64,000 nucleotides of DNA from the NCBI GenBank assembly GCA_020723285.1, contig DYJE01000010.1:62001-126000 (forward strand), in the 5' to 3' direction. The position numbers and the translations under genes are program-made. Below, piece by piece: positions 1 to 64,000 of this stretch. This stretch comes from Desulforapulum autotrophicum (lineage in GTDB: Bacteria > Desulfobacterota > Desulfobacteria > Desulfobacterales > Desulfolunaceae). The notes under the pieces were generated by a model. It saw only the letters and a list, made by a program, of their open reading frames with translations, ran no database searches and was not told where the DNA came from. Within the stretch, counting starts at the first letter, position 1, and each line of letters begins with the position of its first letter.

Positions 1-434
1 TCGATAAGCCGCTGATAGGCGTCGGCTTCTTCCATCGGGGTGAAGTCTTCACGCTGGATGTTTTCCACAATGGCCATTTCCAGCATTTCTTTGTCGCTAA
101 GGTCTTTCACCACCACAGGGATGGATTCAAGTCCCGCCATTTTCGACGCCCGGAGACGCCGTTCTCCGGCAACAAGCTCGTATCCGCTGTCCGCCTTCCT
201 GACGATGAGGGGCTGGATCACCCCCTGTTCCGCGATGGACTGACAGAGTTCCGCCAGTTCCTCGTCGGAAAAAATATGCCGGGGCTGATAACGGTTGGGC
301 TCGATGAGATTTATGTCGCACATGAAATAATCCGCCGAACCGTCCACAGGCATGTCCGGTTCAGGGATCAGGGCGCTCAATCCCCGGCCCAGACCTTGTT
401 TTTTCCGTCCTTTCGAATTTTTCAAATCAGCCAT
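1..434 (-). CDS. parB: Chromosome-partitioning protein ParB, N-terminal part (cut by window edge)
   Basis: Only the first 144 residues lie in the window; the rest is beyond position 1. Starting from the ATG at 434, the protein opens with a basic Lys/Gly-rich leader followed by LGRGLSALIP, typical of chromosomal ParB/Spo0J. The CTP-binding core follows: PNRYQPR, then ELVAGERRLRA (the GERR box), then ENIQREDFTPMEEADAY, which matches the conserved ENIQR box of ParB. ParB-CTP clamps load at parS sites and recruit condensin; the partner ATPase ParA is the upstream gene, 62 bases away in the same direction. The helix-turn-helix and dimerisation domains are not visible because of the truncation. I saw no full parS palindrome in the window. 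Confidence 0.93.
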   Translation of the reverse strand, partial: MADLKNSKGRKKQGLGRGLSALIPEPDMPVDGSADYFMCDINLIEPNRYQPRHIFSDEELAELCQSIAEQGVIQPLIVRKADSGYELVAGERRLRASKMAGLESIPVVVKDLSDKEMLEMAIVENIQREDFTPMEEADAYQRLI

Positions 435-496
435 TTTTTCCGACCTTCACAAAGAGAGAAATTGTAACGAGAGCGTCTTTATTGCAGGAAACACGG

Positions 497-1255
497 TTAT
501 CGGGCAACCACTTCCCGTGCAAGGGCCATGTAACACTTGGCACCCACGGAAGCGGCGTCATAGGTAAAAATGGATTCGCCGAAGCTGGGGGCTTCGCTGA
601 GCCTGACGCTCCGGGGAATGCGCGTGGCGAAAACCAGATCCTTGAAATGCTTTTCAGCTTCCTCGGCCACCTGGAAAGACAGGTTGGTCCTTTTGTCGAA
701 CATGGTGAGAAGGATGCCGGTGATTTTAAGGGAGGGATTCAGGCTCTGCTTGATCCGTTTCACGGTCTGCATCAACTGGCTCAGACCCTCCAGGGCGTAA
801 AACTCGCTCTGGAGCGGAACGAGGATGGAATCGGCGGCGGCCATGGCGTTCAGGGTGAGAAGGCTTAAAGACGGCGGACAGTCGATCACCACGTAATCAT
901 AGTTGCCATTGAGCCCGGCCAGAAAATTCTTTAAAATCAGCTCCCGTCCGGCGTCGGACATCATTTCCACTTCAAAACCGATGAGTTCCACCCGTGAAGG
1001 AACCACATCCAGATTCTTGATGCCGCTCGGAACGATAGCGTCCTTGATCTGAACCTCTCCGATCAGCCCGTGGTACAAGGTCTTTTTGACGGAAGGTTTG
1101 TCAATGCCGATCCCGGTGGTGGCGTTGGCCTGGGGATCGCAGTCCACCAGCAGTGTTTTTTTGGACAACTGTGCCAGAGCCGTCGACAGGTTGATCGCCG
1201 TCGTCGTCTTTCCCACCCCACCTTTCTGGTTTGCTATACATATTATTTTTGCCAT
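497..1255 (-). CDS. parA: Chromosome-partitioning ATPase ParA (Soj)
   Basis: Walker-type ATPase of 252 residues that, with ParB, segregates replication origins. The N-terminus has the deviant Walker A signature QKGGVGKTTT near residue 10, including the first lysine typical of the ParA/MinD group, then LLVDCDPQANAT (Walker A'), and VVIDCPPSLSLLTLNA (Walker B) in the middle. Length and layout match chromosomal Soj rather than plasmid ParA with an N-terminal HTH. It is transcribed toward parB in the usual parA-parB order. The 187 bases upstream, up to the MCE gene, hold no evident terminator, so read-through from the lipid transport operon is possible. Confidence 0.96.
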   Translation of the reverse strand: MAKIICIANQKGGVGKTTTAINLSTALAQLSKKTLLVDCDPQANATTGIGIDKPSVKKTLYHGLIGEVQIKDAIVPSGIKNLDVVPSRVELIGFEVEMMSDAGRELILKNFLAGLNGNYDYVVIDCPPSLSLLTLNAMAAADSILVPLQSEFYALEGLSQLMQTVKRIKQSLNPSLKITGILLTMFDKRTNLSFQVAEEAEKHFKDLVFATRIPRSVRLSEAPSFGESIFTYDAASVGAKCYMALAREVVAR

Positions 1256-1442
1256 AGTGGGCGAAAGACTATCATAAAAAACGTGAATTGCAAAGAAAAT
1301 ATCCTGGCGTCACAGGCAATACCCAATGGCCTGAAACGCACATTCAACATACTGAAATCAATATATAAACATTATAAGTCCAAAGTTTGCCGAGCCCGAT
1401 TCCCAAACGGCCGCACGAATCCGTCATCCCTTCGGTCAAACC

Positions 1443-2348
1443 CTATCGCATTCCGGCATCCACCGCTTCCGGCTGGGGTTCTGGGGGAATATTGGACCGT
1501 ATGAGAACGTTCTTTTTCAGGGACTGGACCACCTGATCCACGTTTTCCACCGCAGCCCTGATTTCGCTGACACCGTTTTTCACCGAACCGGTCACCGGTG
1601 GAATATCCCGGCTGCCTTTTTCAATATTGGCGATGATGGACTTCAGCTCGGCGATACGGGCCAGAAGCTCGTTGCCGATTTCATGGACCTTTTCCAGATC
1701 GGCCTGAACTTGATCCACGGCCCTGGGAGCCTTACCCGTGGCTTTTTCCACGTTGGCCATGATCAGTCCCACTTTCTTCTCCACTTCCGACAGGGATTTG
1801 TTGACGCTGGCCATGGCCGTAAACAGCGGCCCTTCAGGCTGTTTGATCCGGGCCGTGATTTCGGCGAGGTCCTGAACGGCACGGATCACCATCTTGGCGG
1901 TTTTTTCGATCTCGAATTCCTTGAGAAGATCCGAGATGGATTTGTTCTCCACCGACCGGATTTCCCCTTCTTCCTCAACAGGCGGCGAGCTTTCGCTTCC
2001 GGGTTTGATGGTGATGTACTTCTTGCCGATATAACTGATGCCCTCCACGGTGGCGGTGGAATCTTTCCTTATTCGCGAGGCGAATTCCTCGTAAATGGCC
2101 ATGGTCACCGTGACCCGGTCGCCCACCAGATTGATTTTCTTCACCTTACCGATGTCCGCGTTGAAGAGCTTGACCGGAGAATTGAGATCCAGATCGTAAC
2201 TCTGGCCGAAGGTCGTGGTGTAAATGACGTTTTTCCTGAACCAGTCCTTTCCCCGGCCCACCAGGACCACCATGCTCAACAACAGGACAAGGACAAGGAT
2301 CACAAAGGTTCCCACCACTTTTTCCATTGTACTGAAACTCAACACCAT
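1443..2348 (-). CDS. MCE/MlaD-family lipid transport protein
   Basis: Protein of 301 residues with one N-terminal transmembrane anchor (about residues 10-28, VILVLVLLLSMVVLVG), then one MCE domain (about 35-115) containing the pattern SPVKLFNADIGKVKKI and SYIGKKYITIKPG. A long helical, coiled-coil-prone region follows (about 140-285, rich in Glu, Lys and Val). MCE proteins form hexameric periplasmic rings that shuttle lipids between inner and outer membranes together with an MlaE permease and an MlaF ATPase; both partner positions are filled immediately upstream. The ATG at 2348 was taken as the start, though an internal ATG at 2327 (MEKVV) would give a more compact signal anchor. No strong ribosome-binding site distinguishes the two. 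Confidence 0.9.
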   Translation of the reverse strand: MVLSFSTMEKVVGTFVILVLVLLLSMVVLVGRGKDWFRKNVIYTTTFGQSYDLDLNSPVKLFNADIGKVKKINLVGDRVTVTMAIYEEFASRIRKDSTATVEGISYIGKKYITIKPGSESSPPVEEEGEIRSVENKSISDLLKEFEIEKTAKMVIRAVQDLAEITARIKQPEGPLFTAMASVNKSLSEVEKKVGLIMANVEKATGKAPRAVDQVQADLEKVHEIGNELLARIAELKSIIANIEKGSRDIPPVTGSVKNGVSEIRAAVENVDQVVQSLKKNVLIRSNIPPEPQPEAVDAGMR

Positions 2349-2375
2349 AATGCGTCTATCCCATGTATGTTTTTA

Positions 2376-3059
2376 TCATTCCCGGATTTCAGTGACCCGG
2401 CCTTCATGGATTTCAATGATCTTGGCCTGAAAACATCGGCTGAAATCCTCTTCGTATGTGAGAAAGACAAGGGCCATGCCCAGGTCCTGTTTCATCTTCA
2501 GTGTTTCGATCAGGACTTCCAGGGTGTTCCCTTCGGACAGGCAGAATTCCTCGGGGTACTCCAGAAGCATGATCCTGGGTTTTTTGGCGATTTCCCGGAC
2601 CATCATGGCGCTTTTGATATCCGGGGCCCCCAGGTTCGTCGGTCTCTGGTCCAGAATGGCATCAATGCCGAACGCCGTGCAAAGATCAAAAATTTCGGCG
2701 TCCAGTTGCGCCGTGAGATTATTCTCAAAATACGCCTGGCCCAGAAGCAGGTTTTCCCTGACAGATCTGTTGCTGATCAGCGCCGTGTCCGCAGCCAGAT
2801 ACCCTATGGTCTTTTTGGCGTTAAGAAGCCTCCGGTAATCGGAAAAGAACAGCGTTTCGCCATGGTACCGGTACGATCCGGACACCGGATAGGCCAGGGT
2901 CGCCAGCCCTTTGAAAAAGAGATGGGCGTCGTTGGCCGAATCGGTCCGGATTTGATATACACCGCCCGCCTCCAGAACCAGCGTCAAGGGGCCGATACCC
3001 TTTCCTTTTCCAGCCTTTTCCGGCTTGAGGACGTAATCTTTCAATTCAACCAGGGCCAT
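2376..3059 (-). CDS. Degenerate MlaF-like ABC ATPase subunit (probable pseudo-ATPase)
   Basis: It sits between the MCE gene and the MlaE permease, exactly where the MlaF ATPase belongs, and 227 residues is about MlaF size. The ABC fold can be followed: VYQIRTDSANDAHLFFKGLATL occupies the Walker A helix, IGYLAADTALISNRSVRENLL the Q-loop region, and PRIMLLEYPEEF the Walker B. The catalytic residues are gone: no GxxGxGKS/T, Ala in place of the Q-loop Gln, no LSGGQ signature (NLGAPDIKSAMM instead), LLEYPEE instead of LLDEP, and no switch histidine (FLTYEED). The frame is open with no stops and the chemistry of the fold is retained, so it looks like a kept, non-hydrolysing subunit rather than decay. 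A separate active ATPase, or a non-ATP-driven system, must be assumed. Confidence 0.75.
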   Translation of the reverse strand: MALVELKDYVLKPEKAGKGKGIGPLTLVLEAGGVYQIRTDSANDAHLFFKGLATLAYPVSGSYRYHGETLFFSDYRRLLNAKKTIGYLAADTALISNRSVRENLLLGQAYFENNLTAQLDAEIFDLCTAFGIDAILDQRPTNLGAPDIKSAMMVREIAKKPRIMLLEYPEEFCLSEGNTLEVLIETLKMKQDLGMALVFLTYEEDFSRCFQAKIIEIHEGRVTEIRE

Positions 3060-3082
3060 GATTTTCGCTGACCTTTGTTAGT

Positions 3083-3859
3083 TTAAAGATAAAAAACAGC
3101 GGAGATAAAAATATTGATCACCATGATCCAGAAAAAGCTCTGAACCGCTGTCTTGGACGCGCTCACCGGAATCAGCGTCGACATCTTCCGGGTCTTGAAA
3201 CCCTGGTACAGGCTGATCACCGTCATGGCCACCCCGAAAGACAGGGCTTTCAGAAGGCCCACCACCATGTCCGTTCCCGTGATGGCCTTGGCCACAAGAA
3301 TGAGAAACGCCCCCATGGGCACGTCACTGGCCACCCACACAATCACATACCCGCCGAAAACCGCCACAATGTCAAAAATGATGAACATGCAGAGCACTGC
3401 CGTGGTGATGCCCACAAAGCGGGAGAACGACAATATGCGCATGGGGTCGACCCCGGCCATCTCCAGGGCTTCGATTTCGTTGAACACCGTCATGGAGCTG
3501 ATTTCGATGGTCACCGCCGTGGCCGAACGCAGAATGACCACCAGAGCGGTGATGATGGGCCCAAGCTCCCGGACCACCAGAACCACGGTGACTTTTCCAA
3601 GATCGAAGTCCCCGGACAGCTTGGTGAACTGGATGATCAGCATGGTTCCCACCATCAGGGCGATCGGGATGATGATGGGAAGGGCCTGAACCGCCGTGAA
3701 ATAGATCTGCTCCACCACGGCCCGTTTGATCAGCGCCCTTCCGGCCACGGGCCGTGTGAGAAACAGCTCGAACAGGCGGTACGTGAACGCGAAAATATTG
3801 AGAATGTAATTGATGAACTCCAGCGTCTTCCTGCCGGTGTAGCCCGCAATGAATTTCAT
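3083..3859 (-). CDS. MlaE-family ABC lipid transport permease
   Basis: Integral membrane protein of 258 residues with about five hydrophobic segments and the MlaE/YrbE signature: VRELGPIITALVV, then EISSMTVFNEIEALEMAGVDP, the conserved cytoplasmic Glu-containing stretch, then LSFGVAMTVISLYQGF near the C-terminus. MlaE permeases dimerise in the inner membrane and couple an MlaF ATPase to the periplasmic MCE ring for phospholipid transport. It is the first gene of the operon permease - ATPase-like - MCE. The permease looks fully conserved, in contrast to the adjacent ATPase-like subunit. The start ATG at 3859 gives a usual N-terminal amphipathic leader. Confidence 0.93.
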   Translation of the reverse strand: MKFIAGYTGRKTLEFINYILNIFAFTYRLFELFLTRPVAGRALIKRAVVEQIYFTAVQALPIIIPIALMVGTMLIIQFTKLSGDFDLGKVTVVLVVRELGPIITALVVILRSATAVTIEISSMTVFNEIEALEMAGVDPMRILSFSRFVGITTAVLCMFIIFDIVAVFGGYVIVWVASDVPMGAFLILVAKAITGTDMVVGLLKALSFGVAMTVISLYQGFKTRKMSTLIPVSASKTAVQSFFWIMVINIFISAVFYL

Positions 3860-4307
3860 AATCTATCGGAATTCCATGGATTGTTTACTTCCCCTTTTGT
3901 CACGACAGGACGGCCTGGCATTCTTTTTTTCAACCTTTGTGTTTCTAAACAGTACTTTAAATAAAAAGACAAATCAAAATATATTTCCCCGCAAACCCAA
4001 AACTCCTTCAATCCCGATATGTTTTTTTTTGATCCGTAAACTGTTTCCCAGAGTGACATGTTGCTTCAAAGATAACATACTCAAACAAAAACCGCTTGAT
4101 GGATCGTCAAGAGAATTGTATGGTTAAAAAAATGATCGAAAGAACAGGCCGGCAGCCCAGAGTGAATATTCGATTTTCTGATTCCTTATTATCGCACCAC
4201 TCCAATCACCGAACCGATTTATGCCATTGTCATCCCTTATGGCCTGACTGTTTCCATCGTTGATGAGCCGACTTTATTTGCCTTTCAACGTAACGAAAGG
4301 AGCGATA
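3860..4307. other. Divergent intergenic region, about 450 bases
   Basis: AT-rich region between the divergently transcribed MlaE permease gene and the small membrane protein gene. It must hold both promoters. It contains several A/T runs (for example around 4021-4030) but I see no convincing coding frame, tRNA, or hairpin terminator. Confidence 0.5.
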
Positions 4308-4877
4308 ATGACGCAGAAAGCATACATTGTTCAAAAAAACCCCAAAAAAACACCCCTGCTTCCCATCCATCTTTTGTGCGTTTCCCTGTCGGCGTTCATC
4401 CTGTTCGCGGATATCGCGATTCCCTTAGGCGTCGCCATGAATGTTCTCTACATCCTGGTCGTGCTGATCTCGTTCTGGGCTGAACACACGGCGTTTACCG
4501 TCATGTCGGCCACCCTCTGTTCCATCCTGACGATCATTTCCGTATTTTTTCAGCCCACAATCCCGGACATGTGGAAAGTGCTGTTCAACCGGTGCATCGG
4601 GCTTGGAGTCATCTGGGTGACCGCAGGGCTCGGCATTCAGTGGAAAACAAGCGAAAAACGTCGTGAGAAAGCCATACATGAACGGGAAATCGCCCTCAAA
4701 GAAACAAAAATTCTCCGGGGAATGATCCCGATCTGTTCCGCCTGCAAAAAGATCCGGGATTCCGAGGGAGCCTGGACCCAGATGGAACTCTATATCCGAA
4801 ACCATTCCGAAGCGGATTTCAGCCACGGAATCTGCCCGGAATGCGTGAAAAAGCTCTATCCTGAACTCAGGTTGTGA
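4308..4877 (+). CDS. Small membrane protein with C-terminal Cys4 finger-like motif
   Basis: Protein of 189 residues. The ATG at 4308 has a good ribosome-binding site (AAAGGAG at 4297-4303), so the longer in-frame start at 4260 is less likely. About residues 18-110 form four hydrophobic segments, including a stretch (AIPLGVAMNVLYILVVLISFW) that resembles the membrane input modules of some sensor kinases. A charged helix follows (about 112-140), then IPICSACKKIRDSEGAW ... HSEADFSHGICPECVKKLYPEL. This CSAC...CPEC tail is found at the C-terminus of many bacterial PAS/kinase and response-regulator proteins and probably binds zinc. The kinase core expected between the two parts is absent. Function unknown. 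Confidence 0.75.
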   Translation: MTQKAYIVQKNPKKTPLLPIHLLCVSLSAFILFADIAIPLGVAMNVLYILVVLISFWAEHTAFTVMSATLCSILTIISVFFQPTIPDMWKVLFNRCIGLGVIWVTAGLGIQWKTSEKRREKAIHEREIALKETKILRGMIPICSACKKIRDSEGAWTQMELYIRNHSEADFSHGICPECVKKLYPELRL

Positions 4878-4900
4878 ACATTTGAAAAGGTTTTCTGAGT

Positions 4901-5053
4901 ATGGACTATTCAGATTTCGATTTATCTATCGAGCAGTTGACCGAGATATCGGAAAAATTCAGGTTTGAAACGGAACTGGGCCTGAAATTCAACAACAGCC
5001 TGTTTCGGTGTATCCCCGCGTTTGTAGATACCCGCAGTGTTTGCAGAGGCTGA
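4901..5053 (+). pseudogene. Remnant of a hexokinase N-terminus
   Basis: A 50-residue frame from ATG 4901 to TGA 5051-5053. Its residues EQLTEISEKFRFETELGL and SLFRCIPAFVDTRS follow the pattern of the N-terminal helix of ATP hexokinases (F..EME.GL ... SLKMIPTFVD.P.G), but the sugar-binding and ATP-binding domains are missing. It runs directly into a C-terminal glycoside hydrolase fragment in another frame. Best read as the left half of a deletion scar; the hexokinase assignment rests on short similarity by eye and is moderate. Confidence 0.45.
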
Positions 5054-5207
5054 AAAGATGTTTCGGTCACTCATTGCATACAGCAACCACCTGGGGCTCT
5101 TCAGCGAGGATATCGACTTCGACACGAAACGACTGCTCGGAAACTTCCCCCAGGGGTACAGCCATCTCGCTCTGATCGACACATCCCTGACGCTTCAGGG
5201 TTTGTGA
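5037..5207 (+). pseudogene. Remnant of a glycoside hydrolase family 15 C-terminus
   Basis: A 56-codon frame without a proper start, ending with TGA at 5205-5207. It reads FAEAEKMFRSLIAYSNHLGLFSED, then LLGNFPQGYSHLALIDTSL, the standard C-terminal block of GH15 glucoamylase/trehalase-like enzymes (AE..F..L....N.LGL.SEE.D...G..LGNFPQA.SH.ALI..A). Everything N-terminal to this block is missing. It overlaps the hexokinase-like fragment in a different frame, consistent with one large deletion joining two formerly neighbouring sugar-metabolism genes. Confidence 0.65.
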
Positions 5208-5389
5208 ATCCACCAACCTGTCATGAGCAGAGCTATCATTCCTCACCCCTAATTTCGAATGTTATTCGATTCCATATTTTGCATTATATCTTAATATATT
5301 AATTATTATATTGACATTACCATATAGAATATGATTCATATTTATAAATTTTTTATGTATTTCGAACAATAATAAGGCTCAACAACGCT

Positions 5390-6589
5390 ATGAACATCCA
5401 GACAGCCAGAAAAAGAATCCTCGCATCCGCCGAAGAAATCATGGCCGGTTCGGGAATGAATGCGAAAATATCCCATATCGCCGCACGAGCAGGGGTCAGC
5501 GACTCCGTTCTCTACCACTATTTCAAAAACAAGGAAGACCTTCTGTTTTCCATTGCCGAAGAGCGGCTCAGAGACTTAAGGGACGCGATGGAAGAACAGC
5601 TTCTCGGCCTTTCGGACCCGCTCAGCCGTCTGCGCAAGCTGTTCTTTTTCCGGCTCCATTATCTTGATAAAAACAAAAATTACGGCAATCTCCTGATGTT
5701 CGAATGCCGTTCGAACATGGCCTTTTACACCCACCCGGCGTTCAGTCAGGCCCGCTGGTTCATGGCCCTTCTGGGCCAGATCCTCAAAGACGGCATGGGC
5801 ACCGGCGTCTTCAGATCCGACCTGAACGTCTGGCTTGTGAGGGACGCGGTGTTCGGCCTCCTTGATCTTGCGAACATCCATCATCTCCTTTCAGAAACAA
5901 CCGGCTCGCTTCAGGACTACGACACCCTGTTCAGCCTTGTGGAACCCATGATCCTAAACAGCCAGAGCCGCGAAGCGTGCCCGGTGGACAAACGGCAGAG
6001 GATATTAAGGGCCGCGGAAACCCTGTTCGCACAAAAGGGGTATGAAAACACCACCATTCAGGATCTCGCCACGGCGGCCGGTGTCGGTGACGGAACGGTT
6101 TACGATTATTTCAGAAACAAGGAAGACGTTCTATTTCATACCCTGAAGGCCGGTTTCCAGCCCTCGGAACACCGGAAAGGATTCCAGGCCCATCTGATGG
6201 TGGCCGAGGACGTCCCGGCCCAGACCCCGTCTGTCCTTGAAAACATCGAAGGGTTCATCCGGCGGCAGTTGCTCATCGGCCTCATACAGCCCTCTTTTGC
6301 CAAACTGTTTATCGTCAACGGAATATTCCATCGAAAATTTTACGATTCCGAAGCGTTCATCGATTTTAACCATTACATGAAAACCCTCGATCAGCTTGTA
6401 CACACTGGTCAGATCGAGGGGACCGTTCGGAACACAATTTCACCTGAAGGCGTAAGGCTCCTTGTTCTCGGTGCTTTCAGCCATCTCACCCTTCGCTGGT
6501 TGATTTCGGATAAAAAGACCGACATCGACAAAGCCGGTGAAATCAACGCCATGACCGATCTGATGATCCGATCCATTTCAACGGATTGA
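5390..6589 (+). CDS. Tandem (double) TetR-family transcriptional regulator
   Basis: A 399-residue protein that is twice the usual TetR length and carries two complete TetR DNA-binding domains. The first is at about residues 5-58 (RKRILASAEEIMAGSG ... IAARAGVSDSVLYHYFKNKEDLLF). The second is at about 198-252 (KRQRILRAAETLFAQKGY ... LATAAGVGDGTVYDYFRNKEDVLF). Each is followed by a helical ligand/dimerisation-type domain of about 140 residues, so it is a genuine gene fusion or internal duplication. It sits 31 bases upstream of HMG-CoA reductase in the same direction, so it probably controls that gene and itself. The start ATG at 5390 follows an AT-rich promoter region (5230-5389); its ribosome-binding site is weak. 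Confidence 0.9.
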   Translation: MNIQTARKRILASAEEIMAGSGMNAKISHIAARAGVSDSVLYHYFKNKEDLLFSIAEERLRDLRDAMEEQLLGLSDPLSRLRKLFFFRLHYLDKNKNYGNLLMFECRSNMAFYTHPAFSQARWFMALLGQILKDGMGTGVFRSDLNVWLVRDAVFGLLDLANIHHLLSETTGSLQDYDTLFSLVEPMILNSQSREACPVDKRQRILRAAETLFAQKGYENTTIQDLATAAGVGDGTVYDYFRNKEDVLFHTLKAGFQPSEHRKGFQAHLMVAEDVPAQTPSVLENIEGFIRRQLLIGLIQPSFAKLFIVNGIFHRKFYDSEAFIDFNHYMKTLDQLVHTGQIEGTVRNTISPEGVRLLVLGAFSHLTLRWLISDKKTDIDKAGEINAMTDLMIRSISTD

Positions 6590-6620
6590 ACACATATTCA
6601 TACCAAACCAGGAGAAAATC

Positions 6621-7790
6621 ATGAGACAAAGCATCCCCAGAGCCCCAGGACCATCGGACTACAGCCGGGACATGGCTGAACAGAGACTCGCCTTTGTGGA
6701 AAATTTCAGCGGCGTTAAAACCACCCACACCCGGGGTTACTCTTTCGACCCCGCCATCCTTCCCGGCAACATCGAGCATTTTTCCGGCGTGGCCCAGATC
6801 CCCGTGGGGTTCGCCGGCCCCCTTCTCATCAACGGTGAACATGCTCAAGGTGAATTTTTCGTACCCCTGGCCACCACGGAAGGAACTCTTGTGGCCAGCT
6901 ACAACCGGGGGATGAAAGTCATATACGAAAGCGGAGGGGTGAAAACCACCATCCTGGATGACGCCATGCAGAGGGCTCCGGTGTTTCACTTTGAAGACGC
7001 GAGGGGGGCACGGGATTTCGGAATATGGATTGGCGATCATTTCAATGAGATCAAGGCCCAGGCCGAAACCACGACCCGCTCAGGGAAATTGCGAAATATC
7101 GAACAGTACCCCGTGGGCAAGCTGATGTACCTCAGGTTCAATTACACCACCGGAGACGCGGCAGGCCAGAACATGGTGGGCAAAGCCACCTTCGTGGCCT
7201 GCGAATATATCATGGCCCAGTACCCCGGCATCAAACGGTATGTCCTTTCCGGAAACATGGACACGGATAAAAAATCGTCCCGGCTCAACATGCTCCATTC
7301 CAGAGGTAAACGGGTTTCGGCGGAAGTCACCATTCCCGCAGCCGTCATCGAAAACCTCGCCGGAGCCCCGGTGGACGTTCTTTTACAGCAGCGCCAGGTC
7401 AGTTCCCTCGGTAGCTTTCTCGCGGGTTCCAACAACAACGGCTCCCATGCCGCCAACGGCATCACAGCCCTTTTCATCGCAACGGGCCAGGACGTGGCCA
7501 ACGTGGCGGAATCCTGCGCCGGGCTTGTTTATGTGGAAAAAACTTTAGATGGGGACTACTATTTCTCCATCACCCTTCCCTGCCTGATCGTGGGAACTTA
7601 TGGTGGAGGAACAGGACTCGCCACCCAGAAGGAATACTTGGAGCTTCTGGGCTGCCACGGAGCGGGCCATGTCCGAAAATTCGCGGAAATCGTGGCCGGA
7701 ACCGTTCTATGCGGTGAAATCTCCCTGGCCAGCGCCGTCATGGCCGGAGACTGGGTTTCGAGCCATGACAAGTACGGAAGAAACCGCTAA
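6621..7790 (+). CDS. Hydroxymethylglutaryl-CoA reductase
   Basis: Enzyme of 389 residues that makes mevalonate from HMG-CoA with NAD(P)H. The catalytic set can be seen: Glu in LATTEGTLVASYNRG (about residue 87), Lys in NMDTDKKSSRLN (about 216), Asp in ATGQDVANVAES (about 290) and the C-terminal His in GCHGAGHVRKFAE (about 346). The cofactor-binding region has TTGDAAGQNMVGKAT and GSNNNGSHAANG. It is the soluble bacterial form with no membrane domain. A clear ribosome-binding site (AGGAG) precedes ATG 6621. It is downstream of the double TetR gene; no other mevalonate-pathway gene is in the window. The presence of the four-residue catalytic set argues for an active reductase. Confidence 0.93.
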   Translation: MRQSIPRAPGPSDYSRDMAEQRLAFVENFSGVKTTHTRGYSFDPAILPGNIEHFSGVAQIPVGFAGPLLINGEHAQGEFFVPLATTEGTLVASYNRGMKVIYESGGVKTTILDDAMQRAPVFHFEDARGARDFGIWIGDHFNEIKAQAETTTRSGKLRNIEQYPVGKLMYLRFNYTTGDAAGQNMVGKATFVACEYIMAQYPGIKRYVLSGNMDTDKKSSRLNMLHSRGKRVSAEVTIPAAVIENLAGAPVDVLLQQRQVSSLGSFLAGSNNNGSHAANGITALFIATGQDVANVAESCAGLVYVEKTLDGDYYFSITLPCLIVGTYGGGTGLATQKEYLELLGCHGAGHVRKFAEIVAGTVLCGEISLASAVMAGDWVSSHDKYGRNR

Positions 7791-7818
7791 AAATTTGACA
7801 TATCAATACGGCAATAAA

Positions 7819-7843
7819 AAAGGGAGGTCTTTGACCTCCCTTT
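7819..7843. terminator. Bidirectional intrinsic terminator
   Basis: An 11-bp stem, AAAGGGAGGTC pairing with GACCTCCCTTT across a 3-base loop, with A-rich sequence on the left and T-rich on the right. It lies between the convergent HMG-CoA reductase gene (plus) and the TraF/FadL-like gene (minus) and can stop transcription from both. Confidence 0.8.
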
Positions 7844-7916
7844 GACTGTCAGAACCCACTCTCGGTTCAAACAATAACGTATCTTTAGACCAATCGGCGG
7901 CCCTTTGACCCTTGAA

Positions 7917-9032
7917 TTACCACAACCACCCAGCGGAAATCTGGCCCACGTATCTGCGGTCTTCTGTCTGACCACCGATCACGCCCAGCTCCTCACCGTA
8001 TGTGGCCACATCCACTTTAAAAATTTTAAAATCCAGCGTAGCCCCCGCCGTTGCGTATCCCTGATTCAGACCCACTCTGGCGCTTAGAATGACTGGAAGT
8101 GCCACCTCGACCCCCATATGGATCTTTTTCTCATAAGATTCGTCACCGGTGAGGTTGTCCGTGATGTCGTGAATATCAAGGGTTTCTGTAAACCGAAGTC
8201 CGATGGCTTTCTGAGACAATGCGATCCCCGCATTGAACTGGGTTTTCTGGTCCGCCGCATCGCCAAATTTCATTTCAGGGATATTCTGGGCCACCACGGC
8301 CACATTCACCTGTGTAAAAGGCACGGCGTCGGTGGTATACAATGCGCCCAGGTCCAGGCCAATGGAGCTGCCTTCGACCATATCATCGTCGAGGGTGTCC
8401 TCGAAATCGTCATCGGCAATGACGTCTGCAGTATAAACAACGTTCAGTGAATTCCTGACGATGGCTTTGAGGGTGGCCCCAACGGACAAACCGCTGACCC
8501 CCGGTACGGGAATGCCCGCACCCAGCATCACACCGTAATCGGTAATGGCGTCAATCTGGGCTTCGGGCCACACAGGATTACGGATTCTCATATTGACATT
8601 TGCCTGGGCGATGGCGTCCACCATGATGCCGGCATTTCCGGCTTTGAAACCCAGATACGTATCCGTCGCCAGCTTGATATGGTTGTTGTCGCCGATGTAC
8701 TTGCGCATCATATCCGCCACAGCGGCACTGTCATCCATATCCACGTCCTGAAAATCGCTGAAAAGATCGATGGATTCATCTGAAACTTCCACCTGAGGAT
8801 TGAGAATACCCAATCCGAAGCCTTTGATCTGGGAAAGGCCCGCCGGATTGAAATAGATGGCGTTCTGATCGTCCGCCACGGCTGTAAAAGCGCCACCCAT
8901 GCCAAGGGTCCGGGTGCCACGGTGAAATCCCTGGTATTCGGCGGCGGGCGCAAGAGATACTGAGAAACATGCCATAACTGCCGCCGTCAAACAAAGAAGC
9001 AGTTTAGTCCGGATTCGTTTGGAAAAAATCAT
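7917..9032 (-). CDS. Outer-membrane beta-barrel protein, TraF/PorV/FadL-like
   Basis: Protein of 371 residues with a cleavable signal peptide (about 1-30, LLLCLTAAVMACFSVSLAPAAEY). The mature start has the hallmark of this barrel group, GTRTLGMGGAFTAVADDQNAIYFNPAGLSQI, also seen in FadL/PorV and the 'conjugal transfer TraF' families. The rest alternates beta-strand-like segments and acidic loops and ends in the aromatic VGQISAGWLW, as expected for outer-membrane insertion. It probably forms a pore or surface scaffold. Despite the TraF family name nothing here suggests conjugation. It follows the lipoprotein gene after 29 bases, so the two are likely one transcript. AAGGAG precedes ATG 9032. 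Confidence 0.8.
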   Translation of the reverse strand: MIFSKRIRTKLLLCLTAAVMACFSVSLAPAAEYQGFHRGTRTLGMGGAFTAVADDQNAIYFNPAGLSQIKGFGLGILNPQVEVSDESIDLFSDFQDVDMDDSAAVADMMRKYIGDNNHIKLATDTYLGFKAGNAGIMVDAIAQANVNMRIRNPVWPEAQIDAITDYGVMLGAGIPVPGVSGLSVGATLKAIVRNSLNVVYTADVIADDDFEDTLDDDMVEGSSIGLDLGALYTTDAVPFTQVNVAVVAQNIPEMKFGDAADQKTQFNAGIALSQKAIGLRFTETLDIHDITDNLTGDESYEKKIHMGVEVALPVILSARVGLNQGYATAGATLDFKIFKVDVATYGEELGVIGGQTEDRRYVGQISAGWLW

Positions 9033-9061
9033 AATTACGTCTCCTTGGTCTCCTGGTTGAT

Positions 9062-9871
9062 TTACATATTCGCAATGTAAAGGTTGAGTTCGTCAGCTGT
9101 CACATGATCGTTACTGTCGCTGTCCAGTTCATTTTTGAATTCGTTGTAATCGTCCAGCATGTCATTGTTCTCGTCAACGGCGTCGATTGCCACGCTGATA
9201 TAGTGAAGGTCCTCATCGATGCTGTCCAGATCGTCCTGCGTCGGCTCAACCGTGGGGAAAAGGTGACGGTTTGCCTTGATCCACTCTTCGGTCATGACAA
9301 TGGCCGCACAAATTTCACTGGAAGCGTTGTATTTGTTTGAGATCAGTTTGGCGAGAACCAGAACGGTCCGTGTCATAGACAGAAGGCCCAGCTGGAGCTT
9401 CTGACCTTCGGTCAGGTCGGCTATCCCGTTGGGTTTGAGATCCATAATCTGCTCGAAAAGCCCTATGGCTTCGTTGACCGCCGCCAGTTTGGCTTCGATA
9501 TCTTCGCATGACAGTTCATCGTTTTCGTTACCGATAATCGTTCCGATGATGTCGACACTTCCCTCCTTCCCTTCGTCGTCAAGTTCGTCCATGGTCGCAA
9601 TGATGTTCAGGGTGTCCATGTTGAGTTCGCCGCCGGCGATGGCGTTACTCAGGTATTCAAGAACCATTTCCGTCTGGGGGAGCGATTCGAGAATAGCCCG
9701 TGCCTGAGCATAATTTCCATGATCAAGTGCGATGCGGGCTTCTTCCAGCTTGGCGTCAAACGAATCGCCGTTGTCGCAACTCACCAGAAATCCTCCTGCT
9801 GCAATCACCAGGACCGAGAGCGTTGCACAAAAAAGCATTCTTTTTTTCAAAAATCTGAATATACTGCTCAT
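9062..9871 (-). CDS. Lipoprotein with TPR-like N-terminus and C-terminal EF-hand-like repeats
   Basis: About 269 residues. The ATG at 9871 was chosen because AAGGAGG lies 9 bases ahead, whereas the ATG at 9880 touches it. The signal peptide ends in a lipobox (GGFLVSC; Cys about residue 32). A TPR-like helical pair follows (LEEARIALDHGNYAQARAIL), then a helical middle domain. The C-terminus has two acidic loops resembling EF-hands, DAVDENNDMLDDYNEF and DSDSNDHVTADEL, so calcium binding is plausible. It is the first gene of a pair with the outer-membrane barrel gene. I do not recognise a named family; it is probably an outer-membrane lipoprotein partner of that barrel. Confidence 0.75.
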   Translation of the reverse strand: MSSIFRFLKKRMLFCATLSVLVIAAGGFLVSCDNGDSFDAKLEEARIALDHGNYAQARAILESLPQTEMVLEYLSNAIAGGELNMDTLNIIATMDELDDEGKEGSVDIIGTIIGNENDELSCEDIEAKLAAVNEAIGLFEQIMDLKPNGIADLTEGQKLQLGLLSMTRTVLVLAKLISNKYNASSEICAAIVMTEEWIKANRHLFPTVEPTQDDLDSIDEDLHYISVAIDAVDENNDMLDDYNEFKNELDSDSNDHVTADELNLYIANM

Positions 9872-10086
9872 ATTTCCCATCCTCCTTTTTGGTTATGACC
9901 ATTGATTACGTCTTAAAAAACATACGTTTATAATAATTGACCGGTTGATAATAACCTCTCCATTGATAGTTTTGACAGCGATCTGACAGTCATGGGGCTT
10001 CACATTATTATGCCATGATTTAACACTTATCGGCAACTCACAGCTGCATATTGAACACATTCACCCAAAATATGTTCAGACTGAAA

Positions 10087-10515
10087 TTATCCGCCACTCA
10101 TTCCCAGATAATCCAGAACACGCTGAAACGTGACCCTGTTGCTTCCCCAAAGCAACATATCGGGGACGGCCAGCGGCTCCACCCACATATAAGCGGTATG
10201 CTCATCCGACAGAATCACGTCAAAACCCTCCCTCTCATTGATAAAAATTGATTTGTGAAGGTCTCTGTCGTCGGAGTAAACCCTGTAATCATGGAGAATA
10301 AGTTTGAGGTTTTCTTTCTCGACAGCCCCCCCCGTTTCTTCCCTGATTTCCCTGATACAGGCCTCAAACCGGTCTTCACCGTCCTCGATACCCCCGGTGA
10401 CCGGCTGCCAGTACTCTTTATGCCTGTCCGTCTCCGGGCATTTAAGAAGGAGAAAACGAATTCTGGTTCTGTCGAAGATCCAGCATTCTATGCTGTGTTT
10501 TACAAAGTGCGGCAT
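10087..10515 (-). CDS. Nudix hydrolase
   Basis: Compact 142-residue protein with a full Nudix box at about residues 41-63: GGIEDGEDRFEAC followed by IREIREETGG, matching Gx5Ex7REUxEExGU. It hydrolyses a nucleoside diphosphate linked to another group; the substrate cannot be told from sequence. The start HSIECWIFDR and WQPVTGG resemble the dihydroneopterin-triphosphatase-like subgroup, but only loosely. It is separated from the next minus-strand gene by 45 bases, suggesting cotranscription with the cyclase gene. Confidence 0.9.
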   Translation of the reverse strand: MPHFVKHSIECWIFDRTRIRFLLLKCPETDRHKEYWQPVTGGIEDGEDRFEACIREIREETGGAVEKENLKLILHDYRVYSDDRDLHKSIFINEREGFDVILSDEHTAYMWVEPLAVPDMLLWGSNRVTFQRVLDYLGMSGG

Positions 10516-10560
10516 GGCGGCATCCCCATCTGCATTTTCGATTCATTGATCACACGATGA

Positions 10561-11325
10561 TCATTCTGGAATAATGGCCACCACCCGTGCAGGCCCCGCT
10601 GAAGCTCCTTTGATTTTCAAAGGGAAACAGCACACCGTGAAGCCGTGCGGTGGAAGACTGTCGAGATTGGTCAGCCGCTCCATATGGCAGTATTCTATTT
10701 CAACGCCCAGGTAATGGGCTTCCCAGAAAAGATTCGGGTTGGATGTATTTTTCGCTTTTTCGGCAAGAAGGGGAAGAGGCAGATCCCAACCCCAGGAATC
10801 GATCCCGGTCACCTTGACTCCGTGATCCAAGATAAACCGGGTGGCCTCGGAGGTCATTCCAGGCCCTTTGAAAAAATATTCGGGCGTTCCCAGCATCCTG
10901 TCGTTCCCGGTTTTTACCAGAACGATATCCATGGGTTTCAATGTGTAATCCATACGGGCAAGGGCTCCTTTCACATCTTCTGCGGAAATGCCTTCGCCGT
11001 GGGTTTTATGGCTCATGTCAAGCACCACACCATGGCCCATGCACCATTCCAGAGGGATCTCATCGATGGTTTTCGCTTTCTTCCCTTCGGACAGGGGCCC
11101 GTAATGCCACGGGGCGTCCAAATGGGTGGTCCCGTGAGTTGAAATTTTTATCACATCGTTAGCCCAGCCCAGCCTGTTCTTGAGAAGCGAGGGAAAAAGC
11201 CGGAGCACCAGAAAAACGGCAAGTGCCCCGAACCGGTGGCTCTGGCGAATCACCTTGTTTCTGGCCCACCAGGGTGCCCAGCTCTTGTCGTTGTCGAGTG
11301 TCACCGAAAGGTCAATGATTCGCAT
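10561..11325 (-). CDS. Cyclase/kynurenine-formamidase-family metal hydrolase
   Basis: Protein of 254 residues of the cyclase (KynB-like) family. It carries the metal-binding motif HGTTHLDAPWHY (about residues 64-75), equivalent to HGTHxDxPxH, and a downstream GIDSWGWD loop and WEAHYLGVEIEY near the C-terminus. Members are Zn- or Mn-dependent amidases, isatin hydrolases or cyclases; the substrate is unknown here and there are no tryptophan-catabolism neighbours. It begins with IIDLSVTLD, the usual family start. It is 18 bases from the AAA ATPase gene upstream and probably cotranscribed with it. Confidence 0.88.
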   Translation of the reverse strand: MRIIDLSVTLDNDKSWAPWWARNKVIRQSHRFGALAVFLVLRLFPSLLKNRLGWANDVIKISTHGTTHLDAPWHYGPLSEGKKAKTIDEIPLEWCMGHGVVLDMSHKTHGEGISAEDVKGALARMDYTLKPMDIVLVKTGNDRMLGTPEYFFKGPGMTSEATRFILDHGVKVTGIDSWGWDLPLPLLAEKAKNTSNPNLFWEAHYLGVEIEYCHMERLTNLDSLPPHGFTVCCFPLKIKGASAGPARVVAIIPE

Positions 11326-11343
11326 GGAATTAAACGTCTTTGA

Positions 11344-12078
11344 TCAAAAAAAATGTTTGAAAAACGAGGCCAGCTTACCGCCGTCCTTCGTTTTCTGATT
11401 GAAAATCCTCGCCGCCATTTCGTTAATCCCCCCGGGATAACCTCCGGATTCGTCGTATATCCAGTCCAGCTCGGCTGTTGAGAAAACCTTTGAACTTTTG
11501 AACTCCACGGAATCCAGCCGTTTCAAAATGTATGTTTCCGCTTCGATCCGGGAAAGACGGGGCATGAACACCTGGTCCACAACGTGGTCTTCCGGAAGGA
11601 TTTCAGAGAGCTCGTCCATTTGCTGAAGAAGAGAGGCTTCGGCGAAAAACACGAGCTGATCCATCTGCCTTTCTCCACCGTCAAGCCCGGTCTGTCGAAG
11701 AAGGAAAAGAAGTTCGTCAATGTCCAGGTTTTGTGCGTCATCCATCATGAGGGCCGTTTTTTCGTCGGTGCTGTAAAGAAAAGCTTTGTGTTCCCTCAAT
11801 GGACCTGGCTTACCGAAGCTTTCGGTGGCGTCCATATCCCTGGGGATGACTTTACAGGCTTTCCAGAGATGGGGCTCGTCTGCCAGAAACTGTTTCATCA
11901 TCAGGGTTTTCCCGCTCCCGAAATCTCCGAGAACGAGAAGGATGGAACACGGCCCGCCAAAAGACCGTGTGAGAACCTCAAGGCAATGACTCATGGCCGG
12001 GTACGGATAAAATGAAACATCGTTGACCGGTGATAAAAACGGATTTTTCTGATGTTGAGAATGTTTGGTTCGCGCCAT
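11344..12078 (-). CDS. ExeA/MshM-like AAA+ ATPase
   Basis: ATPase of 244 residues from ATG 12078 (MARTKHSQH; an in-frame start further upstream is less likely). Walker A is GDFGSGKTLMM (about residue 50), Walker B is ALMMDDAQNLD (about 118). An arginine/sensor region PRLSRIEAETYILKRL and a C-terminal winged segment ESGGYPGGINEMAARIF follow. This is the arrangement of ExeA/GspA/MshM and DamX-associated AAA proteins, with the small size of the ATPase domain alone. No secretion or pilus genes are nearby. The large histidine kinase lies 110 bases upstream on the same strand, so a shared signalling role is possible but not shown. Confidence 0.75.
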   Translation of the reverse strand: MARTKHSQHQKNPFLSPVNDVSFYPYPAMSHCLEVLTRSFGGPCSILLVLGDFGSGKTLMMKQFLADEPHLWKACKVIPRDMDATESFGKPGPLREHKAFLYSTDEKTALMMDDAQNLDIDELLFLLRQTGLDGGERQMDQLVFFAEASLLQQMDELSEILPEDHVVDQVFMPRLSRIEAETYILKRLDSVEFKSSKVFSTAELDWIYDESGGYPGGINEMAARIFNQKTKDGGKLASFFKHFF

Positions 12079-12187
12079 GTTAAACGTCTGATTCGTTGTC
12101 GCCGACCGGCATGCCACCGGATCGGCCGGGTTTCAGATCGGTGGGAAAGTCAACGTTTCACACAGTACCGGGACCAGACCTCATCAA

Positions 12188-14965
12188 TCATGGCATTCCG
12201 GTTTCCCCTTTGTGAACGGAGCTGTCTTTCCAGCTTTCAAGACCATGACTGTAAGGCAGCTTGACGAGAATCATCGTTCCTTCCCCCCCCCGTGAACGGA
12301 TGGAAAACTCGCCTTTAAGCAGTTTCACCCGTTCCTCCATACTTTTCAGTCCCATCCTTTTTTCGTTCAGAGCCTGGGCAATCCGGAATTCCGGATCGAA
12401 ACCGTTGCCGTCATCCTCAATTCGCAGAATGATTTCGGGGAACGAGGCCACAAGTCGGATGGTGACAAGAGTCGCGCCGGAATGTTTCCTCACGTTGTTG
12501 AGCGCTTCTTGAATGAGCCGATATAAATTGATTTCCGTGTCAAAGTCAAGATCCAGTTTATCAAGGCCTGCGGAATAGAAATCCACCGAAATCCGGTTGC
12601 TTTCCGTAAACTCCGTGCAATACTGGGCCAGGGTTCTCACAAGGCCGAGCTGATCGAGGCTCGGCGGTCTCAAATCATAGGCCAGGTCCCTGATGGATGA
12701 TATGGCCCGTTTGAGAACCTTTGAGAACTTCATGGTCCGACGGCGGACCTCATGGGGAATTTCCTGGAAACCTTCGAAAAGGGTATCGCTGCTGATGATA
12801 AGAGAGGCCAGATCCTGCGCCACATTGTCGTGCAGGTCCCTTGCTATGCGCTGCCGTTCATTTTCCTGAGCCTTGATGATCTCCTGGGTCAGAACCTGGA
12901 TGTGCTTTTCCGCTTTTTTCGCATCGGTGATATCACGGGTATAAAGGGCCAGCCTGTCAACACGGCCATCGGCACCGAACACAGGATAAATGGTGTTGTC
13001 GTAGTGCCGTTCACTTTCGGCATCCTCGTCTTCGAACCTGACGGGTTTCCCGGTAAGCACCACTTTTTTGATCTGCATCATCCGGTGTTCGGTGAGTTTC
13101 GCGTCGAGAAAGCCGGTGATGTTTTCATGACGAAGGGATGAGGGACTCCGGCCAAAACGTCTGGCAAATGTTTCATTGGCAGACAGAATGGTACCGTCGC
13201 TGGAGATCAGAAGGGATGAATCACTGGTGGCGTTCAAAAGAGCCCGTGCGATTTCTTCACTTTGAATCAGGGCGGACTGGTTCTTTTCACGTTCACGGAA
13301 AAGATCGTCGATATCCATCTTAACCAGGGAAATGGCGTCGTAAACCAGCTTGAACGGATGATCGGGCTCGATATCCACCAGATCCGAATCAAAACCGTCC
13401 ACCTCCCAGTTGATGTTGCCAAGGAAATAGATCAGTTCATCGGCGTAGATCTTGATCTTGTCCATTTCAACGGCCTGTGGAAGACCGCCGGGCCGTTTTT
13501 CACAAGGAACGTTTTTTTCCTTGTCCGTTGTAATCCACTGTATCGCTTCTTCAGGAGACTCTGAGATATGGATTTTCATGGGTCGCAGATACGACGATAT
13601 GCTGAGTCCGGCCCTTACGGTCCGATCCCCCCCATACATGACATTCATCTGGCAATGCGGCCGGTTTTCGATAAATTCAGACCATTTTTTGAAATATGTT
13701 TTCCGTGTTTTCAGGTCCAGGCCTTCAATTTCTTTCAATCCCTGGAGAAAATAATGGGGTTTTTCATGGAGCCCGGTGGATTCCAGAACCTGCGCCTGGA
13801 GTTCGAAAACCTCGTCCATGTTATCTATCCTGAGGCGTCCGAGGGACACCCTGTGGACCACATTGCTGTCGATCACTTCAAAGGCCACACTGTAATCCCC
13901 GAAATTCCTGCCCCATTCCTTGCGAGTGGTCACATTGCGGGTGCCTTCGTGGGTATACCCCTTGCTTTTAAGGGTATTGACCGCCGTTTTAAGCGCCTGA
14001 TCATAATCACCGCAGGCCTGTGTCACGCCACGGGTCAGTTTTCCCATCCGCCGGATGGCCAGGGCGGCCAGGGGCAGTTTGGGGATATTGTATGCGATAC
14101 TTTTCAACACCCTTTTTTTATCTTCCCGGCTGTCGAAACGCATGTTTCTGTTGAACCGCATGAAGGTCCGGTGATCGACCCCCTTATAATTCCTTATTTC
14201 CACATAAGGTTCCACAGGAGCAAGCATGGCCGACAGAACTCTTTCCCGCTTGTCCTGGAATTTTTCGAACAGCTCCGTATCCATGGAAATCCAGCCATGA
14301 AATTCCGTGTGAAGAATCCGGTTGCCGATGAACCTGAAGGTCACGGCAGGCCCCCCCAGATCCATGCGTGTCCATTCCGTTTTTTCCGTAAGGGTCATGC
14401 CCGATACCGGGCATCGCACCTTTTCGCAGCTGAGCCTGGGAATGCTGTCGATTTCAGGCCCTTTCAGTTTTCGTTCTGAATTCAAAATTTCCACGGCGCG
14501 CTTAAGAGCTGAAGGAATATCCTTTTCCACCATGCCGTTGTATTTCACAAGCTTTAAACGGCTGCTCAACCTGATGGCCAGCATGATCAGCGGAGAAACT
14601 GTACAGATGATCAGGGCCATCATCTGTTTCTGGCTTTCCAGGAATTTCATGTAGTATTTTTTGCAGTCGGTGGTGAGGTTCTTGAGTTCGGTAAAATCCT
14701 CGACGTACACGAATTTCTTGTCTGCGCCAAAGGCCTCGTGAATCACCCGATTCATGAATCGGGTGGCGGAAATCACAGAAGTCAGATCCGATTCCCCGGT
14801 GATCTTTCCCATCAGAATCCGTTCGCCCACGATACTGACGGACATGTAATAGTTGCTGCCCAGTTTCACGTCAAGCCAGTCTGAGCGTGTGTAGACAGGC
14901 AGACCGGTGACAGGGCATGTTGATGTGATCCCATGTCCGCCGCTCATGTTGAAAGCCGATTCCAT
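12188..14965 (-). CDS. Histidine kinase (HisKA_3) with three tandem copies of an unfamiliar N-terminal module
   Basis: A 925-residue kinase without obvious signal peptide. Residues about 18-500 are three related units of about 150. Units 1 and 2 open with CPVTG or CPVSG followed by W, a G, a strand ending in (I/V)G(E/N)RIL, a helical stretch, YVEI/FVYVEDF, and a hydrophobic patch before A(L)K.AV. Unit 3 (REWGRNFGDYSVAFEV) is more diverged. A PAS domain follows (about 575-690), then the dimerisation helix ERQRIARDLHDNVAQDLASL with the phospho-His near 711, and an HATPase domain (EALNNVRKHSG, DDGNGFDP, GLKSMEERVKLLKG). HisKA_3 kinases usually phosphorylate NarL-type regulators; none is adjacent. 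AAAGG precedes ATG 14965. Confidence 0.88.
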   Translation of the reverse strand: MESAFNMSGGHGITSTCPVTGLPVYTRSDWLDVKLGSNYYMSVSIVGERILMGKITGESDLTSVISATRFMNRVIHEAFGADKKFVYVEDFTELKNLTTDCKKYYMKFLESQKQMMALIICTVSPLIMLAIRLSSRLKLVKYNGMVEKDIPSALKRAVEILNSERKLKGPEIDSIPRLSCEKVRCPVSGMTLTEKTEWTRMDLGGPAVTFRFIGNRILHTEFHGWISMDTELFEKFQDKRERVLSAMLAPVEPYVEIRNYKGVDHRTFMRFNRNMRFDSREDKKRVLKSIAYNIPKLPLAALAIRRMGKLTRGVTQACGDYDQALKTAVNTLKSKGYTHEGTRNVTTRKEWGRNFGDYSVAFEVIDSNVVHRVSLGRLRIDNMDEVFELQAQVLESTGLHEKPHYFLQGLKEIEGLDLKTRKTYFKKWSEFIENRPHCQMNVMYGGDRTVRAGLSISSYLRPMKIHISESPEEAIQWITTDKEKNVPCEKRPGGLPQAVEMDKIKIYADELIYFLGNINWEVDGFDSDLVDIEPDHPFKLVYDAISLVKMDIDDLFREREKNQSALIQSEEIARALLNATSDSSLLISSDGTILSANETFARRFGRSPSSLRHENITGFLDAKLTEHRMMQIKKVVLTGKPVRFEDEDAESERHYDNTIYPVFGADGRVDRLALYTRDITDAKKAEKHIQVLTQEIIKAQENERQRIARDLHDNVAQDLASLIISSDTLFEGFQEIPHEVRRRTMKFSKVLKRAISSIRDLAYDLRPPSLDQLGLVRTLAQYCTEFTESNRISVDFYSAGLDKLDLDFDTEINLYRLIQEALNNVRKHSGATLVTIRLVASFPEIILRIEDDGNGFDPEFRIAQALNEKRMGLKSMEERVKLLKGEFSIRSRGGEGTMILVKLPYSHGLESWKDSSVHKGETGMP

Positions 14966-15178
14966 GATTGCCTTTCATTCATTTTCTGTTCATTCTTCAC
15001 TGAAGAACAATATATCAAGATTAGCACCATCAATGACTACATGCCGAACCCCGTGGTTGTCAAACAAATTTTTACCTTCAACGCCCATATACCGGAATTT
15101 ATTGACACCTTTTTACCATGCTGATATTCCAGAGCCAATAATCGAGGGATCACTGACAAAAACCAGGGTATGAACAAC

Positions 15179-15598
15179 ATGAAACGAATCTGTGTGATCG
15201 ACGGACAGGGCGGGGGTATCGGCAGCACCATCATCAAGAGACTGAAAGACGTTTTTGGAGAAACGGTGGAAATCATCGCCCTCGGGACCAACGCCGTGGC
15301 CACGGCCCAGATGCTCAAATCCGGGGCGAACAAAGGTGCTTCGGGTGAAAACGCCATATCCAGGACCGTCATGCAGGCCGATTTCATTACGGGCCCCGTG
15401 GGCATCATCGTGGCCCACGCCCTGATGGGGGAAGTATCGCCGGCCATCGCAGCCGCCGTCGCCGGGAGCCAGGCCAGAAAAGTGTTGCTGCCTCTTTCAC
15501 AGGACAACGTCCATTTTGTGGGTATTGTGGACAGCCCCCTGCCCCATCTGGTGGATGAACTCGTGGAAAAACACCTCAAGCTTTTTATCCGGGAATAA
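15179..15598 (+). CDS. DUF3842 family protein
   Basis: Protein of 139 residues starting ICVIDGQGGGIGSTIIKRL, a glycine-rich beta-alpha-beta loop reminiscent of a nucleotide-binding fold and diagnostic of DUF3842. It continues with EIIALGTNAVATAQMLKSGA and ITGPVGIIVAHALMGEVSPAIAAAV. ATG 15179 was preferred to 15170 because the AGGG at 15165-15168 is correctly spaced from it. Function is unknown. It is 11 bases upstream of CooT; the two genes are commonly neighbours in anaerobes (from memory of the families), suggesting a role in nickel or CO dehydrogenase metabolism. Confidence 0.88.
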   Translation: MKRICVIDGQGGGIGSTIIKRLKDVFGETVEIIALGTNAVATAQMLKSGANKGASGENAISRTVMQADFITGPVGIIVAHALMGEVSPAIAAAVAGSQARKVLLPLSQDNVHFVGIVDSPLPHLVDELVEKHLKLFIRE

Positions 15599-15609
15599 GG
15601 AGACAACCC

Positions 15610-15804
15610 ATGTGTGAAGCCAGCGCTTATGTCATCACCGAAGAAGAACCCGTACTCCTCATGGATTTTGTTGACAAGGTCCTTCCAGACGAAGCGGGAA
15701 TTCGCCTGATCAACATTTTCGGAGATCAGAAAATCATAAAGGGAAAGATCCACTCCCTTTCCCTTGTTGACCACCGGATCTACATTGAAGAGAACAAGTC
15801 CTGA
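15610..15804 (+). CDS. CooT-family nickel-binding protein
   Basis: A 64-residue protein beginning MCEASAYV. The Cys at position 2 is the nickel ligand described for Rhodospirillum rubrum CooT, where two subunits share one Ni(II). The rest (DKVLPDEAGIRLINIFGDQKIIKGKI) is the compact beta barrel of the family. CooT supports insertion of nickel into CO dehydrogenase, although many homologues lie away from cooS, as here. A good AAGGAG lies just upstream of ATG 15610, and the spacing shows cotranscription with the DUF3842 gene. Confidence 0.9.
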   Translation: MCEASAYVITEEEPVLLMDFVDKVLPDEAGIRLINIFGDQKIIKGKIHSLSLVDHRIYIEENKS

Positions 15805-15805
15805 T

Positions 15806-17407
15806 TCATTCAAGATCCATATGAAACCGAACCGGCCCCCTGTATTTGGCGTTTTCTCCGAAACGTCCATGGAGCGGGTATTCCGACCGTGGATGGGACC
15901 ATGACGTGGCAATGGCCACATGACCTTTAGGGAAAGGTGTGGTTTCCACGGGGATGAAGTCCATGGGGGCCAGGGCAGCCGGGCTTTCCACCAGATCGTC
16001 CTTTTCACCGTAACAGATCAGCCAGGGGAGTTTCTTTTCCTGAATGCGTTTGAACTGCAGCTTCCTGCCGAACAGGGTCACAGGAAGGATTCCATCTTTC
16101 GTGATGGGGGTGTTGAACGACGCGAAACTCATCTTCGTGATGCCCATGGGAATGTCGGTCCGGTCATTCTTCAGCCAGTAGTTCAGGGCAAGGGCCGTAT
16201 TGTTGAATCGCAGTGTATCTTTCCTGGCGCTCTTGATCATCACCAGATCCCGGTAAAACGACACCAGCGGCGATTCCTTCTCGATGCTTTTCAGCTTGTA
16301 AACCCATCCCATGAGCTTTCCGTCCGCCACCACGTTTCCATTGGGCAGAGTTTTCGCTCCGTAAAGCAGATTGTTGTAACGTTCGGGAAGAGACTTCAGA
16401 AAATCGGCAAGCCCTTTGCTCCGGGTTCCGTCAATGGGGGCGACACAGGTGATCAGCGCATCCACCAGGCCGTCCAGTTCACCTGACAGGATATTGCACA
16501 CACTTGAAAATCCTCCCTGGCAATAGCCATTGAGGGTCACCATTCTATTGTGCCTTTTTTTCAGAAGTTCACAGAAATGGGCCGTATCTTTCGTGTCATC
16601 CTCGCCGGTCATGGTCTGAACGCCAACACTCTCATCGATGCGTTTCTGAATCCTGATGTACGTTGGGATACCCTGGTCGGCGAAAGCATGGGTGTAGCTT
16701 CGCTGTTCCCCAGGGAGAAAACCCAGGATATTCGCCCCCAGAACGTAAGGTGGAATGATGAGGACCGGCTTTTTCGCCATGTCCGTTTTGACTTTCCTGT
16801 CTTTTGAATTCACCCGGTAAACGATAAACCGCTCAGTCTCTGCAAATTTTTCGTCCTCCCCCCGTTCAAAATGAAAACCGAAAAGCGGGGCCACGTTTTC
16901 TATGGCTTCGGGATAATCTCGGGTCATGGCGGTGATCAGTTGCGCCTTGCGTTTGAAATACGCGTTTAAATCTTCACCTTCCTGATAAAACAGGGTGTTG
17001 AGAAAGGCCCCGAAGGCTTCGGTCATTTCATTCTCAGTATAGTCGTTTATGGCCCTGATGCTGCCAGAAGCTCCGCGTGTGGAGATATCGCTGTTGAACC
17101 ACAGGAGTTCCATCAGGGACTGGAGGGTGGAAAGGGGCGGGTCTTCAAGCATCCTCTTTTTTTCCACGTCATTGAAATAACCCATGGCGATGGAATATGG
17201 GACGAGGATTTCATTCATGTATCCCGTAAGACCTTTCCAGTATTCTCGAAGCGCCACAGCCTGATCGATGGTCCCTTCAAGGGGAGTCAGAATGGTTTTT
17301 TTCAGCCATTTATCCGGAGAAAAATCGGTCCAGGGATATTCAAAGCCTGTCATGGGTTGTCCTTTTATTAAATGGTCGTTTCTCTGTTCTGATGGATGTG
17401 TTTTCAT
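15806..17407 (-). CDS. PhaC-like alpha/beta hydrolase (polyhydroxyalkanoate synthase-related)
   Basis: Protein of 533 residues. The core has LIIPPYVLGANI, then TLNGYCQGGFSSVCNI, whose GYCQGG is the lipase-like box with a cysteine nucleophile (about residue 294) as in PHA synthases, then Asp in CYGEKDDLV and His in FPKGHVAIAT. Together these make a Cys-Asp-His triad. The N-terminal 160 residues are helical, as in PhaC, but the protein lacks the usual class I sequence in that region, so it may act on another acyl thioester. ATG 17407 follows an AGG five bases behind the stop of the HDOD gene; an upstream start at 17437 would overlap that gene by 26 bases. No phaA, phaB or phasin gene is present. 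Confidence 0.7.
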   Translation of the reverse strand: MKTHPSEQRNDHLIKGQPMTGFEYPWTDFSPDKWLKKTILTPLEGTIDQAVALREYWKGLTGYMNEILVPYSIAMGYFNDVEKKRMLEDPPLSTLQSLMELLWFNSDISTRGASGSIRAINDYTENEMTEAFGAFLNTLFYQEGEDLNAYFKRKAQLITAMTRDYPEAIENVAPLFGFHFERGEDEKFAETERFIVYRVNSKDRKVKTDMAKKPVLIIPPYVLGANILGFLPGEQRSYTHAFADQGIPTYIRIQKRIDESVGVQTMTGEDDTKDTAHFCELLKKRHNRMVTLNGYCQGGFSSVCNILSGELDGLVDALITCVAPIDGTRSKGLADFLKSLPERYNNLLYGAKTLPNGNVVADGKLMGWVYKLKSIEKESPLVSFYRDLVMIKSARKDTLRFNNTALALNYWLKNDRTDIPMGITKMSFASFNTPITKDGILPVTLFGRKLQFKRIQEKKLPWLICYGEKDDLVESPAALAPMDFIPVETTPFPKGHVAIATSWSHPRSEYPLHGRFGENAKYRGPVRFHMDLE

Positions 17408-17411
17408 TTTC

Positions 17412-18278
17412 CTACCACCTGTAATTGGCGAGATCAAGTTTTAGATCATAAACTTCCCCCATGAGCTGGAGGAACTCTTTGTCATTCATTTTATAATGAT
17501 TTTTCAACCGGTCGAACAGGTCCTGCTTCACCTCGTTGTTCAGATGGTTGACCGAAAGAAGGGCCATGAGGTTTGCCGCACAGATGATGCGCCTGAAATC
17601 ACCCCGGCTGCCTCCATCGTCATGGGAAAGATCCTCCACGTTATGGCCTTCGCAAGCGTCTTTAACAATCACGGGAAGCCGCCATCGTTCACAGAGAATG
17701 CCCCCAAGTTTTCCGCTTGACGGAAAGTCCAGCTGTTTTTCACTTTCGCTGAACAGTATCCCGTATTTCTCACTGTGATGTTTGATGAAAAGGTAATGTT
17801 CCGGAAAATATTTGTTATAAATGAGCTTTCCGATATCATGAAGCATGGCGCCAAGCCATATCCGCTCCGGTGAAAGAAGCGGTTCGAAACGTTTCCCCAG
17901 ATATCTTGCGATCAGAGCCGTCAGGACCGAATGACTCCAGAACTGCTCCAGCTCCTCTTTTTCCGCCACACCCAGGGTTTTCACCACCGACAGACTGAGA
18001 ACCATATTGTAGATCTCATGAATGCCGAGATACGCCACAGCGAATTTGATATCGTCAATTTCCCTCTTGAAACCGTAATACGCGGAATTGACGATTTTCA
18101 GGATATGGGCCGTAAGGACCGGTTCGCCCATCAACAGACGGCTCACGGTTTCCACACTGACGTCCGGCCTTACGATCATGTCCTGCATTTTCATGACACA
18201 ACCCGGCAGAGGCTGAAGCTGATCGTGGTTTTTTAGAAAATCCGCCGTATCGATCTTTATGGGTGCCGGTTTTTCCAT
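17412..18278 (-). CDS. HDOD-domain signalling protein
   Basis: Protein of 288 residues that is essentially one HDOD domain. It shows LPGCVMKMQDMI at the N-terminus, LTAHILKIVNSAYYGFKREI (the classic HDOD block), AVAYLGIHEIYNMVLSL, and LGAMLHDIGKLIYNKYFPEHY, which retains an HD pair. HDOD proteins are regulatory relatives of HD phosphohydrolases, often in motility, c-di-GMP or stress signalling; most lack catalysis. The start ATG 18278 has GGAGA ten bases upstream. It is directly upstream of the PhaC-like gene and probably cotranscribed. Confidence 0.9.
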   Translation of the reverse strand: MEKPAPIKIDTADFLKNHDQLQPLPGCVMKMQDMIVRPDVSVETVSRLLMGEPVLTAHILKIVNSAYYGFKREIDDIKFAVAYLGIHEIYNMVLSLSVVKTLGVAEKEELEQFWSHSVLTALIARYLGKRFEPLLSPERIWLGAMLHDIGKLIYNKYFPEHYLFIKHHSEKYGILFSESEKQLDFPSSGKLGGILCERWRLPVIVKDACEGHNVEDLSHDDGGSRGDFRRIICAANLMALLSVNHLNNEVKQDLFDRLKNHYKMNDKEFLQLMGEVYDLKLDLANYRW

Positions 18279-18688
18279 GTTTTTCTCCGATGGTCGCTAA
18301 AAAGGACAGGCCTTGGCCAGCTTGTTAAAACGGCCCGGCGCAGCACCTTCTGCGGCAAAGTCTGACGACCTGTGTAAAAAGGATGCTCAATGGATGATGT
18401 GCGCTAAAAGCTAATAAACTCGATTATCGTTTCGATCTGACAGTGTATGGTTTGATTCCGTCACAGGATAGACTCGGAACAATATACAGCAGATGAACGG
18501 TCTCAGGCAAACAAAAAATCCCCGCTGCAGGATAAAGACCCTCTCAGATATCACCCAGGCCGTGAACGATCCGGGCAATCCCCATCATTAATCCACAATT
18601 TCTTCATTTTTTTTCCATAGTTCCATGGCATAAGAAAAAAAACGGCTGAAACCAAACAAACACACGCTCTGCCACATGGGGAACCGTC
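18279..18688. other. Divergent intergenic region, about 410 bases
   Basis: Separates the HDOD gene (minus) from the carbohydrate-binding lipoprotein gene (plus) and should contain both promoters. The stretch TCTCAGGCAAAC at 18500-18511 recalls one piece of the glycine riboswitch core, but the other conserved pieces are missing. I see no coding frame or terminator. Confidence 0.4.
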
Positions 18689-20476
18689 ATGCTTCAAAAC
18701 GCATCAATCAAACAGAATACCATCAACCTCCTGATATCACTTGTTCTTGCCATGTACCTCATCGCATGCAGCACCGACGAGGGTGCAAAATCCGTCAGCA
18801 GCACCCCTTCGGAAACCACAGTCACGGAAACCACCACCGACGAGTCAACAGAAGAGAACACCGCCGATCATGAAGAAGAGGATGACTATGTCTGGGAAAG
18901 CAGTGACGAAGTGTCCATCGTCCTATCCGGTGACAGTATCACCGAAAACTCCGACAATGTGACGGTTTCAGGAACCACGGCCACCATCAAAGCCGCTGGC
19001 ACCTACACCCTCTCCGGCACCCTTGACAACGGCCAGATCCTCGTGGACGCGGACGGCGACGGAACAGTCCGGCTCGTTCTTAACGGCGTGTCGATTTCAA
19101 ACAGCACAAGTTCGGCGATCTTCGTCAATGACGCGGAAAAAGCCATTGTCGTTCTCACGGAGAACACCGTGAACACGCTGACGGACGCCGCAAGTTACGT
19201 CTATGCCGATGCCACGGAGGACGAGCCCAACGCAGCCTTGTTCAGCAAAAGCAACCTTACGATCTACGGGGGAGGAACTCTTCAGGTCACGGGGAATTAC
19301 AACGACGGCATCGCCAGTAAGGACGGGCTGATCATCGACAGCGCCATCATTGATATCACGGCGGTGGATGATGGAATCCGGGGAAAAGACTACCTGATCG
19401 TCAGAGAAGGGATCATCTCCATCTCAGCCGGTGGAGACGGATTGAAATCGGACAATGAAGACGACACGACCCTGGGCTACATCTCCGTCGAATCCGGCGA
19501 ACTGGCAGTCATCGCAACCGGAGACGCCATCCAGGCCCAGACCGATGTCATCGTCAGCGGCGGAGTGTTCAACCTGAAGGCCGGCGGGGGAAGCGGCTAT
19601 ACCGCATCAAGCACCTCGGCCAAAGGGATAAAAGCGGGAGCCCTCGTGGTGGTGGACGCCGGAGAGTTCACCCTCAACACCGCTGACGACGCCATTCACT
19701 CAAACGGAACCTTGACCGTCAATGGCGGGACCTTCGCCATCAGCTCCGGCGACGACGGCATCCACGCCGATACAGCCATTGCCGTTAACGATGGAGACAT
19801 CGTCATCTCCAAATCCTACGAAGGTGTCGAAAGCGCCGCCATCACCGTAAACGGCGGAGACATCAGCGTCGTCTCGACGGACGACGGAATCAACGCCGCA
19901 GGCGGAACAGACAGCTCATCCCAGGATGGCAGACCCGGCCAGAACACCTACACCGCCACCGGAAACTACTATCTTCATATCTATGGCGGTTCCATCTACG
20001 TCAACGCCACAGGCGACGGCATCGACATCAACGGCGCCATCGTGATGACCGCCGGAACCGTCATTGTGAACGGCCCCACATCCAGCGCCAATGGAGCCTT
20101 GGACTACGACTCCACCTTCACCATGAACGGCGGCTTCCTTGTCGCCGCCGGAAGCTCGGGCATGCTCCAGGCCCCGTCATCCTCTTCAGGCCAGAACGCC
20201 GTGGCCGTCATCTTCTCCTCCGCCCGCTCGGCCAACACGCTGTTCAATCTCCAGACCAGCTCCGGCTCGTCTATCGTGACCTTCGCCCCGGCAAAATCTT
20301 ACCAGGCCGTCGTCATCTCCGCCCCCGGCCTCACCAGCGGAACCAGCTACAGCGTCTACACCGGAGGCTCATCAACCGGCACAGCTGTCCATGGCCTTTA
20401 TGAAAACGGAACCTACACCCCCGGAACACGCTACGCCACCTTCACTCTTTCGAATCGGATTACTTCGGTGCGGTGA
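18689..20476 (+). CDS. Cthe_2159-like beta-helix carbohydrate-binding lipoprotein
   Basis: Protein of 595 residues with an N-terminal lipoprotein signal (LVLAMYLIAC, Cys about residue 26), then an acidic Thr/Glu/Asp linker (about 30-75). The main body (about 80-470) is built of repeated right-handed beta-helix rungs with the recurrent pattern G.GDGI and NGGTF/DDAIHSNGT/DDGIHADTA, the signature of the Cthe_2159 (DUF4353) carbohydrate-binding family, which binds acidic polysaccharides such as polygalacturonate and calcium. A Ser/Thr/Gly-rich C-terminal domain (about 480-595) follows. It is probably surface attached. The gene faces the polysaccharide cluster tail to tail with only seven bases between, and may bind its product, though that is speculation. 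Confidence 0.78.
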   Translation: MLQNASIKQNTINLLISLVLAMYLIACSTDEGAKSVSSTPSETTVTETTTDESTEENTADHEEEDDYVWESSDEVSIVLSGDSITENSDNVTVSGTTATIKAAGTYTLSGTLDNGQILVDADGDGTVRLVLNGVSISNSTSSAIFVNDAEKAIVVLTENTVNTLTDAASYVYADATEDEPNAALFSKSNLTIYGGGTLQVTGNYNDGIASKDGLIIDSAIIDITAVDDGIRGKDYLIVREGIISISAGGDGLKSDNEDDTTLGYISVESGELAVIATGDAIQAQTDVIVSGGVFNLKAGGGSGYTASSTSAKGIKAGALVVVDAGEFTLNTADDAIHSNGTLTVNGGTFAISSGDDGIHADTAIAVNDGDIVISKSYEGVESAAITVNGGDISVVSTDDGINAAGGTDSSSQDGRPGQNTYTATGNYYLHIYGGSIYVNATGDGIDINGAIVMTAGTVIVNGPTSSANGALDYDSTFTMNGGFLVAAGSSGMLQAPSSSSGQNAVAVIFSSARSANTLFNLQTSSGSSIVTFAPAKSYQAVVISAPGLTSGTSYSVYTGGSSTGTAVHGLYENGTYTPGTRYATFTLSNRITSVR

Positions 20477-20483
20477 GTTAACG

Positions 20484-21587
20484 TTAGACAATGAGTTTAG
20501 CCGCATCAAAACGCACATCCCATGCATGTTGAAGCGCAAACTCATCATTCACACAAGGCTCAACACCATTCATCAGTGCAGCCGCTGCAATGGAAGGAAT
20601 ATCATCTGTAGAATGGCTGATAAACAAACCAGGATCAGCGTAGCGATAACGCAACTCGCCAAAATTTGTGGATATCACAGGAAGAGATACAGCCCTGTAT
20701 TCATAATATTTTATCGGATCAACGGAATTTGTAAGCATATTGGGTTTAAAAGGAATCAAGCCCACATCAAATTTCATCATAGATCTAAGAGCTGTATGAT
20801 GGTCACAAGCTGGCAGGATTTTAATATTTTTTGGCAATGACTTCTTCGGTTTATTAAAAATCGGACCGATCAGACAGATTTCATCTTCCGGCCTTGCTTC
20901 CGATAAACTTAACACCCAATCCCAGTCAAACCACGATGCGATAGTTCCAACATAACCAAAAATCTTTTTCTCGGAATTGAGTTTAAGTTCAGCGTTAAAT
21001 GGAAGAGACGTCAAATCCAGCCCGTTATGAACCAGGCACACATCGTTTCTGCAAATGCTCCACCGTTTGTACAACTCAGTGCTTGACGCCCAGACAGATT
21101 CGACTCTTTGCACAATCTGGCGCTCCCTTCTTTTCATGGCGAACCTTGAAAAACCCGAATAAAATGCCGGAAAATCATCCATCGCATCGTAAAGTGACAT
21201 ACCGTAAGAAAAACGGTCAAGCATGGCTATTGCCATAACTGAGGGTTTGCCAATGGCAAGCAGTGTTCTGGAATTCTTTTTAAAATCATCGAATTTTACA
21301 AAAATATTCTTCCAGAATCCACTATTAAGCCAACCCGAGCAAGGAAGGGGTTCGACAGGATGCCCCCCCGGTTTCAGCACGGTAAGCCAAGATGGCAACC
21401 CGGCTGATAATTTTTTTTCACAAGATGGACGAGGCAGAAAAATATCGTCTATCCTTGGAAAACGGGTGGGATACGGATCAATCCACAACACCGGCCCCCC
21501 CGTTCGTTTGTTATACCACTCGACGAATTTATGGGGCCGCTGGGCAAAACTTTCCCATGGTACCGGTGACAGATAAACGAGACGCAT
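20484..21587 (-). CDS. Glycosyltransferase, GT4-like
   Basis: Protein of 367 residues with a GT-B fold. The C-terminal half has IFGYVGTIASWFDWDWVLSLSEA, ICLIGPI, and IPFKPNMLTNSVDPIKYYEYRAVSLPVIST, the donor-binding loop with the E-x7-E-like pattern (YYEYRA) of GT4. The N-terminus starts RLVYLSPVPWESFAQRPH, resembling the family of glycosyltransferases that begin with a QRPH acceptor motif, as in the neighbouring 22710-23972 gene. It is the last gene of the polysaccharide operon. Its start overlaps the stop of wecB by one base (TGATG), so translation is coupled. Confidence 0.85.
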   Translation of the reverse strand: MRLVYLSPVPWESFAQRPHKFVEWYNKRTGGPVLWIDPYPTRFPRIDDIFLPRPSCEKKLSAGLPSWLTVLKPGGHPVEPLPCSGWLNSGFWKNIFVKFDDFKKNSRTLLAIGKPSVMAIAMLDRFSYGMSLYDAMDDFPAFYSGFSRFAMKRRERQIVQRVESVWASSTELYKRWSICRNDVCLVHNGLDLTSLPFNAELKLNSEKKIFGYVGTIASWFDWDWVLSLSEARPEDEICLIGPIFNKPKKSLPKNIKILPACDHHTALRSMMKFDVGLIPFKPNMLTNSVDPIKYYEYRAVSLPVISTNFGELRYRYADPGLFISHSTDDIPSIAAAALMNGVEPCVNDEFALQHAWDVRFDAAKLIV

Positions 21588-22687
21588 CAGGTAAAATACT
21601 CACGCAATGTTTTCACAATTCGCTCTGAGGCGAATCCATCACCATAGGGGGAGGTCCCCCGGGCCATCGTTCGATAGCTTGTATCATCATCCAGTAAACG
21701 CTGAGTTTCTTCAATGATACGATCGAAATGTGATCCGACAAGTTTTACCACGCCTTGATCAACAGCTTCAGGCCGTTCCGTTTCATCTCGAAGAACAAGA
21801 ACAGGTTTGCCAAGGGCCGGTGCTTCTTCCTGAACCCCCCCGGAATCAGTGAGAATGATGTGCGCCCGCCTCATCGCCGCAATGAACGGCGCATAATCCA
21901 TCGGTTCACCAAGAATGAAATTGGGCTGTGAGCCCAGGAGTTCATAAGCCACATCCCTGACATTGGGGTTCGGATGCACCGGGTAGAAAAATTGAACTTC
22001 CGGGTTATTTTGCGCCAAGGTTTTCAACGCCCGGCAAATATTTCGGAACGGTCCGCCAAAATTCTCCCTGCGGTGGGCTGTGACCAGAATCAGACGATGG
22101 GCAGGGTCGAGATCAATGCCATGATCAATATCTTTCGAAGCGGTCATCAGCAAAGCGTCTATCACCGTGTTGCCTGTAACAACGATTTCGGAATCCACCA
22201 CGCCCTCTTTCAGAAGATTGTGCCGTGCCCCTTCTGTTGGAGCGAAATGCCAGCGTGCAAGTTTTCCTGTGAGCACACGGTTGGCCTCTTCTGGAAACGG
22301 ATTATCCATATCCCATGTCCGCAATCCAGCCTCAACATGACCGATTGGGATTCGATGGTAAAAACATGCCAAGGCAACCGTCATCACCGTGGTTGTATCC
22401 CCCTGAACCAGAACGGCGTCAGGCTTTTCCGTTTGCAGAACATCGTCCAGATCAAGAAGAAGCCGAGCTGTCAACGTCGTGAGTGCCTGATTGGGGCGCA
22501 TGATATTCAGATCGATATCGGGTTCGATATCAAAAAAATTCATGACCTGATCCAGCATATGGCGGTGCTGTGCAGTGGCCAACACCCTCACCTCAGCCCA
22601 AGGTTCATTTTTCAGGGCCAGGATAACCGGGGCCATTTTTATGGCTTCTGGGCGCGTTCCAACCACATTGAGTATTTTTTTTTTCAT
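21587..22687 (-). CDS. wecB: UDP-N-acetylglucosamine 2-epimerase (non-hydrolysing)
   Basis: Enzyme of 366 residues that interconverts UDP-GlcNAc and UDP-ManNAc. Conserved elements are VVGTRPEAIKMAPVI at the N-terminus, ATAQHRHMLDQVMNFF, VQGDTTTVMTVALA, HVEAGLRTWDMDNPFPEEANR, VTAHRRENFG and LTDSGGVQEEAPALGKPVLVLRDETERPEA, all characteristic of the WecB/MnaA family. No wecC-type dehydrogenase is in the window, so UDP-ManNAc itself is probably used, or the next enzyme is elsewhere. It lies within the polysaccharide operon between two glycosyltransferases. Confidence 0.97.
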   Translation of the reverse strand: MKKKILNVVGTRPEAIKMAPVILALKNEPWAEVRVLATAQHRHMLDQVMNFFDIEPDIDLNIMRPNQALTTLTARLLLDLDDVLQTEKPDAVLVQGDTTTVMTVALACFYHRIPIGHVEAGLRTWDMDNPFPEEANRVLTGKLARWHFAPTEGARHNLLKEGVVDSEIVVTGNTVIDALLMTASKDIDHGIDLDPAHRLILVTAHRRENFGGPFRNICRALKTLAQNNPEVQFFYPVHPNPNVRDVAYELLGSQPNFILGEPMDYAPFIAAMRRAHIILTDSGGVQEEAPALGKPVLVLRDETERPEAVDQGVVKLVGSHFDRIIEETQRLLDDDTSYRTMARGTSPYGDGFASERIVKTLREYFT

Positions 22688-22709
22688 AAGCCTATCTCAT
22701 TCGAGTCAG

Positions 22710-23972
22710 TCAATCGGCATCAATTTTTTGAAGAGCGGTTAAAAATGTTCCAGCCCGGACGTCCCATGTGTTCGCTTCAGCGATATCCCTCAATCTTGCA
22801 CGATATGACGGGCTGTCACATTCATCGAAAGCCTGGTTGAAGGCCAATGTAAGTTCTGCCGCATCTGTACCGGAGAAAACTTCCGGAAACCTAATACATT
22901 CCTTCATATCGCCTGTAACAACCACTGGTTTTTCAAGCGCAAAGTATTCGAATAATTTAAGCGGTGAAGTCGAAAGGGCAATGTCTCCCGGACGGAATGG
23001 GATGAAACACACATCGAACATACGGGCATATGCAGGCAGCACTTCATAGCTCACCGGTCCATGATAAAGAACATTCACTTTTTTGGGAAGTTTGGGAACA
23101 CAACCGCTGTAATCCGGACCGATAAAAACAAAACCCACATCCGGCATCAGGGATGCAACCTCATCGATCACCTCATACCACAGCCACGGTGCTATGGCAC
23201 CAAAATAGCCGACAACCCGACTGTAATTCTGTCTGAAGGCGTTAAGGGCTTCTTCATGGATACCCACAAAATGTTTCACGTCCCGGTAATGCAGGGTATC
23301 AACTCCATTGGGGATAAGGACACAGCGTTCAGGGCCGCAATGGGCCACAGCGTCTTCGTAGAGCATGCCGGCTGATGCCACAACGATATCCGCCCCCCCC
23401 TCGAAAGCAGCTCGCTTCAGGCCTTCAAGACGTCTTAAAGAGTCTCGTCCCCCGGATATGGATGCATCGATCAGGTCAATGTATTCATAAACCACCCGCC
23501 CATGATATCCAGCCGCATGGATGTCTTCAGCTTCAAGCAACTGTGACGTGCTATAAAAGCACCGGACTGCGTAGGGAATAGTATCCACTTCGGGATTGTT
23601 AGCGAGCCACACATTTTCTCTTACCTGCCTGAAACCGACCACGCCGTCACCGGTGGTTTTAAAAATCACAAGACATCCAATCCGGCCCAGCGCAAGAGCC
23701 ATGTGATGTGGACGCTGGAACAAGAGAATTCCCCAGTCCACACTGGGTTCGAGAATCAAGACCTCTCGGTGCGTATGTTTATCCAGAACAGCATTCCGAA
23801 ACTCATACCAGCTCAGATCATTTTTCCCATCAACAGCTCTTACCGGACGACTTCGAAACCAGCGAACCAGAGAATGGCGGATTCCATGCAGCCTGTTCCG
23901 TAACGGGGCGGGAAGAACCCAAAAACAGCTTCTGGCAATATTGTAAATTGTAAAACGTTTCTCGACAGCCAT
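22710..23972 (-). CDS. Glycosyltransferase, GT4-like
   Basis: Protein of 420 residues. The acceptor domain contains LLFQRPHHMALALGRIG, the QRP motif shared with the GT at 20484-21587. The donor domain contains VLIPNGVDTLHY, VGYFGAIAPWLWYEVIDEVA, FVFIGPDYSGC, and IPFRPGDIALSTSPLKLFEYFALEKPVVVT, the FEYFALEKPVV loop typical of GT4 nucleotide-sugar binding. It is 12 bases from the triple glycosyltransferase and 22 from wecB. Sugar specificity cannot be told. An N-terminal basic amphipathic segment (about 1-40) may associate with membrane. Confidence 0.88.
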   Translation of the reverse strand: MAVEKRFTIYNIARSCFWVLPAPLRNRLHGIRHSLVRWFRSRPVRAVDGKNDLSWYEFRNAVLDKHTHREVLILEPSVDWGILLFQRPHHMALALGRIGCLVIFKTTGDGVVGFRQVRENVWLANNPEVDTIPYAVRCFYSTSQLLEAEDIHAAGYHGRVVYEYIDLIDASISGGRDSLRRLEGLKRAAFEGGADIVVASAGMLYEDAVAHCGPERCVLIPNGVDTLHYRDVKHFVGIHEEALNAFRQNYSRVVGYFGAIAPWLWYEVIDEVASLMPDVGFVFIGPDYSGCVPKLPKKVNVLYHGPVSYEVLPAYARMFDVCFIPFRPGDIALSTSPLKLFEYFALEKPVVVTGDMKECIRFPEVFSGTDAAELTLAFNQAFDECDSPSYRARLRDIAEANTWDVRAGTFLTALQKIDAD

Positions 23973-23984
23973 ATCAGCATTCCA

Positions 23985-26900
23985 CTAAATATTCGGTCCT
24001 TCACCCATAGGGAATTTCCCGTCGATGATCTCGGTAATCAGGTCGACATAGTGTTCGTAGGCACAACCTTTTTCCAGTGTGGCAAGTTCCGCTTCTGAAA
24101 AATCAGGTTTTGAAGGATTCCTCCAGGTATGCACCATCGCCTCACAAAGACTCTGTTCGAAAATTTCGGTCGACCTCATTTCCCATATTGCTCCAGTGTA
24201 TTGGACCAGGTCGAAAACGGGCTCAACCAGACGGATACCCTTTCTCCCGGCAAAAACGGACGCACTCCCAACAGCCGGGGTCACTATAGGTAAATTAGCA
24301 GCGATACCCTCAAGCAAACTCAATTGGGCACCTTCAAAAAAAGCCGAAGAAACAAATGCGTCCGCCATCGCCAAATATTCATGAGCAGATGGAGCCGAGC
24401 CGCAGTACATCACTTTTTCTTTCAGTGCTTTATTATCGATATAAGTAAGAATCTCATTCAAAAGTCCGTCTTCATAGCATGGGCCCAGAATAACCAGACG
24501 GGCGTTTGCACAGATACGCGAAGCACTTTCAAAAGCCTTGACCACCGCAAGATGATTCTTCTGATGATTGATTGCACCGATATCAAGAAACACAAACTCA
24601 TCGACACTTATACCCTGCTGTGCCCTTAAACGGGTTCGAGCCTCTTTCCTGCCACCAACTTTAAAAGGCTCAAGATCGATTCCATTGGGAATCACTACGC
24701 ATTTTTCAGATAAAACCCCCAAACGGGAAACACTGTATTGTTTAACATAGTCGGATACCGCAACAAAAGCGGTGGTCATGGCCGCAGTTTCTGAAAATTC
24801 TTGCCGTTGCCGGTCATTAAACCACATATAAACATTGTGTATGACCTGTACAAATGGAACCGATTTCTGTCGGCACAGATGAACGCCATGGAACGAATAA
24901 TGTGCGAAGACAACTTTCGGTCGCAGGTGGTCCAGCAAATATGCGTAAACAGCTTGCGAATACTGGCGGCAGATCACGGTTTGCCCCAGGTCTATGGCAC
25001 GTTGAACAGCGGGCCCCTGATTCCCGAGAACCAACAGCAGCACTCTGAAACCTGCCTTCTCAAGAGTGCTGTTCAAATCGAGGACCACATTTTCAAGACC
25101 TCCGGCCTCAAAATTGTCAACCTGTACCAGGATGTCGCATTCCCCATGCGTTTCTAAATCTTCTGACGGAAGCCTGGCGTCTAAAGGATTGATTGAGCCG
25201 CCAGCTGAAGTCAACCCGGCATCACCTGGTACAAAAGGGCGCAAAATCCGTCTTGCCACCCGCCCTGCACGGGTGTGCGGAGGAAATATTTGGCGCAGCA
25301 TATCCATCAGGCATTGCTTTCCCAGACCGCCTCGTTTCCCGGACATGAAATAGGCCTGAATCTCAACCGAGCCGGTTTGCCTAACATCCTTCAGTTTCTC
25401 GAAAACGTTAAAATTCGCGGTGGCCATTTCGATACGGCGTCTTTCTTCAGGCAACCGGCCGGAAAGAAAATCGTTCAAAGAGATGGAGAGCATACCAAGC
25501 GACTTGAAATCACCGACCTCCTCGCTGTCGACTATCGGAACGATACCCATGGCAAGATATTCAACGAGTTTCGTCGGGCATGCGGCCCTGTTCACTATGC
25601 TATCTTCTCGAAGAATAAAACCGTAATGGCATTCGGGATATACGTCCATGAGTTCCGCGTGAGTTTTGGATTCCACCGTCACGAAATCTGAAATATCCTG
25701 AGGCAGCATGTCTTTCACGACGTGCGGCTCCGGACAATAAAATCGATGCTGGCAACGATCCACTGTTCTTACAATGGCATCGATCATCTTCGATACCTGT
25801 TGCCATTTATGAAGTCCCCCGGCATATACGACAACAGGCTTTCCGTCAACCAAAGGACGTTCAGCGGGCATGGGTGAAAAATTAGGAAAAATTGGAAAAG
25901 AGACCACCTTTGCCTTGAGCGTGTTCCTGAATTTCTGACTTAAATACTGACTCATTGCATCGGTCACAGCGATGACGATACCCGATTTCTTTACAGCGAG
26001 TTTCTCTTCTTTTTCGTACAGCAGCGCGCTGAAGAAATCATTGTGCATACGGAATTCTTCGGGAACCACCCCATGGATGTCCACAGCTTTTCGAATAAAA
26101 GGCAAATGAAGCAACAGGCCAAACCGGTTGTCATACATCCTTAACACACTGTGAAAATAGATTTTCCGGCTGCGAAAAACAGCAAATAACGCCAGGATTC
26201 GTACAAGCATTTTACGCTTCCACGAGCCTATGATCCTCAGAACCAGCACATTGGGCTCTGGCCGGTCAAACCAGACGCTACGACCTCGAAGCTCGTCGCT
26301 CTCTACATAAACCCTCCAGCGGTCAGAAAAAAGACGGTCCACGGCCTGTATCCTCTGAAAATATCCGTCGCTCTGACGTTCCGGGTAGAAATACCCTCCA
26401 AAAAAAACGATCCCGTTGAACCGCCTGATGAAGTCAAAACCCCGGCTCAAAATCCAAAAAAACTTACCGATACGTGTTGTCGGGCGTGGTGGGAACAAAG
26501 GTGCCACAGTCGACGGAGGAGGCAATTCGGAAAGAGGCACTGCCCCGGCATTCTGATGCACCGGCGTTGAAATGAATTCATACATGGCAAAATTGCATTC
26601 CACCCTGTCGTGGACTCCTGTAGAAAGATGCTGAAGGTCAGTTAAAAGAGACTCCGTTTTGTGCTGGTATTTTTCATCAAGTTCCATAGCCTCCGATATT
26701 CGCTTCACCACGCTGCCCCACAACTTTTTCAAGTCACCATGGCTTTCGGCAGTCAAAACCTGTTCGCTCAGATTTTCTGGAACGACACGATTTAAGGCAG
26801 CAAGCGTATTCCGGAGATTCCGGAATTCAGACTCGAAATGGTCAATTTGCCTGCTGATACTTTCAAAATATAATTTGATAAACGTATTTTGTTTGAGCGA

Positions 26901-27785
26901 CATAGACCTGCGCCTTAGGGCATAAGCGACATCCATTGTTAATGAAACAATAGGCTTCTCAGGTCGGCGTTCCCATACAATTCCGTGCTTTTTTTCCAGA
27001 TACTCCTTGTTTCGAAGTGCACGTTCGCTGAAATATTCGTATTGCAGGCGGCCGAAAGAAGCGGACCCCCAGTGGTGGATAAACACATCACGGGCAAGAT
27101 GAATACGGTAACCCGCTGACCGTGCCCGGTGACAATAATCATCATCCTCAAAACCTCCGGGAAAGAAAGTTTCGTCAAGCAGTCCAACGTCATGACACAC
27201 CTTTTTTGCCATGAGCACACAAAAAAAAGTGACATCGGTTTCAACCCAATTCCCTTGCCATGCCTCATACCATCGCTCAGCGAATTCAGCTATGACCCGA
27301 TAAACCTTGCCATTGAGTCTGCCTGAACCATTTGCCAGGCATTGTCCCATTTCCACATGGTAATCAACAGGAACACACTGCTCACTGTCGGCCTTATTGG
27401 TAACCGAACTGACGATGTCCGCCCCGGTTGCGAGGAGACGGTCCAGCCAATGATCCGTTACAATAACATCGCTGTTGAGCAGGCAGATATGGGATATTTC
27501 TTCATCGTTCAAAAACTCCTCAATACCTGCATTATTACCCCCGGAAAAACCCAGATTCCGCCCCTGCTCGATGAAACGCCATGAACCACCGGTTTCATCC
27601 ATATGCTGTGTCATGACAGTTCGAATCTTTTCACGTTCTGACGCTTCAGACGCATTGTCGACCAATATCAGTTCCATAGAGGCATCGTTGACAGCAAGCC
27701 TGACGCTTTCAAGAGTGATCTTAACGGCCGCCGATGCATTGAAGGAAACAATGACCACCCCAATTTTTGTCTCAACAGTTTTCAT
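23985..27785 (-). CDS. Triple-domain glycosyltransferase (GT2 + GT-B + GT4)
   Basis: A 1266-residue polypeptide with three glycosyltransferase units. Residues about 5-270 are GT2: VVIVSFNASAAVKITL, LVDNASEASE, NLGFSGGNNAGIEEFL, LLNSDVIV and FFPGGFEDDDYCHRARSAG, as in rhamnosyltransferases. A helical, coiled-coil-like linker (about 290-400) follows. Residues about 435-850 form a GT-B unit, VVYAGGLHKWQQVSKMIDAI and CPTKLVEYLAMGIVPI. Residues about 900-1260 are a clear GT4: FEAGGLENVVLDLNS, VIPNGIDLEPF, FLDIGAINHQKNHLAVVKAF and SSAFFEGAQLSLLEGIAANLPIV. Such fusions build a defined oligosaccharide unit on one scaffold. The gene overlaps the methyltransferase gene by four bases (ATGA). Confidence 0.92.
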   Translation of the reverse strand: MKTVETKIGVVIVSFNASAAVKITLESVRLAVNDASMELILVDNASEASEREKIRTVMTQHMDETGGSWRFIEQGRNLGFSGGNNAGIEEFLNDEEISHICLLNSDVIVTDHWLDRLLATGADIVSSVTNKADSEQCVPVDYHVEMGQCLANGSGRLNGKVYRVIAEFAERWYEAWQGNWVETDVTFFCVLMAKKVCHDVGLLDETFFPGGFEDDDYCHRARSAGYRIHLARDVFIHHWGSASFGRLQYEYFSERALRNKEYLEKKHGIVWERRPEKPIVSLTMDVAYALRRRSMSLKQNTFIKLYFESISRQIDHFESEFRNLRNTLAALNRVVPENLSEQVLTAESHGDLKKLWGSVVKRISEAMELDEKYQHKTESLLTDLQHLSTGVHDRVECNFAMYEFISTPVHQNAGAVPLSELPPPSTVAPLFPPRPTTRIGKFFWILSRGFDFIRRFNGIVFFGGYFYPERQSDGYFQRIQAVDRLFSDRWRVYVESDELRGRSVWFDRPEPNVLVLRIIGSWKRKMLVRILALFAVFRSRKIYFHSVLRMYDNRFGLLLHLPFIRKAVDIHGVVPEEFRMHNDFFSALLYEKEEKLAVKKSGIVIAVTDAMSQYLSQKFRNTLKAKVVSFPIFPNFSPMPAERPLVDGKPVVVYAGGLHKWQQVSKMIDAIVRTVDRCQHRFYCPEPHVVKDMLPQDISDFVTVESKTHAELMDVYPECHYGFILREDSIVNRAACPTKLVEYLAMGIVPIVDSEEVGDFKSLGMLSISLNDFLSGRLPEERRRIEMATANFNVFEKLKDVRQTGSVEIQAYFMSGKRGGLGKQCLMDMLRQIFPPHTRAGRVARRILRPFVPGDAGLTSAGGSINPLDARLPSEDLETHGECDILVQVDNFEAGGLENVVLDLNSTLEKAGFRVLLLVLGNQGPAVQRAIDLGQTVICRQYSQAVYAYLLDHLRPKVVFAHYSFHGVHLCRQKSVPFVQVIHNVYMWFNDRQRQEFSETAAMTTAFVAVSDYVKQYSVSRLGVLSEKCVVIPNGIDLEPFKVGGRKEARTRLRAQQGISVDEFVFLDIGAINHQKNHLAVVKAFESASRICANARLVILGPCYEDGLLNEILTYIDNKALKEKVMYCGSAPSAHEYLAMADAFVSSAFFEGAQLSLLEGIAANLPIVTPAVGSASVFAGRKGIRLVEPVFDLVQYTGAIWEMRSTEIFEQSLCEAMVHTWRNPSKPDFSEAELATLEKGCAYEHYVDLITEIIDGKFPMGEGPNI

Positions 27786-30199
27786 GATCCGCTCTTAGCA
27801 AAATATCTGTGAATAATTCCCGGCCACAAACAAGGCCTGAACATATTAAGTATCAAATTCTGTTTCCTTATTGTTGCCGTAAGACGATCGATTTCCGATC
27901 TGGCTACCACAAGTTCACCAGCAAGCATCTGGGCCTCTGCGTCACGTTCTGACACCTCACGTGCCAATGACTGTGCGTGGGCATCCTGAGTCGCAACCTC
28001 ACGTGCCAATGCCTGAGCATGTTCATCCTGCATAGTCACTTCATGGGCCAGATTCTGACAGATCTTTTCCTTTTCCTTTAAGACTGTCTGAATTTTTCTG
28101 ATCGCATGATCCATATCTGACAAGCGACGATCCCTGTCAATAAGTTGCCTTTCAAAAAAACCAACTGACTCCTGACACTGAACGCCCCCCCGGCTGTCCC
28201 CGCTGTCAAGGACAGACAGGATATAGGCTGCGCGTGAAGCTTTATCGAGAAGCTGTGAAAGTTCGGCGGGACCAAACGGCATGGGAGTCTCTGATTTACC
28301 CGTAACATTCAACCATGAACCGGACACAAACTGCTGAGATTTGTTTACAGACTGCAACAGATAGGTTCGGGCAGCCCCTTTGTCATGACGCGAGAGGGCG
28401 AATACCGCCAGCCAGTAAAGCGCATCGATGACTTTATTGCCAAGAAGGGGACTGTAAACAGTGACGTCACGACTGGCACACTCAGAAAAAAATGAACCGG
28501 CATCATCCAGGCGTCCCTGACTCTTCGACAGCTCGCCTCCGGCATAAAGCAGCGACACCTGCCATCGGAGCTGGTGGGGCGTAGGCTTGGGAATCGAGGC
28601 ATAGCGCCATATGTCATTCTCCAAATTCTTTACACATTGAGGTACAGTGGCTTCTGCACTGAGAAGGGCATAGATGCGGCCACACAGGGCGGCCCCGTAT
28701 TCTACAGACTCAGGATCAGCTGAAGCCAGAACACGTTCGTGCATTGAAACCAGGAGAGCCATGGATCGAGAGCGCATCCCCATGGAGACCATTCCCTTGA
28801 CCAGCCAGGGATTCGTGTAGTCTCTGGCAAAGGCGGAAACATGGAATCCCTCGTCCTCCGGAATTACCCACGTCGTTTCCACATAGGGTATGTCCTTTCC
28901 TGAAACCGGATCAGACATGCCCAGAACCAACACCCATTCCGACTCCTCCTGTGGCACGGAATCCACAGAAACAGCTGTCCACTTCCGGTCGGAATGATGG
29001 CATTTCATAGCACCACCGGCTGTCTGAATAAAACCTTGTTCAAGGAGAAAAAATTCCCCGCATTCGGCCAACAATCGTTCCCATGAATAAACATGGAGAT
29101 GGTGTGGATTAGGATCCGTCCCTGTATCGTCCGTCCAGTCATTCGGAGCACTGACCATAATCCGGCCTGAGGGCTTGAGTATACGTTTGAGTTCCCGCAG
29201 GTAAGATACAGGATCGGGGACATGCTCTATCGTTTCAAACGCAGCGATAAAATCAATGCTGTTCTCCAATATAAAATCAAGCGCCTGAGCATCACCCACA
29301 CGAAACATTACAGCTCCCGGACGGCCATAGTGTTCATTGGCATAGCCTATGGCAAAATCACTGAGATCCACGCCGGTTACCGACCGTGCCTGAGACGCCG
29401 TATAGAGGATGTGACTGCCGTAGCCCAACCCGCAGGAAATATCCAGAACCCGGTCGCCAGGACGGATATATTCAGCGGCCCTGTTATATCGGATACAATG
29501 GGCATCGCTACGCCTGCCTGTCTCTCTCAGCATATCCGTGTGCAACAGGCGTTCTTCATCAAGCGTATTAAGATCGTAGCAATGCAACGCTTCATCAGGG
29601 ACTTTCTCCAAAAGGACAAGGATCTGCCAACCATCCTCGTTGAGAGCCTCATAAGGATTGGCCCGATAATACAGTGCGTGTTTTCGGAACCCTGCTTCAA
29701 AACACCTTTCTTCCCACCATGCACGTTTCTCCACCGTCAGATGCCAGTGGTTGTCACGATCATGGGTCGTGGCGATCTGCAGGAAAACATAACGGGATGA
29801 CACACGGTACATTTCACGCAAGGCCAAAGGCACGTCGGACGGAGCCAAATGCTCCATGCAGTCCGTGGACACCACCACATCAAAATGAGCTTCCGGAAAG
29901 GGTATCGACAATACCGACCCTTCGAAAAAACGCTTAGGGCAACGTTTATTGGCACGTTCAACAACGACGGCAGAAATATCAAGACCAACAGCATCCATTC
30001 CACAGGCAAGGAGTTCAGCAACCAGGAATCCTTCCCCGCAGCCAATATCGATAGCCGATCCATAACCGCAGGTTTCCATAAGAACAGAGGCAAGGCGTTT
30101 AAGATCTCCGCTGCGCTCTCCTATCCGGTCATAAGACTGCCAGTACTCGTTATAAAGCGTCATGTAGTCAATCGTATCTTCTGAAGTCATTGTTTCCAC
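27782..30199 (-). CDS. Double SAM methyltransferase with C-terminal coiled-coil; candidate glycan chain terminator
   Basis: Protein of 805 residues. Two class I methyltransferase domains are visible: the first about residues 35-210 (AIDIGCGEGFLVAELLACG, VGLDIS, FDVVVSTDCMEHL), the second about 235-410 (VLDISCGLGYGSHILY, VTGVDLSDFA, SIDFIAAFETIEHVPDP). A helical, TPR-like region follows (about 440-680). The last about 115 residues are a predicted coiled coil containing four 14-residue repeats of the type LA.EV...D..AQ. The gene overlaps wzt by 13 bases and the triple GT by four. By analogy with WbdD of E. coli O8/O9a, methylation of the terminal sugar could stop elongation and the coiled coil set the length. 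No kinase domain is seen, unlike WbdD O9a. Confidence 0.85.
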   Translation of the reverse strand: METMTSEDTIDYMTLYNEYWQSYDRIGERSGDLKRLASVLMETCGYGSAIDIGCGEGFLVAELLACGMDAVGLDISAVVVERANKRCPKRFFEGSVLSIPFPEAHFDVVVSTDCMEHLAPSDVPLALREMYRVSSRYVFLQIATTHDRDNHWHLTVEKRAWWEERCFEAGFRKHALYYRANPYEALNEDGWQILVLLEKVPDEALHCYDLNTLDEERLLHTDMLRETGRRSDAHCIRYNRAAEYIRPGDRVLDISCGLGYGSHILYTASQARSVTGVDLSDFAIGYANEHYGRPGAVMFRVGDAQALDFILENSIDFIAAFETIEHVPDPVSYLRELKRILKPSGRIMVSAPNDWTDDTGTDPNPHHLHVYSWERLLAECGEFFLLEQGFIQTAGGAMKCHHSDRKWTAVSVDSVPQEESEWVLVLGMSDPVSGKDIPYVETTWVIPEDEGFHVSAFARDYTNPWLVKGMVSMGMRSRSMALLVSMHERVLASADPESVEYGAALCGRIYALLSAEATVPQCVKNLENDIWRYASIPKPTPHQLRWQVSLLYAGGELSKSQGRLDDAGSFFSECASRDVTVYSPLLGNKVIDALYWLAVFALSRHDKGAARTYLLQSVNKSQQFVSGSWLNVTGKSETPMPFGPAELSQLLDKASRAAYILSVLDSGDSRGGVQCQESVGFFERQLIDRDRRLSDMDHAIRKIQTVLKEKEKICQNLAHEVTMQDEHAQALAREVATQDAHAQSLAREVSERDAEAQMLAGELVVARSEIDRLTATIRKQNLILNMFRPCLWPGIIHRYFAKSGS
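27884..28051 (-). repeat. Four tandem 42-base repeats in the methyltransferase coiled coil
   Basis: Consecutive in-frame units encode LAHEVTMQDEHAQA, LAREVATQDAHAQS, LAREVSERDAEAQM and the diverged LAGELVVARSEIDR. The second and third units share long identical DNA stretches. Unit gain or loss by slippage would lengthen or shorten the coiled coil by 14 residues without changing frame. Confidence 0.85.
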
Positions 30200-31599
30200 C
30201 TTGCCACCATGCGCAAGTCTGACAATCCACCAAAAAAATATTCATCCTGACGCATGAGTGTTTGAAAAAATGCCGCCTCATCCTTCCAGTGAAGGAGACG
30301 TTGAGCCGTATAGTCGGGGCTTCCTTCATAGGAAATTGATGCCTGAATTTCATAAAGATTTGGCCCCAGAGTGCTGTCACACTCAAACCAGACATCGAAT
30401 CGCTCTCCAGCAAGAATTTGACGGTGCCAGAACGCCTCCCCGTCACAAAAACCCAAAAGAACCCGCATATCCTGATTCAGGGTTCCCCAAGAATAGATTT
30501 TTATCCCTTCGCGACTGCGAATACGAACGGCCACATTAATATGATCGGAAGTGATGGTTGAAGCACATTCAACCCGGATGCGGATTACGTCGCCAGGATA
30601 AAATACCGCACAGGGTTCTTTGGCTTCATTAAAAGTCTTTACCGAAACCACTTCGATACCACCGTCTCCGAAGGAAAGATTATCTGTCCTGCCTTGAACC
30701 GTGGATGGTGCCTGGTTGTCCTTGGTCGGCTCTTCAGCATACCCTGCCTGCGTTTTTTCTTTTCCAGCCGCACTCCCTGCTGGAGCCATACTTTCATCAG
30801 ACAATGGAATGAGCTTCGCAAAGTATTCGGACTCTTCTTCGTGAAGCAGCTTACGATAGGCCAGCAGAACCTGCGATGCCGTACCCATGGTCACGGCCCG
30901 GCCCTCCTTGAGGAGAACCGCCCTGTGAGTCAGCGTACGGACAGATTCCTGATCATGTGAAACGAATAACAGGGTAACACCGTCCGAGAGCAATTTTTCG
31001 ATCCGGTTGAAGCAGCGTTTCTGGAAAAGTGCGTCCCCTACAGCCAGAGCTTCGTCAACGATAAGTATGTCGGGTTCGATCTGCACCTGGACAGCAAAGG
31101 CCAGTCTCACCAGCATACCGCTTGAATAGGTTTTCACCGGTTGATCCAGATAGGCTCCGATGTCTGCGAAAGATGCAATTTTATCAAAACGCGCATCGAC
31201 TTCATCGTGCGTCATACCGAGAAGCATGGCATTGAGATACACATTTTCACGTCCTGTAAATTCAGGATTAAAACCCGAACCCAGTTCAAGAAGAGCGGCA
31301 ATCCGTCCTGTTGTTTCCACTGTCCCAACGGTGGGTGACAAAGTGCCTGTTATCAGTTGCAGAAGAGTGCTTTTCCCACTGCCGTTACGACCAACCACAC
31401 CGAAAGCTTCGCCTTTCCGTATATCGAAGGTAATATCACGAAGCGCCCAGAACTCCCGGTAATAAGTTGAAGGGGAAACACCGGCAAGACGCTGGACTGG
31501 AGGGATTATGAACTGCTTCAGGCGGTCTCTCGGAGACTCATAAACTTCATAACGTTTGCCAAGCCCCTTGACGCGTATTGAATAATCGCTACAGGACAT
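30187..31599 (-). CDS. wzt: Polysaccharide ABC exporter ATPase (Wzt-like) with C-terminal cargo domain
   Basis: Protein of 470 residues from ATG 31599 (MSCSDYSIRVKGLGKRYEVY), overlapping the permease gene by 11 bases. The ABC domain (about 1-260) has Walker A VVGRNGSGKSTLLQLI, the Wzt-type ALLELGSGFNPEFTGRENVYLN loop, signature KTYSSGMLVRLAFAVQ, Walker B ILIVDEALAVGD and the H-loop LLFVSHDQESV. After a linker of about 60 residues the C-terminal domain (about 330-470) looks like the Wzt carbohydrate-binding immunoglobulin-like domain (IEVVSVKTFN, VIRIRVECAS, NLYEIQASISYEG). In E. coli O9a this domain recognises the capped non-reducing end before export, matching the adjacent terminator-like methyltransferase. 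Confidence 0.93.
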   Translation of the reverse strand: MSCSDYSIRVKGLGKRYEVYESPRDRLKQFIIPPVQRLAGVSPSTYYREFWALRDITFDIRKGEAFGVVGRNGSGKSTLLQLITGTLSPTVGTVETTGRIAALLELGSGFNPEFTGRENVYLNAMLLGMTHDEVDARFDKIASFADIGAYLDQPVKTYSSGMLVRLAFAVQVQIEPDILIVDEALAVGDALFQKRCFNRIEKLLSDGVTLLFVSHDQESVRTLTHRAVLLKEGRAVTMGTASQVLLAYRKLLHEEESEYFAKLIPLSDESMAPAGSAAGKEKTQAGYAEEPTKDNQAPSTVQGRTDNLSFGDGGIEVVSVKTFNEAKEPCAVFYPGDVIRIRVECASTITSDHINVAVRIRSREGIKIYSWGTLNQDMRVLLGFCDGEAFWHRQILAGERFDVWFECDSTLGPNLYEIQASISYEGSPDYTAQRLLHWKDEAAFFQTLMRQDEYFFGGLSDLRMVARWKQ

Positions 31600-32407
31600 C
31601 GGCAAACCCCTTCCGTGTCTTCTGAAACCAGGCGAATCCAAACCATGCGATGAAGCATGAAACAACGAAATACTCAGCCCAGACAAGCCAGTCAATACTC
31701 TGACCCCAGAACATAACCTGCCGTGCCTGCTCAACAGCAACCGTTATGGGACTGAAATGAACCAAAGCCTGGAATTCCTCGGGTAAACTTTTTATCGGAT
31801 AAAACACAGGCGACAGAAACATCAGTACCGGAACCAGTGTACTTACAAACTGAGACACATCACGCAGATAGACGCCCAAAGATGCCAGAAACCAGGTGAA
31901 CCCAAGTGTCAAAAAGACCAGCGGGATCAGTACAATCGGCAGCAACAGAACGTTCACATAGGGAAGGCCGAAAATGATCACATAAAATCCCAGCCAGACG
32001 ATAAAGCTCACAAGCATGTGGAAGCCTGCGCTCCCCATGGCGACAATGGGAAGCAGTTCAAGGGGGAAAACAATTTTCTTCACATAATTGACATTTGAAA
32101 GGATCAACCCAGGTCCACGATTCACACATTCTGCAAAAAAATTAAACACAAGCAACCCTGCAAACAGAATTAATGCAAACTCTGTCTTTGATCCGGAGCC
32201 TCCCATCCAACGTGCCCGAAAGATCACACTAAAAAAAAATGTATATACCGCGAGCATCAGAACCGGATTGAAAAGTGACCAGAAAATACCGAAAAAAGAA
32301 CCTTTGTAACGCCCGGCAATATCCCTGTGGGTCAAACCTTTCAAAAGGCTTCGGTTTGTCCATAGGCTTGATATCATTGCTTTGGGGCTTATGGAAAAAT
32401 TTTGCAT
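31589..32407 (-). CDS. wzm: Polysaccharide ABC exporter permease (Wzm-like)
   Basis: ABC-2 type permease of 272 residues with about six membrane segments. It has the family start LLKGLTHRDIAGRYKGSFFGIFWSLFNPVLMLAVYTFFF, an amphipathic helix preceding the first segment, and VLMFLSPVFYPIKSLPEEFQALVHFSPITVAVEQARQVMFWG, the conserved re-entrant region of Wzm/KpsM/TagG. It pairs with the Wzt-like ATPase downstream to move a completed, lipid-linked polysaccharide across the inner membrane. It is the first gene of the cluster, so the promoter should be in 32408-32766. Confidence 0.94.
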   Translation of the reverse strand: MQNFSISPKAMISSLWTNRSLLKGLTHRDIAGRYKGSFFGIFWSLFNPVLMLAVYTFFFSVIFRARWMGGSGSKTEFALILFAGLLVFNFFAECVNRGPGLILSNVNYVKKIVFPLELLPIVAMGSAGFHMLVSFIVWLGFYVIIFGLPYVNVLLLPIVLIPLVFLTLGFTWFLASLGVYLRDVSQFVSTLVPVLMFLSPVFYPIKSLPEEFQALVHFSPITVAVEQARQVMFWGQSIDWLVWAEYFVVSCFIAWFGFAWFQKTRKGFADVL

Positions 32408-32766
32408 AAGACTAACACCTCGACACCCAAAAACACCTTGAATTTGACAATAATATCCTCTCGAATGACCCCATTCGTCACCATCAACATAAAAAGAACA
32501 CTTTCTTCACTCCCATTGCCCAGCTCCGCATGGGAGTTAGTTTTTTTGCGGAAATAATAGAGGTGCAATAAATCCCCCCAGACAAAACAACTTCTAATAT
32601 ATTAGGAAGCGACCGATTGTCAAACCGCATTTAATAACGTAACAGTATTAAACCCATTAACACAGTCGCCCATGGAAAAAAAACACTCATTGTCATCCAT
32701 TTTCAATAAAAATGCGAAACAGGGATTCAATGTTAGTTAGGAATAGTAGCATAAAAAAACCAGTTG
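32408..32766. other. Intergenic region upstream of the polysaccharide operon, about 360 bases
   Basis: AT-rich sequence between wzm (minus, starts at 32407) and the end of the response regulator gene (minus, ends at 32767), so it holds the operon promoter and any terminator of the VWA-kinase-regulator operon. It contains one terminator-like hairpin read on the plus strand (32509-32547). No coding frame and no JUMPstart-like motif were seen. Confidence 0.5.
32509..32547 (+). terminator. Terminator-like hairpin with T-run, plus strand, orphan
   Basis: ACTCCCAT at 32509-32516 pairs with ATGGGAGT at 32530-32537, followed by TAGTTTTTTT. It has intrinsic-terminator form only on the plus strand, yet both flanking genes are on the minus strand. 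It might end an unannotated plus-strand transcript or act as a structured leader for wzm. Confidence 0.4.
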
Positions 32767-33483
32767 CTATCTCCCCCCATACCGATACCCCACCCCATGA
32801 ACCGTGGTGATGATCACGGGATGTGCGGGGTCGTCTTCGATTTTTTTGCGGAGCTGGGCCATGTGCTGGTCGAGGGTTCGGGTGTTGCCGAAGTAATCGA
32901 CACCCCAGACGGCGTTCAGGAGGGTGTCGCGGCTCAAAACTTCATCGGGGTGGGCGTGGAAGAAAAGAAGAAGTTTCATTTCCCGGTCGGTGAGGGAAAG
33001 GGTTTCTCCGTGTTTGATCAGTTTATAGCTTCGGGTTTTCACGGTTCTTCCGCCAAAAATGAACGACTCGGGGATCTCGTGGTCCTTTTTATCTGCGGCT
33101 CGTCCGGAGCGCCGAAGCACAGCTTCGATGCGGGCCAGGAGTTCGTGGATACCAAAGGGCTTGGTGATGTAGTCGTCGGCACCCAGTTTCAGACCCACCA
33201 CTTTGTCGATTTCCTCCCCCTTGGCCGTGAGCATGATCACGGGCAGGGTTTCGTCTTTTGAACGGATGATGCGGCAGAGATCGTAACCGCTTTTCCCCGG
33301 CATCATCACATCCAGAAGGACCAGGTTGAAACGGCCTTCGTTAAGAGCGGCAAGGGCTGCGTTGCCGTCGCTCGCCGCCGTCACATCGTAACCTTCGCTG
33401 GCCAGGGTGTCCACCAGACCTTCCCGGATATGCTCGTCGTCTTCCGCCACGAGAATCCTTATTATTTTAGACAGCGTATTCAT
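32767..33483 (-). CDS. OmpR-family response regulator
   Basis: Protein of 238 residues: receiver domain (about 7-122) with acidic pocket EDDEH, phospho-acceptor Asp in LVLLDVMMPGKSGYDL, Thr in VIMLTAKG and Lys in YITKPFGIHEL, then a winged-helix DNA-binding domain (about 140-236) with SLTDREMKLLLFFHAHPDEVLSRDTLLNAVWG and VDQH-type recognition region TLDQHMAQLRKKIEDDP. It overlaps the upstream sensor kinase gene by four bases (ATGA), so this is its partner. It is the last gene of the VWA - kinase - regulator operon. Confidence 0.95.
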   Translation of the reverse strand: MNTLSKIIRILVAEDDEHIREGLVDTLASEGYDVTAASDGNAALAALNEGRFNLVLLDVMMPGKSGYDLCRIIRSKDETLPVIMLTAKGEEIDKVVGLKLGADDYITKPFGIHELLARIEAVLRRSGRAADKKDHEIPESFIFGGRTVKTRSYKLIKHGETLSLTDREMKLLLFFHAHPDEVLSRDTLLNAVWGVDYFGNTRTLDQHMAQLRKKIEDDPAHPVIITTVHGVGYRYGGR

Positions 33484-35183
33484 GTTCCAATCCTTGCTGT
33501 AAAACGGCTTCCCCCGTCTTTGCCGGGTTCGTAAACCAGGTCGCCGCCAAGATCCCGCAAAATCCGCCTGGCGATGCTGAGCCCCAGACCCGAACCGGCC
33601 TTATCCGCCGTGAGACTGTTGTCCACCCGGTGGAATTTTTCGAAAATCAGTTCCCGATGGGCGACGGGAATACCCGGCCCCCTGTCAGCCATGATGAGAT
33701 CCACACCCCCCTCGATAGAGGCTTCCAGAAAAAACCCCAGATACTTTCCTTCCGACGCATACTTGACCGCGTTGTCCAGAAGATTCAGCACCACCTGCTC
33801 CAGGGCGTCCCTGTCTGTCCGGACAGTAAAGGGTCCTTCGGGAATCCTCAAATCCAGGACAAGACCCGCCTGGGCCAGCCGGATATTGTGGGCTTCGAAC
33901 AGCGTCCGGATGAACGCAACCAGATCGAACATCATTGGATGGTAGGTCTTCTTTCCCTGCTCAAGCCTTCCGAAATCGAGGACGTTGTTCACCAGCCGTG
34001 TGAGGCGCTGGCTTTCGGTGACAATGACGGACAGGTATCGGCCGACCTTTTCTTTCTCTTTAACCCGCCCTTCGGCCAGAAGTTCCGCATACATCCTGAT
34101 GCTGGTCAGGGGTGTTTTCAGTTCGTGGGACACAGACGACACAAAGGAGGTTTTTTCCATGGCGTCTTTCATGTTGCGGCGGATGTCCCGGATCAGGAGA
34201 ATGCCCCCAAGCACCATGGACAAGGAAAACAAAAGCACAAGCAGCACTGACAGGGTGATATACCCTTCATCACCGGCCACGCCCCGGTCCGAAAAATAAA
34301 CGTTCACACGGTAATGGGGAAGAAGTCCTGAAAGAGGGACGCTGATGTCCGGCTGTTTTTTCACGTCGATGGGAAATCCTCCGGCCTGATGCACCAGTTC
34401 ACCGTCGCCTGCGACAAGCCCGAACGCCGCACCCGGTTCCCTGACTGCCGGAACCTGGGTGATCATCCGCGACAGCAGCGTCATAAGCTCAAGCTCCAGG
34501 CCGTATACCGGACCCTTAGGCAGCTTACGGGCATAGCCCAGGATAAACAGCCGGTTTTCGGCAAACCAGGGAATCCACCCGGACTTAGGAACGAACACCG
34601 GTTTGGTCCCTGCGCCTGGAAGCTCGGGAACCGCTTCGGCTTTTCCCTTATCCTCGATTCTGGCCAGATTGACCAGATCCTTCCTCGCCGAGACCGCCTG
34701 ACGCGCCGGACTGTTGTCGGACGTTTTCGCGGCAGCTTCCGATACTGCCCACTCGTCGCGACTCACATCCTGACCGAATCCGAAATCCATACGGCCGCTG
34801 AACAGGGCCTCGTAACGCGAGGCGAAACGCCGCTCTTCAGGTGTGGAGCCCAGCCCTTCCACAGGATAGACCAGCCGGTTGTCACGCCAGACAAAAACAT
34901 TTCGAACCAAGGGGTTTTCATCCTGCCAGCGCTTCAGCGTATCTTCGAGCTGGGTGCTGTCCACGTCCAGCAGGGACCTGGATAGGGCTTCCTCCACGTC
35001 AGCCACGGTGAGTTCCAGGGTTTCCGCAAGATTCTGGGCCTGCCGTGTCAGAGCGGTCACAGCCTGGGCCTTCAACCGGTCCTTTTCATGGGACAGAAGT
35101 TTCAAGGCCCAGCCGCCGATCACCACGGCAGGCACAATAAGGAGGCACACGTAAATCAGGATGATGCGCTTGGTTTTCATCAT
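33480..35183 (-). CDS. Membrane sensor histidine kinase
   Basis: Kinase of 567 residues. One N-terminal transmembrane segment (about 6-28), a periplasmic sensor of about 260 residues with no recognised fold, a second transmembrane segment (about 292-315, LLVLLFSLSMVLGGILLI), then HisKA (FVSSVSHELKTPLTSIRMYAELL; phospho-His about 330) and HATPase (NLLDNAVKYASEGK, DRGPGIPVAHRELIFEKFHR, GSGLGLSIARRIL). It is nine bases downstream of the VWA gene and overlaps the response-regulator gene by four. The secreted VWA protein could supply or modulate its signal. Confidence 0.93.
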   Translation of the reverse strand: MMKTKRIILIYVCLLIVPAVVIGGWALKLLSHEKDRLKAQAVTALTRQAQNLAETLELTVADVEEALSRSLLDVDSTQLEDTLKRWQDENPLVRNVFVWRDNRLVYPVEGLGSTPEERRFASRYEALFSGRMDFGFGQDVSRDEWAVSEAAAKTSDNSPARQAVSARKDLVNLARIEDKGKAEAVPELPGAGTKPVFVPKSGWIPWFAENRLFILGYARKLPKGPVYGLELELMTLLSRMITQVPAVREPGAAFGLVAGDGELVHQAGGFPIDVKKQPDISVPLSGLLPHYRVNVYFSDRGVAGDEGYITLSVLLVLLFSLSMVLGGILLIRDIRRNMKDAMEKTSFVSSVSHELKTPLTSIRMYAELLAEGRVKEKEKVGRYLSVIVTESQRLTRLVNNVLDFGRLEQGKKTYHPMMFDLVAFIRTLFEAHNIRLAQAGLVLDLRIPEGPFTVRTDRDALEQVVLNLLDNAVKYASEGKYLGFFLEASIEGGVDLIMADRGPGIPVAHRELIFEKFHRVDNSLTADKAGSGLGLSIARRILRDLGGDLVYEPGKDGGSRFTARIGT

Positions 35184-35192
35184 GGGTTCATA

Positions 35193-36566
35193 TCATTTCT
35201 CATACTGCTGGTTTTTCATCTGATAGCTCTCGGTCCTCAGCATTTTACGGCTTTTCTTGCTCATCCCTTCCTTTTCGATGAGATCGGCCTTCTGCTCCAG
35301 AAGTTCGGCTTCTTTCAGAAGCTTTTCGTCGCTGATGGCGCTGCCCACGCTTTTCAGTTGGGCCGCGGAGCTTTTAAGGGTGTCCACCGCCTCTTTCTTC
35401 TTGCCTTTGTCCGATTCCCGGATGGCTTTTTCCTGGGCCAGGGCGTTGAGGTTCAGGTGATAATCCCTTACAACCGCCACATTGGTGGACTTTTTCACGG
35501 CTTTCTCATCGGGACTGAAGCTGACCCGGCCCCTGGCTTCGGCCTGTTCACGGGTTTTGGAAAGAGGGTTTTCATAGTACACCGTGGCATGGGCGATTTC
35601 CAGGTCTTTTCCATGGCTTTTTCCATTCACGCTCCTGGGGACCTTCACTTCCACCAGGGCGAACTTCTCCTGATCACCGTACAGCTGGTTCATGGAGAAC
35701 TCCACGGTCCGGCCTTTGATCCGCCCTTCCCTGCCGATGATGGAAAGAGGCACCACCGCTTCGGGGACCTCGATAATCACCTTGACGTCCTTGGCCACCA
35801 CGTTGAGGACGTTCCCCAGCTCGGCATTGAAAATCCCCGGAAGCGCGCCGCTGTTTTCCACAAAATAGATGTTCCCGTCGCTGTTCTGGGACAGGCGGGC
35901 CATCAGATCCTCGTTGTAATCGGTGCCCACGCCCACGGTGGTCACGGAGATTCTCTCCTTGATCAGCGCGGCTCCCAGTCGTCCCAGATCTTCCGGCGTC
36001 TGAGGCCCCACATTGGCCAGACCGTCGGACAAAAGAATGATGCGGTGAACAAAGCGGCTGCCCGGATTCTTCCTGATTTCGGCCGCGCCCTGGCTCACGC
36101 CGCCGAAAAGGGCCGTGCTGCCGCCGGGTTCGATGCTTCGGATACGTGAAACAATGCCGTCAAGGTTCCGGACCGGAGTCGCAGGGATCAGGGTCTCCAC
36201 ATTGTGGTCGTACATCACCAGGGAAAACATGTCCCGTCCGCCCAGATGTTTCACCGCCTCGATGGCCGCTTCTTTTGCCTTCTCGATCTTGTCACCGGCC
36301 ATGGACCCTGAGCGGTCGAGAACAAGGCAGAGATTTACCGGCGGACGCTCCACATGCCGGGGAGGCGGGGGAGCGTCAAGGCTCACCTTGAGCACCACGG
36401 TCCGGTCACCGTCAGCGGGAAGCACGGCCCTGTCCGTTTCAACTTTCATGGTGACCTTGGGCGCGCCGGCCCAGGCGGATACAGCGCAAAACATCATGAT
36501 CTGAATAATGACAGCCGCGACACGGCAAAGCCGGGGTTTTAACGACATGGATTGAAGTCCTTTCAT
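35193..36566 (-). CDS. Secreted von Willebrand factor A domain protein
   Basis: About 457 residues from ATG 36566, which has AAGGAG seven bases upstream; the in-frame start at 36596 lacks one. A signal peptide (about 1-34, ending SAWAGAP) is followed by a VWA domain (about 75-245) with an intact MIDAS: LVLDRSGSMAGDK, Thr in GGSTALFGG, and LLSDGLANVGP. A beta-rich domain follows (about 260-360) and a charged, helical C-terminus (about 390-457). It probably binds a divalent cation and a protein partner in the periplasm or at the surface. It heads an operon with a kinase and regulator, as in systems where a VWA protein is coupled to a dedicated two-component pair. Confidence 0.9.
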   Translation of the reverse strand: MKGLQSMSLKPRLCRVAAVIIQIMMFCAVSAWAGAPKVTMKVETDRAVLPADGDRTVVLKVSLDAPPPPRHVERPPVNLCLVLDRSGSMAGDKIEKAKEAAIEAVKHLGGRDMFSLVMYDHNVETLIPATPVRNLDGIVSRIRSIEPGGSTALFGGVSQGAAEIRKNPGSRFVHRIILLSDGLANVGPQTPEDLGRLGAALIKERISVTTVGVGTDYNEDLMARLSQNSDGNIYFVENSGALPGIFNAELGNVLNVVAKDVKVIIEVPEAVVPLSIIGREGRIKGRTVEFSMNQLYGDQEKFALVEVKVPRSVNGKSHGKDLEIAHATVYYENPLSKTREQAEARGRVSFSPDEKAVKKSTNVAVVRDYHLNLNALAQEKAIRESDKGKKKEAVDTLKSSAAQLKSVGSAISDEKLLKEAELLEQKADLIEKEGMSKKSRKMLRTESYQMKNQQYEK

Positions 36567-36596
36567 TGTGTTTCTCCTTGTTTTCATGGTGTCCAT

Positions 36597-37005
36597 AACA
36601 TGGTTTTTCAGATTGTTTCGAAATCCACTTGACCGGAGATTACTCCTTTTCGCATACCCTGTTGTCGCGGCAAGGTAAAAAGGTTGTAAAAAAGTTGTAA
36701 ATTAGACTCAGGCGATTCCATGAAATACTCTTTCACCCTTGCCGTCCCGTAACAACGGGTAACGAAAACCCATATGCTACGTATCAGTGTTTGACACATT
36801 TTGACATTGATGTTATACAAAATTTTCAGCAGCCGGGATAACCGTTTTTAAATATCCGTTATTTATATTAATCGCAAGACAGCCAGTGTTTTTTCCCATT
36901 GCGTGATGAATCAGATAATCACCGGGCAGAACTCTATTTGCCCTTGATGAGTAAATGGAAGAAGGTCGTTAAATAAACCAAGAATCGACTCACAGGATTT
37001 CCCGA
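36597..37005. other. Divergent intergenic region, about 410 bases
   Basis: AT-rich region between the VWA operon (minus) and the wHTH-like gene (plus). It contains a good sigma-70-type promoter for the plus strand at 36791-36819. Short open frames exist on both strands but none shows coding character. Confidence 0.5.
36791..36819 (+). promoter_or_regulatory. Candidate sigma-70 promoter
   Basis: TTGACA at 36791-36796 and TATACA at 36814-36819, separated by exactly 17 bases. It points at the gene starting 37006, giving a leader of roughly 180 bases. Confidence 0.5.
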
Positions 37006-37473
37006 ATGACGAATCAAGCGAATCAAACCGATTACTATTTCAAGATCACAGGTTCTTTCATAGAAAAAAAATTCGCCCTGGACAGCGTGGATCTCCAGAT
37101 CCTGGGCCAGATCGAAAAAAACAAATCCGCAAAACAGATGCTCAAGGACCTGAACATCAACCCCGGACTCCTGAAACAGCGAATCACCCAGCTGCTCAAA
37201 CAGAAAATCATCAAAATGGTTGAGAATTATGATTGTCTCGACAAAACGTTTTCGGACATCATCCGTAAAAGCCTTATCGAAAAAGTTGGCCCCATCGGAA
37301 TCATGATTTTCGATGATGCTCTGGAAACACTCAGACTGGAAGAGGACAGCATTCCGAAAGTCATTGTCAAGGATTTCATTCATATGCTGGCCAAGGAGAT
37401 TCCCGATGAAAACCAAGGCAGGGATTTTAAAACCAGACTGTTCGAACAGCTTGAAGCCCTGAACAAGCAATAG
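37006..37473 (+). CDS. Small protein with winged-helix-like region, function unknown
   Basis: Protein of 155 residues. The segment FALDSVDLQILGQIEKNKSAKQMLKDLNINPGLLKQRITQLLKQKII (residues about 24-70) has the spacing of a winged-helix DNA-binding or protein-interaction domain. The second half (about 85-150) contains KVGPIGIMIFDDALETL and helices ending in FEQLEALNK, resembling small domains attached to DUF4388-type or gliding-related regulators, but I cannot name a family. AGGA lies eight bases before ATG 37006. It is followed by a convergent terminator, so it is monocistronic. Confidence 0.75.
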   Translation: MTNQANQTDYYFKITGSFIEKKFALDSVDLQILGQIEKNKSAKQMLKDLNINPGLLKQRITQLLKQKIIKMVENYDCLDKTFSDIIRKSLIEKVGPIGIMIFDDALETLRLEEDSIPKVIVKDFIHMLAKEIPDENQGRDFKTRLFEQLEALNKQ

Positions 37474-37535
37474 ACCTTCGCCGCATTATCAAGGCTTTCA
37501 TTGATTACCTGTTCATGACGGATTCCATCCGAAAA

Positions 37536-37570
37536 AAAACCCCTGGATGCATGCAGCGCCCAGGGGTTTT
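37536..37570. terminator. Bidirectional intrinsic terminator
   Basis: AAAACCCCTGG pairs with CCAGGGGTTTT around a 13-base loop, with A-run on the left and T-run on the right. It separates the convergent wHTH-like gene (plus) and the Cache-HAMP gene (minus). Confidence 0.85.
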
Positions 37571-37592
37571 TAATTACACATCGAAACCCGGC

Positions 37593-38933
37593 TTACTTGT
37601 CCTTTCTCATCCGGGTCAGGGCGAGTTTCAGACTGGTCTGCATGCGGTTGATGGCCTGGGCCAGTGAGCCGATCTCATCCTGACCTGAAACATCGATCTT
37701 GATATCCATCTCACCCATACTCATGCGCTCGGTGGCGTCGATCAGCTGAAGTATCGGCTGAGTGATCTGTTTCGCGATTAGAGTCCACACCCAGACCGAG
37801 GCCCCAAGGGATGCCAGAAAGATGACCAGCAGCAAAAGAATGGCGCTGATGGACGCGGTCTTGATTTTTGAAATAACTTCAAATATTTCCTCATCGGCGG
37901 CACCGGCACCGATAACCCAGTCCCACGGTTCGAAATACAGGAATTTGACCGTCTTCTTCCGCGATTCCTTTTCGCCAGGATTTTTCCACATGTATGAATA
38001 TTCAGCCACTTCGCCGGGTTTCAGGGCTTTGGCTTTCTGTATCATTTCCTGAATGAAAAGCGTTCCTTTTTCATCGGCGCTCTTCATGATGTTTTCCCCG
38101 TCCCGTTCACCTTTCCGTGAAATGACGTAATTTCCCTGACTGTCAAGTACCCAGACATACCCTGTCTTGCCAATAGAGACGTTCATGATACTCTGACGGA
38201 GGCTTTGAACACTTTCCATGGGGATCCCCACATACAGCATTCCGACGATCCGGTTGGAAGCGTCGCGAATGGGCTCGTAGGCCGTGATGTACATTCTGTC
38301 CACCACAAAGGCCTTGCCCACGAAGGTTTCCCCGCGCATGACAGCGGAAACCACCGGATTGGGTTTGCCATCAGGTTCCGTGCTGGGAATATACGTGCCG
38401 ATGGCTCTGTTGCCGTCTTTCTTGATCACGTTGGTCGCCACTCGGAGCATGTCGCCGTTTTCATTCATACGCTGGAAAATCGTACAGGTCACTGAAACCA
38501 GCTCACGGACCTTGTCCACCACCATGACGTTGGCTTTGGCATTCGCAATCTGGCCCAGCCAGGCTCCCCCAACGGTCATCCGGGGCAGCTCGACCACCGA
38601 AGACACCTTGGAAAGCTGGTTCACCGCCTCCCAACGGGCCGTGGAACCGTCAAAAGAAAAACCGCCGCTTCGAGATACAATGTCTCTGGCCACATTCAGT
38701 GAATTTTTGATCTGGATTTCGTTCGCATCCTGATGAGATTTGACCATGCCATAGATAACTCCGACAATGTGTTCCAGATCAGAGTAGACCATGTTTGTCG
38801 TTTCCTTCACCGTATTGTGAAGAACGATCCCGTTCTGGACCAGGGTCACGACAGACACCACAACCTGAGGTACAAGCACCATCAGACAGCCAATCACAAG
38901 CAGTTTGGATTGAAGTTTCATGGATTTGAACAT
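37593..38933 (-). CDS. Cache-HAMP membrane receptor without output domain
   Basis: Protein of 446 residues. N-terminal transmembrane segment (about 9-32), a large periplasmic Cache region (about 45-355) of the Cache3-Cache2 type (WEAVNQLSK; LPRMTVGGAWLGQ; MYITAYEPIRDASNRIVGMLYVGIPMES; IGKTGYVWVLDSQGNYVIS; YFEPWDWVIGAGA), a second transmembrane segment (about 365-390) and one HAMP domain (about 391-443, ITQPILQLIDATERMSMGEMDIKI). It stops right after HAMP, with no MCP, kinase, GGDEF or phosphatase part, and no such gene follows; a terminator is just downstream. It may pair with a separate output protein by HAMP contact, or represent a truncated receptor. Confidence 0.88.
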   Translation of the reverse strand: MFKSMKLQSKLLVIGCLMVLVPQVVVSVVTLVQNGIVLHNTVKETTNMVYSDLEHIVGVIYGMVKSHQDANEIQIKNSLNVARDIVSRSGGFSFDGSTARWEAVNQLSKVSSVVELPRMTVGGAWLGQIANAKANVMVVDKVRELVSVTCTIFQRMNENGDMLRVATNVIKKDGNRAIGTYIPSTEPDGKPNPVVSAVMRGETFVGKAFVVDRMYITAYEPIRDASNRIVGMLYVGIPMESVQSLRQSIMNVSIGKTGYVWVLDSQGNYVISRKGERDGENIMKSADEKGTLFIQEMIQKAKALKPGEVAEYSYMWKNPGEKESRKKTVKFLYFEPWDWVIGAGAADEEIFEVISKIKTASISAILLLLVIFLASLGASVWVWTLIAKQITQPILQLIDATERMSMGEMDIKIDVSGQDEIGSLAQAINRMQTSLKLALTRMRKDK

Positions 38934-39137
38934 ATTGAGCCGACTCCTTTCACTTGCGCAGCACGGACGTGTGCGCGTTCTTCAAACGGTTATCGCGAAT
39001 TCGCCTGGGATCCCATTATGAATCCGTATGGATTGATCTGCCGGGCTCGGCATGGATTGAACGTTGCAGTAACATAACCTGAAACGGCGGGGCGGACAAT
39101 TAAAAATGTGCCTCTTAAGAAAAAATATCTTTGTTCA

Positions 39138-40352
39138 TCAACGAATCTTCCGCCGTCTCACGTCAGGCAGGAAAACCGCAAAAATTCCAAGAAAAGGTAA
39201 AAATGAACAGACATGGTAAACTGCGGTGATGCCGTGGACGTCGGCGAGTTTTCCAAGTACAGCCGCACCGATGCCGGCCATTCCGAAGCCCAGGCCAAAA
39301 AACAGACCCGAAACCATGCCCACTTTCCCAGGATACAGCTCCTGAGCGTACACCAGAATGGCCGGAAACGCCGACGATAGAATAAGGCCGATAATAAACG
39401 TCAATGGTCCGGTCCAGAAAAGGCTGGCATAGGGCAGCGCCAGGGTAAACGGAGCGACACCCGAAATGGACAGAAGAATCACCCGTTTCCGCCCGAAACG
39501 GTCACCGGCAGGCCCCCCGAGAATGGTTCCCAGAGCCACGCCGGCCAGGAACACAAAAAGGTGGAGCTGTGCCGATTTCACCGACAGATGGAATTTTTCC
39601 ATGAGGTAAAAAGTATAATAGCTGTTCAGACTGGCCGTGTAAAAAAACTTAGAAAATATAAGCACCAGAAGAATGACAAGGGGGATCAGGGCCTGAATGG
39701 GGGACCTTTTCGTAGCATCGGAAACCGCTGCGGTCGGCCTGACCGTGGCGAGCTTCCGCTTGTACCACCCGCCCACATGCCACAGCACCGTCATGGCAAA
39801 CAAGGCCACCAGAGCGAACCAGGCGATGCTTTCCCTGCCCTTTCGAATGACCACCAGTGCGGCCAGAAGCGGTCCCATGGCCGTTCCTGCGTTGCCCCCC
39901 ACCTGGAAAATGGACTGGGCCAGCCCGAACTTCCCCGCAGACGCCAGCCGGGCCACTTTCGACGATTCGGGGTGAAACACCGAGGACCCCATGCCCACCA
40001 GAGCCACGGCCATCAGGAGCATGGAAAAATGAGGGGCGAAAGCAAGGCAGACAAGACCGATGAGGGTGCTGCCCATGCCGAAAAACAAGGAATACGGCTG
40101 GGGACGGACGTCCGAATAGATACCCACCGCGGGTTGGAGAAGAGACGCGGTGACCTGATACGTCAGCGTGATCACCCCGATCTGGGTGAAGGACAGCGAG
40201 AGACTCTCCTTTAAAAGAGGATACATGGCCGGTATCAGCGACTGAAGCATGTCGTTCATGAAATGACAGAGGCTGATGGCCGATAGTATTTTGAAACCGA
40301 AGGTCTCTTTGTCTTCCACGGGATGGTGTGTGGGCTGGATCGCTGTTTTCAA
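39138..40352 (-). CDS. MFS exporter, fosmidomycin-resistance (Fsr) type
   Basis: About 404 residues, 12 transmembrane segments. It follows Fsr of E. coli closely by eye: ISLCHFMNDMLQSLIPAMYPLLKE, ITLTYQVTASLLQPAVGIYSD, GMGSSVFHPESSKVARLASAGKFGLAQSIFQVGGNAGTAMGP, FSKFFYTASLNSYYTFYLMEKF and VYAQELYPGKVGMVSGLFFGLGFGMAGIGAAVLGKLAD. Fsr-type proteins are proton-driven exporters of fosmidomycin and related small molecules; the natural substrate here is unknown. No ATG gives a sensible start; TTG 40352 with AAAGG about 10 bases upstream is preferred to an unsupported TTG at 40424, so the N-terminus is uncertain. Confidence 0.88.
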   Translation of the reverse strand: MKTAIQPTHHPVEDKETFGFKILSAISLCHFMNDMLQSLIPAMYPLLKESLSLSFTQIGVITLTYQVTASLLQPAVGIYSDVRPQPYSLFFGMGSTLIGLVCLAFAPHFSMLLMAVALVGMGSSVFHPESSKVARLASAGKFGLAQSIFQVGGNAGTAMGPLLAALVVIRKGRESIAWFALVALFAMTVLWHVGGWYKRKLATVRPTAAVSDATKRSPIQALIPLVILLVLIFSKFFYTASLNSYYTFYLMEKFHLSVKSAQLHLFVFLAGVALGTILGGPAGDRFGRKRVILLSISGVAPFTLALPYASLFWTGPLTFIIGLILSSAFPAILVYAQELYPGKVGMVSGLFFGLGFGMAGIGAAVLGKLADVHGITAVYHVCSFLPFLGIFAVFLPDVRRRKIR

Positions 40353-40595
40353 TGGACTTGCCTTTCGATATCTCCAGGTGAAACGTTCACCTTTTTTTTG
40401 GAGCACTGCTATCAGAAAAATCAAGGGGGCGTCAAGACGGATTATCGGTAAAGAAACCCTGAAACCGAAAACACATTCAATTCGTTCTTCAAGCGTGAAG
40501 CTTGACCCTTTCGTCTAAATTATTTATTCTATGTAATATTTTTAATCCTCCCGGGCCTTCCATAAAAAACGTGAAAAAATCAGGAGTAAGCCAAC

Positions 40596-41453
40596 GTGTC
40601 TTCGGCCAACCATATTCTCAAGAAATTCAAAACCATCAAGACACTGCCCCATATCGCCATACGCCTGAGCCAGATGATTTCAGACAGCCGGACCACCGTA
40701 CAGGCCATCGAGGAGGTCATGCGGCTTGACCCCACCCTCGTCCTCCGTCTTCTCAAACTGGTCAACAGCGCGTATTACGGACTGAGGAAAAAAATCAGCA
40801 GCATCTCCGACGCCATTGTCTATCTTGGCATCGACATTCTCAGAAACCTTGTGGTTCTGGAAGCGGTCAAATCCCTGATCGATAAGGACATCGCCGGAAC
40901 GCAGTTCTCACGGGAGAGACTCTGGTTTCACTGTGCGGTGGTGGGCGTTTCAAACCAGATGGTTTCCGAACGAATTTTCAGAATGAAAGGGGACAACTCC
41001 TTTTTGATGGGTATACTCCACGACATCGGCATCATCGTGGAAGACCAGGTGGTGCCCGGGATGTTCGAAGAGTACCTGACCGGGGAAGACTGTAAAGACA
41101 TGCCCCTTGTGGACTTCGAGCGCAGGCGTATCGGTACGGACCATTGTGAAATCGGCTATCTTCTTTGCAAAGAGTGGAAACTCCCCCTTGAAATCTGCGA
41201 AAGCATTCGAGACCATGAACAGCAGCCCGACACATTTTCAACCGGCAATCCGTCCATCATCGTCCAGATTTCGGAATACCTTGCGTCAAAACTGGATTTC
41301 TGGGCCTTGAAAAATCAGGAAACAATCCTTGCCCCGCCCCTGCGCCAGCACCTGATGGACAATATCACCGAATACAAAGTGCTTCTCATGGACCTTCCTG
41401 AAGAAATTTCAAAAGCGAAAGACATATACCAGCTGGATGGAGGGCTTTCGTGA
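40596..41453 (+). CDS. HDOD-domain signalling protein
   Basis: Protein of 285 residues from GTG 40596, which has AGGAG (40582-40586) ten bases upstream. HDOD features are [60 protein letters not shown], and [19 protein letters not shown] with the HD pair. A C-terminal helical part with [25 protein letters not shown] completes the domain. It ends inside the start of the hybrid kinase gene (TGATG overlap), so the two are translationally coupled and very likely act together, the HDOD protein being a regulator or partner of the kinase. Confidence 0.92.
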
Positions 41454-43573
41454 TGGACCCTTTCGATGACCTTTTCAACGACCTTGAGCCGGAGCATGAT
41501 GAAAAAAATGCGTTGCTTTCATTTCTATCCGAACGTCTCAAAGGACGGCGGTTCTCACTGACCGGGCCTCCTCCGCTCCGGGATTCCGGGGGAAATGAGA
41601 AGCGGGGACACCCCTTTTCCATCGCAACTCCTCTGGGTCTCCTGACCTGGGCATCCGACCGGACTTTCTCCACGCCTGAAGCCCTTGAAGATGAACTATC
41701 TCTGGTGACGGGATGGTTGAGCGTCCACCAGGTCCGCAAGGAGACGGACATTCTCCGCGACATTTCCGACACGCGGCAAAAACAAAACGAACGAAAATTA
41801 TCCATCATGCACCATCGGCATCAGGAACTCCTTTCGGAAAACTCAAGGCACCACCGGATGATCCGAGAACAGCAGGACGCCTATGCCGTGGACCTTCAGA
41901 ATCAGATCGCCAAACGGACCGAACAGCTTCGAAACGCCAACTTGGAGCTCAACAGGAAAAACGCCGAACTCGGAACAGCCCTGGATAACGCCCAGGCCCT
42001 GACACTCCAGGCAGAACAGGCCAATCAGGCCAAGAGCCTGTTCCTGGCCAACATGAGCCATGAAATCAGAACCCCTCTGAACGGCATCATCGGCATGAAA
42101 AACCTCCTTCGGGAAACACCGCTCAACCCGGAACAGCTGAATTATCTGGATCTTCTTGAAACATCCTCAGACATGCTTCTCCGTCTGATCAACGACATCC
42201 TGGACATCTCGAAAATCGAATCTGAAAAACTCAGCCTCGAAAACATCCCCTTCGATCTTTTGCGCCTGACGGAAAACACCCTGTCGGTGCTTCGGCCCGG
42301 TGTCATGGAACGGGGCATCAGCCTCCATTTCCACCCCAAGGAACCCCTTTGCCGGTTTGTCATGGGTGACGAGGGACGGATTCAGCAGATCTTTTTGAAT
42401 TTACTGGGCAACGCCCTGAAATTCACGGACAAGGGGAGCATTGACGTCTTTCTGGGCTGTGCCGTTCAGGGAGACACCAGGTCTGTCATGACATTACAGG
42501 TTTCCGACACGGGAATCGGCATGACGCCGGAACAGAAAAGCATCATTTTCGAAAAATTCACCCAGGCCGATGCATCGACAACGCGAAGGTTCGGCGGCAC
42601 GGGTCTTGGCCTCGCCATTTCCAAACAGCTGGCGGAAATGATGGGCGGTTCGATTACCGTTGAAAGCGAACTGGGAAAAGGCTCCTGCTTTTCCGTTGTG
42701 ATCCCCTTCGATTTGGCCGGGGAAAAGGACATCGAACAACTGAAGCAGAAGGATTCCGCGCCCACGCTATCATCAGGCCCGGCTTCAAAAGGGATGCCCA
42801 TTCTTCCCATGAACATCCTCCTCGCCGAAGACAACCCCATGAACCAGAAAGTCGCGGTATGGATGTTTGAACGGATCGGGTGCCGCGTCTCAGTGGCTGA
42901 AAACGGAAAAGAAGCGCTGGACAAGGTAAAAAGCCGAATCTTTGACCTGGTGTTCATGGACATGCAGATGCCGGAAATGGACGGACTCCAGACCACCCGG
43001 GCAATCCGCGGCCTTGAGTCCCCCCTGTCGGCCATACCCATTATCGCCATGACCGCCAACGCCTTGAAAGACGACCGGGAACGATGCCTTGCAGCGGGAA
43101 TGGACGATTACATCAGCAAACCCGTGAACAAGTCCGCCCTTCTTGAACTTCTTGCCAAATGGGGTCCTAACCCCGAATCCCACAAGCCCGAATTCGATAA
43201 AACAGGCCCCGGAGATACGGTTCAGGTGCCATCAGAGGTCCTCAACTGGCGCGGGATCCTCAGCGAATACGGGTTTGACGTTGAGGATTACCGGGAACTT
43301 CTCAAGGGTTTCATGGACGAACTGCCCAAAAGAACAACCCTTCTGGCGGACGCGGTGGCCAACGGCAACAGGGATCAGATAGACAGGATCGCCCATGCCC
43401 TCTGCGGCAGCTCGGGGTACGTGGGTGCGGCACGGTTAACACGTGCGGCCGCCGATCTGGAATCGGCCGCCCGGCACAGTCAACCCGTGGAAGCACTTTG
43501 GGAGCGGCTGAAGAATGAAATTGAAACCCTTCAGCATGAAACGGAGGCCATGGACTGGGACCATATGAAATAA
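41453..43573 (+). CDS. Hybrid histidine kinase (HisKA-HATPase-REC-Hpt)
   Basis: Cytoplasmic kinase of about 706 residues. The ATG at 41453 overlaps the HDOD stop and has GGAGGG eight bases upstream; GTG 41450 is an alternative. Residues about 1-95 are unrecognised, about 100-190 are coiled coil. HisKA has [17 protein letters not shown] (phospho-His about 202), HATPase has [19 protein letters not shown] and [20 protein letters not shown], the receiver has [11 protein letters not shown] and Asp in [11 protein letters not shown] (about 503) and ISKPVNK, and the Hpt domain has [18 protein letters not shown] with His about 647. The full phosphorelay (His-Asp-His) is present in one protein, so the output regulator is elsewhere. 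Confidence 0.94.
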
Positions 43574-43628
43574 GTCCAAAGCCCCATTCAATTGCACAGG
43601 GGCGGGCATGAAACCCGCCCGGCGAGGA

Positions 43629-44456
43629 TTATTTCTTCACGATCTCAACACGCCTGTTTTTCGACCGGCCGTCTTCGGTACGGTTGTCGGCCACGGGGCG
43701 TTCCTGGCCCCAGCCTGCTACGCTTAAACGTGAGGCGGCGATTCCCCGCTCCGTCAGGGCTTTCACCACGGCTTTAGCCCGGTTCAGGGACAGTGTTTTA
43801 TTGGCCGGGGCCGCGCCCTGGGCGTCGGTGTGACCTTCGATGGAAAGTTTCAGCCCCTGTTTTCCCTTCATCAGTTCCGCCACCTGATCCACGATGGGCA
43901 TGGATTCAGGTTTGATGGTGGCCTTGTTGGTATCAAAGTTGATGTAAAGAGCCATGAATCCGTCTTTTGAAAGATTCTGCCACATCAGATCCGCCGTGAC
44001 CTCCTGCTCCATGCTCTCCTGTTCCAGAACGGTAAGGGTCATGGTGCGGCCGTCGTTGAACAGTTCAAGTCCCACGAAAATGCGCTGGCCTTTCCGGTCG
44101 ATGCGCATGGCCGTGTAGCGTTCCCGGTCCACCAGGATCTTGGCGGAAAGGGTTTTGGCCGCGTTCTGGTAGTTGCGGCGAATCTTCAGGTAGCTGGGGG
44201 CTGTTCCTGCAGACTCGGAAAACGCGTAACGGATCTGGGTCCGGTTGCCTTCGGGCTTGAGGTTCTTCGTCGATTCGGGGTCCTCATCGATCATGATCAG
44301 AGCCTGGGCGAAGGTGGTTTCACAGCCCTCGATAACGTATCCTTTCATGCGGGTGAACAGGGGATGGTCCTTGCAGCCGTCGGCATCGGATTCCGCAAAT
44401 GCCGAAAAAGGGACGAGAAGTGACAGCAGTAGAACACACAAACCAAGTTTTTTCAT
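43629..44456 (-). CDS. OmpA-family protein with N-terminal DUF4892-like domain
   Basis: About 275 residues from ATG 44456 (AAGGAG seven bases upstream). Signal peptide about 1-20 (LLSLLVPFSAFA). Residues about 28-150 hold a domain with DHPLFTRMKGYVIEGC, LKIRRNYQNAAKTL, LVDRERYTAMRIDRKGQR and FNDGRTMTLTVLE; it resembles DUF4892-type domains that often precede OmpA. The C-terminal OmpA domain (about 160-273) binds peptidoglycan: YINFDTNKATIKPES, SIEGHTDAQGAAPANKTLSLNRAKAV, and VAGWGQERPVADNRTEDGRSKNRRVEI. It probably tethers the outer membrane to the cell wall. The two upstream genes share its N-terminal domain. Confidence 0.9.
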   Translation of the reverse strand: MKKLGLCVLLLSLLVPFSAFAESDADGCKDHPLFTRMKGYVIEGCETTFAQALIMIDEDPESTKNLKPEGNRTQIRYAFSESAGTAPSYLKIRRNYQNAAKTLSAKILVDRERYTAMRIDRKGQRIFVGLELFNDGRTMTLTVLEQESMEQEVTADLMWQNLSKDGFMALYINFDTNKATIKPESMPIVDQVAELMKGKQGLKLSIEGHTDAQGAAPANKTLSLNRAKAVVKALTERGIAASRLSVAGWGQERPVADNRTEDGRSKNRRVEIVKK

Positions 44457-44461
44457 TTTCT

Positions 44462-45122
44462 TCTCCTTCATAATTAAAGATGATCGCCGTAAAACGGCCT
44501 TCCGCTCCTTCCAAGGATCGGGTCATTTGTCGGGTTTGGAAAACCCGACCTACGATGGGTTTTCAGCGTGGCCTGCACCGGATTCAAATTCAATCCGTTA
44601 ATATAATAATAAATTACTGCCCGGCCTTTTCAACATCGTCCGGTGTTTCCGGTTCAATGACGGTGAGAACCACGGTCCGTCCGTCGTTGTAAACGTCCAC
44701 CGAAGCATGGATGCTTCGTCCCTGGCTGTTCAGGGTAAAAGCGGTGAACCGGTTCCGGTCCACAAGAACTGTGCCCCCGAGTTTTTTGGCTTCTTTGGCG
44801 TAAGTCCGCCGTACCTTAAGCTCAGAGGGTGAAGGTCCGTCCCCCTGCCACTCGTATGTCACACTGATTTTCTCTCCCTCGTAGCGGGGGTTTTCGGAGG
44901 ATTCGGGATTGCCGTTCAGAAGAATCACCGCTTCGTCGAAGCGCTTCACACATTCGGCGATAGCATAACCGGGCATGTCCGGAAAAAGAATGCTGTCCTC
45001 GCAGGATGTTTCCGGCGTGATTGTCTTTGGCCTGAGATCCTTGGCCATGTTCTGCGCGTCCACGGTCCCGAGCCGACCGGAATTCCGATCGTTTTTCCCG
45101 GCCAAGGCCGTATCCGCATTCA
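44462..45122. repeat. Direct repeat, copy 1 (about 660 bases)
   Basis: Near-identical to 46853-47513. It covers the intergenic spacer with a REP-like palindrome and the last about 170 codons of the upstream gene. The stretch 44650-44880 is almost base-for-base the same as 47041-47271. It indicates recent duplication or gene conversion. Confidence 0.85.
44519..44555 (+). repeat. REP-like palindrome, copy 1
   Basis: CGGGTCATTTGTCGGGTTT-GAAA-AACCCGACCTACGA: an inverted CGGGTTT/AACCCG stem with conserved flanks GGTCATTTGT and CTACGA. Two further copies are at 46774-46815 (inverted) and 46910-46946. Confidence 0.75.
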
Positions 45123-46677
45123 TGGAGCTTCCAGCCGACGCCGGAATGGCTGCGGAGACGGGCGTAACCACGGTAAAGATCTTGCCCGATACCGTCACAG
45201 TGCCTCCGGCATTGACAATGCGGAACACATAGCGGCCACGGTCGGTCGGCGCTGTAAAATTCAGGGTTCCCGAAGATCCGGCCAACGTTTTCCATCCCTG
45301 GGCCGGCTTCGATCCCGTCTCCTTTTCTCCGAAAAGGCCCATTTTAGCCCCCAACTGCGGTTTGAGGCCGCGGTAGGAGACGGTGAGGGCCTCGCCCGGA
45401 TGACAGGTTTGGGGGACGCCGGTGATTTCAGGTGTATTGGACAAGGAGGTCCCCGGTTCATCGACGGCTTCCGGTTTTATCACCCCCGGAATCACCTGGA
45501 TTTCCCGTGCAACGACCAGATCAAAACGCTGGTGAATCTCTTTGGCCGCCCCGTTTTCCCGGCCCGTTGCGCTGACATAAAAATAGGTTTCCTTTTCTTC
45601 TGTGGGCGTCCCGGTAATCTTTCCCGATGGACTCATGGCAAGACCTGGGGGCAGTTCGCCGAGAAGTTCGTAGCGCACGTTGCTGTAGGCCGCGTTGCAT
45701 GTGGTTTCAATGGCCGCTTCGTAGGGCTTTTTCAACACGGCATCCGGGAGTTTCTGGAGGGTTTTGAACTTCATCGTTCCGCAACCCACGGAAATATTGA
45801 AATCCACGGTTTCTTCCCGTTCAAGCGGGCATGAATCCTTGATTTTCACGGTGAACTTGAAATAGCCTTCGGTTTCCGGCACGCCTTCAAGATACAGCTC
45901 TTTTGAATCGGGTGACAGTTTCATGGTAAGACCTGGCGGGATCTGGCCTGAAGATACTGTGGCTTTCAGAGGAAGGACCATGCTGGACGAACCGATGGTG
46001 AGAAGGGTGCGTTTCACTTTCTGGTTGTCCGTTCTGTAGATGGCGGTGTTCCCCGAATCTTTAAGGTAAAGCGGGGAGCAGTCACAGGCAAGATTGACGT
46101 CAATAATTTCGTAGGCCAGCTGGTCGCCCACTTTGTAATTGGCATGAGACACTTTGGCGTACACCAATTTTTTGATCGAATGGCGACGTCCCTGGTTTTC
46201 AGGCTTTGAGCAGAAACTCGCCGCTTCGTCTGCCGTGATGGCGGAGTTGGGTACCCGGTAGCTTTTCGAATAATCCCACATTTTCATAGCCAAAGGCGTG
46301 AAGACGCATAAGCCCGGATACAGACCGTCCCCACCGGGAGATCCGATATGATAGTAGAAAGGCTCCTGATAATCCGCCCAATTGGGATTCATCCATTCCG
46401 AAGAGGACGCGGGAAACTTGAACGGATAAAACAGCTTCTGAACTCTGATCGTCACACTGTTGGCCTTCGAACAGTCGCCGAACGGGCCGCTGGGTTGATC
46501 CTCATGCCAGACCGACGGGGTGAATTCCGCATTGCCGGCAAGAGGCCGCCCCGGAGTGTAGGTGACGTAGAACACCTTGGGTTCGAGGGTCATTTTGACG
46601 GTTCCGTTGGCATAAGCGCCTCGCATGGGCAATGCAACCATGCACATCAACATCACAACAAGGGTTTTCAGTTTCAT
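44614..46677 (-). CDS. Secreted multi-Ig protein with C-terminal DUF4892-like domain
   Basis: About 687 residues from ATG 46677 (GGGAGA upstream); an in-frame start at 46716 is less likely. Signal peptide about 1-24 (LMCMVALPMRGAYA). The middle part has two putative Ig (He_PIG) units, IPPGLTMKLSPDSKELYLEGVP and LPPGLAMSPSGKITGTP, the usual LPxGLxxxxxxGxxxGTP pattern. A further beta domain (about 430-520, TAPTDRGRYVFRIVNAGG) precedes the C-terminal domain (about 555-675; DMPGYAIAECVKRF, LKVRRTYAKEAKKL, LVDRNRFTAF, YNDGRTVVLTVIE). Many cysteines suggest disulfides. Probably surface or periplasmic adhesion/scaffold. The C-terminal 250 residues are shared with the next gene. Confidence 0.85.
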   Translation of the reverse strand: MKLKTLVVMLMCMVALPMRGAYANGTVKMTLEPKVFYVTYTPGRPLAGNAEFTPSVWHEDQPSGPFGDCSKANSVTIRVQKLFYPFKFPASSSEWMNPNWADYQEPFYYHIGSPGGDGLYPGLCVFTPLAMKMWDYSKSYRVPNSAITADEAASFCSKPENQGRRHSIKKLVYAKVSHANYKVGDQLAYEIIDVNLACDCSPLYLKDSGNTAIYRTDNQKVKRTLLTIGSSSMVLPLKATVSSGQIPPGLTMKLSPDSKELYLEGVPETEGYFKFTVKIKDSCPLEREETVDFNISVGCGTMKFKTLQKLPDAVLKKPYEAAIETTCNAAYSNVRYELLGELPPGLAMSPSGKITGTPTEEKETYFYVSATGRENGAAKEIHQRFDLVVAREIQVIPGVIKPEAVDEPGTSLSNTPEITGVPQTCHPGEALTVSYRGLKPQLGAKMGLFGEKETGSKPAQGWKTLAGSSGTLNFTAPTDRGRYVFRIVNAGGTVTVSGKIFTVVTPVSAAIPASAGSSMNADTALAGKNDRNSGRLGTVDAQNMAKDLRPKTITPETSCEDSILFPDMPGYAIAECVKRFDEAVILLNGNPESSENPRYEGEKISVTYEWQGDGPSPSELKVRRTYAKEAKKLGGTVLVDRNRFTAFTLNSQGRSIHASVDVYNDGRTVVLTVIEPETPDDVEKAGQ

Positions 46678-46773
46678 GATGTTTCTCCCGGCCTGTTTTG
46701 AAAACACAGTAATCATCTGATGAATTAATTATTCTGGCCATGAGAGGGACACGGCCAACCTGACGGCACCCTC

Positions 46774-46815
46774 TCGTAGGTCGGCTTCTCGGCACGAAAG
46801 CCGACAAATGACCCC
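46774..46815 (-). repeat. REP-like palindrome, copy 2 (inverted)
   Basis: TCGTAGGTCGGCTT...AAGCCGACAAATGACCCC is the reverse complement of the element at 46910-46946 in its flanks, with a different stem (GTCGGCTT/AAGCCGAC). The change is compensatory, which supports selection for pairing. Confidence 0.7.
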
Positions 46816-46852
46816 ATCCTTTTCATGCAACGCACTGGCGTTCGCCGCACAA

Positions 46853-47513
46853 TCTCCTTCATAAAAAAGATCATCGCCGTAAAACGACCTTCCGATCCTT
46901 ACTAAGGATCGGGTCATTTGTCGGGTTTGAAGAACCCGACCTACGATGGGTTGTCAGCGTGGCCAGCACCGGATTCAAATTCAATCCGCAAATTTTATAA
47001 TAAATTACTGCCCGGCCTTCTCATCATCGTCCGGTGTTTCCGGTTCAATGACGGTGAGAACCACGGTCCGTCCGTCGTTGTAAACGTCCACCGAAGCATG
47101 GATGCTTCGTCCCTGGCTGTTCAGGGTAAAAGCGGTGAACCGGTTCCGGTCCACAAGAACTGTGCCCCCGAGTTTTTTGGCTTCTTTGGCGTAAGTCCGC
47201 CGTACCTTAAGCTCAGAGGGTGAAGGTCCGTCCCCCTGCCACTCGTATGTCACACTGATTTTCTCTCCCTCGTACCGGGGGTTTTCGGGGGATTCAGGAT
47301 TGCCGTTCAGAAGAAACACCGCTTCATCGAACCGTTTCACGCACTCGGCGATGGCATAACCGGGCATGTCCGGAAAAAGAATGCTGGCCTCGCAGGATGT
47401 TTCCGGCGTGATTGTCTTTGGCCTGAGATCCTTGGCCCTGTTCAGCACATCCCCGGACCCGAGCCGTCCGGAATTCCGATCGTTTTTCCCGGACAAGGCC
47501 GTATCCGCAGCCA
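46853..47513. repeat. Direct repeat, copy 2 (about 660 bases)
   Basis: Counterpart of 44462-45122 at a constant offset of 2391 bases. It covers a spacer with a REP-like palindrome and the 3' part of the 47005-48504 gene. Confidence 0.85.
46910..46946 (+). repeat. REP-like palindrome, copy 3
   Basis: CGGGTCATTTGTCGGGTTT-GAAG-AACCCGACCTACGA, differing from copy 1 by one or two bases. Lies 3' of the gene 47005-48504 on the minus strand. Confidence 0.75.
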
Positions 47514-48504
47514 TGGCATCGCCGGAAGCCGCCGGGACAGCCGTCGAGATGGACGCGGCCACGGTAAACGTCTTGCCCGACAACATCACCTTGCCACCTT
47601 CATCGACAATGCGGAATACATAACGCCCCCCTTCTGCCGGTGCGGTGAAGTTCAGCGTTCCCGACGGCCCGTCGATGGCCGTTGACCCGGCTTTGGGATT
47701 CGCGCCGCCTTCGTTTAATCCAAAAAGCCCCATGCGCATGCCCGGCTGGAACGCCACATCCTTGTAACTCACGGTGAGATTGGCATGGGCGGCGCAGGTC
47801 GAAGGCGTTCCCGTGATTTCAGGGGACAGATGGGTGACGGTGATTTCCACCCAGGCATGGGTCAGCGTCGAGCACTGGCTGCAGACACTGGAGGTGATGG
47901 CGACAGGATCAGGACTCCAGGGCACGATGTCGTAGCCGTTGTCCGTGTATTTTGAGCTCGGTAATACTTGATCTTTGTAGCCTAACTGAAGATCATTCGC
48001 CGTTCCAGTGTCCCCGATGGTCCAGACCCTTTTGGGGTTATAGAACGTTTCACCGTAAACGACCAGCTCATGGGTCATCACGTCTGTGATAGGCTGGAAC
48101 CCCGTGGTGACGCCGGGGATGTTGATGGTTGCGTAGTTCTGGTCGCTCATGGGCTGCTCGGCGCATTTTTTTGCTGCTTCCATCCAGTGATAGCCATAGT
48201 CCGCTTTGGGGTACACGTAATTCCGCCAGAGGCATTCATTCTTTCCCGAATTCAGGTCCGGGCCGACGTTGACACACCCTCCGGCCTTTACTTCCACCGT
48301 GTCTCCTTTTTTGAAATAAATGGGATACCGTTTGGTGGGCACCGTGACATCGGGTTTCACTATTTTCCAGGTTTCAACATTGCCGTTCACCGTGTGGCTG
48401 ATCTGGTCGAAACGGCTGTCGGCACTCACAGATCCTGTGATAAGATACAATTGAACAATGATCAGAAGGATCGACGTCAAAAAAAAACTGTTACCACGAT
48501 ACAT
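47005..48504 (-). CDS. Secreted protein with C-terminal DUF4892-like domain, paralogue of 44614-46677
   Basis: About 499 residues from ATG 48504, with GGAGG five bases upstream; the start at 48579 has no good site. N-terminal signal sequence (about 5-25, LTSILLIIVQLYLITGSVSA). Residues about 25-230 form a unique domain (GDTVEVKAGGCVNVGPDLNSG; CLWRNYVYPKADYGYHWMEA) with no family that I recognise. From about residue 230 it parallels the downstream gene: EITGTPSTCAAHANLTVSYKD, TAPAEGGRYVFRIVDEGG, then DMPGYAIAECVKRF through NDGRTVVLTVIE. It heads the three-gene set. A CRP-like site lies about 230 bases upstream. Confidence 0.85.
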   Translation of the reverse strand: MYRGNSFFLTSILLIIVQLYLITGSVSADSRFDQISHTVNGNVETWKIVKPDVTVPTKRYPIYFKKGDTVEVKAGGCVNVGPDLNSGKNECLWRNYVYPKADYGYHWMEAAKKCAEQPMSDQNYATINIPGVTTGFQPITDVMTHELVVYGETFYNPKRVWTIGDTGTANDLQLGYKDQVLPSSKYTDNGYDIVPWSPDPVAITSSVCSQCSTLTHAWVEITVTHLSPEITGTPSTCAAHANLTVSYKDVAFQPGMRMGLFGLNEGGANPKAGSTAIDGPSGTLNFTAPAEGGRYVFRIVDEGGKVMLSGKTFTVAASISTAVPAASGDAMAADTALSGKNDRNSGRLGSGDVLNRAKDLRPKTITPETSCEASILFPDMPGYAIAECVKRFDEAVFLLNGNPESPENPRYEGEKISVTYEWQGDGPSPSELKVRRTYAKEAKKLGGTVLVDRNRFTAFTLNSQGRSIHASVDVYNDGRTVVLTVIEPETPDDDEKAGQ

Positions 48505-48735
48505 ACCGGCCTCCGTTATCCAATGGTCCACTCCTGATTTTTCAATCGTTTCCATGCCGTTTTCCTCCATCCATGGCATCTCGTATCCGTTCAGTCAAAC
48601 AATTCGTTCAACCTATGGTATGCCGAATTTAAAATCAATGATTTTCGGGCCTTTAAGAAAAGACGATCAACACACCGGCATTCATAATTCCTGATTTTCT
48701 TGCACACACACATGCCACACTGTTTGAACATGTGA

Positions 48736-48751
48736 TGTGATTTTAATCACA
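48736..48751. promoter_or_regulatory. CRP/FNR-type operator
   Basis: TGTGA-TTTTAA-TCACA is a perfect match to the symmetric CRP-family consensus TGTGAN6TCACA. It lies upstream of the minus-strand gene at 47005-48504 and would let a CRP/FNR/HcpR-type regulator control the three-gene set. Confidence 0.6.
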
Positions 48752-48814
48752 AATCGGATAATAATTCCCATCTGAAAAAAGTTTGATAAAATGTGTTCGG
48801 CTGACATCCACCCA

Positions 48815-48854
48815 ACAAAAAAGCCCGAACTGTTAACAGTTCGGGCTTTTTTGT
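48815..48854. terminator. Perfect 40-base palindromic terminator
   Basis: ACAAAAAAGCCCGAACTGTT pairs perfectly with its reverse complement across GTTAAC, with A-runs and T-runs at the ends, so it works in either direction. It lies just 3' of the minus-strand response regulator gene (48871-49551) and should end that operon. Confidence 0.9.
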
Positions 48855-48870
48855 ACCGTTCTCCTGCCGT

Positions 48871-49551
48871 TCAATCCGGAAGTTCGAACTTGTAACCCAC
48901 GCTGTACACCGACACCACGATTTCCTTTTCAGGGATCAGATCCTGGATTTTCCTTCGGAGTTTGCTCACATGGCTGTCGATGGTCCTGTCGCTGACCACG
49001 CGGCCGTCGGGATAAATGACGTCCATGAGATTGTCGCGGGTGAAAATCCGGCCCGGGCTCATGGCCATAATTTCAAGAAGGTTGAACTCGATGGCGGTGA
49101 GTTCCAGGGTTTTTCCCAGAATCACCGCCTTATGGCGGGCTTTGTCAAGAACGACCTGATCTGCCGGGTACTCCTGAGCCTGGGGCTTTGACCGTCTCAG
49201 CACAGTCTTGACCCTGGCCACCACTTCCCTGAAACTGAAGGGTTTGCAGATGTAGTCGTCGGCACCCAGTTCAAGACCCAGAAGCCTGTCGATCTCTTCC
49301 ACCCGTGCGGTGATCATGATCAGCGGAATCTGAGAAAAGGACCGGAGTTCCCTGGCGATATCCAGGCCGTCACGACCCGGAAGCATCAGGTCAAGCAGAA
49401 TGAGGTCCGGCGGGTTTGACCGAACATAAGGCATCACGTCCAAACCGTTTTCAATGATATGGATCGTATAGCCCGATTTTTTCAGGTAATCGGCCAGCAG
49501 CGCGGACAGACGTTCTTCGTCTTCGACGATCAGGATGTGATGTGTGGTCAT
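48871..49551 (-). CDS. OmpR-family response regulator
   Basis: Protein of 226 residues: receiver domain (about 5-118) with EDEERLSALLADYL, phospho-acceptor Asp in LILLDLMLPGRDGLDI, Thr in LIMITARVEEIDRLLGLELGADDYICKPF, then an OmpR-type winged helix (LTAIEFNLLEIMAMSPGRIFTRDNLMDVIYP; DRTIDSHVSKLRRKIQ). The five-base gap to the upstream kinase gene identifies it as the partner of that kinase. The layout, a two-component system followed by a Spy-like gene upstream in the operon, recalls BaeSR/CpxAR and CusRS envelope or metal stress systems. Confidence 0.95.
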   Translation of the reverse strand: MTTHHILIVEDEERLSALLADYLKKSGYTIHIIENGLDVMPYVRSNPPDLILLDLMLPGRDGLDIARELRSFSQIPLIMITARVEEIDRLLGLELGADDYICKPFSFREVVARVKTVLRRSKPQAQEYPADQVVLDKARHKAVILGKTLELTAIEFNLLEIMAMSPGRIFTRDNLMDVIYPDGRVVSDRTIDSHVSKLRRKIQDLIPEKEIVVSVYSVGYKFELPD

Positions 49552-49556
49552 GGATA

Positions 49557-51023
49557 TCAGCCCTCAAGGGGAAGCCCGATGCAAATGGAAAGACCGCCCA
49601 GCTTCGATGGCTGCGCCGTGATGGTCCCCCCGTGGGCTTCGACGATGTTTTTGCAGATGGCAAGCCCCAGTCCCGATCCGCCGAATTTTCTGTTTCTGGA
49701 GCTTTCCACCCGGTAAAGCCGGTCAAAAAGTCTGGGCAGGGATTCATCGGGAACGCCGGGTTTGGAATCCTCCACCGTGATGTAAACCTTTTCTTTGTCA
49801 CGGTGGAGACTCACCAGCACTTTCCCGCCTTCATGGGTGTGGTTCAGGGAATTCTGAAACAGATTGACGAACAGCTGGCTCAGCCGTTCAGGATCCGCGG
49901 TCACGCTGACGTTCACAGAATCCAAAATGGTGTTGTCATATTCTATCCCGTTATCCCTGAAAGCGTCCGTGAACCGTTCGGACACCCGTCTGATCACGCC
50001 AACAAGGTCGGTCCGCTCTTTTTTGTACGCCATGGCCCCCTTGTCCGTTCGAGACAGTTCATTCAAATCGCCCACAAGGACCACAAGGTGTTCGATGTCG
50101 CCTTTCAATCGTTTCAGGGTATCGTCGTTCAATGTCCGAACCCCGTCTTCCACAGCCTCCAGCTCCCCTTTCAGAAGGGTCAGTGGGGTTCTGAGTTCGT
50201 GGGCGATGTCTTCCACCCACTTTTTCCTGTCCTTTTCGTTGCCTTCCAGGGTTTCGGCTAGGACGTTGAAATCGGCGGACAACCGGCCCAGCTCGTCATT
50301 GGATTTCACCGGGATCCGTGTTCTGTAAAGGCCTGAAGCCAGACTTTTCGTGGCTCCGGCCAACGTTTTTATCGGCCCTTCCAGGTAATAGGCCGTCCAT
50401 ACCGCCACAAGCACGGCGACAATGACCATGCAAAGGGCGATCATGAGAAACATCCGGGTCTGCCCCTTGAAAAAAAGAAGCTCTTCTTCCTCAACCGCCG
50501 AACAGGGCGCCGTCATCCCCAGATACCCCACAACATAGCCGTCGTGTTTCACGGGGATCAGACGGTTTTCATCCACCCCGGCACGTTCACCCATCAGCGT
50601 TTGCTTGTCCGGCCCAAGAAGAACAAGAGCACGACCCGGCATTTTCCCCCTGCCATGCATGTTTTTGTGCATCCTGACCATGGGTTCCATGCCCGGTGCA
50701 TGGGTAAATTCCTTGACCGGCGGCGGCTCCATGAAACGGGGCCTGCAACCGTTTCCTTCCATCCGCCACTGTCTGAAGGTAAAACGTTTGAATCGTTCCC
50801 AGGCCATGGGGTCCTCGGTGAGAAAAGCCCAGTTTTTCTCCGCGGCGTAGTTTTCTTCGAGAATCCGGGCCATGGTGTTGAGATGCCTCATTTCCATGGT
50901 ATCCACATAACGGATCAGACCCCGTTCGAAACTCAGCCGTGTAAAAAGAAACATTCCGGCGATAATAAGGACGCTGGCCGAGGTAAGGATCAGAAAAAGT
51001 TTGTGTTTTATTTTGAGATTCAT
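49557..51023 (-). CDS. Membrane sensor histidine kinase with Met/His-rich periplasmic loop
   Basis: Kinase of 488 residues: transmembrane segment about 9-30, periplasmic sensor about 31-175, transmembrane segment about 182-208, HAMP about 205-262, HisKA (VEDIAHELRTPLTLLKGELEAV; phospho-His about 275) and HATPase (NLFQNSLNHTHEGG, EDSKPGVPDESLPRLFDR, GGSGLGLAICKNIVEAHGG). The periplasmic part is short and rich in Met, His, Cys and Pro (GNGCRPRFMEPPP; APGMEPMVRMHKNMHGRGKMP), so a metal ligand such as copper is a plausible input. It is followed by its regulator and preceded by the Spy-like gene. Confidence 0.93.
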   Translation of the reverse strand: MNLKIKHKLFLILTSASVLIIAGMFLFTRLSFERGLIRYVDTMEMRHLNTMARILEENYAAEKNWAFLTEDPMAWERFKRFTFRQWRMEGNGCRPRFMEPPPVKEFTHAPGMEPMVRMHKNMHGRGKMPGRALVLLGPDKQTLMGERAGVDENRLIPVKHDGYVVGYLGMTAPCSAVEEEELLFFKGQTRMFLMIALCMVIVAVLVAVWTAYYLEGPIKTLAGATKSLASGLYRTRIPVKSNDELGRLSADFNVLAETLEGNEKDRKKWVEDIAHELRTPLTLLKGELEAVEDGVRTLNDDTLKRLKGDIEHLVVLVGDLNELSRTDKGAMAYKKERTDLVGVIRRVSERFTDAFRDNGIEYDNTILDSVNVSVTADPERLSQLFVNLFQNSLNHTHEGGKVLVSLHRDKEKVYITVEDSKPGVPDESLPRLFDRLYRVESSRNRKFGGSGLGLAICKNIVEAHGGTITAQPSKLGGLSICIGLPLEG

Positions 51024-51073
51024 TCCCCGCCGACGCCTTCGATAGTTACCCTTTATTCGTTCAAAAAAACGCC

Positions 51074-51099
51074 AAAAAGGCGGGATTCAAAATCCCGCC
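51074..51099 (-). terminator. Intrinsic terminator (minus strand)
   Basis: Nine-base GC stem (GGCGGGATT at 51079-51087 with AATCCCGCC at 51091-51099) followed on the minus strand by a T-run. It lies just 3' of the Spy-like gene, so partial termination before the kinase gene is expected. Confidence 0.75.
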
Positions 51100-51118
51100 C
51101 CGCTGGTTTCTTCCGCCG

Positions 51119-51706
51119 CTATTTCGCTGTTTTATCCTGGGTGCTGTTCATGTACGGGCAATCGGCCATGCCCTTGCCCATCCCTTTGCCTTTACCTTTG
51201 CCCATGCCATTGTGCATGCCCATGCCGCCTTTGCCGCCCTTCATCATTCCGCAGCCTTCACCCATCATGGCGCAGCAGCCTTTCATGCCCTTTCCGCCCA
51301 TGGGACATGCGCCCATACCCGCATGGGCCGCATACATTTTCCACTGGGCGTCGGTGAGAACCGTCCTTAATTCGTGAATCCGGTCAAGCCGTTCAAGTTC
51401 CATTTCCGTTTCCACGGCCATCATGTTCCGGATCAGTTTTTCTGCGGCATCCCGTTTGAAGTTCTTGTCCTTGAGAAGGTTGTCCACATCCACCCGGGCC
51501 ACCTGATGATCGGCTCTTAACCGGATCATTTTTTTCTGGTGTTCGGCGTCTTTGGCTTCAAGTTTGGCTTTCTGGGTGTCGTCCAGGGTGATTCCGGGAA
51601 TCCCTTCAAGGATGGAAAGGCCGCGGGACTGGGCAAAGGCAAATCCGGTTCCGATCAGGGCAAGGGCTGCAACGCTGGCAAGGATATAAGACATTCTTTT
51701 TTTCAT
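51119..51706 (-). CDS. Spy/CpxP-like periplasmic protein with Met/Cys/Gly-rich tail
   Basis: Protein of 195 residues. Signal peptide about 1-26 (ILASVAALALIGTGFAFAQ). Residues about 35-128 are helical with two LTxxQ-type motifs: GITLDDTQKAKLEAKD and LRTVLTDAQWKMY, the arrangement of Spy/CpxP/ZraP periplasmic chaperones and metal scavengers. The C-terminal tail (about 130-185) is dominated by Met, Gly, Cys, His and Lys (GACPMGGKGMKGCCAMMGEGCG; MGMHNGMGKGKGKGMGKGMAD), a likely thioether/thiol binding site for Cu(I) or Ag(I). AAGGAG precedes the ATG. It probably belongs to the regulon of the downstream two-component system. Confidence 0.9.
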   Translation of the reverse strand: MKKRMSYILASVAALALIGTGFAFAQSRGLSILEGIPGITLDDTQKAKLEAKDAEHQKKMIRLRADHQVARVDVDNLLKDKNFKRDAAEKLIRNMMAVETEMELERLDRIHELRTVLTDAQWKMYAAHAGMGACPMGGKGMKGCCAMMGEGCGMMKGGKGGMGMHNGMGKGKGKGMGKGMADCPYMNSTQDKTAK

Positions 51707-51846
51707 GGGTAACTCCTTTTTTCATGTTCTGTTGTTGAATAACCAAATTCCTTAAACTCTTGGCTTCAATTTAGCCGCAGACTGTGCAAGAAAGATGACG
51801 CAAATGTGCAAAGAATGTGCAAAAAAAGTTTCATTAAAACACGGCA

Positions 51847-52926
51847 TCACGATTCAAGGAAGGGATAGTCCGTGTACCCTTCAGCCCCGCCTCCGTAAAA
51901 CGTCGCCTGGTCCGGTTCGTTCAGGGCCGCCCCCTTCCTGAACCGTACAACCAGATCGGGGTTGGCGAGGAAAAGCTTGCCGATGGAAACCAGATCCGCA
52001 CCGCCGTATTCAAAGGCCTTCAGTGAACGTTCAAGGTCATAGCCCCCATTGGCCATGTAAACGCCCTTGAACCGTCTTTTCAGTTCACGGTAATCGAGTT
52101 TCGCTTCGCCGGAAACAAAATCCCCCTCCACCACATGCAGGTACAACAGGCCGTAACCCGCGAGCATGTCGGCCACGGCATTGAAGGTGGTCTGGGGATC
52201 GCTGTCCCTGATGTCGTTGAAGGTGTTTTCCGGAGACAGTCGCACCCCGGTTTTTTCCGGTCCGATGGCCGTGATCACCGCTTCGGTCACCTCCTTGAGC
52301 AGCCGGAGCCTGTTTTCAAGGGAACCGCCGTAACGGTCGGTCCTTTTGTTGCTGCCGTCCCTCAGAAACTGGTCGATAAGGTAGCCGTTGGCGGCATGAA
52401 TTTCCACACCGTCGAAACCGGCGTCCATGGCATTTTTCGCGGCTCGGACATAATCTTCGACGATTGCCGGGATTTCTTCGGTTTCAAGGGCTCTGGGTGT
52501 TTCAAAGGGTTGCGGACCGGTCATGGTAAAAGCCTCCCCGTCAGGACGGATGGCCGACGGAGCCACCGGTGTCGCGTTTCCCGGCAGCAGCGAGGGGTGG
52601 GAAATCCGGCCCACATGCCAGAGCTGAATAAACACAAGTCCGCCCTTTGCGTGAACGGCGTCGGTCACAGCCCGCCAGCCTTTCACCTGTTCCGGCGAAT
52701 GGATGCCCGGCGTCCCCGGATACCCCACGGCCATGGGGGAGATCTGGCTGGCCTCGGTAATGATCAGCCCCGCACCCGAGCGCTGTTTGTAGTATTCCAC
52801 GTTCAAAGGCTGGGGGACGTTTCCGGCCCCGGCCCTGTTCCGGGTCAAGGGGGCCATGACAAAACGGTTGTTCAAGGTATATGGACCGATTTTGGCAGGT
52901 GAAAAAGCGTCGATGGTGGTATTCAT
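51847..52926 (-). CDS. Old Yellow Enzyme-family flavin oxidoreductase / alkene reductase
   Basis: About 359 residues from ATG 52926, nine bases after GGAGG. OYE features: LNNRFVMAPLTRNRAG, GAGLIITEASQISPMAVGYPGTPGIHSPEQ, FIQLWHVGRISHPSLLPG (substrate His-Asn/His region), DGVEIHAANGYLIDQFLRDGSNKRTDRYGGSLENRLRLL and RLSPENTFNDIRDSD, then the FMN phosphate-binding end VYMANGGYD and GADLVSIGKLFLANPDLV. FMN-dependent reductases of this group act on activated C=C bonds and nitro compounds (NemA/XenA-like). Closest subgroup is the N-ethylmaleimide-type. It appears monocistronic. Confidence 0.95.
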   Translation of the reverse strand: MNTTIDAFSPAKIGPYTLNNRFVMAPLTRNRAGAGNVPQPLNVEYYKQRSGAGLIITEASQISPMAVGYPGTPGIHSPEQVKGWRAVTDAVHAKGGLVFIQLWHVGRISHPSLLPGNATPVAPSAIRPDGEAFTMTGPQPFETPRALETEEIPAIVEDYVRAAKNAMDAGFDGVEIHAANGYLIDQFLRDGSNKRTDRYGGSLENRLRLLKEVTEAVITAIGPEKTGVRLSPENTFNDIRDSDPQTTFNAVADMLAGYGLLYLHVVEGDFVSGEAKLDYRELKRRFKGVYMANGGYDLERSLKAFEYGGADLVSIGKLFLANPDLVVRFRKGAALNEPDQATFYGGGAEGYTDYPFLES

Positions 52927-53190
52927 AAGTATCATCCTCCGTATGAAGATTCAGATTCGTTGTTCAATAAGGAAAGCAAGGCGGACCAACTGTTAAAACG
53001 CCTTGTTTTTAAACAATATAGGTCCGAATGGGCAAATGGCAATTCCTTTTTGAATCCCCTGTCCGGTCATTTGGGGCCCAGCCCTTTTGCTTGCAAAGCA
53101 GGGAGAACTTACGATAGATTGTCACACAATCCGGGCAGCCCCCTCATGTCGATGGGGCCGGTTTTTTCATTTTCACCAGGAGCATCAGGC

Positions 53191-54774
53191 ATGGGCAGAC
53201 CACCAGGGGCATGGAACACGGAAGACCTCATGGATTTCGAGTACTTTCTGTACCATGACGCTCAAACCCCTGAACCGGAACAGGCCAGGGAGCTGTACAT
53301 CACAGCCATACAGCCCGCTCTGGACCGCAGGCCTGTCAGGCCCCATGACCGCCGGTCCATTTTCAGGCTTTGGCTCGATGAAAAACGAAAAAGGGTCTCG
53401 TCTCCGGGTGGCCCGATTCTTCCCGGTGCCGTCTTCCGTCAGACCTTTGGATTCGCAGCCCTTATCCTTTCCATCGCCGGTTTTGCATCGGGTTCGGGGC
53501 TTTCTGCCTCGTTTCTGACCTACCATGGGAAAGAGCCGTTAAACGTGGCGACCTTTCTTACGATTTTCGTTTTGTCCCAGATCTCCATACTCCTGTTCGG
53601 TTTATTGATTCTGACCGTGTCACATGTGTCCCGGAAAGGCGTTCCCTTTTCTCTGGTCCGGCTGGCGCTGTGGAATGTGTTGCGCCACCTCATGGGATTC
53701 ATTGTCAGAAAAACAGCCGGGCATCTTTCAAAGGATGATCTCAGCCGCATGGCATCCGCCTGGGGCATTCTGAAAGGCCGGAGCCGGTGTTACGGAAACG
53801 TTTTCCCCTGGCCTCTGTTCATTCTCACCCAGATGTTTGCCGTATGGTTCAATGCGGGTGTCATCGCCGCCACAGTCCTGCGCGTGCTTGGAACGGACTT
53901 GGCTTTCGGCTGGCAGTCCACCCTACGGACCGGATCCGAAGCTGTTTACAATCTGGTCCGTTTCATCTCCATTCCCTGGTCTTTCGTGGTAAACGAACCC
54001 CTTGCCCATCCCACTCTCACCCAGATCGAAGGAACCCGGATGATCCTGAAAGACGGCATCGCCCGGCTGGCCACGGCGGATCTGGTGTCCTGGTGGCCGT
54101 TCCTCTGCTTCTGCGTGATATTTTACGGACTTGTTCCCCGTGTCGCACTTCTTGTTTCGGCCTATGTCATGCAGGTCCGGAGCCTGAAAAGCATCCGTTT
54201 TGAAAACATGGCCTGCGACACGCTGCTGATGAACCTCACCCAGCCAATTCTGGACACACGCGGGGAAACCGGTAATGATGTCAGTCCCACAAAGGCCGAT
54301 TCCTCACCGCCTTCCATGGGTAAACGCGGCAATGACACCCTCGCCACCCCGTTTCTCGCCGTCATTCCCCAGGATATCGCTTCAGACTGCCCCGATGACG
54401 AACTGAATCTGCGCCTTGAAACCCTGTTCGGCTCAGGTTTTTCAAAGCGGCTTCATGTGGCTGTTTCCTCCTTTGCGGATGAGATCCAGCTTAAGAAGGC
54501 CCTCGGTTCGTCCGACTTCGACCGGACCGTCTGTCTTATGGAAGCCTGGCAGCCCCCCATCATGGAAACCATGGATTTTTTCCGGACACTGAGGCGTACA
54601 GGGGGAAACAACCTCAGGATACACGTCCTCCTTGTGGGAAAACCCAAGACGACCACGATTTTCACACGCCCCACCGACGATGACGCCCGGATATGGGTTC
54701 AAAAACTGAACAGTCTCTCCGATCCCAATATCCGGCCGACGATCATGACAGAATCTGAGGAGATCCAAAGATGA
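53191..54774 (+). CDS. DUF2868 integral membrane protein
   Basis: About 527 residues from ATG 53191, with CAGGAG eight bases upstream; an open extension back to 52960 looks non-coding. It has four to six hydrophobic segments (about 95-117, 125-147, 213-235, 305-330), a leader with LMDFEYFLYHDAQTPE that is typical of DUF2868, and a cytoplasmic C-terminal region (about 405-527). Its stop overlaps the start of the DUF3482 GTPase gene (ATGA), and this pair (DUF2868 with DUF3482) is a recurrent arrangement, often thought to form a membrane-GTPase complex of unknown function. Confidence 0.85.
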   Translation: MGRPPGAWNTEDLMDFEYFLYHDAQTPEPEQARELYITAIQPALDRRPVRPHDRRSIFRLWLDEKRKRVSSPGGPILPGAVFRQTFGFAALILSIAGFASGSGLSASFLTYHGKEPLNVATFLTIFVLSQISILLFGLLILTVSHVSRKGVPFSLVRLALWNVLRHLMGFIVRKTAGHLSKDDLSRMASAWGILKGRSRCYGNVFPWPLFILTQMFAVWFNAGVIAATVLRVLGTDLAFGWQSTLRTGSEAVYNLVRFISIPWSFVVNEPLAHPTLTQIEGTRMILKDGIARLATADLVSWWPFLCFCVIFYGLVPRVALLVSAYVMQVRSLKSIRFENMACDTLLMNLTQPILDTRGETGNDVSPTKADSSPPSMGKRGNDTLATPFLAVIPQDIASDCPDDELNLRLETLFGSGFSKRLHVAVSSFADEIQLKKALGSSDFDRTVCLMEAWQPPIMETMDFFRTLRRTGGNNLRIHVLLVGKPKTTTIFTRPTDDDARIWVQKLNSLSDPNIRPTIMTESEEIQR

Positions 54775-56213
54775 GCGTTTCTTTCACTTCCATTCCCGAA
54801 TATGCAGTTCTGGGCCATCCCAACGAAGGCAAATCCTCCCTCGTGTCCACGCTCAGTGAAGACGACAGCGTCAGGATCAGCCCATGGCCCGGCGAGACCA
54901 CGGAGTGCCGGGCTTTTCCAGTGAAAATTGACGGTCTTGAAATCCTCAGGTTCATCGACACCCCCGGTTTTCAGACCCCGCAGAAAACCCTGGCCTGGTT
55001 TGAAAATCATCCGGGTCAGGGTCTTGATAAAGTCAAAGCGTTCATTTCCGAAAACAGGGGCTTAGCCGATTTCAAAGACGAATGTGAACTGATGGCACCT
55101 CTGGCCAGGGGGGCGGGCATCATTTTTGTCGTGGACGGCTCACGCCCCATTCGATCCAGTGACCGGGCTGAAATGGCCATCCTTGAGCAGACCGGACTAC
55201 CGAGAATGGCGGTGATCAACAACAAAGTGCAAGAACCCGATTTCTCAACCGACTGGATCGCGGAACTGAAGCAGCACGTCCATCATGTGACGGTTTTCAA
55301 TACACACACCGCCAGTTTCAAAGCACGAATCGCACTTCTTTCGGAGCTCAAAACCATCGACAGATTGAACGAAAAAGCCCTTTCAGAAGTCATTCGGGCT
55401 TTTGAACAGGACTGGACGCGGCGGAACACGCTGACGGCGGAACGCATCATAGACCTTCTGGACCGGGCCATGAACCATACTGTAAAATCAAAGACCGACG
55501 ATTCAACCCGGAAGGATTATGAAAAAAAACACCTCAAAGACCGCTGGACCTCGGATATCAGGTCCATGGAGCACGAAACCCACGAGGCCATCCGGGCCCT
55601 TTACAGACACAACATCTTCAATCTCGATCTTCCGGCTCACAGCCATGCGGCGACGGACCTTTTCGACCGGGAAACCTGGAAAGTCCTGGGGCTTTCCCGT
55701 GGCGAGCTGGTCGCGTCGGCCGCTGTCGCAGGTGCGGCATCGGCCGTCACGGTGGATCTGGCCTTCGCAGGCCACTCCCTGGGATTGTTCGCTCTGCTGG
55801 GAGGAGCGGCTGGGGCCTGTTCCGCCCTTATGGGGGCGAACAGAATCGGCAGGACGAAGGTCCTTGGCCGACGGCTCGGTGCATACACATTGAAAGTTGG
55901 ACCCGTGCGAAACCTTCAGTTCATGATGGTTCTCCTTGACCGGGCCCTGATTTTCCACAGCCACATCATCAACTGGACCCACGGCCGTCGAGATGGCGAA
56001 TGCCAAAAATCTGTTCCGGAACATGAAACAGCCTCAATCGGTCTTGTGTCGTCTCTCGACCCTTCTCAGACCCGGACATTCGCCGCATTCTGCGCATCGC
56101 TTTCGCAAAAAGACGATGAGTCACGAATCAGTGCCCGAAAAAACGCCCTTGCAGCCCTTGGGAGCATTCTTCAATCCCTCGGGGAAAAAGACGGGAAACA
56201 GTCCGGTTTTTGA
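54771..56213 (+). CDS. P-loop GTPase with DUF3482 domain
   Basis: Protein of 480 residues. An Era/TrmE-like GTPase domain (about 1-185): G1 GHPNEGKSSLVSTL, G3 FIDTPGFQTP, and G4-like INNKVQEPD rather than NKxD, so nucleotide specificity is uncertain. The rest (about 190-480) is the DUF3482 region, with a helical part and two hydrophobic stretches (LVASAAVAGAASAVTVDLAFAG; LGLFALLGGAAGACSALMG) that could insert in the membrane. It is translationally coupled with the DUF2868 membrane protein. It is probably the regulatory switch of that pair; the role is unknown. Confidence 0.88.
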   Translation: MSVSFTSIPEYAVLGHPNEGKSSLVSTLSEDDSVRISPWPGETTECRAFPVKIDGLEILRFIDTPGFQTPQKTLAWFENHPGQGLDKVKAFISENRGLADFKDECELMAPLARGAGIIFVVDGSRPIRSSDRAEMAILEQTGLPRMAVINNKVQEPDFSTDWIAELKQHVHHVTVFNTHTASFKARIALLSELKTIDRLNEKALSEVIRAFEQDWTRRNTLTAERIIDLLDRAMNHTVKSKTDDSTRKDYEKKHLKDRWTSDIRSMEHETHEAIRALYRHNIFNLDLPAHSHAATDLFDRETWKVLGLSRGELVASAAVAGAASAVTVDLAFAGHSLGLFALLGGAAGACSALMGANRIGRTKVLGRRLGAYTLKVGPVRNLQFMMVLLDRALIFHSHIINWTHGRRDGECQKSVPEHETASIGLVSSLDPSQTRTFAAFCASLSQKDDESRISARKNALAALGSILQSLGEKDGKQSGF

Positions 56214-56368
56214 CTGGAAATCCTTCCGGAAATCGATTAGTATATCCCCATTCATCACCTTTATTAATCGCACAGCCCCTTTTTTAATAATTTTTCATAA
56301 CGTCCCGTGCTTGTGAAAACAGTTCCTTTCAACACAAACCCTGTAAACGGTGCTAAAAGGTTCACTTC

Positions 56369-57508
56369 ATGAAAGAGACGTATTTCGCCCCGCCGGAAAA
56401 AACAGATCGACGAAAATTCGGCAATCAGCTTGAAAGCCTGTCCAAAGATCCGTTGATGACCACCCTGCTCACCACCATGTCAGGACTTCTCGTGGTTCTC
56501 AACGAAGACCGCCAGATTGTGGCGATGAACAGTGCCTTTCTCCAAGCCATCGGCTACAAGGATCCCGAAGCCGCCATCGGGCTCCGTCTTGGCCAGAGCC
56601 TGAATTGCATCCACGGCCATGAAAAACCTGCGGGATGTGGAACCACCCTTCACTGCTCCACCTGCGGTGCCGTCATCGCCATGATGACAGCCATCCGTGA
56701 AGACCGAACCAACGAACAGATCTGCGCCCTCACCACCGAGCAGAACGGCATCATCAAAAACCTCTGCCTTATCGTCAAAGCCCAACCTCTGACCCTCGAC
56801 GGCAACCGCTGGATTCTCGTGTTCGTCCAGGACATCACCCAACAGCACTTCTGGATCAACCTTGAACGTATTTTTTTCCATGATATCCGCAACATTCTGG
56901 GTTCCTTGACGGCATCGACCGAGATGCTCAAACTTGAAACGCTTCAGAACAACAAAGTGGATGACCATCTGGTGGACATGATCATGAAAGCCACCCGGCG
57001 TCTCTCTGAAGAGATCAGCATCCAGAGTGTCCTGGCCCATGAAAAAAACACAGCGCATCTCTTCAAAAATGCCCAGACCACCATGGATGACATTCGTGGG
57101 GACCTCGATATTATTCTTTCTCGCCACCCTTTGCGAAAAACAAGAACCATAGAAGCATTCTGGCCAGACGAGCCCGTGACATTGAACACGGTGTCACTTC
57201 TCGTATCACGGGTTCTGGGGAATATGGCGGTCAATGCCATGGAAGCCGGTGAAGAAGGGGATTCCATCAGACTGTTCGTACATGTCAGCACCGAAACCGT
57301 CCGTTTCGATGTCTGGAACGCACAGGCCATTTCCCCGGAAAACCAGAAAAGAATCTTCCAGCTCCACTACAGCACCAAACCGGGCGGAGGCCGCGGTTTA
57401 GGCACATATTCCATGAAGCTTTTCGGCGAAAAATACCTTCATGGGTCCGTATCCTTCACATCGTCAAAGGAAGGAGGGACAACATTTTCGCTGACACTCC
57501 CCCGATAA
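56369..57508 (+). CDS. PAS histidine kinase with cysteine cluster
   Basis: Cytoplasmic kinase of 379 residues. A PAS domain (about 32-165, LLVVLNEDRQIVAMNSAFLQAIGYKD) contains the cysteine set CIHGHEKPAGCG and HCSTCGAV in its middle, spaced like a metal or redox site. The dimerisation helix has FFHDIRNILGSL (phospho-His about 173). The ATPase domain has NMAVNAMEAG (N box), then VWNAQAISPENQ in place of the usual DxGxG loop, and GGGRGLGTYSMKLFGE. The substituted G1 box means activity is uncertain. No response regulator is adjacent. Confidence 0.85.
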   Translation: MKETYFAPPEKTDRRKFGNQLESLSKDPLMTTLLTTMSGLLVVLNEDRQIVAMNSAFLQAIGYKDPEAAIGLRLGQSLNCIHGHEKPAGCGTTLHCSTCGAVIAMMTAIREDRTNEQICALTTEQNGIIKNLCLIVKAQPLTLDGNRWILVFVQDITQQHFWINLERIFFHDIRNILGSLTASTEMLKLETLQNNKVDDHLVDMIMKATRRLSEEISIQSVLAHEKNTAHLFKNAQTTMDDIRGDLDIILSRHPLRKTRTIEAFWPDEPVTLNTVSLLVSRVLGNMAVNAMEAGEEGDSIRLFVHVSTETVRFDVWNAQAISPENQKRIFQLHYSTKPGGGRGLGTYSMKLFGEKYLHGSVSFTSSKEGGTTFSLTLPR

Positions 57509-58077
57509 AAGTCACTACTGACAGGGCTTTTCGCTTTCATCGCATAAAAAAAACGCCTGTGATTCCCGGCTTAGAAAAAAAATGATTGTGCTTTATCTTT
57601 TTTTTGGTATAGTGATCACGTTTTGGTTGTTTTTTATCTGAAGTTCAAGTCATGAAATTCAAATCAATAAAGATCAACCGTGGTAAAAAAAGCCCTGATC
57701 GTTTGGGGCTAAAAACGTGACGGAGTGCATCCGTTTTCAGGAAAATTATTTTTGCACCAATTACATTCTTATTCAGACACCAGCAAAATCTTCAATTTAG
57801 CCTCAAAACTAAAAATCACATTATTTGTTTTTTATTTCAAAGCTAAGAGATTGCGATTTTATTATTAACTGCATGCGACAGGTCATCGACGCGACATGGT
57901 ACTATCAAACAATGTGTCATCAGAAAGAAACACCGTTCACGGTCGTTCCTTTTCCATTGTCAGGGACAGATCCCGGAATTTTTCCGGAACCTGCCCGAGG
58001 TAGATCACACGTTTTTTCGAGACACGCTTCAGAACTGGATCTATCAGGAATGAACATTGGAAAAGGAGAGCATCACA
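57509..58077. other. Long leader region of the cold-shock genes, about 570 bases
   Basis: AT-rich region without credible coding frames. It holds a candidate promoter at 57586-57613, two closely spaced hairpins (AGCCCTG...GGGGCT and ACGGA-GTGCA-TCCGT, about 57690-57735), and a further stem (CCGGAA-TTCCGG at 57973-57987) close to the ribosome-binding site. It resembles a long structured 5' leader. Confidence 0.5.
57586..57613 (+). promoter_or_regulatory. Candidate sigma-70 promoter
   Basis: TTGTGC at 57586-57591 and TATAGT at 57608-57613 with a 16-base spacer rich in T. A transcript from here would carry a leader of about 450 bases before the first cold-shock gene. Confidence 0.4.
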
Positions 58078-58278
58078 ATGGCAAAAGGCATCGTCAAATG
58101 GTTTAATGATCAGAAAGGTTTTGGTTTCATCGAACAGGAAAGCGGACCGGACGTATTCGTCCATCACTCAGGAATCAACACCGCAGGATTCAGATCCTTA
58201 GCTGAAGGAGAACGTGTTTCGTTTGACATTGAGCAGGGTCCCAAAGGTCCTGCGGCCGTTAACGTGACCAAACTGTAA
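58078..58278 (+). CDS. Cold-shock protein (CspA family), copy 1
   Basis: Small OB-fold RNA/DNA-binding protein of 66 residues with both RNP motifs, KGFGFIEQ (RNP1) and VFVHHSGI (RNP2). It starts [12 protein letters not shown] at ATG 58078, after AAGGAG; a longer in-frame reading from 58057 is unlikely. Csp proteins melt secondary structure in mRNA in the cold or stationary phase. Only 133 bases separate it from a second copy. Confidence 0.97.
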
Positions 58279-58411
58279 TCAGACCGGTTGAAAACGCGTC
58301 AGAAGGAGACGCCATGGTTTCGTTTTTCAGGAAAGACTTTCAAGCCAGTGTGGCAAGACCCTGAAGTGGAACTATTGAACGTGAAACATTATTTTAAAGG
58401 AGATTGTCATC

Positions 58412-58612
58412 ATGGCAGAAGGAATCGTCAAATGGTTTAATGATCAGAAAGGTTTTGGTTTCATTGAACAGGCCAACGGACCCGACGTCTTTGTCCATCA
58501 CTCAGGAATCAACTCCAGTGGTTTCAGAAGCCTGAACGAGGGAGACAGGGTCAAGTTCGACATTGAAAAAGGTGCCAAAGGCCCTGCAGCTGTCAATGTA
58601 ACGAAGATCTAA
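58412..58612 (+). CDS. Cold-shock protein (CspA family), copy 2
   Basis: A 66-residue cold-shock protein with RNP1 KGFGFIEQ and RNP2 VFVHHSGI. The first about 45 bases after codon 3 are almost identical in DNA to copy 1, so the pair is a recent tandem duplication; divergence is greater toward the C-terminus. AAAGGAG is in place before ATG 58412. It is followed by a strong terminator. Confidence 0.97.
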
Positions 58613-58698
58613 GCCATCCCATCCTGAAAAACCATGGTTCTCAAGATTCTTAACGATCTTGGAAAACGTGTGGCGTTCAGACGCATTTAAGGATACGA

Positions 58699-58728
58699 AG
58701 CCCCATGGATTTCCATGGGGCTTTTTTT
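58699..58728 (+). terminator. Intrinsic terminator
   Basis: GCCCCATGG pairs with CCATGGGGC over a short ATTT loop, followed by a run of seven T. It closes the cold-shock transcript. Confidence 0.9.
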
Positions 58729-58763
58729 ATCACCTTTCCTGCCGATTCATCGAGGAGGTCATC

Positions 58764-59375
58764 ATGATTGTCAATCGGGAAGCCGCCATGGACACCGACC
58801 TTGAATCCTGCGTTCAATTTCACGGCCACCTTTGTCCGGGAGTTGTCTACGGTTATCGGGTCGCGAAAGAAGCCATCAGACGACTTGAAATCGACCGCAG
58901 CGCCGATGAGGAAGTCGTCGCCGTCTGCGAAAACGATTCCTGTGCCGTGGATGGTCTCCAGGTTCTTCTGGGGACAAGCGCTGGAAAAGGCAACCTCATC
59001 GTCAAGGACTATGGAAAAAACGTATACACCGTTTTTTCAAGAAAAACAGGGAAAGCTATCCGCTTTTCAAGGACCCGTGCCTACACCTACAAGGGTCCGC
59101 ATCCGGATGAATTCGCAGCTCTGGAAAAAGCCGTATCTGATAAAACAGCGACCCCAGAGCAGTTGAAACGGCAAAAATACATCAAGGCCATGGACCTTGC
59201 AACACAGCCCATCGACGATATTTTCACCATTCAGGAAACACCCTGGGTCGAGATCCCTTTCGCTCCTCTTGCGCCGTCCGTACCATGCGCAATCTGCGGT
59301 GAAATGACCATGGCGACTAAAATGGTCAGGGAAACATCCGCCTGTATTCCTTGCTCAGAGAAGATGACGTCGTAA
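58764..59375 (+). CDS. FmdE-family protein (formylmethanofuran dehydrogenase subunit E-like)
   Basis: About 203 residues from ATG 58764, behind GAGGAGG (58752-58758). The N-terminal signature is FHGHLCPGVVYGYR, the HxHxCPG metal site of FmdE, followed by ENDSCAVDGLQVLLGTSAGKGNL. The C-terminus has a zinc-ribbon-like CAICGEMTMATKMV ... ACIPC. FmdE-like proteins are stand-alone in sulfate reducers, often near molybdenum or tungsten formate/formylmethanofuran enzymes, but none of those genes is here. Role unknown. It faces the FliL-like lipoprotein gene tail to tail. Confidence 0.93.
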   Translation: MIVNREAAMDTDLESCVQFHGHLCPGVVYGYRVAKEAIRRLEIDRSADEEVVAVCENDSCAVDGLQVLLGTSAGKGNLIVKDYGKNVYTVFSRKTGKAIRFSRTRAYTYKGPHPDEFAALEKAVSDKTATPEQLKRQKYIKAMDLATQPIDDIFTIQETPWVEIPFAPLAPSVPCAICGEMTMATKMVRETSACIPCSEKMTS

Positions 59376-59392
59376 AGTCTCCAACCGACCCG

Positions 59393-60436
59393 TCAATGAG
59401 ATCCATGTTCCGGCTCTTTTGCGGGTTCATGGGTTTGTCCATGAGCATCCTTGCCATGATCCGGCTCCGAAACCGTCTTTTCTCCCTCTCCGGCTCCTTC
59501 CTTTTCACCATGACCGGCATCTTCAGGATTTTCAGTTTCTTTGCCGTGACCGCCGCCATGGCCTCCGCCCTCTTCTGCCGGCTTTTCCTCAGCCTCAGCC
59601 TCAGCCTCAGCCCCCGGTTCATCCTTTTTGAAATCCATGGCACTTTGAAATTTCGTCGTCACCAGAACCTTACTCACCCCCACATCCATGAGCTTCCCCT
59701 TGAAATACGGCTTGAGCACCTCTTTGTACTGATCCACCGCCACCTTCACGCGATCCAGGCTTTTGACATCCTTATAGTGTAATGACCCGAAATACATCTG
59801 GGTCACATCGAATATTCTGGGATGGACGTGATACGATTCCTTGCCGTTTTCCGCACTGACCAAATGGGTGACGTAGTCAAGACCATCGCCGTTTTTCAAT
59901 ATCAGGTCAATCTTGATGCAAAAAAACCGGAAGGGCTCGGTCTCCTTATCCCGTTTGAGATTGATCACCTGGGGACCCAGAGGCAGGGTGACCACCCCCG
60001 CCACAACGGGTTTTTCCTCTTCCGAATATTTGCCCTGCTTTTTCCATTTTTCCACATCACCATTGGAACGTTTGAGCACAAGTTCCTTGAGCGAGATGTC
60101 AACCAGCTCAAACTCCACAGGCCTTTCCTTTTTCCACGGAGTATCTTCGACGGTTTCTGAAGGGATGATGACCAGAAACTTTTTTTTACCTTCGAGCTGA
60201 TCAATGCGCCACTGCCCTTCAACCTTCCCCTCATCCTTTGCCCCCGCCTGGGACGTGTCATTGATTTTAAGGAGAATCCAGCCGTGGTTCTGCCTGAATG
60301 TATAAATGGTGTCGCCCCCGTCTATGCGCCATGGGCCGACAATAAGGTCTTCAGGATTTTTTTTGCTGCATGAGGCGGTGACAAGCATCGCCATCATGAA
60401 AACAGCGCAGAAATATTTTAAGGAGTGGGCGTTCAT
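59393..60436 (-). CDS. Lipoprotein with FliL-like domain and His/Glu-rich tail
   Basis: About 347 residues from ATG 60436, preceded by GGAG. Lipobox LVTASC (Cys about residue 23). Residues about 30-125 are a beta-rich, lipocalin-like domain (LIVGPWRIDGGDTIYTFRQNHGW). Residues about 150-255 look FliL-like: VVTLPLGPQVINLKR, PFRFFCIKIDLILK, HPRIFDVTQMYFGSLHYKDVKSLD and GKLMDVGVSKVLVTTKF. The last about 90 residues are disordered, with (AE)n and repeated Gly-His and Glu-rich pieces ending in HGSH, a likely metal-binding tail. FliL normally supports flagellar stators from the inner membrane; a lipidated form without flagellar genes nearby is unusual. The FliL link is by eye. Confidence 0.75.
   Translation of the reverse strand: MNAHSLKYFCAVFMMAMLVTASCSKKNPEDLIVGPWRIDGGDTIYTFRQNHGWILLKINDTSQAGAKDEGKVEGQWRIDQLEGKKKFLVIIPSETVEDTPWKKERPVEFELVDISLKELVLKRSNGDVEKWKKQGKYSEEEKPVVAGVVTLPLGPQVINLKRDKETEPFRFFCIKIDLILKNGDGLDYVTHLVSAENGKESYHVHPRIFDVTQMYFGSLHYKDVKSLDRVKVAVDQYKEVLKPYFKGKLMDVGVSKVLVTTKFQSAMDFKKDEPGAEAEAEAEEKPAEEGGGHGGGHGKETENPEDAGHGEKEGAGEGEKTVSEPDHGKDAHGQTHEPAKEPEHGSH
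59587..59610 (-). repeat. Hexanucleotide tandem repeat (CCTCAG, four copies)
   Basis: Four perfect copies of CCTCAG encode Ala-Glu dipeptides in the disordered tail of the lipoprotein. Slippage would add or remove two residues without frameshift. Confidence 0.9.
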
Positions 60437-60720
60437 GGTGACTCCGGAAATCAGATATGACGGGTTTACAATAGTTTTACGCTCCGGTCCCTGCAAGCCT
60501 GGGGCCGTGCATATCTCAGAAATGATTTGTTTAAAGATACACCATATCCTCTTTAAAGGAAAGACAGGATTCACGGGTTTAAACCCTTGTGCTTGACAGC
60601 ATCGGGCCTTTCTGCATAGGGTATCCTTGTTTTTGGCCCAGAATCATAACATCCCACATAACTCCATAAATGAAGCCTGAGCCCGGCGACGTTCACTGTT
60701 CGCGGGTGCAAGGAAAAAAA

Positions 60721-62364
60721 GTGACGCCAATGAGCCATACCACCCGAATCAAGGGACGCTGGATCGCCGGAGCAGACAGTTCTGAAACACGCCCCGTCTC
60801 CCTTCATCAGGCCATTCTTGACATAAAAAAACCTGTGGCCGTGATTGAACACCACGGCCAAACCACTGTGGCATCACAGGGTACGGCGGTTATCGGCGAA
60901 GACTCCTCTGCCGGCAGCCAAGGCGACCCGCTGATCGCCTATGTTCCGCCCCTGCCATTAGAAAACCTGGGAGATCCGGCGTTCACAAGGGCCCATGGCC
61001 TAAAATACCCCTACATCATGGGTGCCATGGCCAACGGCATCACATCTGCGGATATGGTGGAAGAAGCGGCGCGAAACGGCATGGTGGGTTTTTTTGGAGC
61101 CGGAGGGCTCACCACGGATAAAATTGAAACGGCCATTGACAGGATTCAGAAGAGCGTGGCTGGCAAACCCTTCGGATTCAACCTGATTCACAGCCCCAAC
61201 GAACCACAGCACGAAAAGGACGTGGTGTCCCTTTATCTCAAAAAGGGCGTCCGGCTGGTCTGCGCGGCGGCGTTCATGCGTCTCACGGAACCCCTTGTCC
61301 TCTTCCGGGTCAAAGGGATACACAAAGATGGCGACGGCCGGATTGTCTGTCCCAACAAAGTCATCGGCAAAGTGTCGCGAACCGAGGTGGCCCGGCGTTT
61401 TTTTTCTCCTCCGCCCGAGAAAACCGTCCGGGATCTCCTTTCAAAAGGCTTGATCACTTCTGAGGAGGCCGATCTTTCCAGGCATATCCCCATGGCCGAA
61501 GACCTGTCCGCCGAAGCGGACTCCGGAGGTCATACGGACAACCGCCCCGCACTCGCCCTTTTTCCCACCATGATGGCCCTGCGTCAGGAAATGATGAAGA
61601 CTTACGGCTACAGCACAGCCTTGCGTGTGGGCCTGGGCGGTGGCATTGCCACGCCGGAATCCGCCGCAGCCGCCTTTTCCATGGGTGCCGCCTATCTCCT
61701 CACCGGTTCGGTAAACCAGGCCTGCGTGGAGGCCGGAACATCCCCTGCCGTAAAAAAAATGCTCTGTGAAGCGGAGCAGGCCGATGTGATCATGGCTCCG
61801 TCCGCAGATATGTTTGAAATGGGCGTCAAAGTCCAGGTCCTGAAACGTGGCACCATGTTCGCCCTGAAAGCGGCCAGACTCTACGAGTATTACAGAACAT
61901 ACGACAGCCTGGATCACATGCCCCCATCTTTGATCACAGAACTTGAAAAAAAATATTTTCACAGCACCATCGATCAGGAATGGGCCAGCACCTCCTCCTT
62001 TTTCGAAAAGCGCGATCCACGGCAGAACGAACGGGCCGCCAGAGATCCCAAACACAAAATGGCCCTGCTTTTCCGGTCCTACCTGGGCCGGGCGTCCATG
62101 TGGGCGGTCACGGGCGAACCTTCCCGCGTCATCGATTACCAGATCTGGTGTGGACCGGCCATGGGGGCGTTCAACGAATGGGCGAAAAACAGCTGCCTTG
62201 AACCCCCTGAAAACCGGCACGTGGCCCACATTGCCCTCAATCTTCTGGTGGGCGCAAGCTATGTGATGAGAGCCGGCAGCCTGAGACAGCAGGGTGTTTT
62301 AATCAACGACAGCGACGTGTGTTTCAACCCCATTGACATGACCACGCTCAGGACCCTCATCTGA
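60721..62364 (+). CDS. PfaD-family protein (PUFA/polyketide-associated enoyl reductase-like)
   Basis: About 547 residues. GTG 60721 has AAGGA seven bases upstream and is preferred; ATG 60730 and ATG 60670 are alternatives. It is a TIM-barrel nitronate-monooxygenase-like flavoprotein: YIMGAMANGITSADMVEEAA, GFFGAGGLTTDKIETAI, FNLIHSPNEPQHEKDV, VCPNKVIGKVSRTEVARRF, DLSAEADSGGHTDNRP, RVGLGGGIATPESAAAAFSMGAAYLLTGSVNQACVEAG, and QIWCGPAMGAFNEWAK, all characteristic of PfaD. It normally provides the trans-acting enoyl reductase of PUFA synthase. No pfaA, pfaB or pfaC gene is in the window, so its partner synthase is elsewhere or absent. Confidence 0.95.
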   Translation: MTPMSHTTRIKGRWIAGADSSETRPVSLHQAILDIKKPVAVIEHHGQTTVASQGTAVIGEDSSAGSQGDPLIAYVPPLPLENLGDPAFTRAHGLKYPYIMGAMANGITSADMVEEAARNGMVGFFGAGGLTTDKIETAIDRIQKSVAGKPFGFNLIHSPNEPQHEKDVVSLYLKKGVRLVCAAAFMRLTEPLVLFRVKGIHKDGDGRIVCPNKVIGKVSRTEVARRFFSPPPEKTVRDLLSKGLITSEEADLSRHIPMAEDLSAEADSGGHTDNRPALALFPTMMALRQEMMKTYGYSTALRVGLGGGIATPESAAAAFSMGAAYLLTGSVNQACVEAGTSPAVKKMLCEAEQADVIMAPSADMFEMGVKVQVLKRGTMFALKAARLYEYYRTYDSLDHMPPSLITELEKKYFHSTIDQEWASTSSFFEKRDPRQNERAARDPKHKMALLFRSYLGRASMWAVTGEPSRVIDYQIWCGPAMGAFNEWAKNSCLEPPENRHVAHIALNLLVGASYVMRAGSLRQQGVLINDSDVCFNPIDMTTLRTLI

Positions 62365-62745
62365 ATCAAAACGCGTCCCGAGGCCGGTTACGGCATCGGG
62401 ACGACGAACCCGACACAGTCCTTTACTGTGGGTTCAGTGCCTCATGAATCACACAATCCCTCACTGGATTCTGCTCAGCAAACACATTTTTAATCACCGC
62501 CTATTTCAATCCAAACATATGCATCATAGTGTTGAAATTGAGTTGACATACTATATAAAAACGTATAGATGAGCTCTTCGATCATTTTTTTAAACTTGGT
62601 CAAAACAACATCAATTCCCTTGATATTCATGTGCATCCACTGATCATTCAATCATGGCATTCACATTTTATGATAAAAAATCAACACAGTCCGACGATCA
62701 TGTTAACCGTTTAAAAGAAACTTAAGCGAGAGTTTTATCCACACC
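62365..62745. other. Intergenic region, about 380 bases
   Basis: Between pfaD and the PAS kinase gene, both plus strand. Two hairpins lie just 3' of pfaD: CGTCCCGA/TCGGGACG (62374-62403) and GAACCC...GGGTTC (62406-62435), neither with a T-run, so they may protect the 3' end or end transcription weakly. The rest is AT-rich and should hold the kinase promoter. Confidence 0.5.
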
Positions 62746-64000
62746 ATGTACCGGTCAATTTTTGATCACGCAAGTGACGCCATTCTCTATATATCAAGCG
62801 ATGGGTTAATCCTCACCGCAAACGCAAAAGCCGCAGATCTGTTCCACGTTCGTCTCCAGGACTTGCTCGGGAAAAAACCGGAAGATTTTATGGTCAGTGC
62901 AAATCAAGATGAAGACCATCCTGTGGCGCACCACTTTGCCCAGGCTGCGGCCAAACGAAACACACGACGTACGAAAATGAACGTGCGGAGTCCGAGGGGC
63001 GTTCTGAGGCCTGTCGAAATCCATACAAACCCTGTTTTTAAGAAACAGACCCTGGAAGGATTCGTCAGCGTCATACGGACCCTTTCAGGCCGCACCATGC
63101 CTGATGACACGACATGGAACGACGAAGAGCAGTTCAGGATGCTGTTCGAAAATGCAAACGACGGCATTGTTTATCTTGATAAAAACGCGGTGATACGGGC
63201 CTCCAACAAAAAAATCGAAGATCTATTCGGATACAGCCGGGAAGAGGTTCTTGGCCGCAGGTTTATGGAATTCGCCATCTTCAGCCCCGACGATATGAAA
63301 AACACCTACGAGGTTTTTCTCGACTCCATTCAGGGGACCCTGCCGCCCCTTCTCGAATTCGAAGGATTTCACCGAAACGGGCGACGTTTCTTTCTCGAAA
63401 TCAACCCCACGCTGATCAAGGAAAAAGAAGATATTGTAGGTATTGTGGCCATTATCAGGGACATTTCCCACAGAAAACAATCCGAACGGGAACGCGCACG
63501 GCTCATCGACATCATCGAAGCGACTCCGGATTTCGTGATCACTTACGACGCCTATGGCAACATCACGTACATCAACAAGGCCGGCAGGAAAAAATTCGGT
63601 CTCACACCGGGCGAAGATTACATGAATGTGGCATCCAACGGAATCAGGGAAGCCCTCCCCTCCCTGGCCGGCCGTGGGATCTGGACCGGTGAGAACGCTC
63701 TGGTCCTTGAAAACAATCGTGTCCTTCACGTTTCCCAGGTCATTATGGCCCATGGCTCGGGGACTGACGGCAAACCTCATTTTTCCACCATCATGCGGGA
63801 CATCTCCGACCAGAAACACAATGAAAACCATATCAAAGACCTGACCCACCACCTGATCCGTATCCAAGAGGACGAGAGGGCGAGGATCGCCCGGGATCTC
63901 CATGACAATCTCGCCCAGGACCTTTCGTCATTGAAAATCCAGTGCGAAACCCTTTTCGATATCGACGCCGACGTGCCATCGTGTATCCGAAGAAAAATTT
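62746..64000 (+). CDS. Multi-PAS sensor histidine kinase (HisKA_3), cut by window edge
   Basis: 418 residues are visible from ATG 62746; the reading frame is open at the right edge. Three PAS domains follow one another: about 1-115 (IFDHASDAILYISSDGLIL), about 125-245 (LFENANDGIVYLDKN ... DLFGYSREEVLGRRF), and about 250-360 (IIEATPDFVITYDAYGNITYINKAG). The dimerisation region starts at about 375 with DERARIARDLHDNLAQDLSSLK, which carries the HisKA_3 phospho-His and closely parallels that of the kinase at 12188-14965. The ATPase domain is beyond the edge. No transmembrane segment is seen, so it should be cytoplasmic. Confidence 0.92.
   Translation, partial: MYRSIFDHASDAILYISSDGLILTANAKAADLFHVRLQDLLGKKPEDFMVSANQDEDHPVAHHFAQAAAKRNTRRTKMNVRSPRGVLRPVEIHTNPVFKKQTLEGFVSVIRTLSGRTMPDDTTWNDEEQFRMLFENANDGIVYLDKNAVIRASNKKIEDLFGYSREEVLGRRFMEFAIFSPDDMKNTYEVFLDSIQGTLPPLLEFEGFHRNGRRFFLEINPTLIKEKEDIVGIVAIIRDISHRKQSERERARLIDIIEATPDFVITYDAYGNITYINKAGRKKFGLTPGEDYMNVASNGIREALPSLAGRGIWTGENALVLENNRVLHVSQVIMAHGSGTDGKPHFSTIMRDISDQKHNENHIKDLTHHLIRIQEDERARIARDLHDNLAQDLSSLKIQCETLFDIDADVPSCIRRKI

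Follow-up and report, generated by a model that had tools for sequence, protein, structure and literature searches.

An operon of Desulfobacterales with an MlaE permease, an MCE protein and an ABC-type subunit that retains its predicted fold and none of nine catalytic residues

What is left for an ABC-type subunit to do in a lipid transporter once the residues that would hydrolyze ATP are gone? The question is raised by an operon in the window, the whole stretch of 64,000 nucleotides of Desulforapulum autotrophicum DNA that was analysed. The gene found there in the MlaF position, beside the genes of a permease and an MCE protein, encodes what is called here a pseudo-NBD (a catalytically degenerate ABC nucleotide-binding-domain protein). 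The three genes share one strand in the order MlaE (upstream), pseudo-NBD and MCE (downstream), with gaps of 23 and 27 nt, which bears out the placement in a lipid-transport operon made in an earlier note on this DNA. The operon and its neighbors are as follows.

3083-3859, minus strand: MlaE-family permease, 258 aa (PF02405, 158.5 bits, cut-off 22.5)
2376-3059, minus strand: pseudo-NBD, 227 aa (from the open reading frame, profiles, predicted structure and alignments)
1443-2348, minus strand: MCE protein, long form, 301 aa (PF02470, 51.5 bits, cut-off 25.1)
3-1255, minus strand: parA and a parB-like open reading frame, directly downstream of the MCE gene
5390-6589, plus strand: protein with two tandem TetR domains, 399 aa (PF00440, two stretches)
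6621-7790, plus strand: HMG-CoA reductase, adjoining the double-TetR gene (PF00368, 407.5 bits)

The permease scores 128.3 bits against an NCBIfam subfamily model, under its cut-off of 212.2. The frame of the pseudo-NBD opens with ATG and fills exactly the interval listed, uninterrupted, as the earlier note had read it. Against Pfam ABC_tran the window protein reaches 18.8 bits and stays below the threshold of 25, and the same model matches 36 of 45 relatives in alignment A1 at E ≤ 0.01. The NCBIfam models of FtsE, MetN and others give weak matches spanning most of the length of the protein, over most of which PDB sequences of ABC ATPases also align (top match 2it1, 2.5e-9).

The AlphaFold2 model, made from 28 sequences, has a mean pLDDT of 91.1 and a pTM of 0.89. 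Its closest solved structure is FtsE (Foldseek 3.9e-17; VIA Z 24.9, rmsd 2.7, 222 aligned); for MlaF (6xgz_A) the values are Z 23.3, rmsd 3.1 and 222 aligned, and the structural match to NBDs spans residues 1-227. Because the pLDDT is high and FtsE, MlaF and other NBDs match structurally, the predicted fold is complete; by prediction, then, the protein has the whole ABC NBD fold and belongs by fold to the ABC ATPase superfamily, so that the fold is indeed kept, as had been proposed. Membership of a non-ABC family, an alternative that the earlier note had itself raised, was rejected, as none matches better in Pfam, NCBIfam or the structure comparisons. A 462-aa open frame on the plus strand (1683-3071), antisense to the pseudo-NBD and MCE genes, is probably a by-product of codon use.

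Under their standard names, the motifs of ABC ATPases are Walker A and Walker B, the Q-loop, the LSGGQ signature and the switch His. Nine sites of our own choice were scored (Walker A Lys and Ser/Thr, Q-loop Gln, three signature residues, Walker B Asp and Glu, and the switch His), with 19 canonical MlaE-linked NBDs as the reference. Aligned with these, the window protein has 0 of the 9 canonical residues, in agreement with the claim that every catalytic motif is missing.

Walker A: Ala45 at the Lys site, His46 at the Ser/Thr site
Q-loop: Ala90 at the Gln site
Signature: Gly144-Ala145-Pro146 at Ser-Gly-Gly
Walker B: Glu167 at the Asp site, Tyr168 at the catalytic Glu site
Switch: Tyr202 at the His site

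By Walker A and B, Q-loop, signature and switch alike, the protein is, as far as its sequence can tell, outside the functional ABC ATPases. Its relatives share the loss: among 98 aligned pseudo-NBDs, neither the Walker A Lys nor the catalytic Glu occurs in any of the 97 readable at the respective site (one gap at each). Canonical residues number none in 54 of the 98, one in 34, two in 8 and three in 2, against six in 1, seven in 9 and nine in 9 of the canonical set. The Walker B Asp, retained in 17 of 98, is replaced by Glu in 72 (56/79, 7/9 and 9/10 in the three parts of the alignment described below), and this holds in both branches. Within the window's order, single residues are kept by a few proteins (e.g., the Q-loop Gln in 4/79 and the switch His in 5/79), an Asp precedes the Lys site in 60/79, Ala occupies that site in 64/79, and Arg stands for the catalytic Glu in 54/79. 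Since relatives from many genomes show a like loss in an open frame, and it recurs across all 98 aligned copies, a frameshift or other sequencing or assembly error, the second alternative raised earlier, is very unlikely.

The family is widespread in the order of the window, the Desulfobacterales, where 86 of 291 genomes, the window's own included, match at E ≤ 1e-12. The ortholog places examined number 79 of these 86 (left out: G271, G138, G272, G150, G154, G250 and G097), with MlaE at 75 and MCE at 78; each of the five absences falls at a contig end or no more than 0.7 kb from one. A first scan of the genome contigs with a single protein query had given no match. In a profile search of the class (241 genomes), 63 genomes scored at least 197 bits and G020 scored 129.8, and no other ABC protein exceeded 94.6; by profile score, the pseudo-NBD family stands apart from other ABC proteins. 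Elsewhere in the phylum, G457, G345 and G443, from other families, have MlaE-NBD-MCE operons with degenerate NBDs, and G381, G415 and G470 show the same order with an NBD that is degenerate by pattern.

A second branch was met in assemblies named Myxococcota, Deltaproteobacteria and Acidobacteria (L133, L135-L139), all six of which have MlaE-NBD-MCE. The motif loss of their NBDs differs in detail and is equally far-reaching, and one of them (L138) exceeds the Pfam ABC_tran cut-off with 31.1 bits. A profile of this branch (A3) matches 12 of 236 genomes in the phylum of L133, two of them seeds. The ten non-seed loci have MlaE in 10/10 (about 1.5 kb away in L235) and MCE in 9/10, and none of their NBDs has the Walker A Lys or the catalytic Glu. 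With the same profile, none of 297 genomes in the window's phylum matched; in the phylum of L139 (247 genomes), the seed was the single match, and this Acidobacteria-named case may reflect gene transfer or an assembly under the wrong name.

The 98 aligned pseudo-NBDs thus comprise 79 from the order, 9 more (three from other families of the phylum and six from the second branch) and 10 from the second branch, which contributes 16 NBDs from another phylum (Myxococcota by assembly name). MlaE is present in 94 of the 98 loci, and the four misses are near contig ends; the order MlaE-NBD-MCE is kept, with direct adjacency missing in a few loci (e.g., about 0.65 kb from MlaE to NBD in L013). L147, L149 and L150, MlaE-NBD-MCE loci in which the NBD has no Walker A pattern, stand outside the 98, L105-L132 were excluded from the count as largely the same genomes again, and L085, at the end of a contig, is fragmentary. 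Eleven other matches from the class and phylum searches (L155-L165) proved to be ordinary ABC ATPases, as did L078 from the order search, which was retained as a control. In 27 of 59 loci, a divergent gene close to the operon (e.g., L032:9536-10432) encodes a protein of about 291 aa with, by eye, a signal-peptide-like start. Neither Pfam nor NCBIfam matches the one member tested, the window has no match to any member, and the protein was rejected as a conserved extra partner. Taken over the loci and alignments, the pseudo-NBD is more than a single odd gene: its operon marks a clade with members in many families and in more than one phylum, carried by many sulfate-reducing bacteria and some others.

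The trees bear on how this clade arose. The MlaE tree (53 proteins) puts the 32 pseudo-NBD-linked permeases on one side and 21 others on the other with a support of 100/100, at a split where the program warns of long branches meeting. In the NBD tree (63 proteins, several rows with long branches), 26 pseudo-NBDs are separated from 37 true ABC proteins with a support of 99/88, and the 18 canonical MlaE-linked NBDs form one group (100/98). Since the pseudo-NBDs fall outside this MlaF group, descent from MlaF lacks tree support. On these unrooted trees, the simplest reading is that the ATPase subunit lost its activity a single time, no later than the base of the clan, and was retained afterwards. 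Consistent with retention, the gene is under purifying selection, somewhat looser than that on its partners: the median dN/dS is 0.192 for the NBD (range 0.119-0.401, 52 pairs), 0.139 for MlaE (47 pairs) and 0.145 for MCE (51 pairs), as calculated with our own Nei-Gojobori script on close pairs with dS < 1.5 that are not independent of one another. These values also speak against decay as an account of the gene. Its loss of all motifs and a median somewhat above those of its neighbors are what a gene heading for loss might show; however, the open frame in many families, a dN/dS of about 0.19 and a place in the operon that is conserved beyond a single phylum already count against it, so that decay is very improbable.

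The best-supported reading, to which we give a probability of roughly 0.55, is that these are MCE transporters of an old branch in which the NBD now serves as a structural or gating subunit, its own ATPase not being the source of power. Two pseudo-NBDs would take the places of MlaF on the two MlaE coupling helices, where they would stabilize the permease dimer or govern its opening. Six copies of the MCE protein would form a ring, from which a helical tail would extend into the periplasm, and lipids would flow passively down a gradient or be driven by something besides the pseudo-NBD. Among the possibilities that the earlier note had listed, a transporter driven otherwise is therefore the one that has gained. 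A stronger statement, that a clade in at least two phyla abandoned ATP hydrolysis, with ATPase-dead NBDs in both seats of MlaE as scaffold or gate and lipids passing through the MCE tunnel passively or with a driving force located outside the cytoplasm, would deserve slightly less than even confidence.

The permease provides one line of evidence. In E. coli, MlaF binds to the coupling helix that links TM2 and TM3 of MlaE, as described in PMC7790496. Alignment A6 contains a conserved stretch of MlaE in which E119, M123 and P139 are invariant and E128, E133, M134 and G136 nearly so, and which by our reading includes this helix. Because the stretch stays conserved, something probably still docks on MlaE; the obvious candidate is the NBD-shaped neighbor. 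The MCE protein provides another, its model having a TM helix (7-32), one MCE domain (strands 40-132) and a helical tail (138-283), with a mean pLDDT of 65 and low confidence in the tail. This architecture resembles that of MlaD proteins of the long type, proposed to span the envelope as a bridge (PMC10665443). The third is a precedent: LetA and PqiA are described in PMC12436622 as membrane proteins of MCE systems that have no ATPase domain, and lipids might move through the pseudo-NBD operon's transporter in the same manner as may hold for LetAB and PqiABC, without NBD power. It is because of the conserved coupling helix, the long-MlaD-like MCE protein and this precedent that a transporter not driven by the pseudo-NBD is favored.

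The main challenge to this reading is that a pseudo-NBD may share the MlaE dimer with an active ATPase whose gene lies elsewhere, leaving one site inactive, as the earlier note had suggested in proposing a heterodimer or regulatory subunit. The active partner would be the MlaF of a canonical operon or a shared ATPase, such as MceG is for mce loci. Degenerate nucleotide sites are known in ABC exporters, as PMC7756269 describes, and the window's own genome has a complete canonical operon, MlaE-MlaF-MlaD-MlaC-MlaA (G000:C58), whose MlaE, MlaD, MlaC and MlaA exceed the Pfam cut-offs and whose ABC_tran protein in the MlaF position (123.2 bits) has 9 of 9 catalytic residues; another contig (C33) encodes several MCE domains in one frame of 831 aa. 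At least two MlaE genes were counted in 62 of 70 carrier genomes (86 are known). However, the other eight (G034, G142, G177, G186, G191, G213, G248 and G269) have only the MlaE of the pseudo-NBD operon, and the own MlaF as query finds no MlaF-like protein above the ABC background in them, with best scores of 103-137 bits against ordinary ABC matches of up to 144 in the other genomes. In 14 control genomes with a further MlaE, the best scores were 158-550 bits; the two weakest controls, G147 and G070, gave 158 and 165.5, so near the lower end that a very divergent MlaF could escape the test. Genome incompleteness alone would leave about 3.6 of the 70 carriers without a visible canonical system (P = 0.024 for at least eight), so it may account for part of the eight, though probably not for every one; the assembly of G186 consists of one contig, whose ends show no overlap. 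In addition, the single MlaE gene of the operon would be expected to give two like docking sites. Thus, the earlier suggestion stands insofar as an intact MlaF is present in the window's own genome, and as a general rule it is unsupported: an obligatory MlaF partner is made less likely by the eight carriers, in a test blind to more distant ATPases, and an unlinked partner is possible. Overall we regard such a heterodimer as doubtful.

Another proposal keeps the old pocket in use: the pseudo-NBD would bind a protein or a small molecule there, perhaps a nucleotide, and thereby gate the permease. Because the substitutes at the P-loop and at the catalytic Glu are conserved within the order, the region of the pocket does seem to be under constraint. 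Yet the acidic residues that replace Gly-Lys should repel phosphates, and the second branch has different substitutes, which argues against a single common pocket; a ligand sensor is accordingly quite improbable. Still further down the scale, and hardly credible, is the notion that the neighboring ParA ATPase powers the transporter. Its gene does come after the MCE gene in the window, but it is followed there by parB, and no ParA match (E ≤ 1e-3) occurs in the fetched flanks, of differing lengths, of 79 other loci.

The structural or gating role preferred here has points against it as well. Docking of the pseudo-NBD on MlaE is something that we infer, and the further MlaE systems of the 62 carriers could share their MlaF. 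Seen by eye against the one canonical MlaE in alignment A6, these permeases have gained no charged residue in the membrane that could hint at a different source of energy. The low confidence of the MCE tail and an NBD tree without descent from MlaF also weigh on this side.

The operon resembles MlaFEDB and MlaEFD (E. coli, Veillonella) in combining MlaE, an NBD-fold subunit and an MCE protein, and it shares with MlaEFD the long single-MCE protein described in PMC10665443. It differs from them in an NBD that keeps no catalytic residue, in an MlaE beyond the 100/100 branch and in having no MlaA, MlaB or MlaC gene beside it within the window; the pseudo-NBD has 227 aa, compared with 251 for the MlaF of its own genome. 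LetAB and PqiABC, in contrast, use LetA and PqiA as membrane subunits instead of MlaE and have several MCE domains per protein, and in the description given in PMC12436622 they have no NBD-fold subunit. In ABC exporters with a degenerate site, one site stays active. The degraded NBD motifs are a feature common to such exporters (PMC7756269) and the pseudo-NBD operon, which, unlike them, encodes no partner NBD. Searches of the full-text literature, which excluded preprints and most subscription papers, brought up no account of MlaE systems with ATPase-dead NBDs. The known part is thus the permease and MCE families, and the new part is an ABC-fold NBD that would lie outside the functional ABC ATPases.

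Even for Mla there is no agreed account of how ATP hydrolysis relates to the direction of MCE lipid transport: PMC7790496 presents models of export as well as of import. An MlaE-MCE system that has the shape of the NBD and not its motor would allow the structural and the energetic role of the ATPase to be told apart, and the question of whether MCE transport needs ATP could then be tested directly. As the window protein falls under the Pfam ABC cut-off, genes of this kind may be overlooked in annotation; a phylogenomic study of Mla calls MlaF annotations uncertain (PMC10665443).

Two further groups of MlaE-linked NBDs were observed during the survey. In L174, L175, L178, L179 and L180, Walker A is intact, the catalytic Glu is replaced by Asp and the switch His by Ser, and these proteins are possibly weakened ATPases; their genomes also hold second-branch pseudo-NBDs. 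In L183, L185, L188, L189 and L193, the signature reads Gly-Pro-Gly for Ser-Gly-Gly, and the other residues checked are intact.
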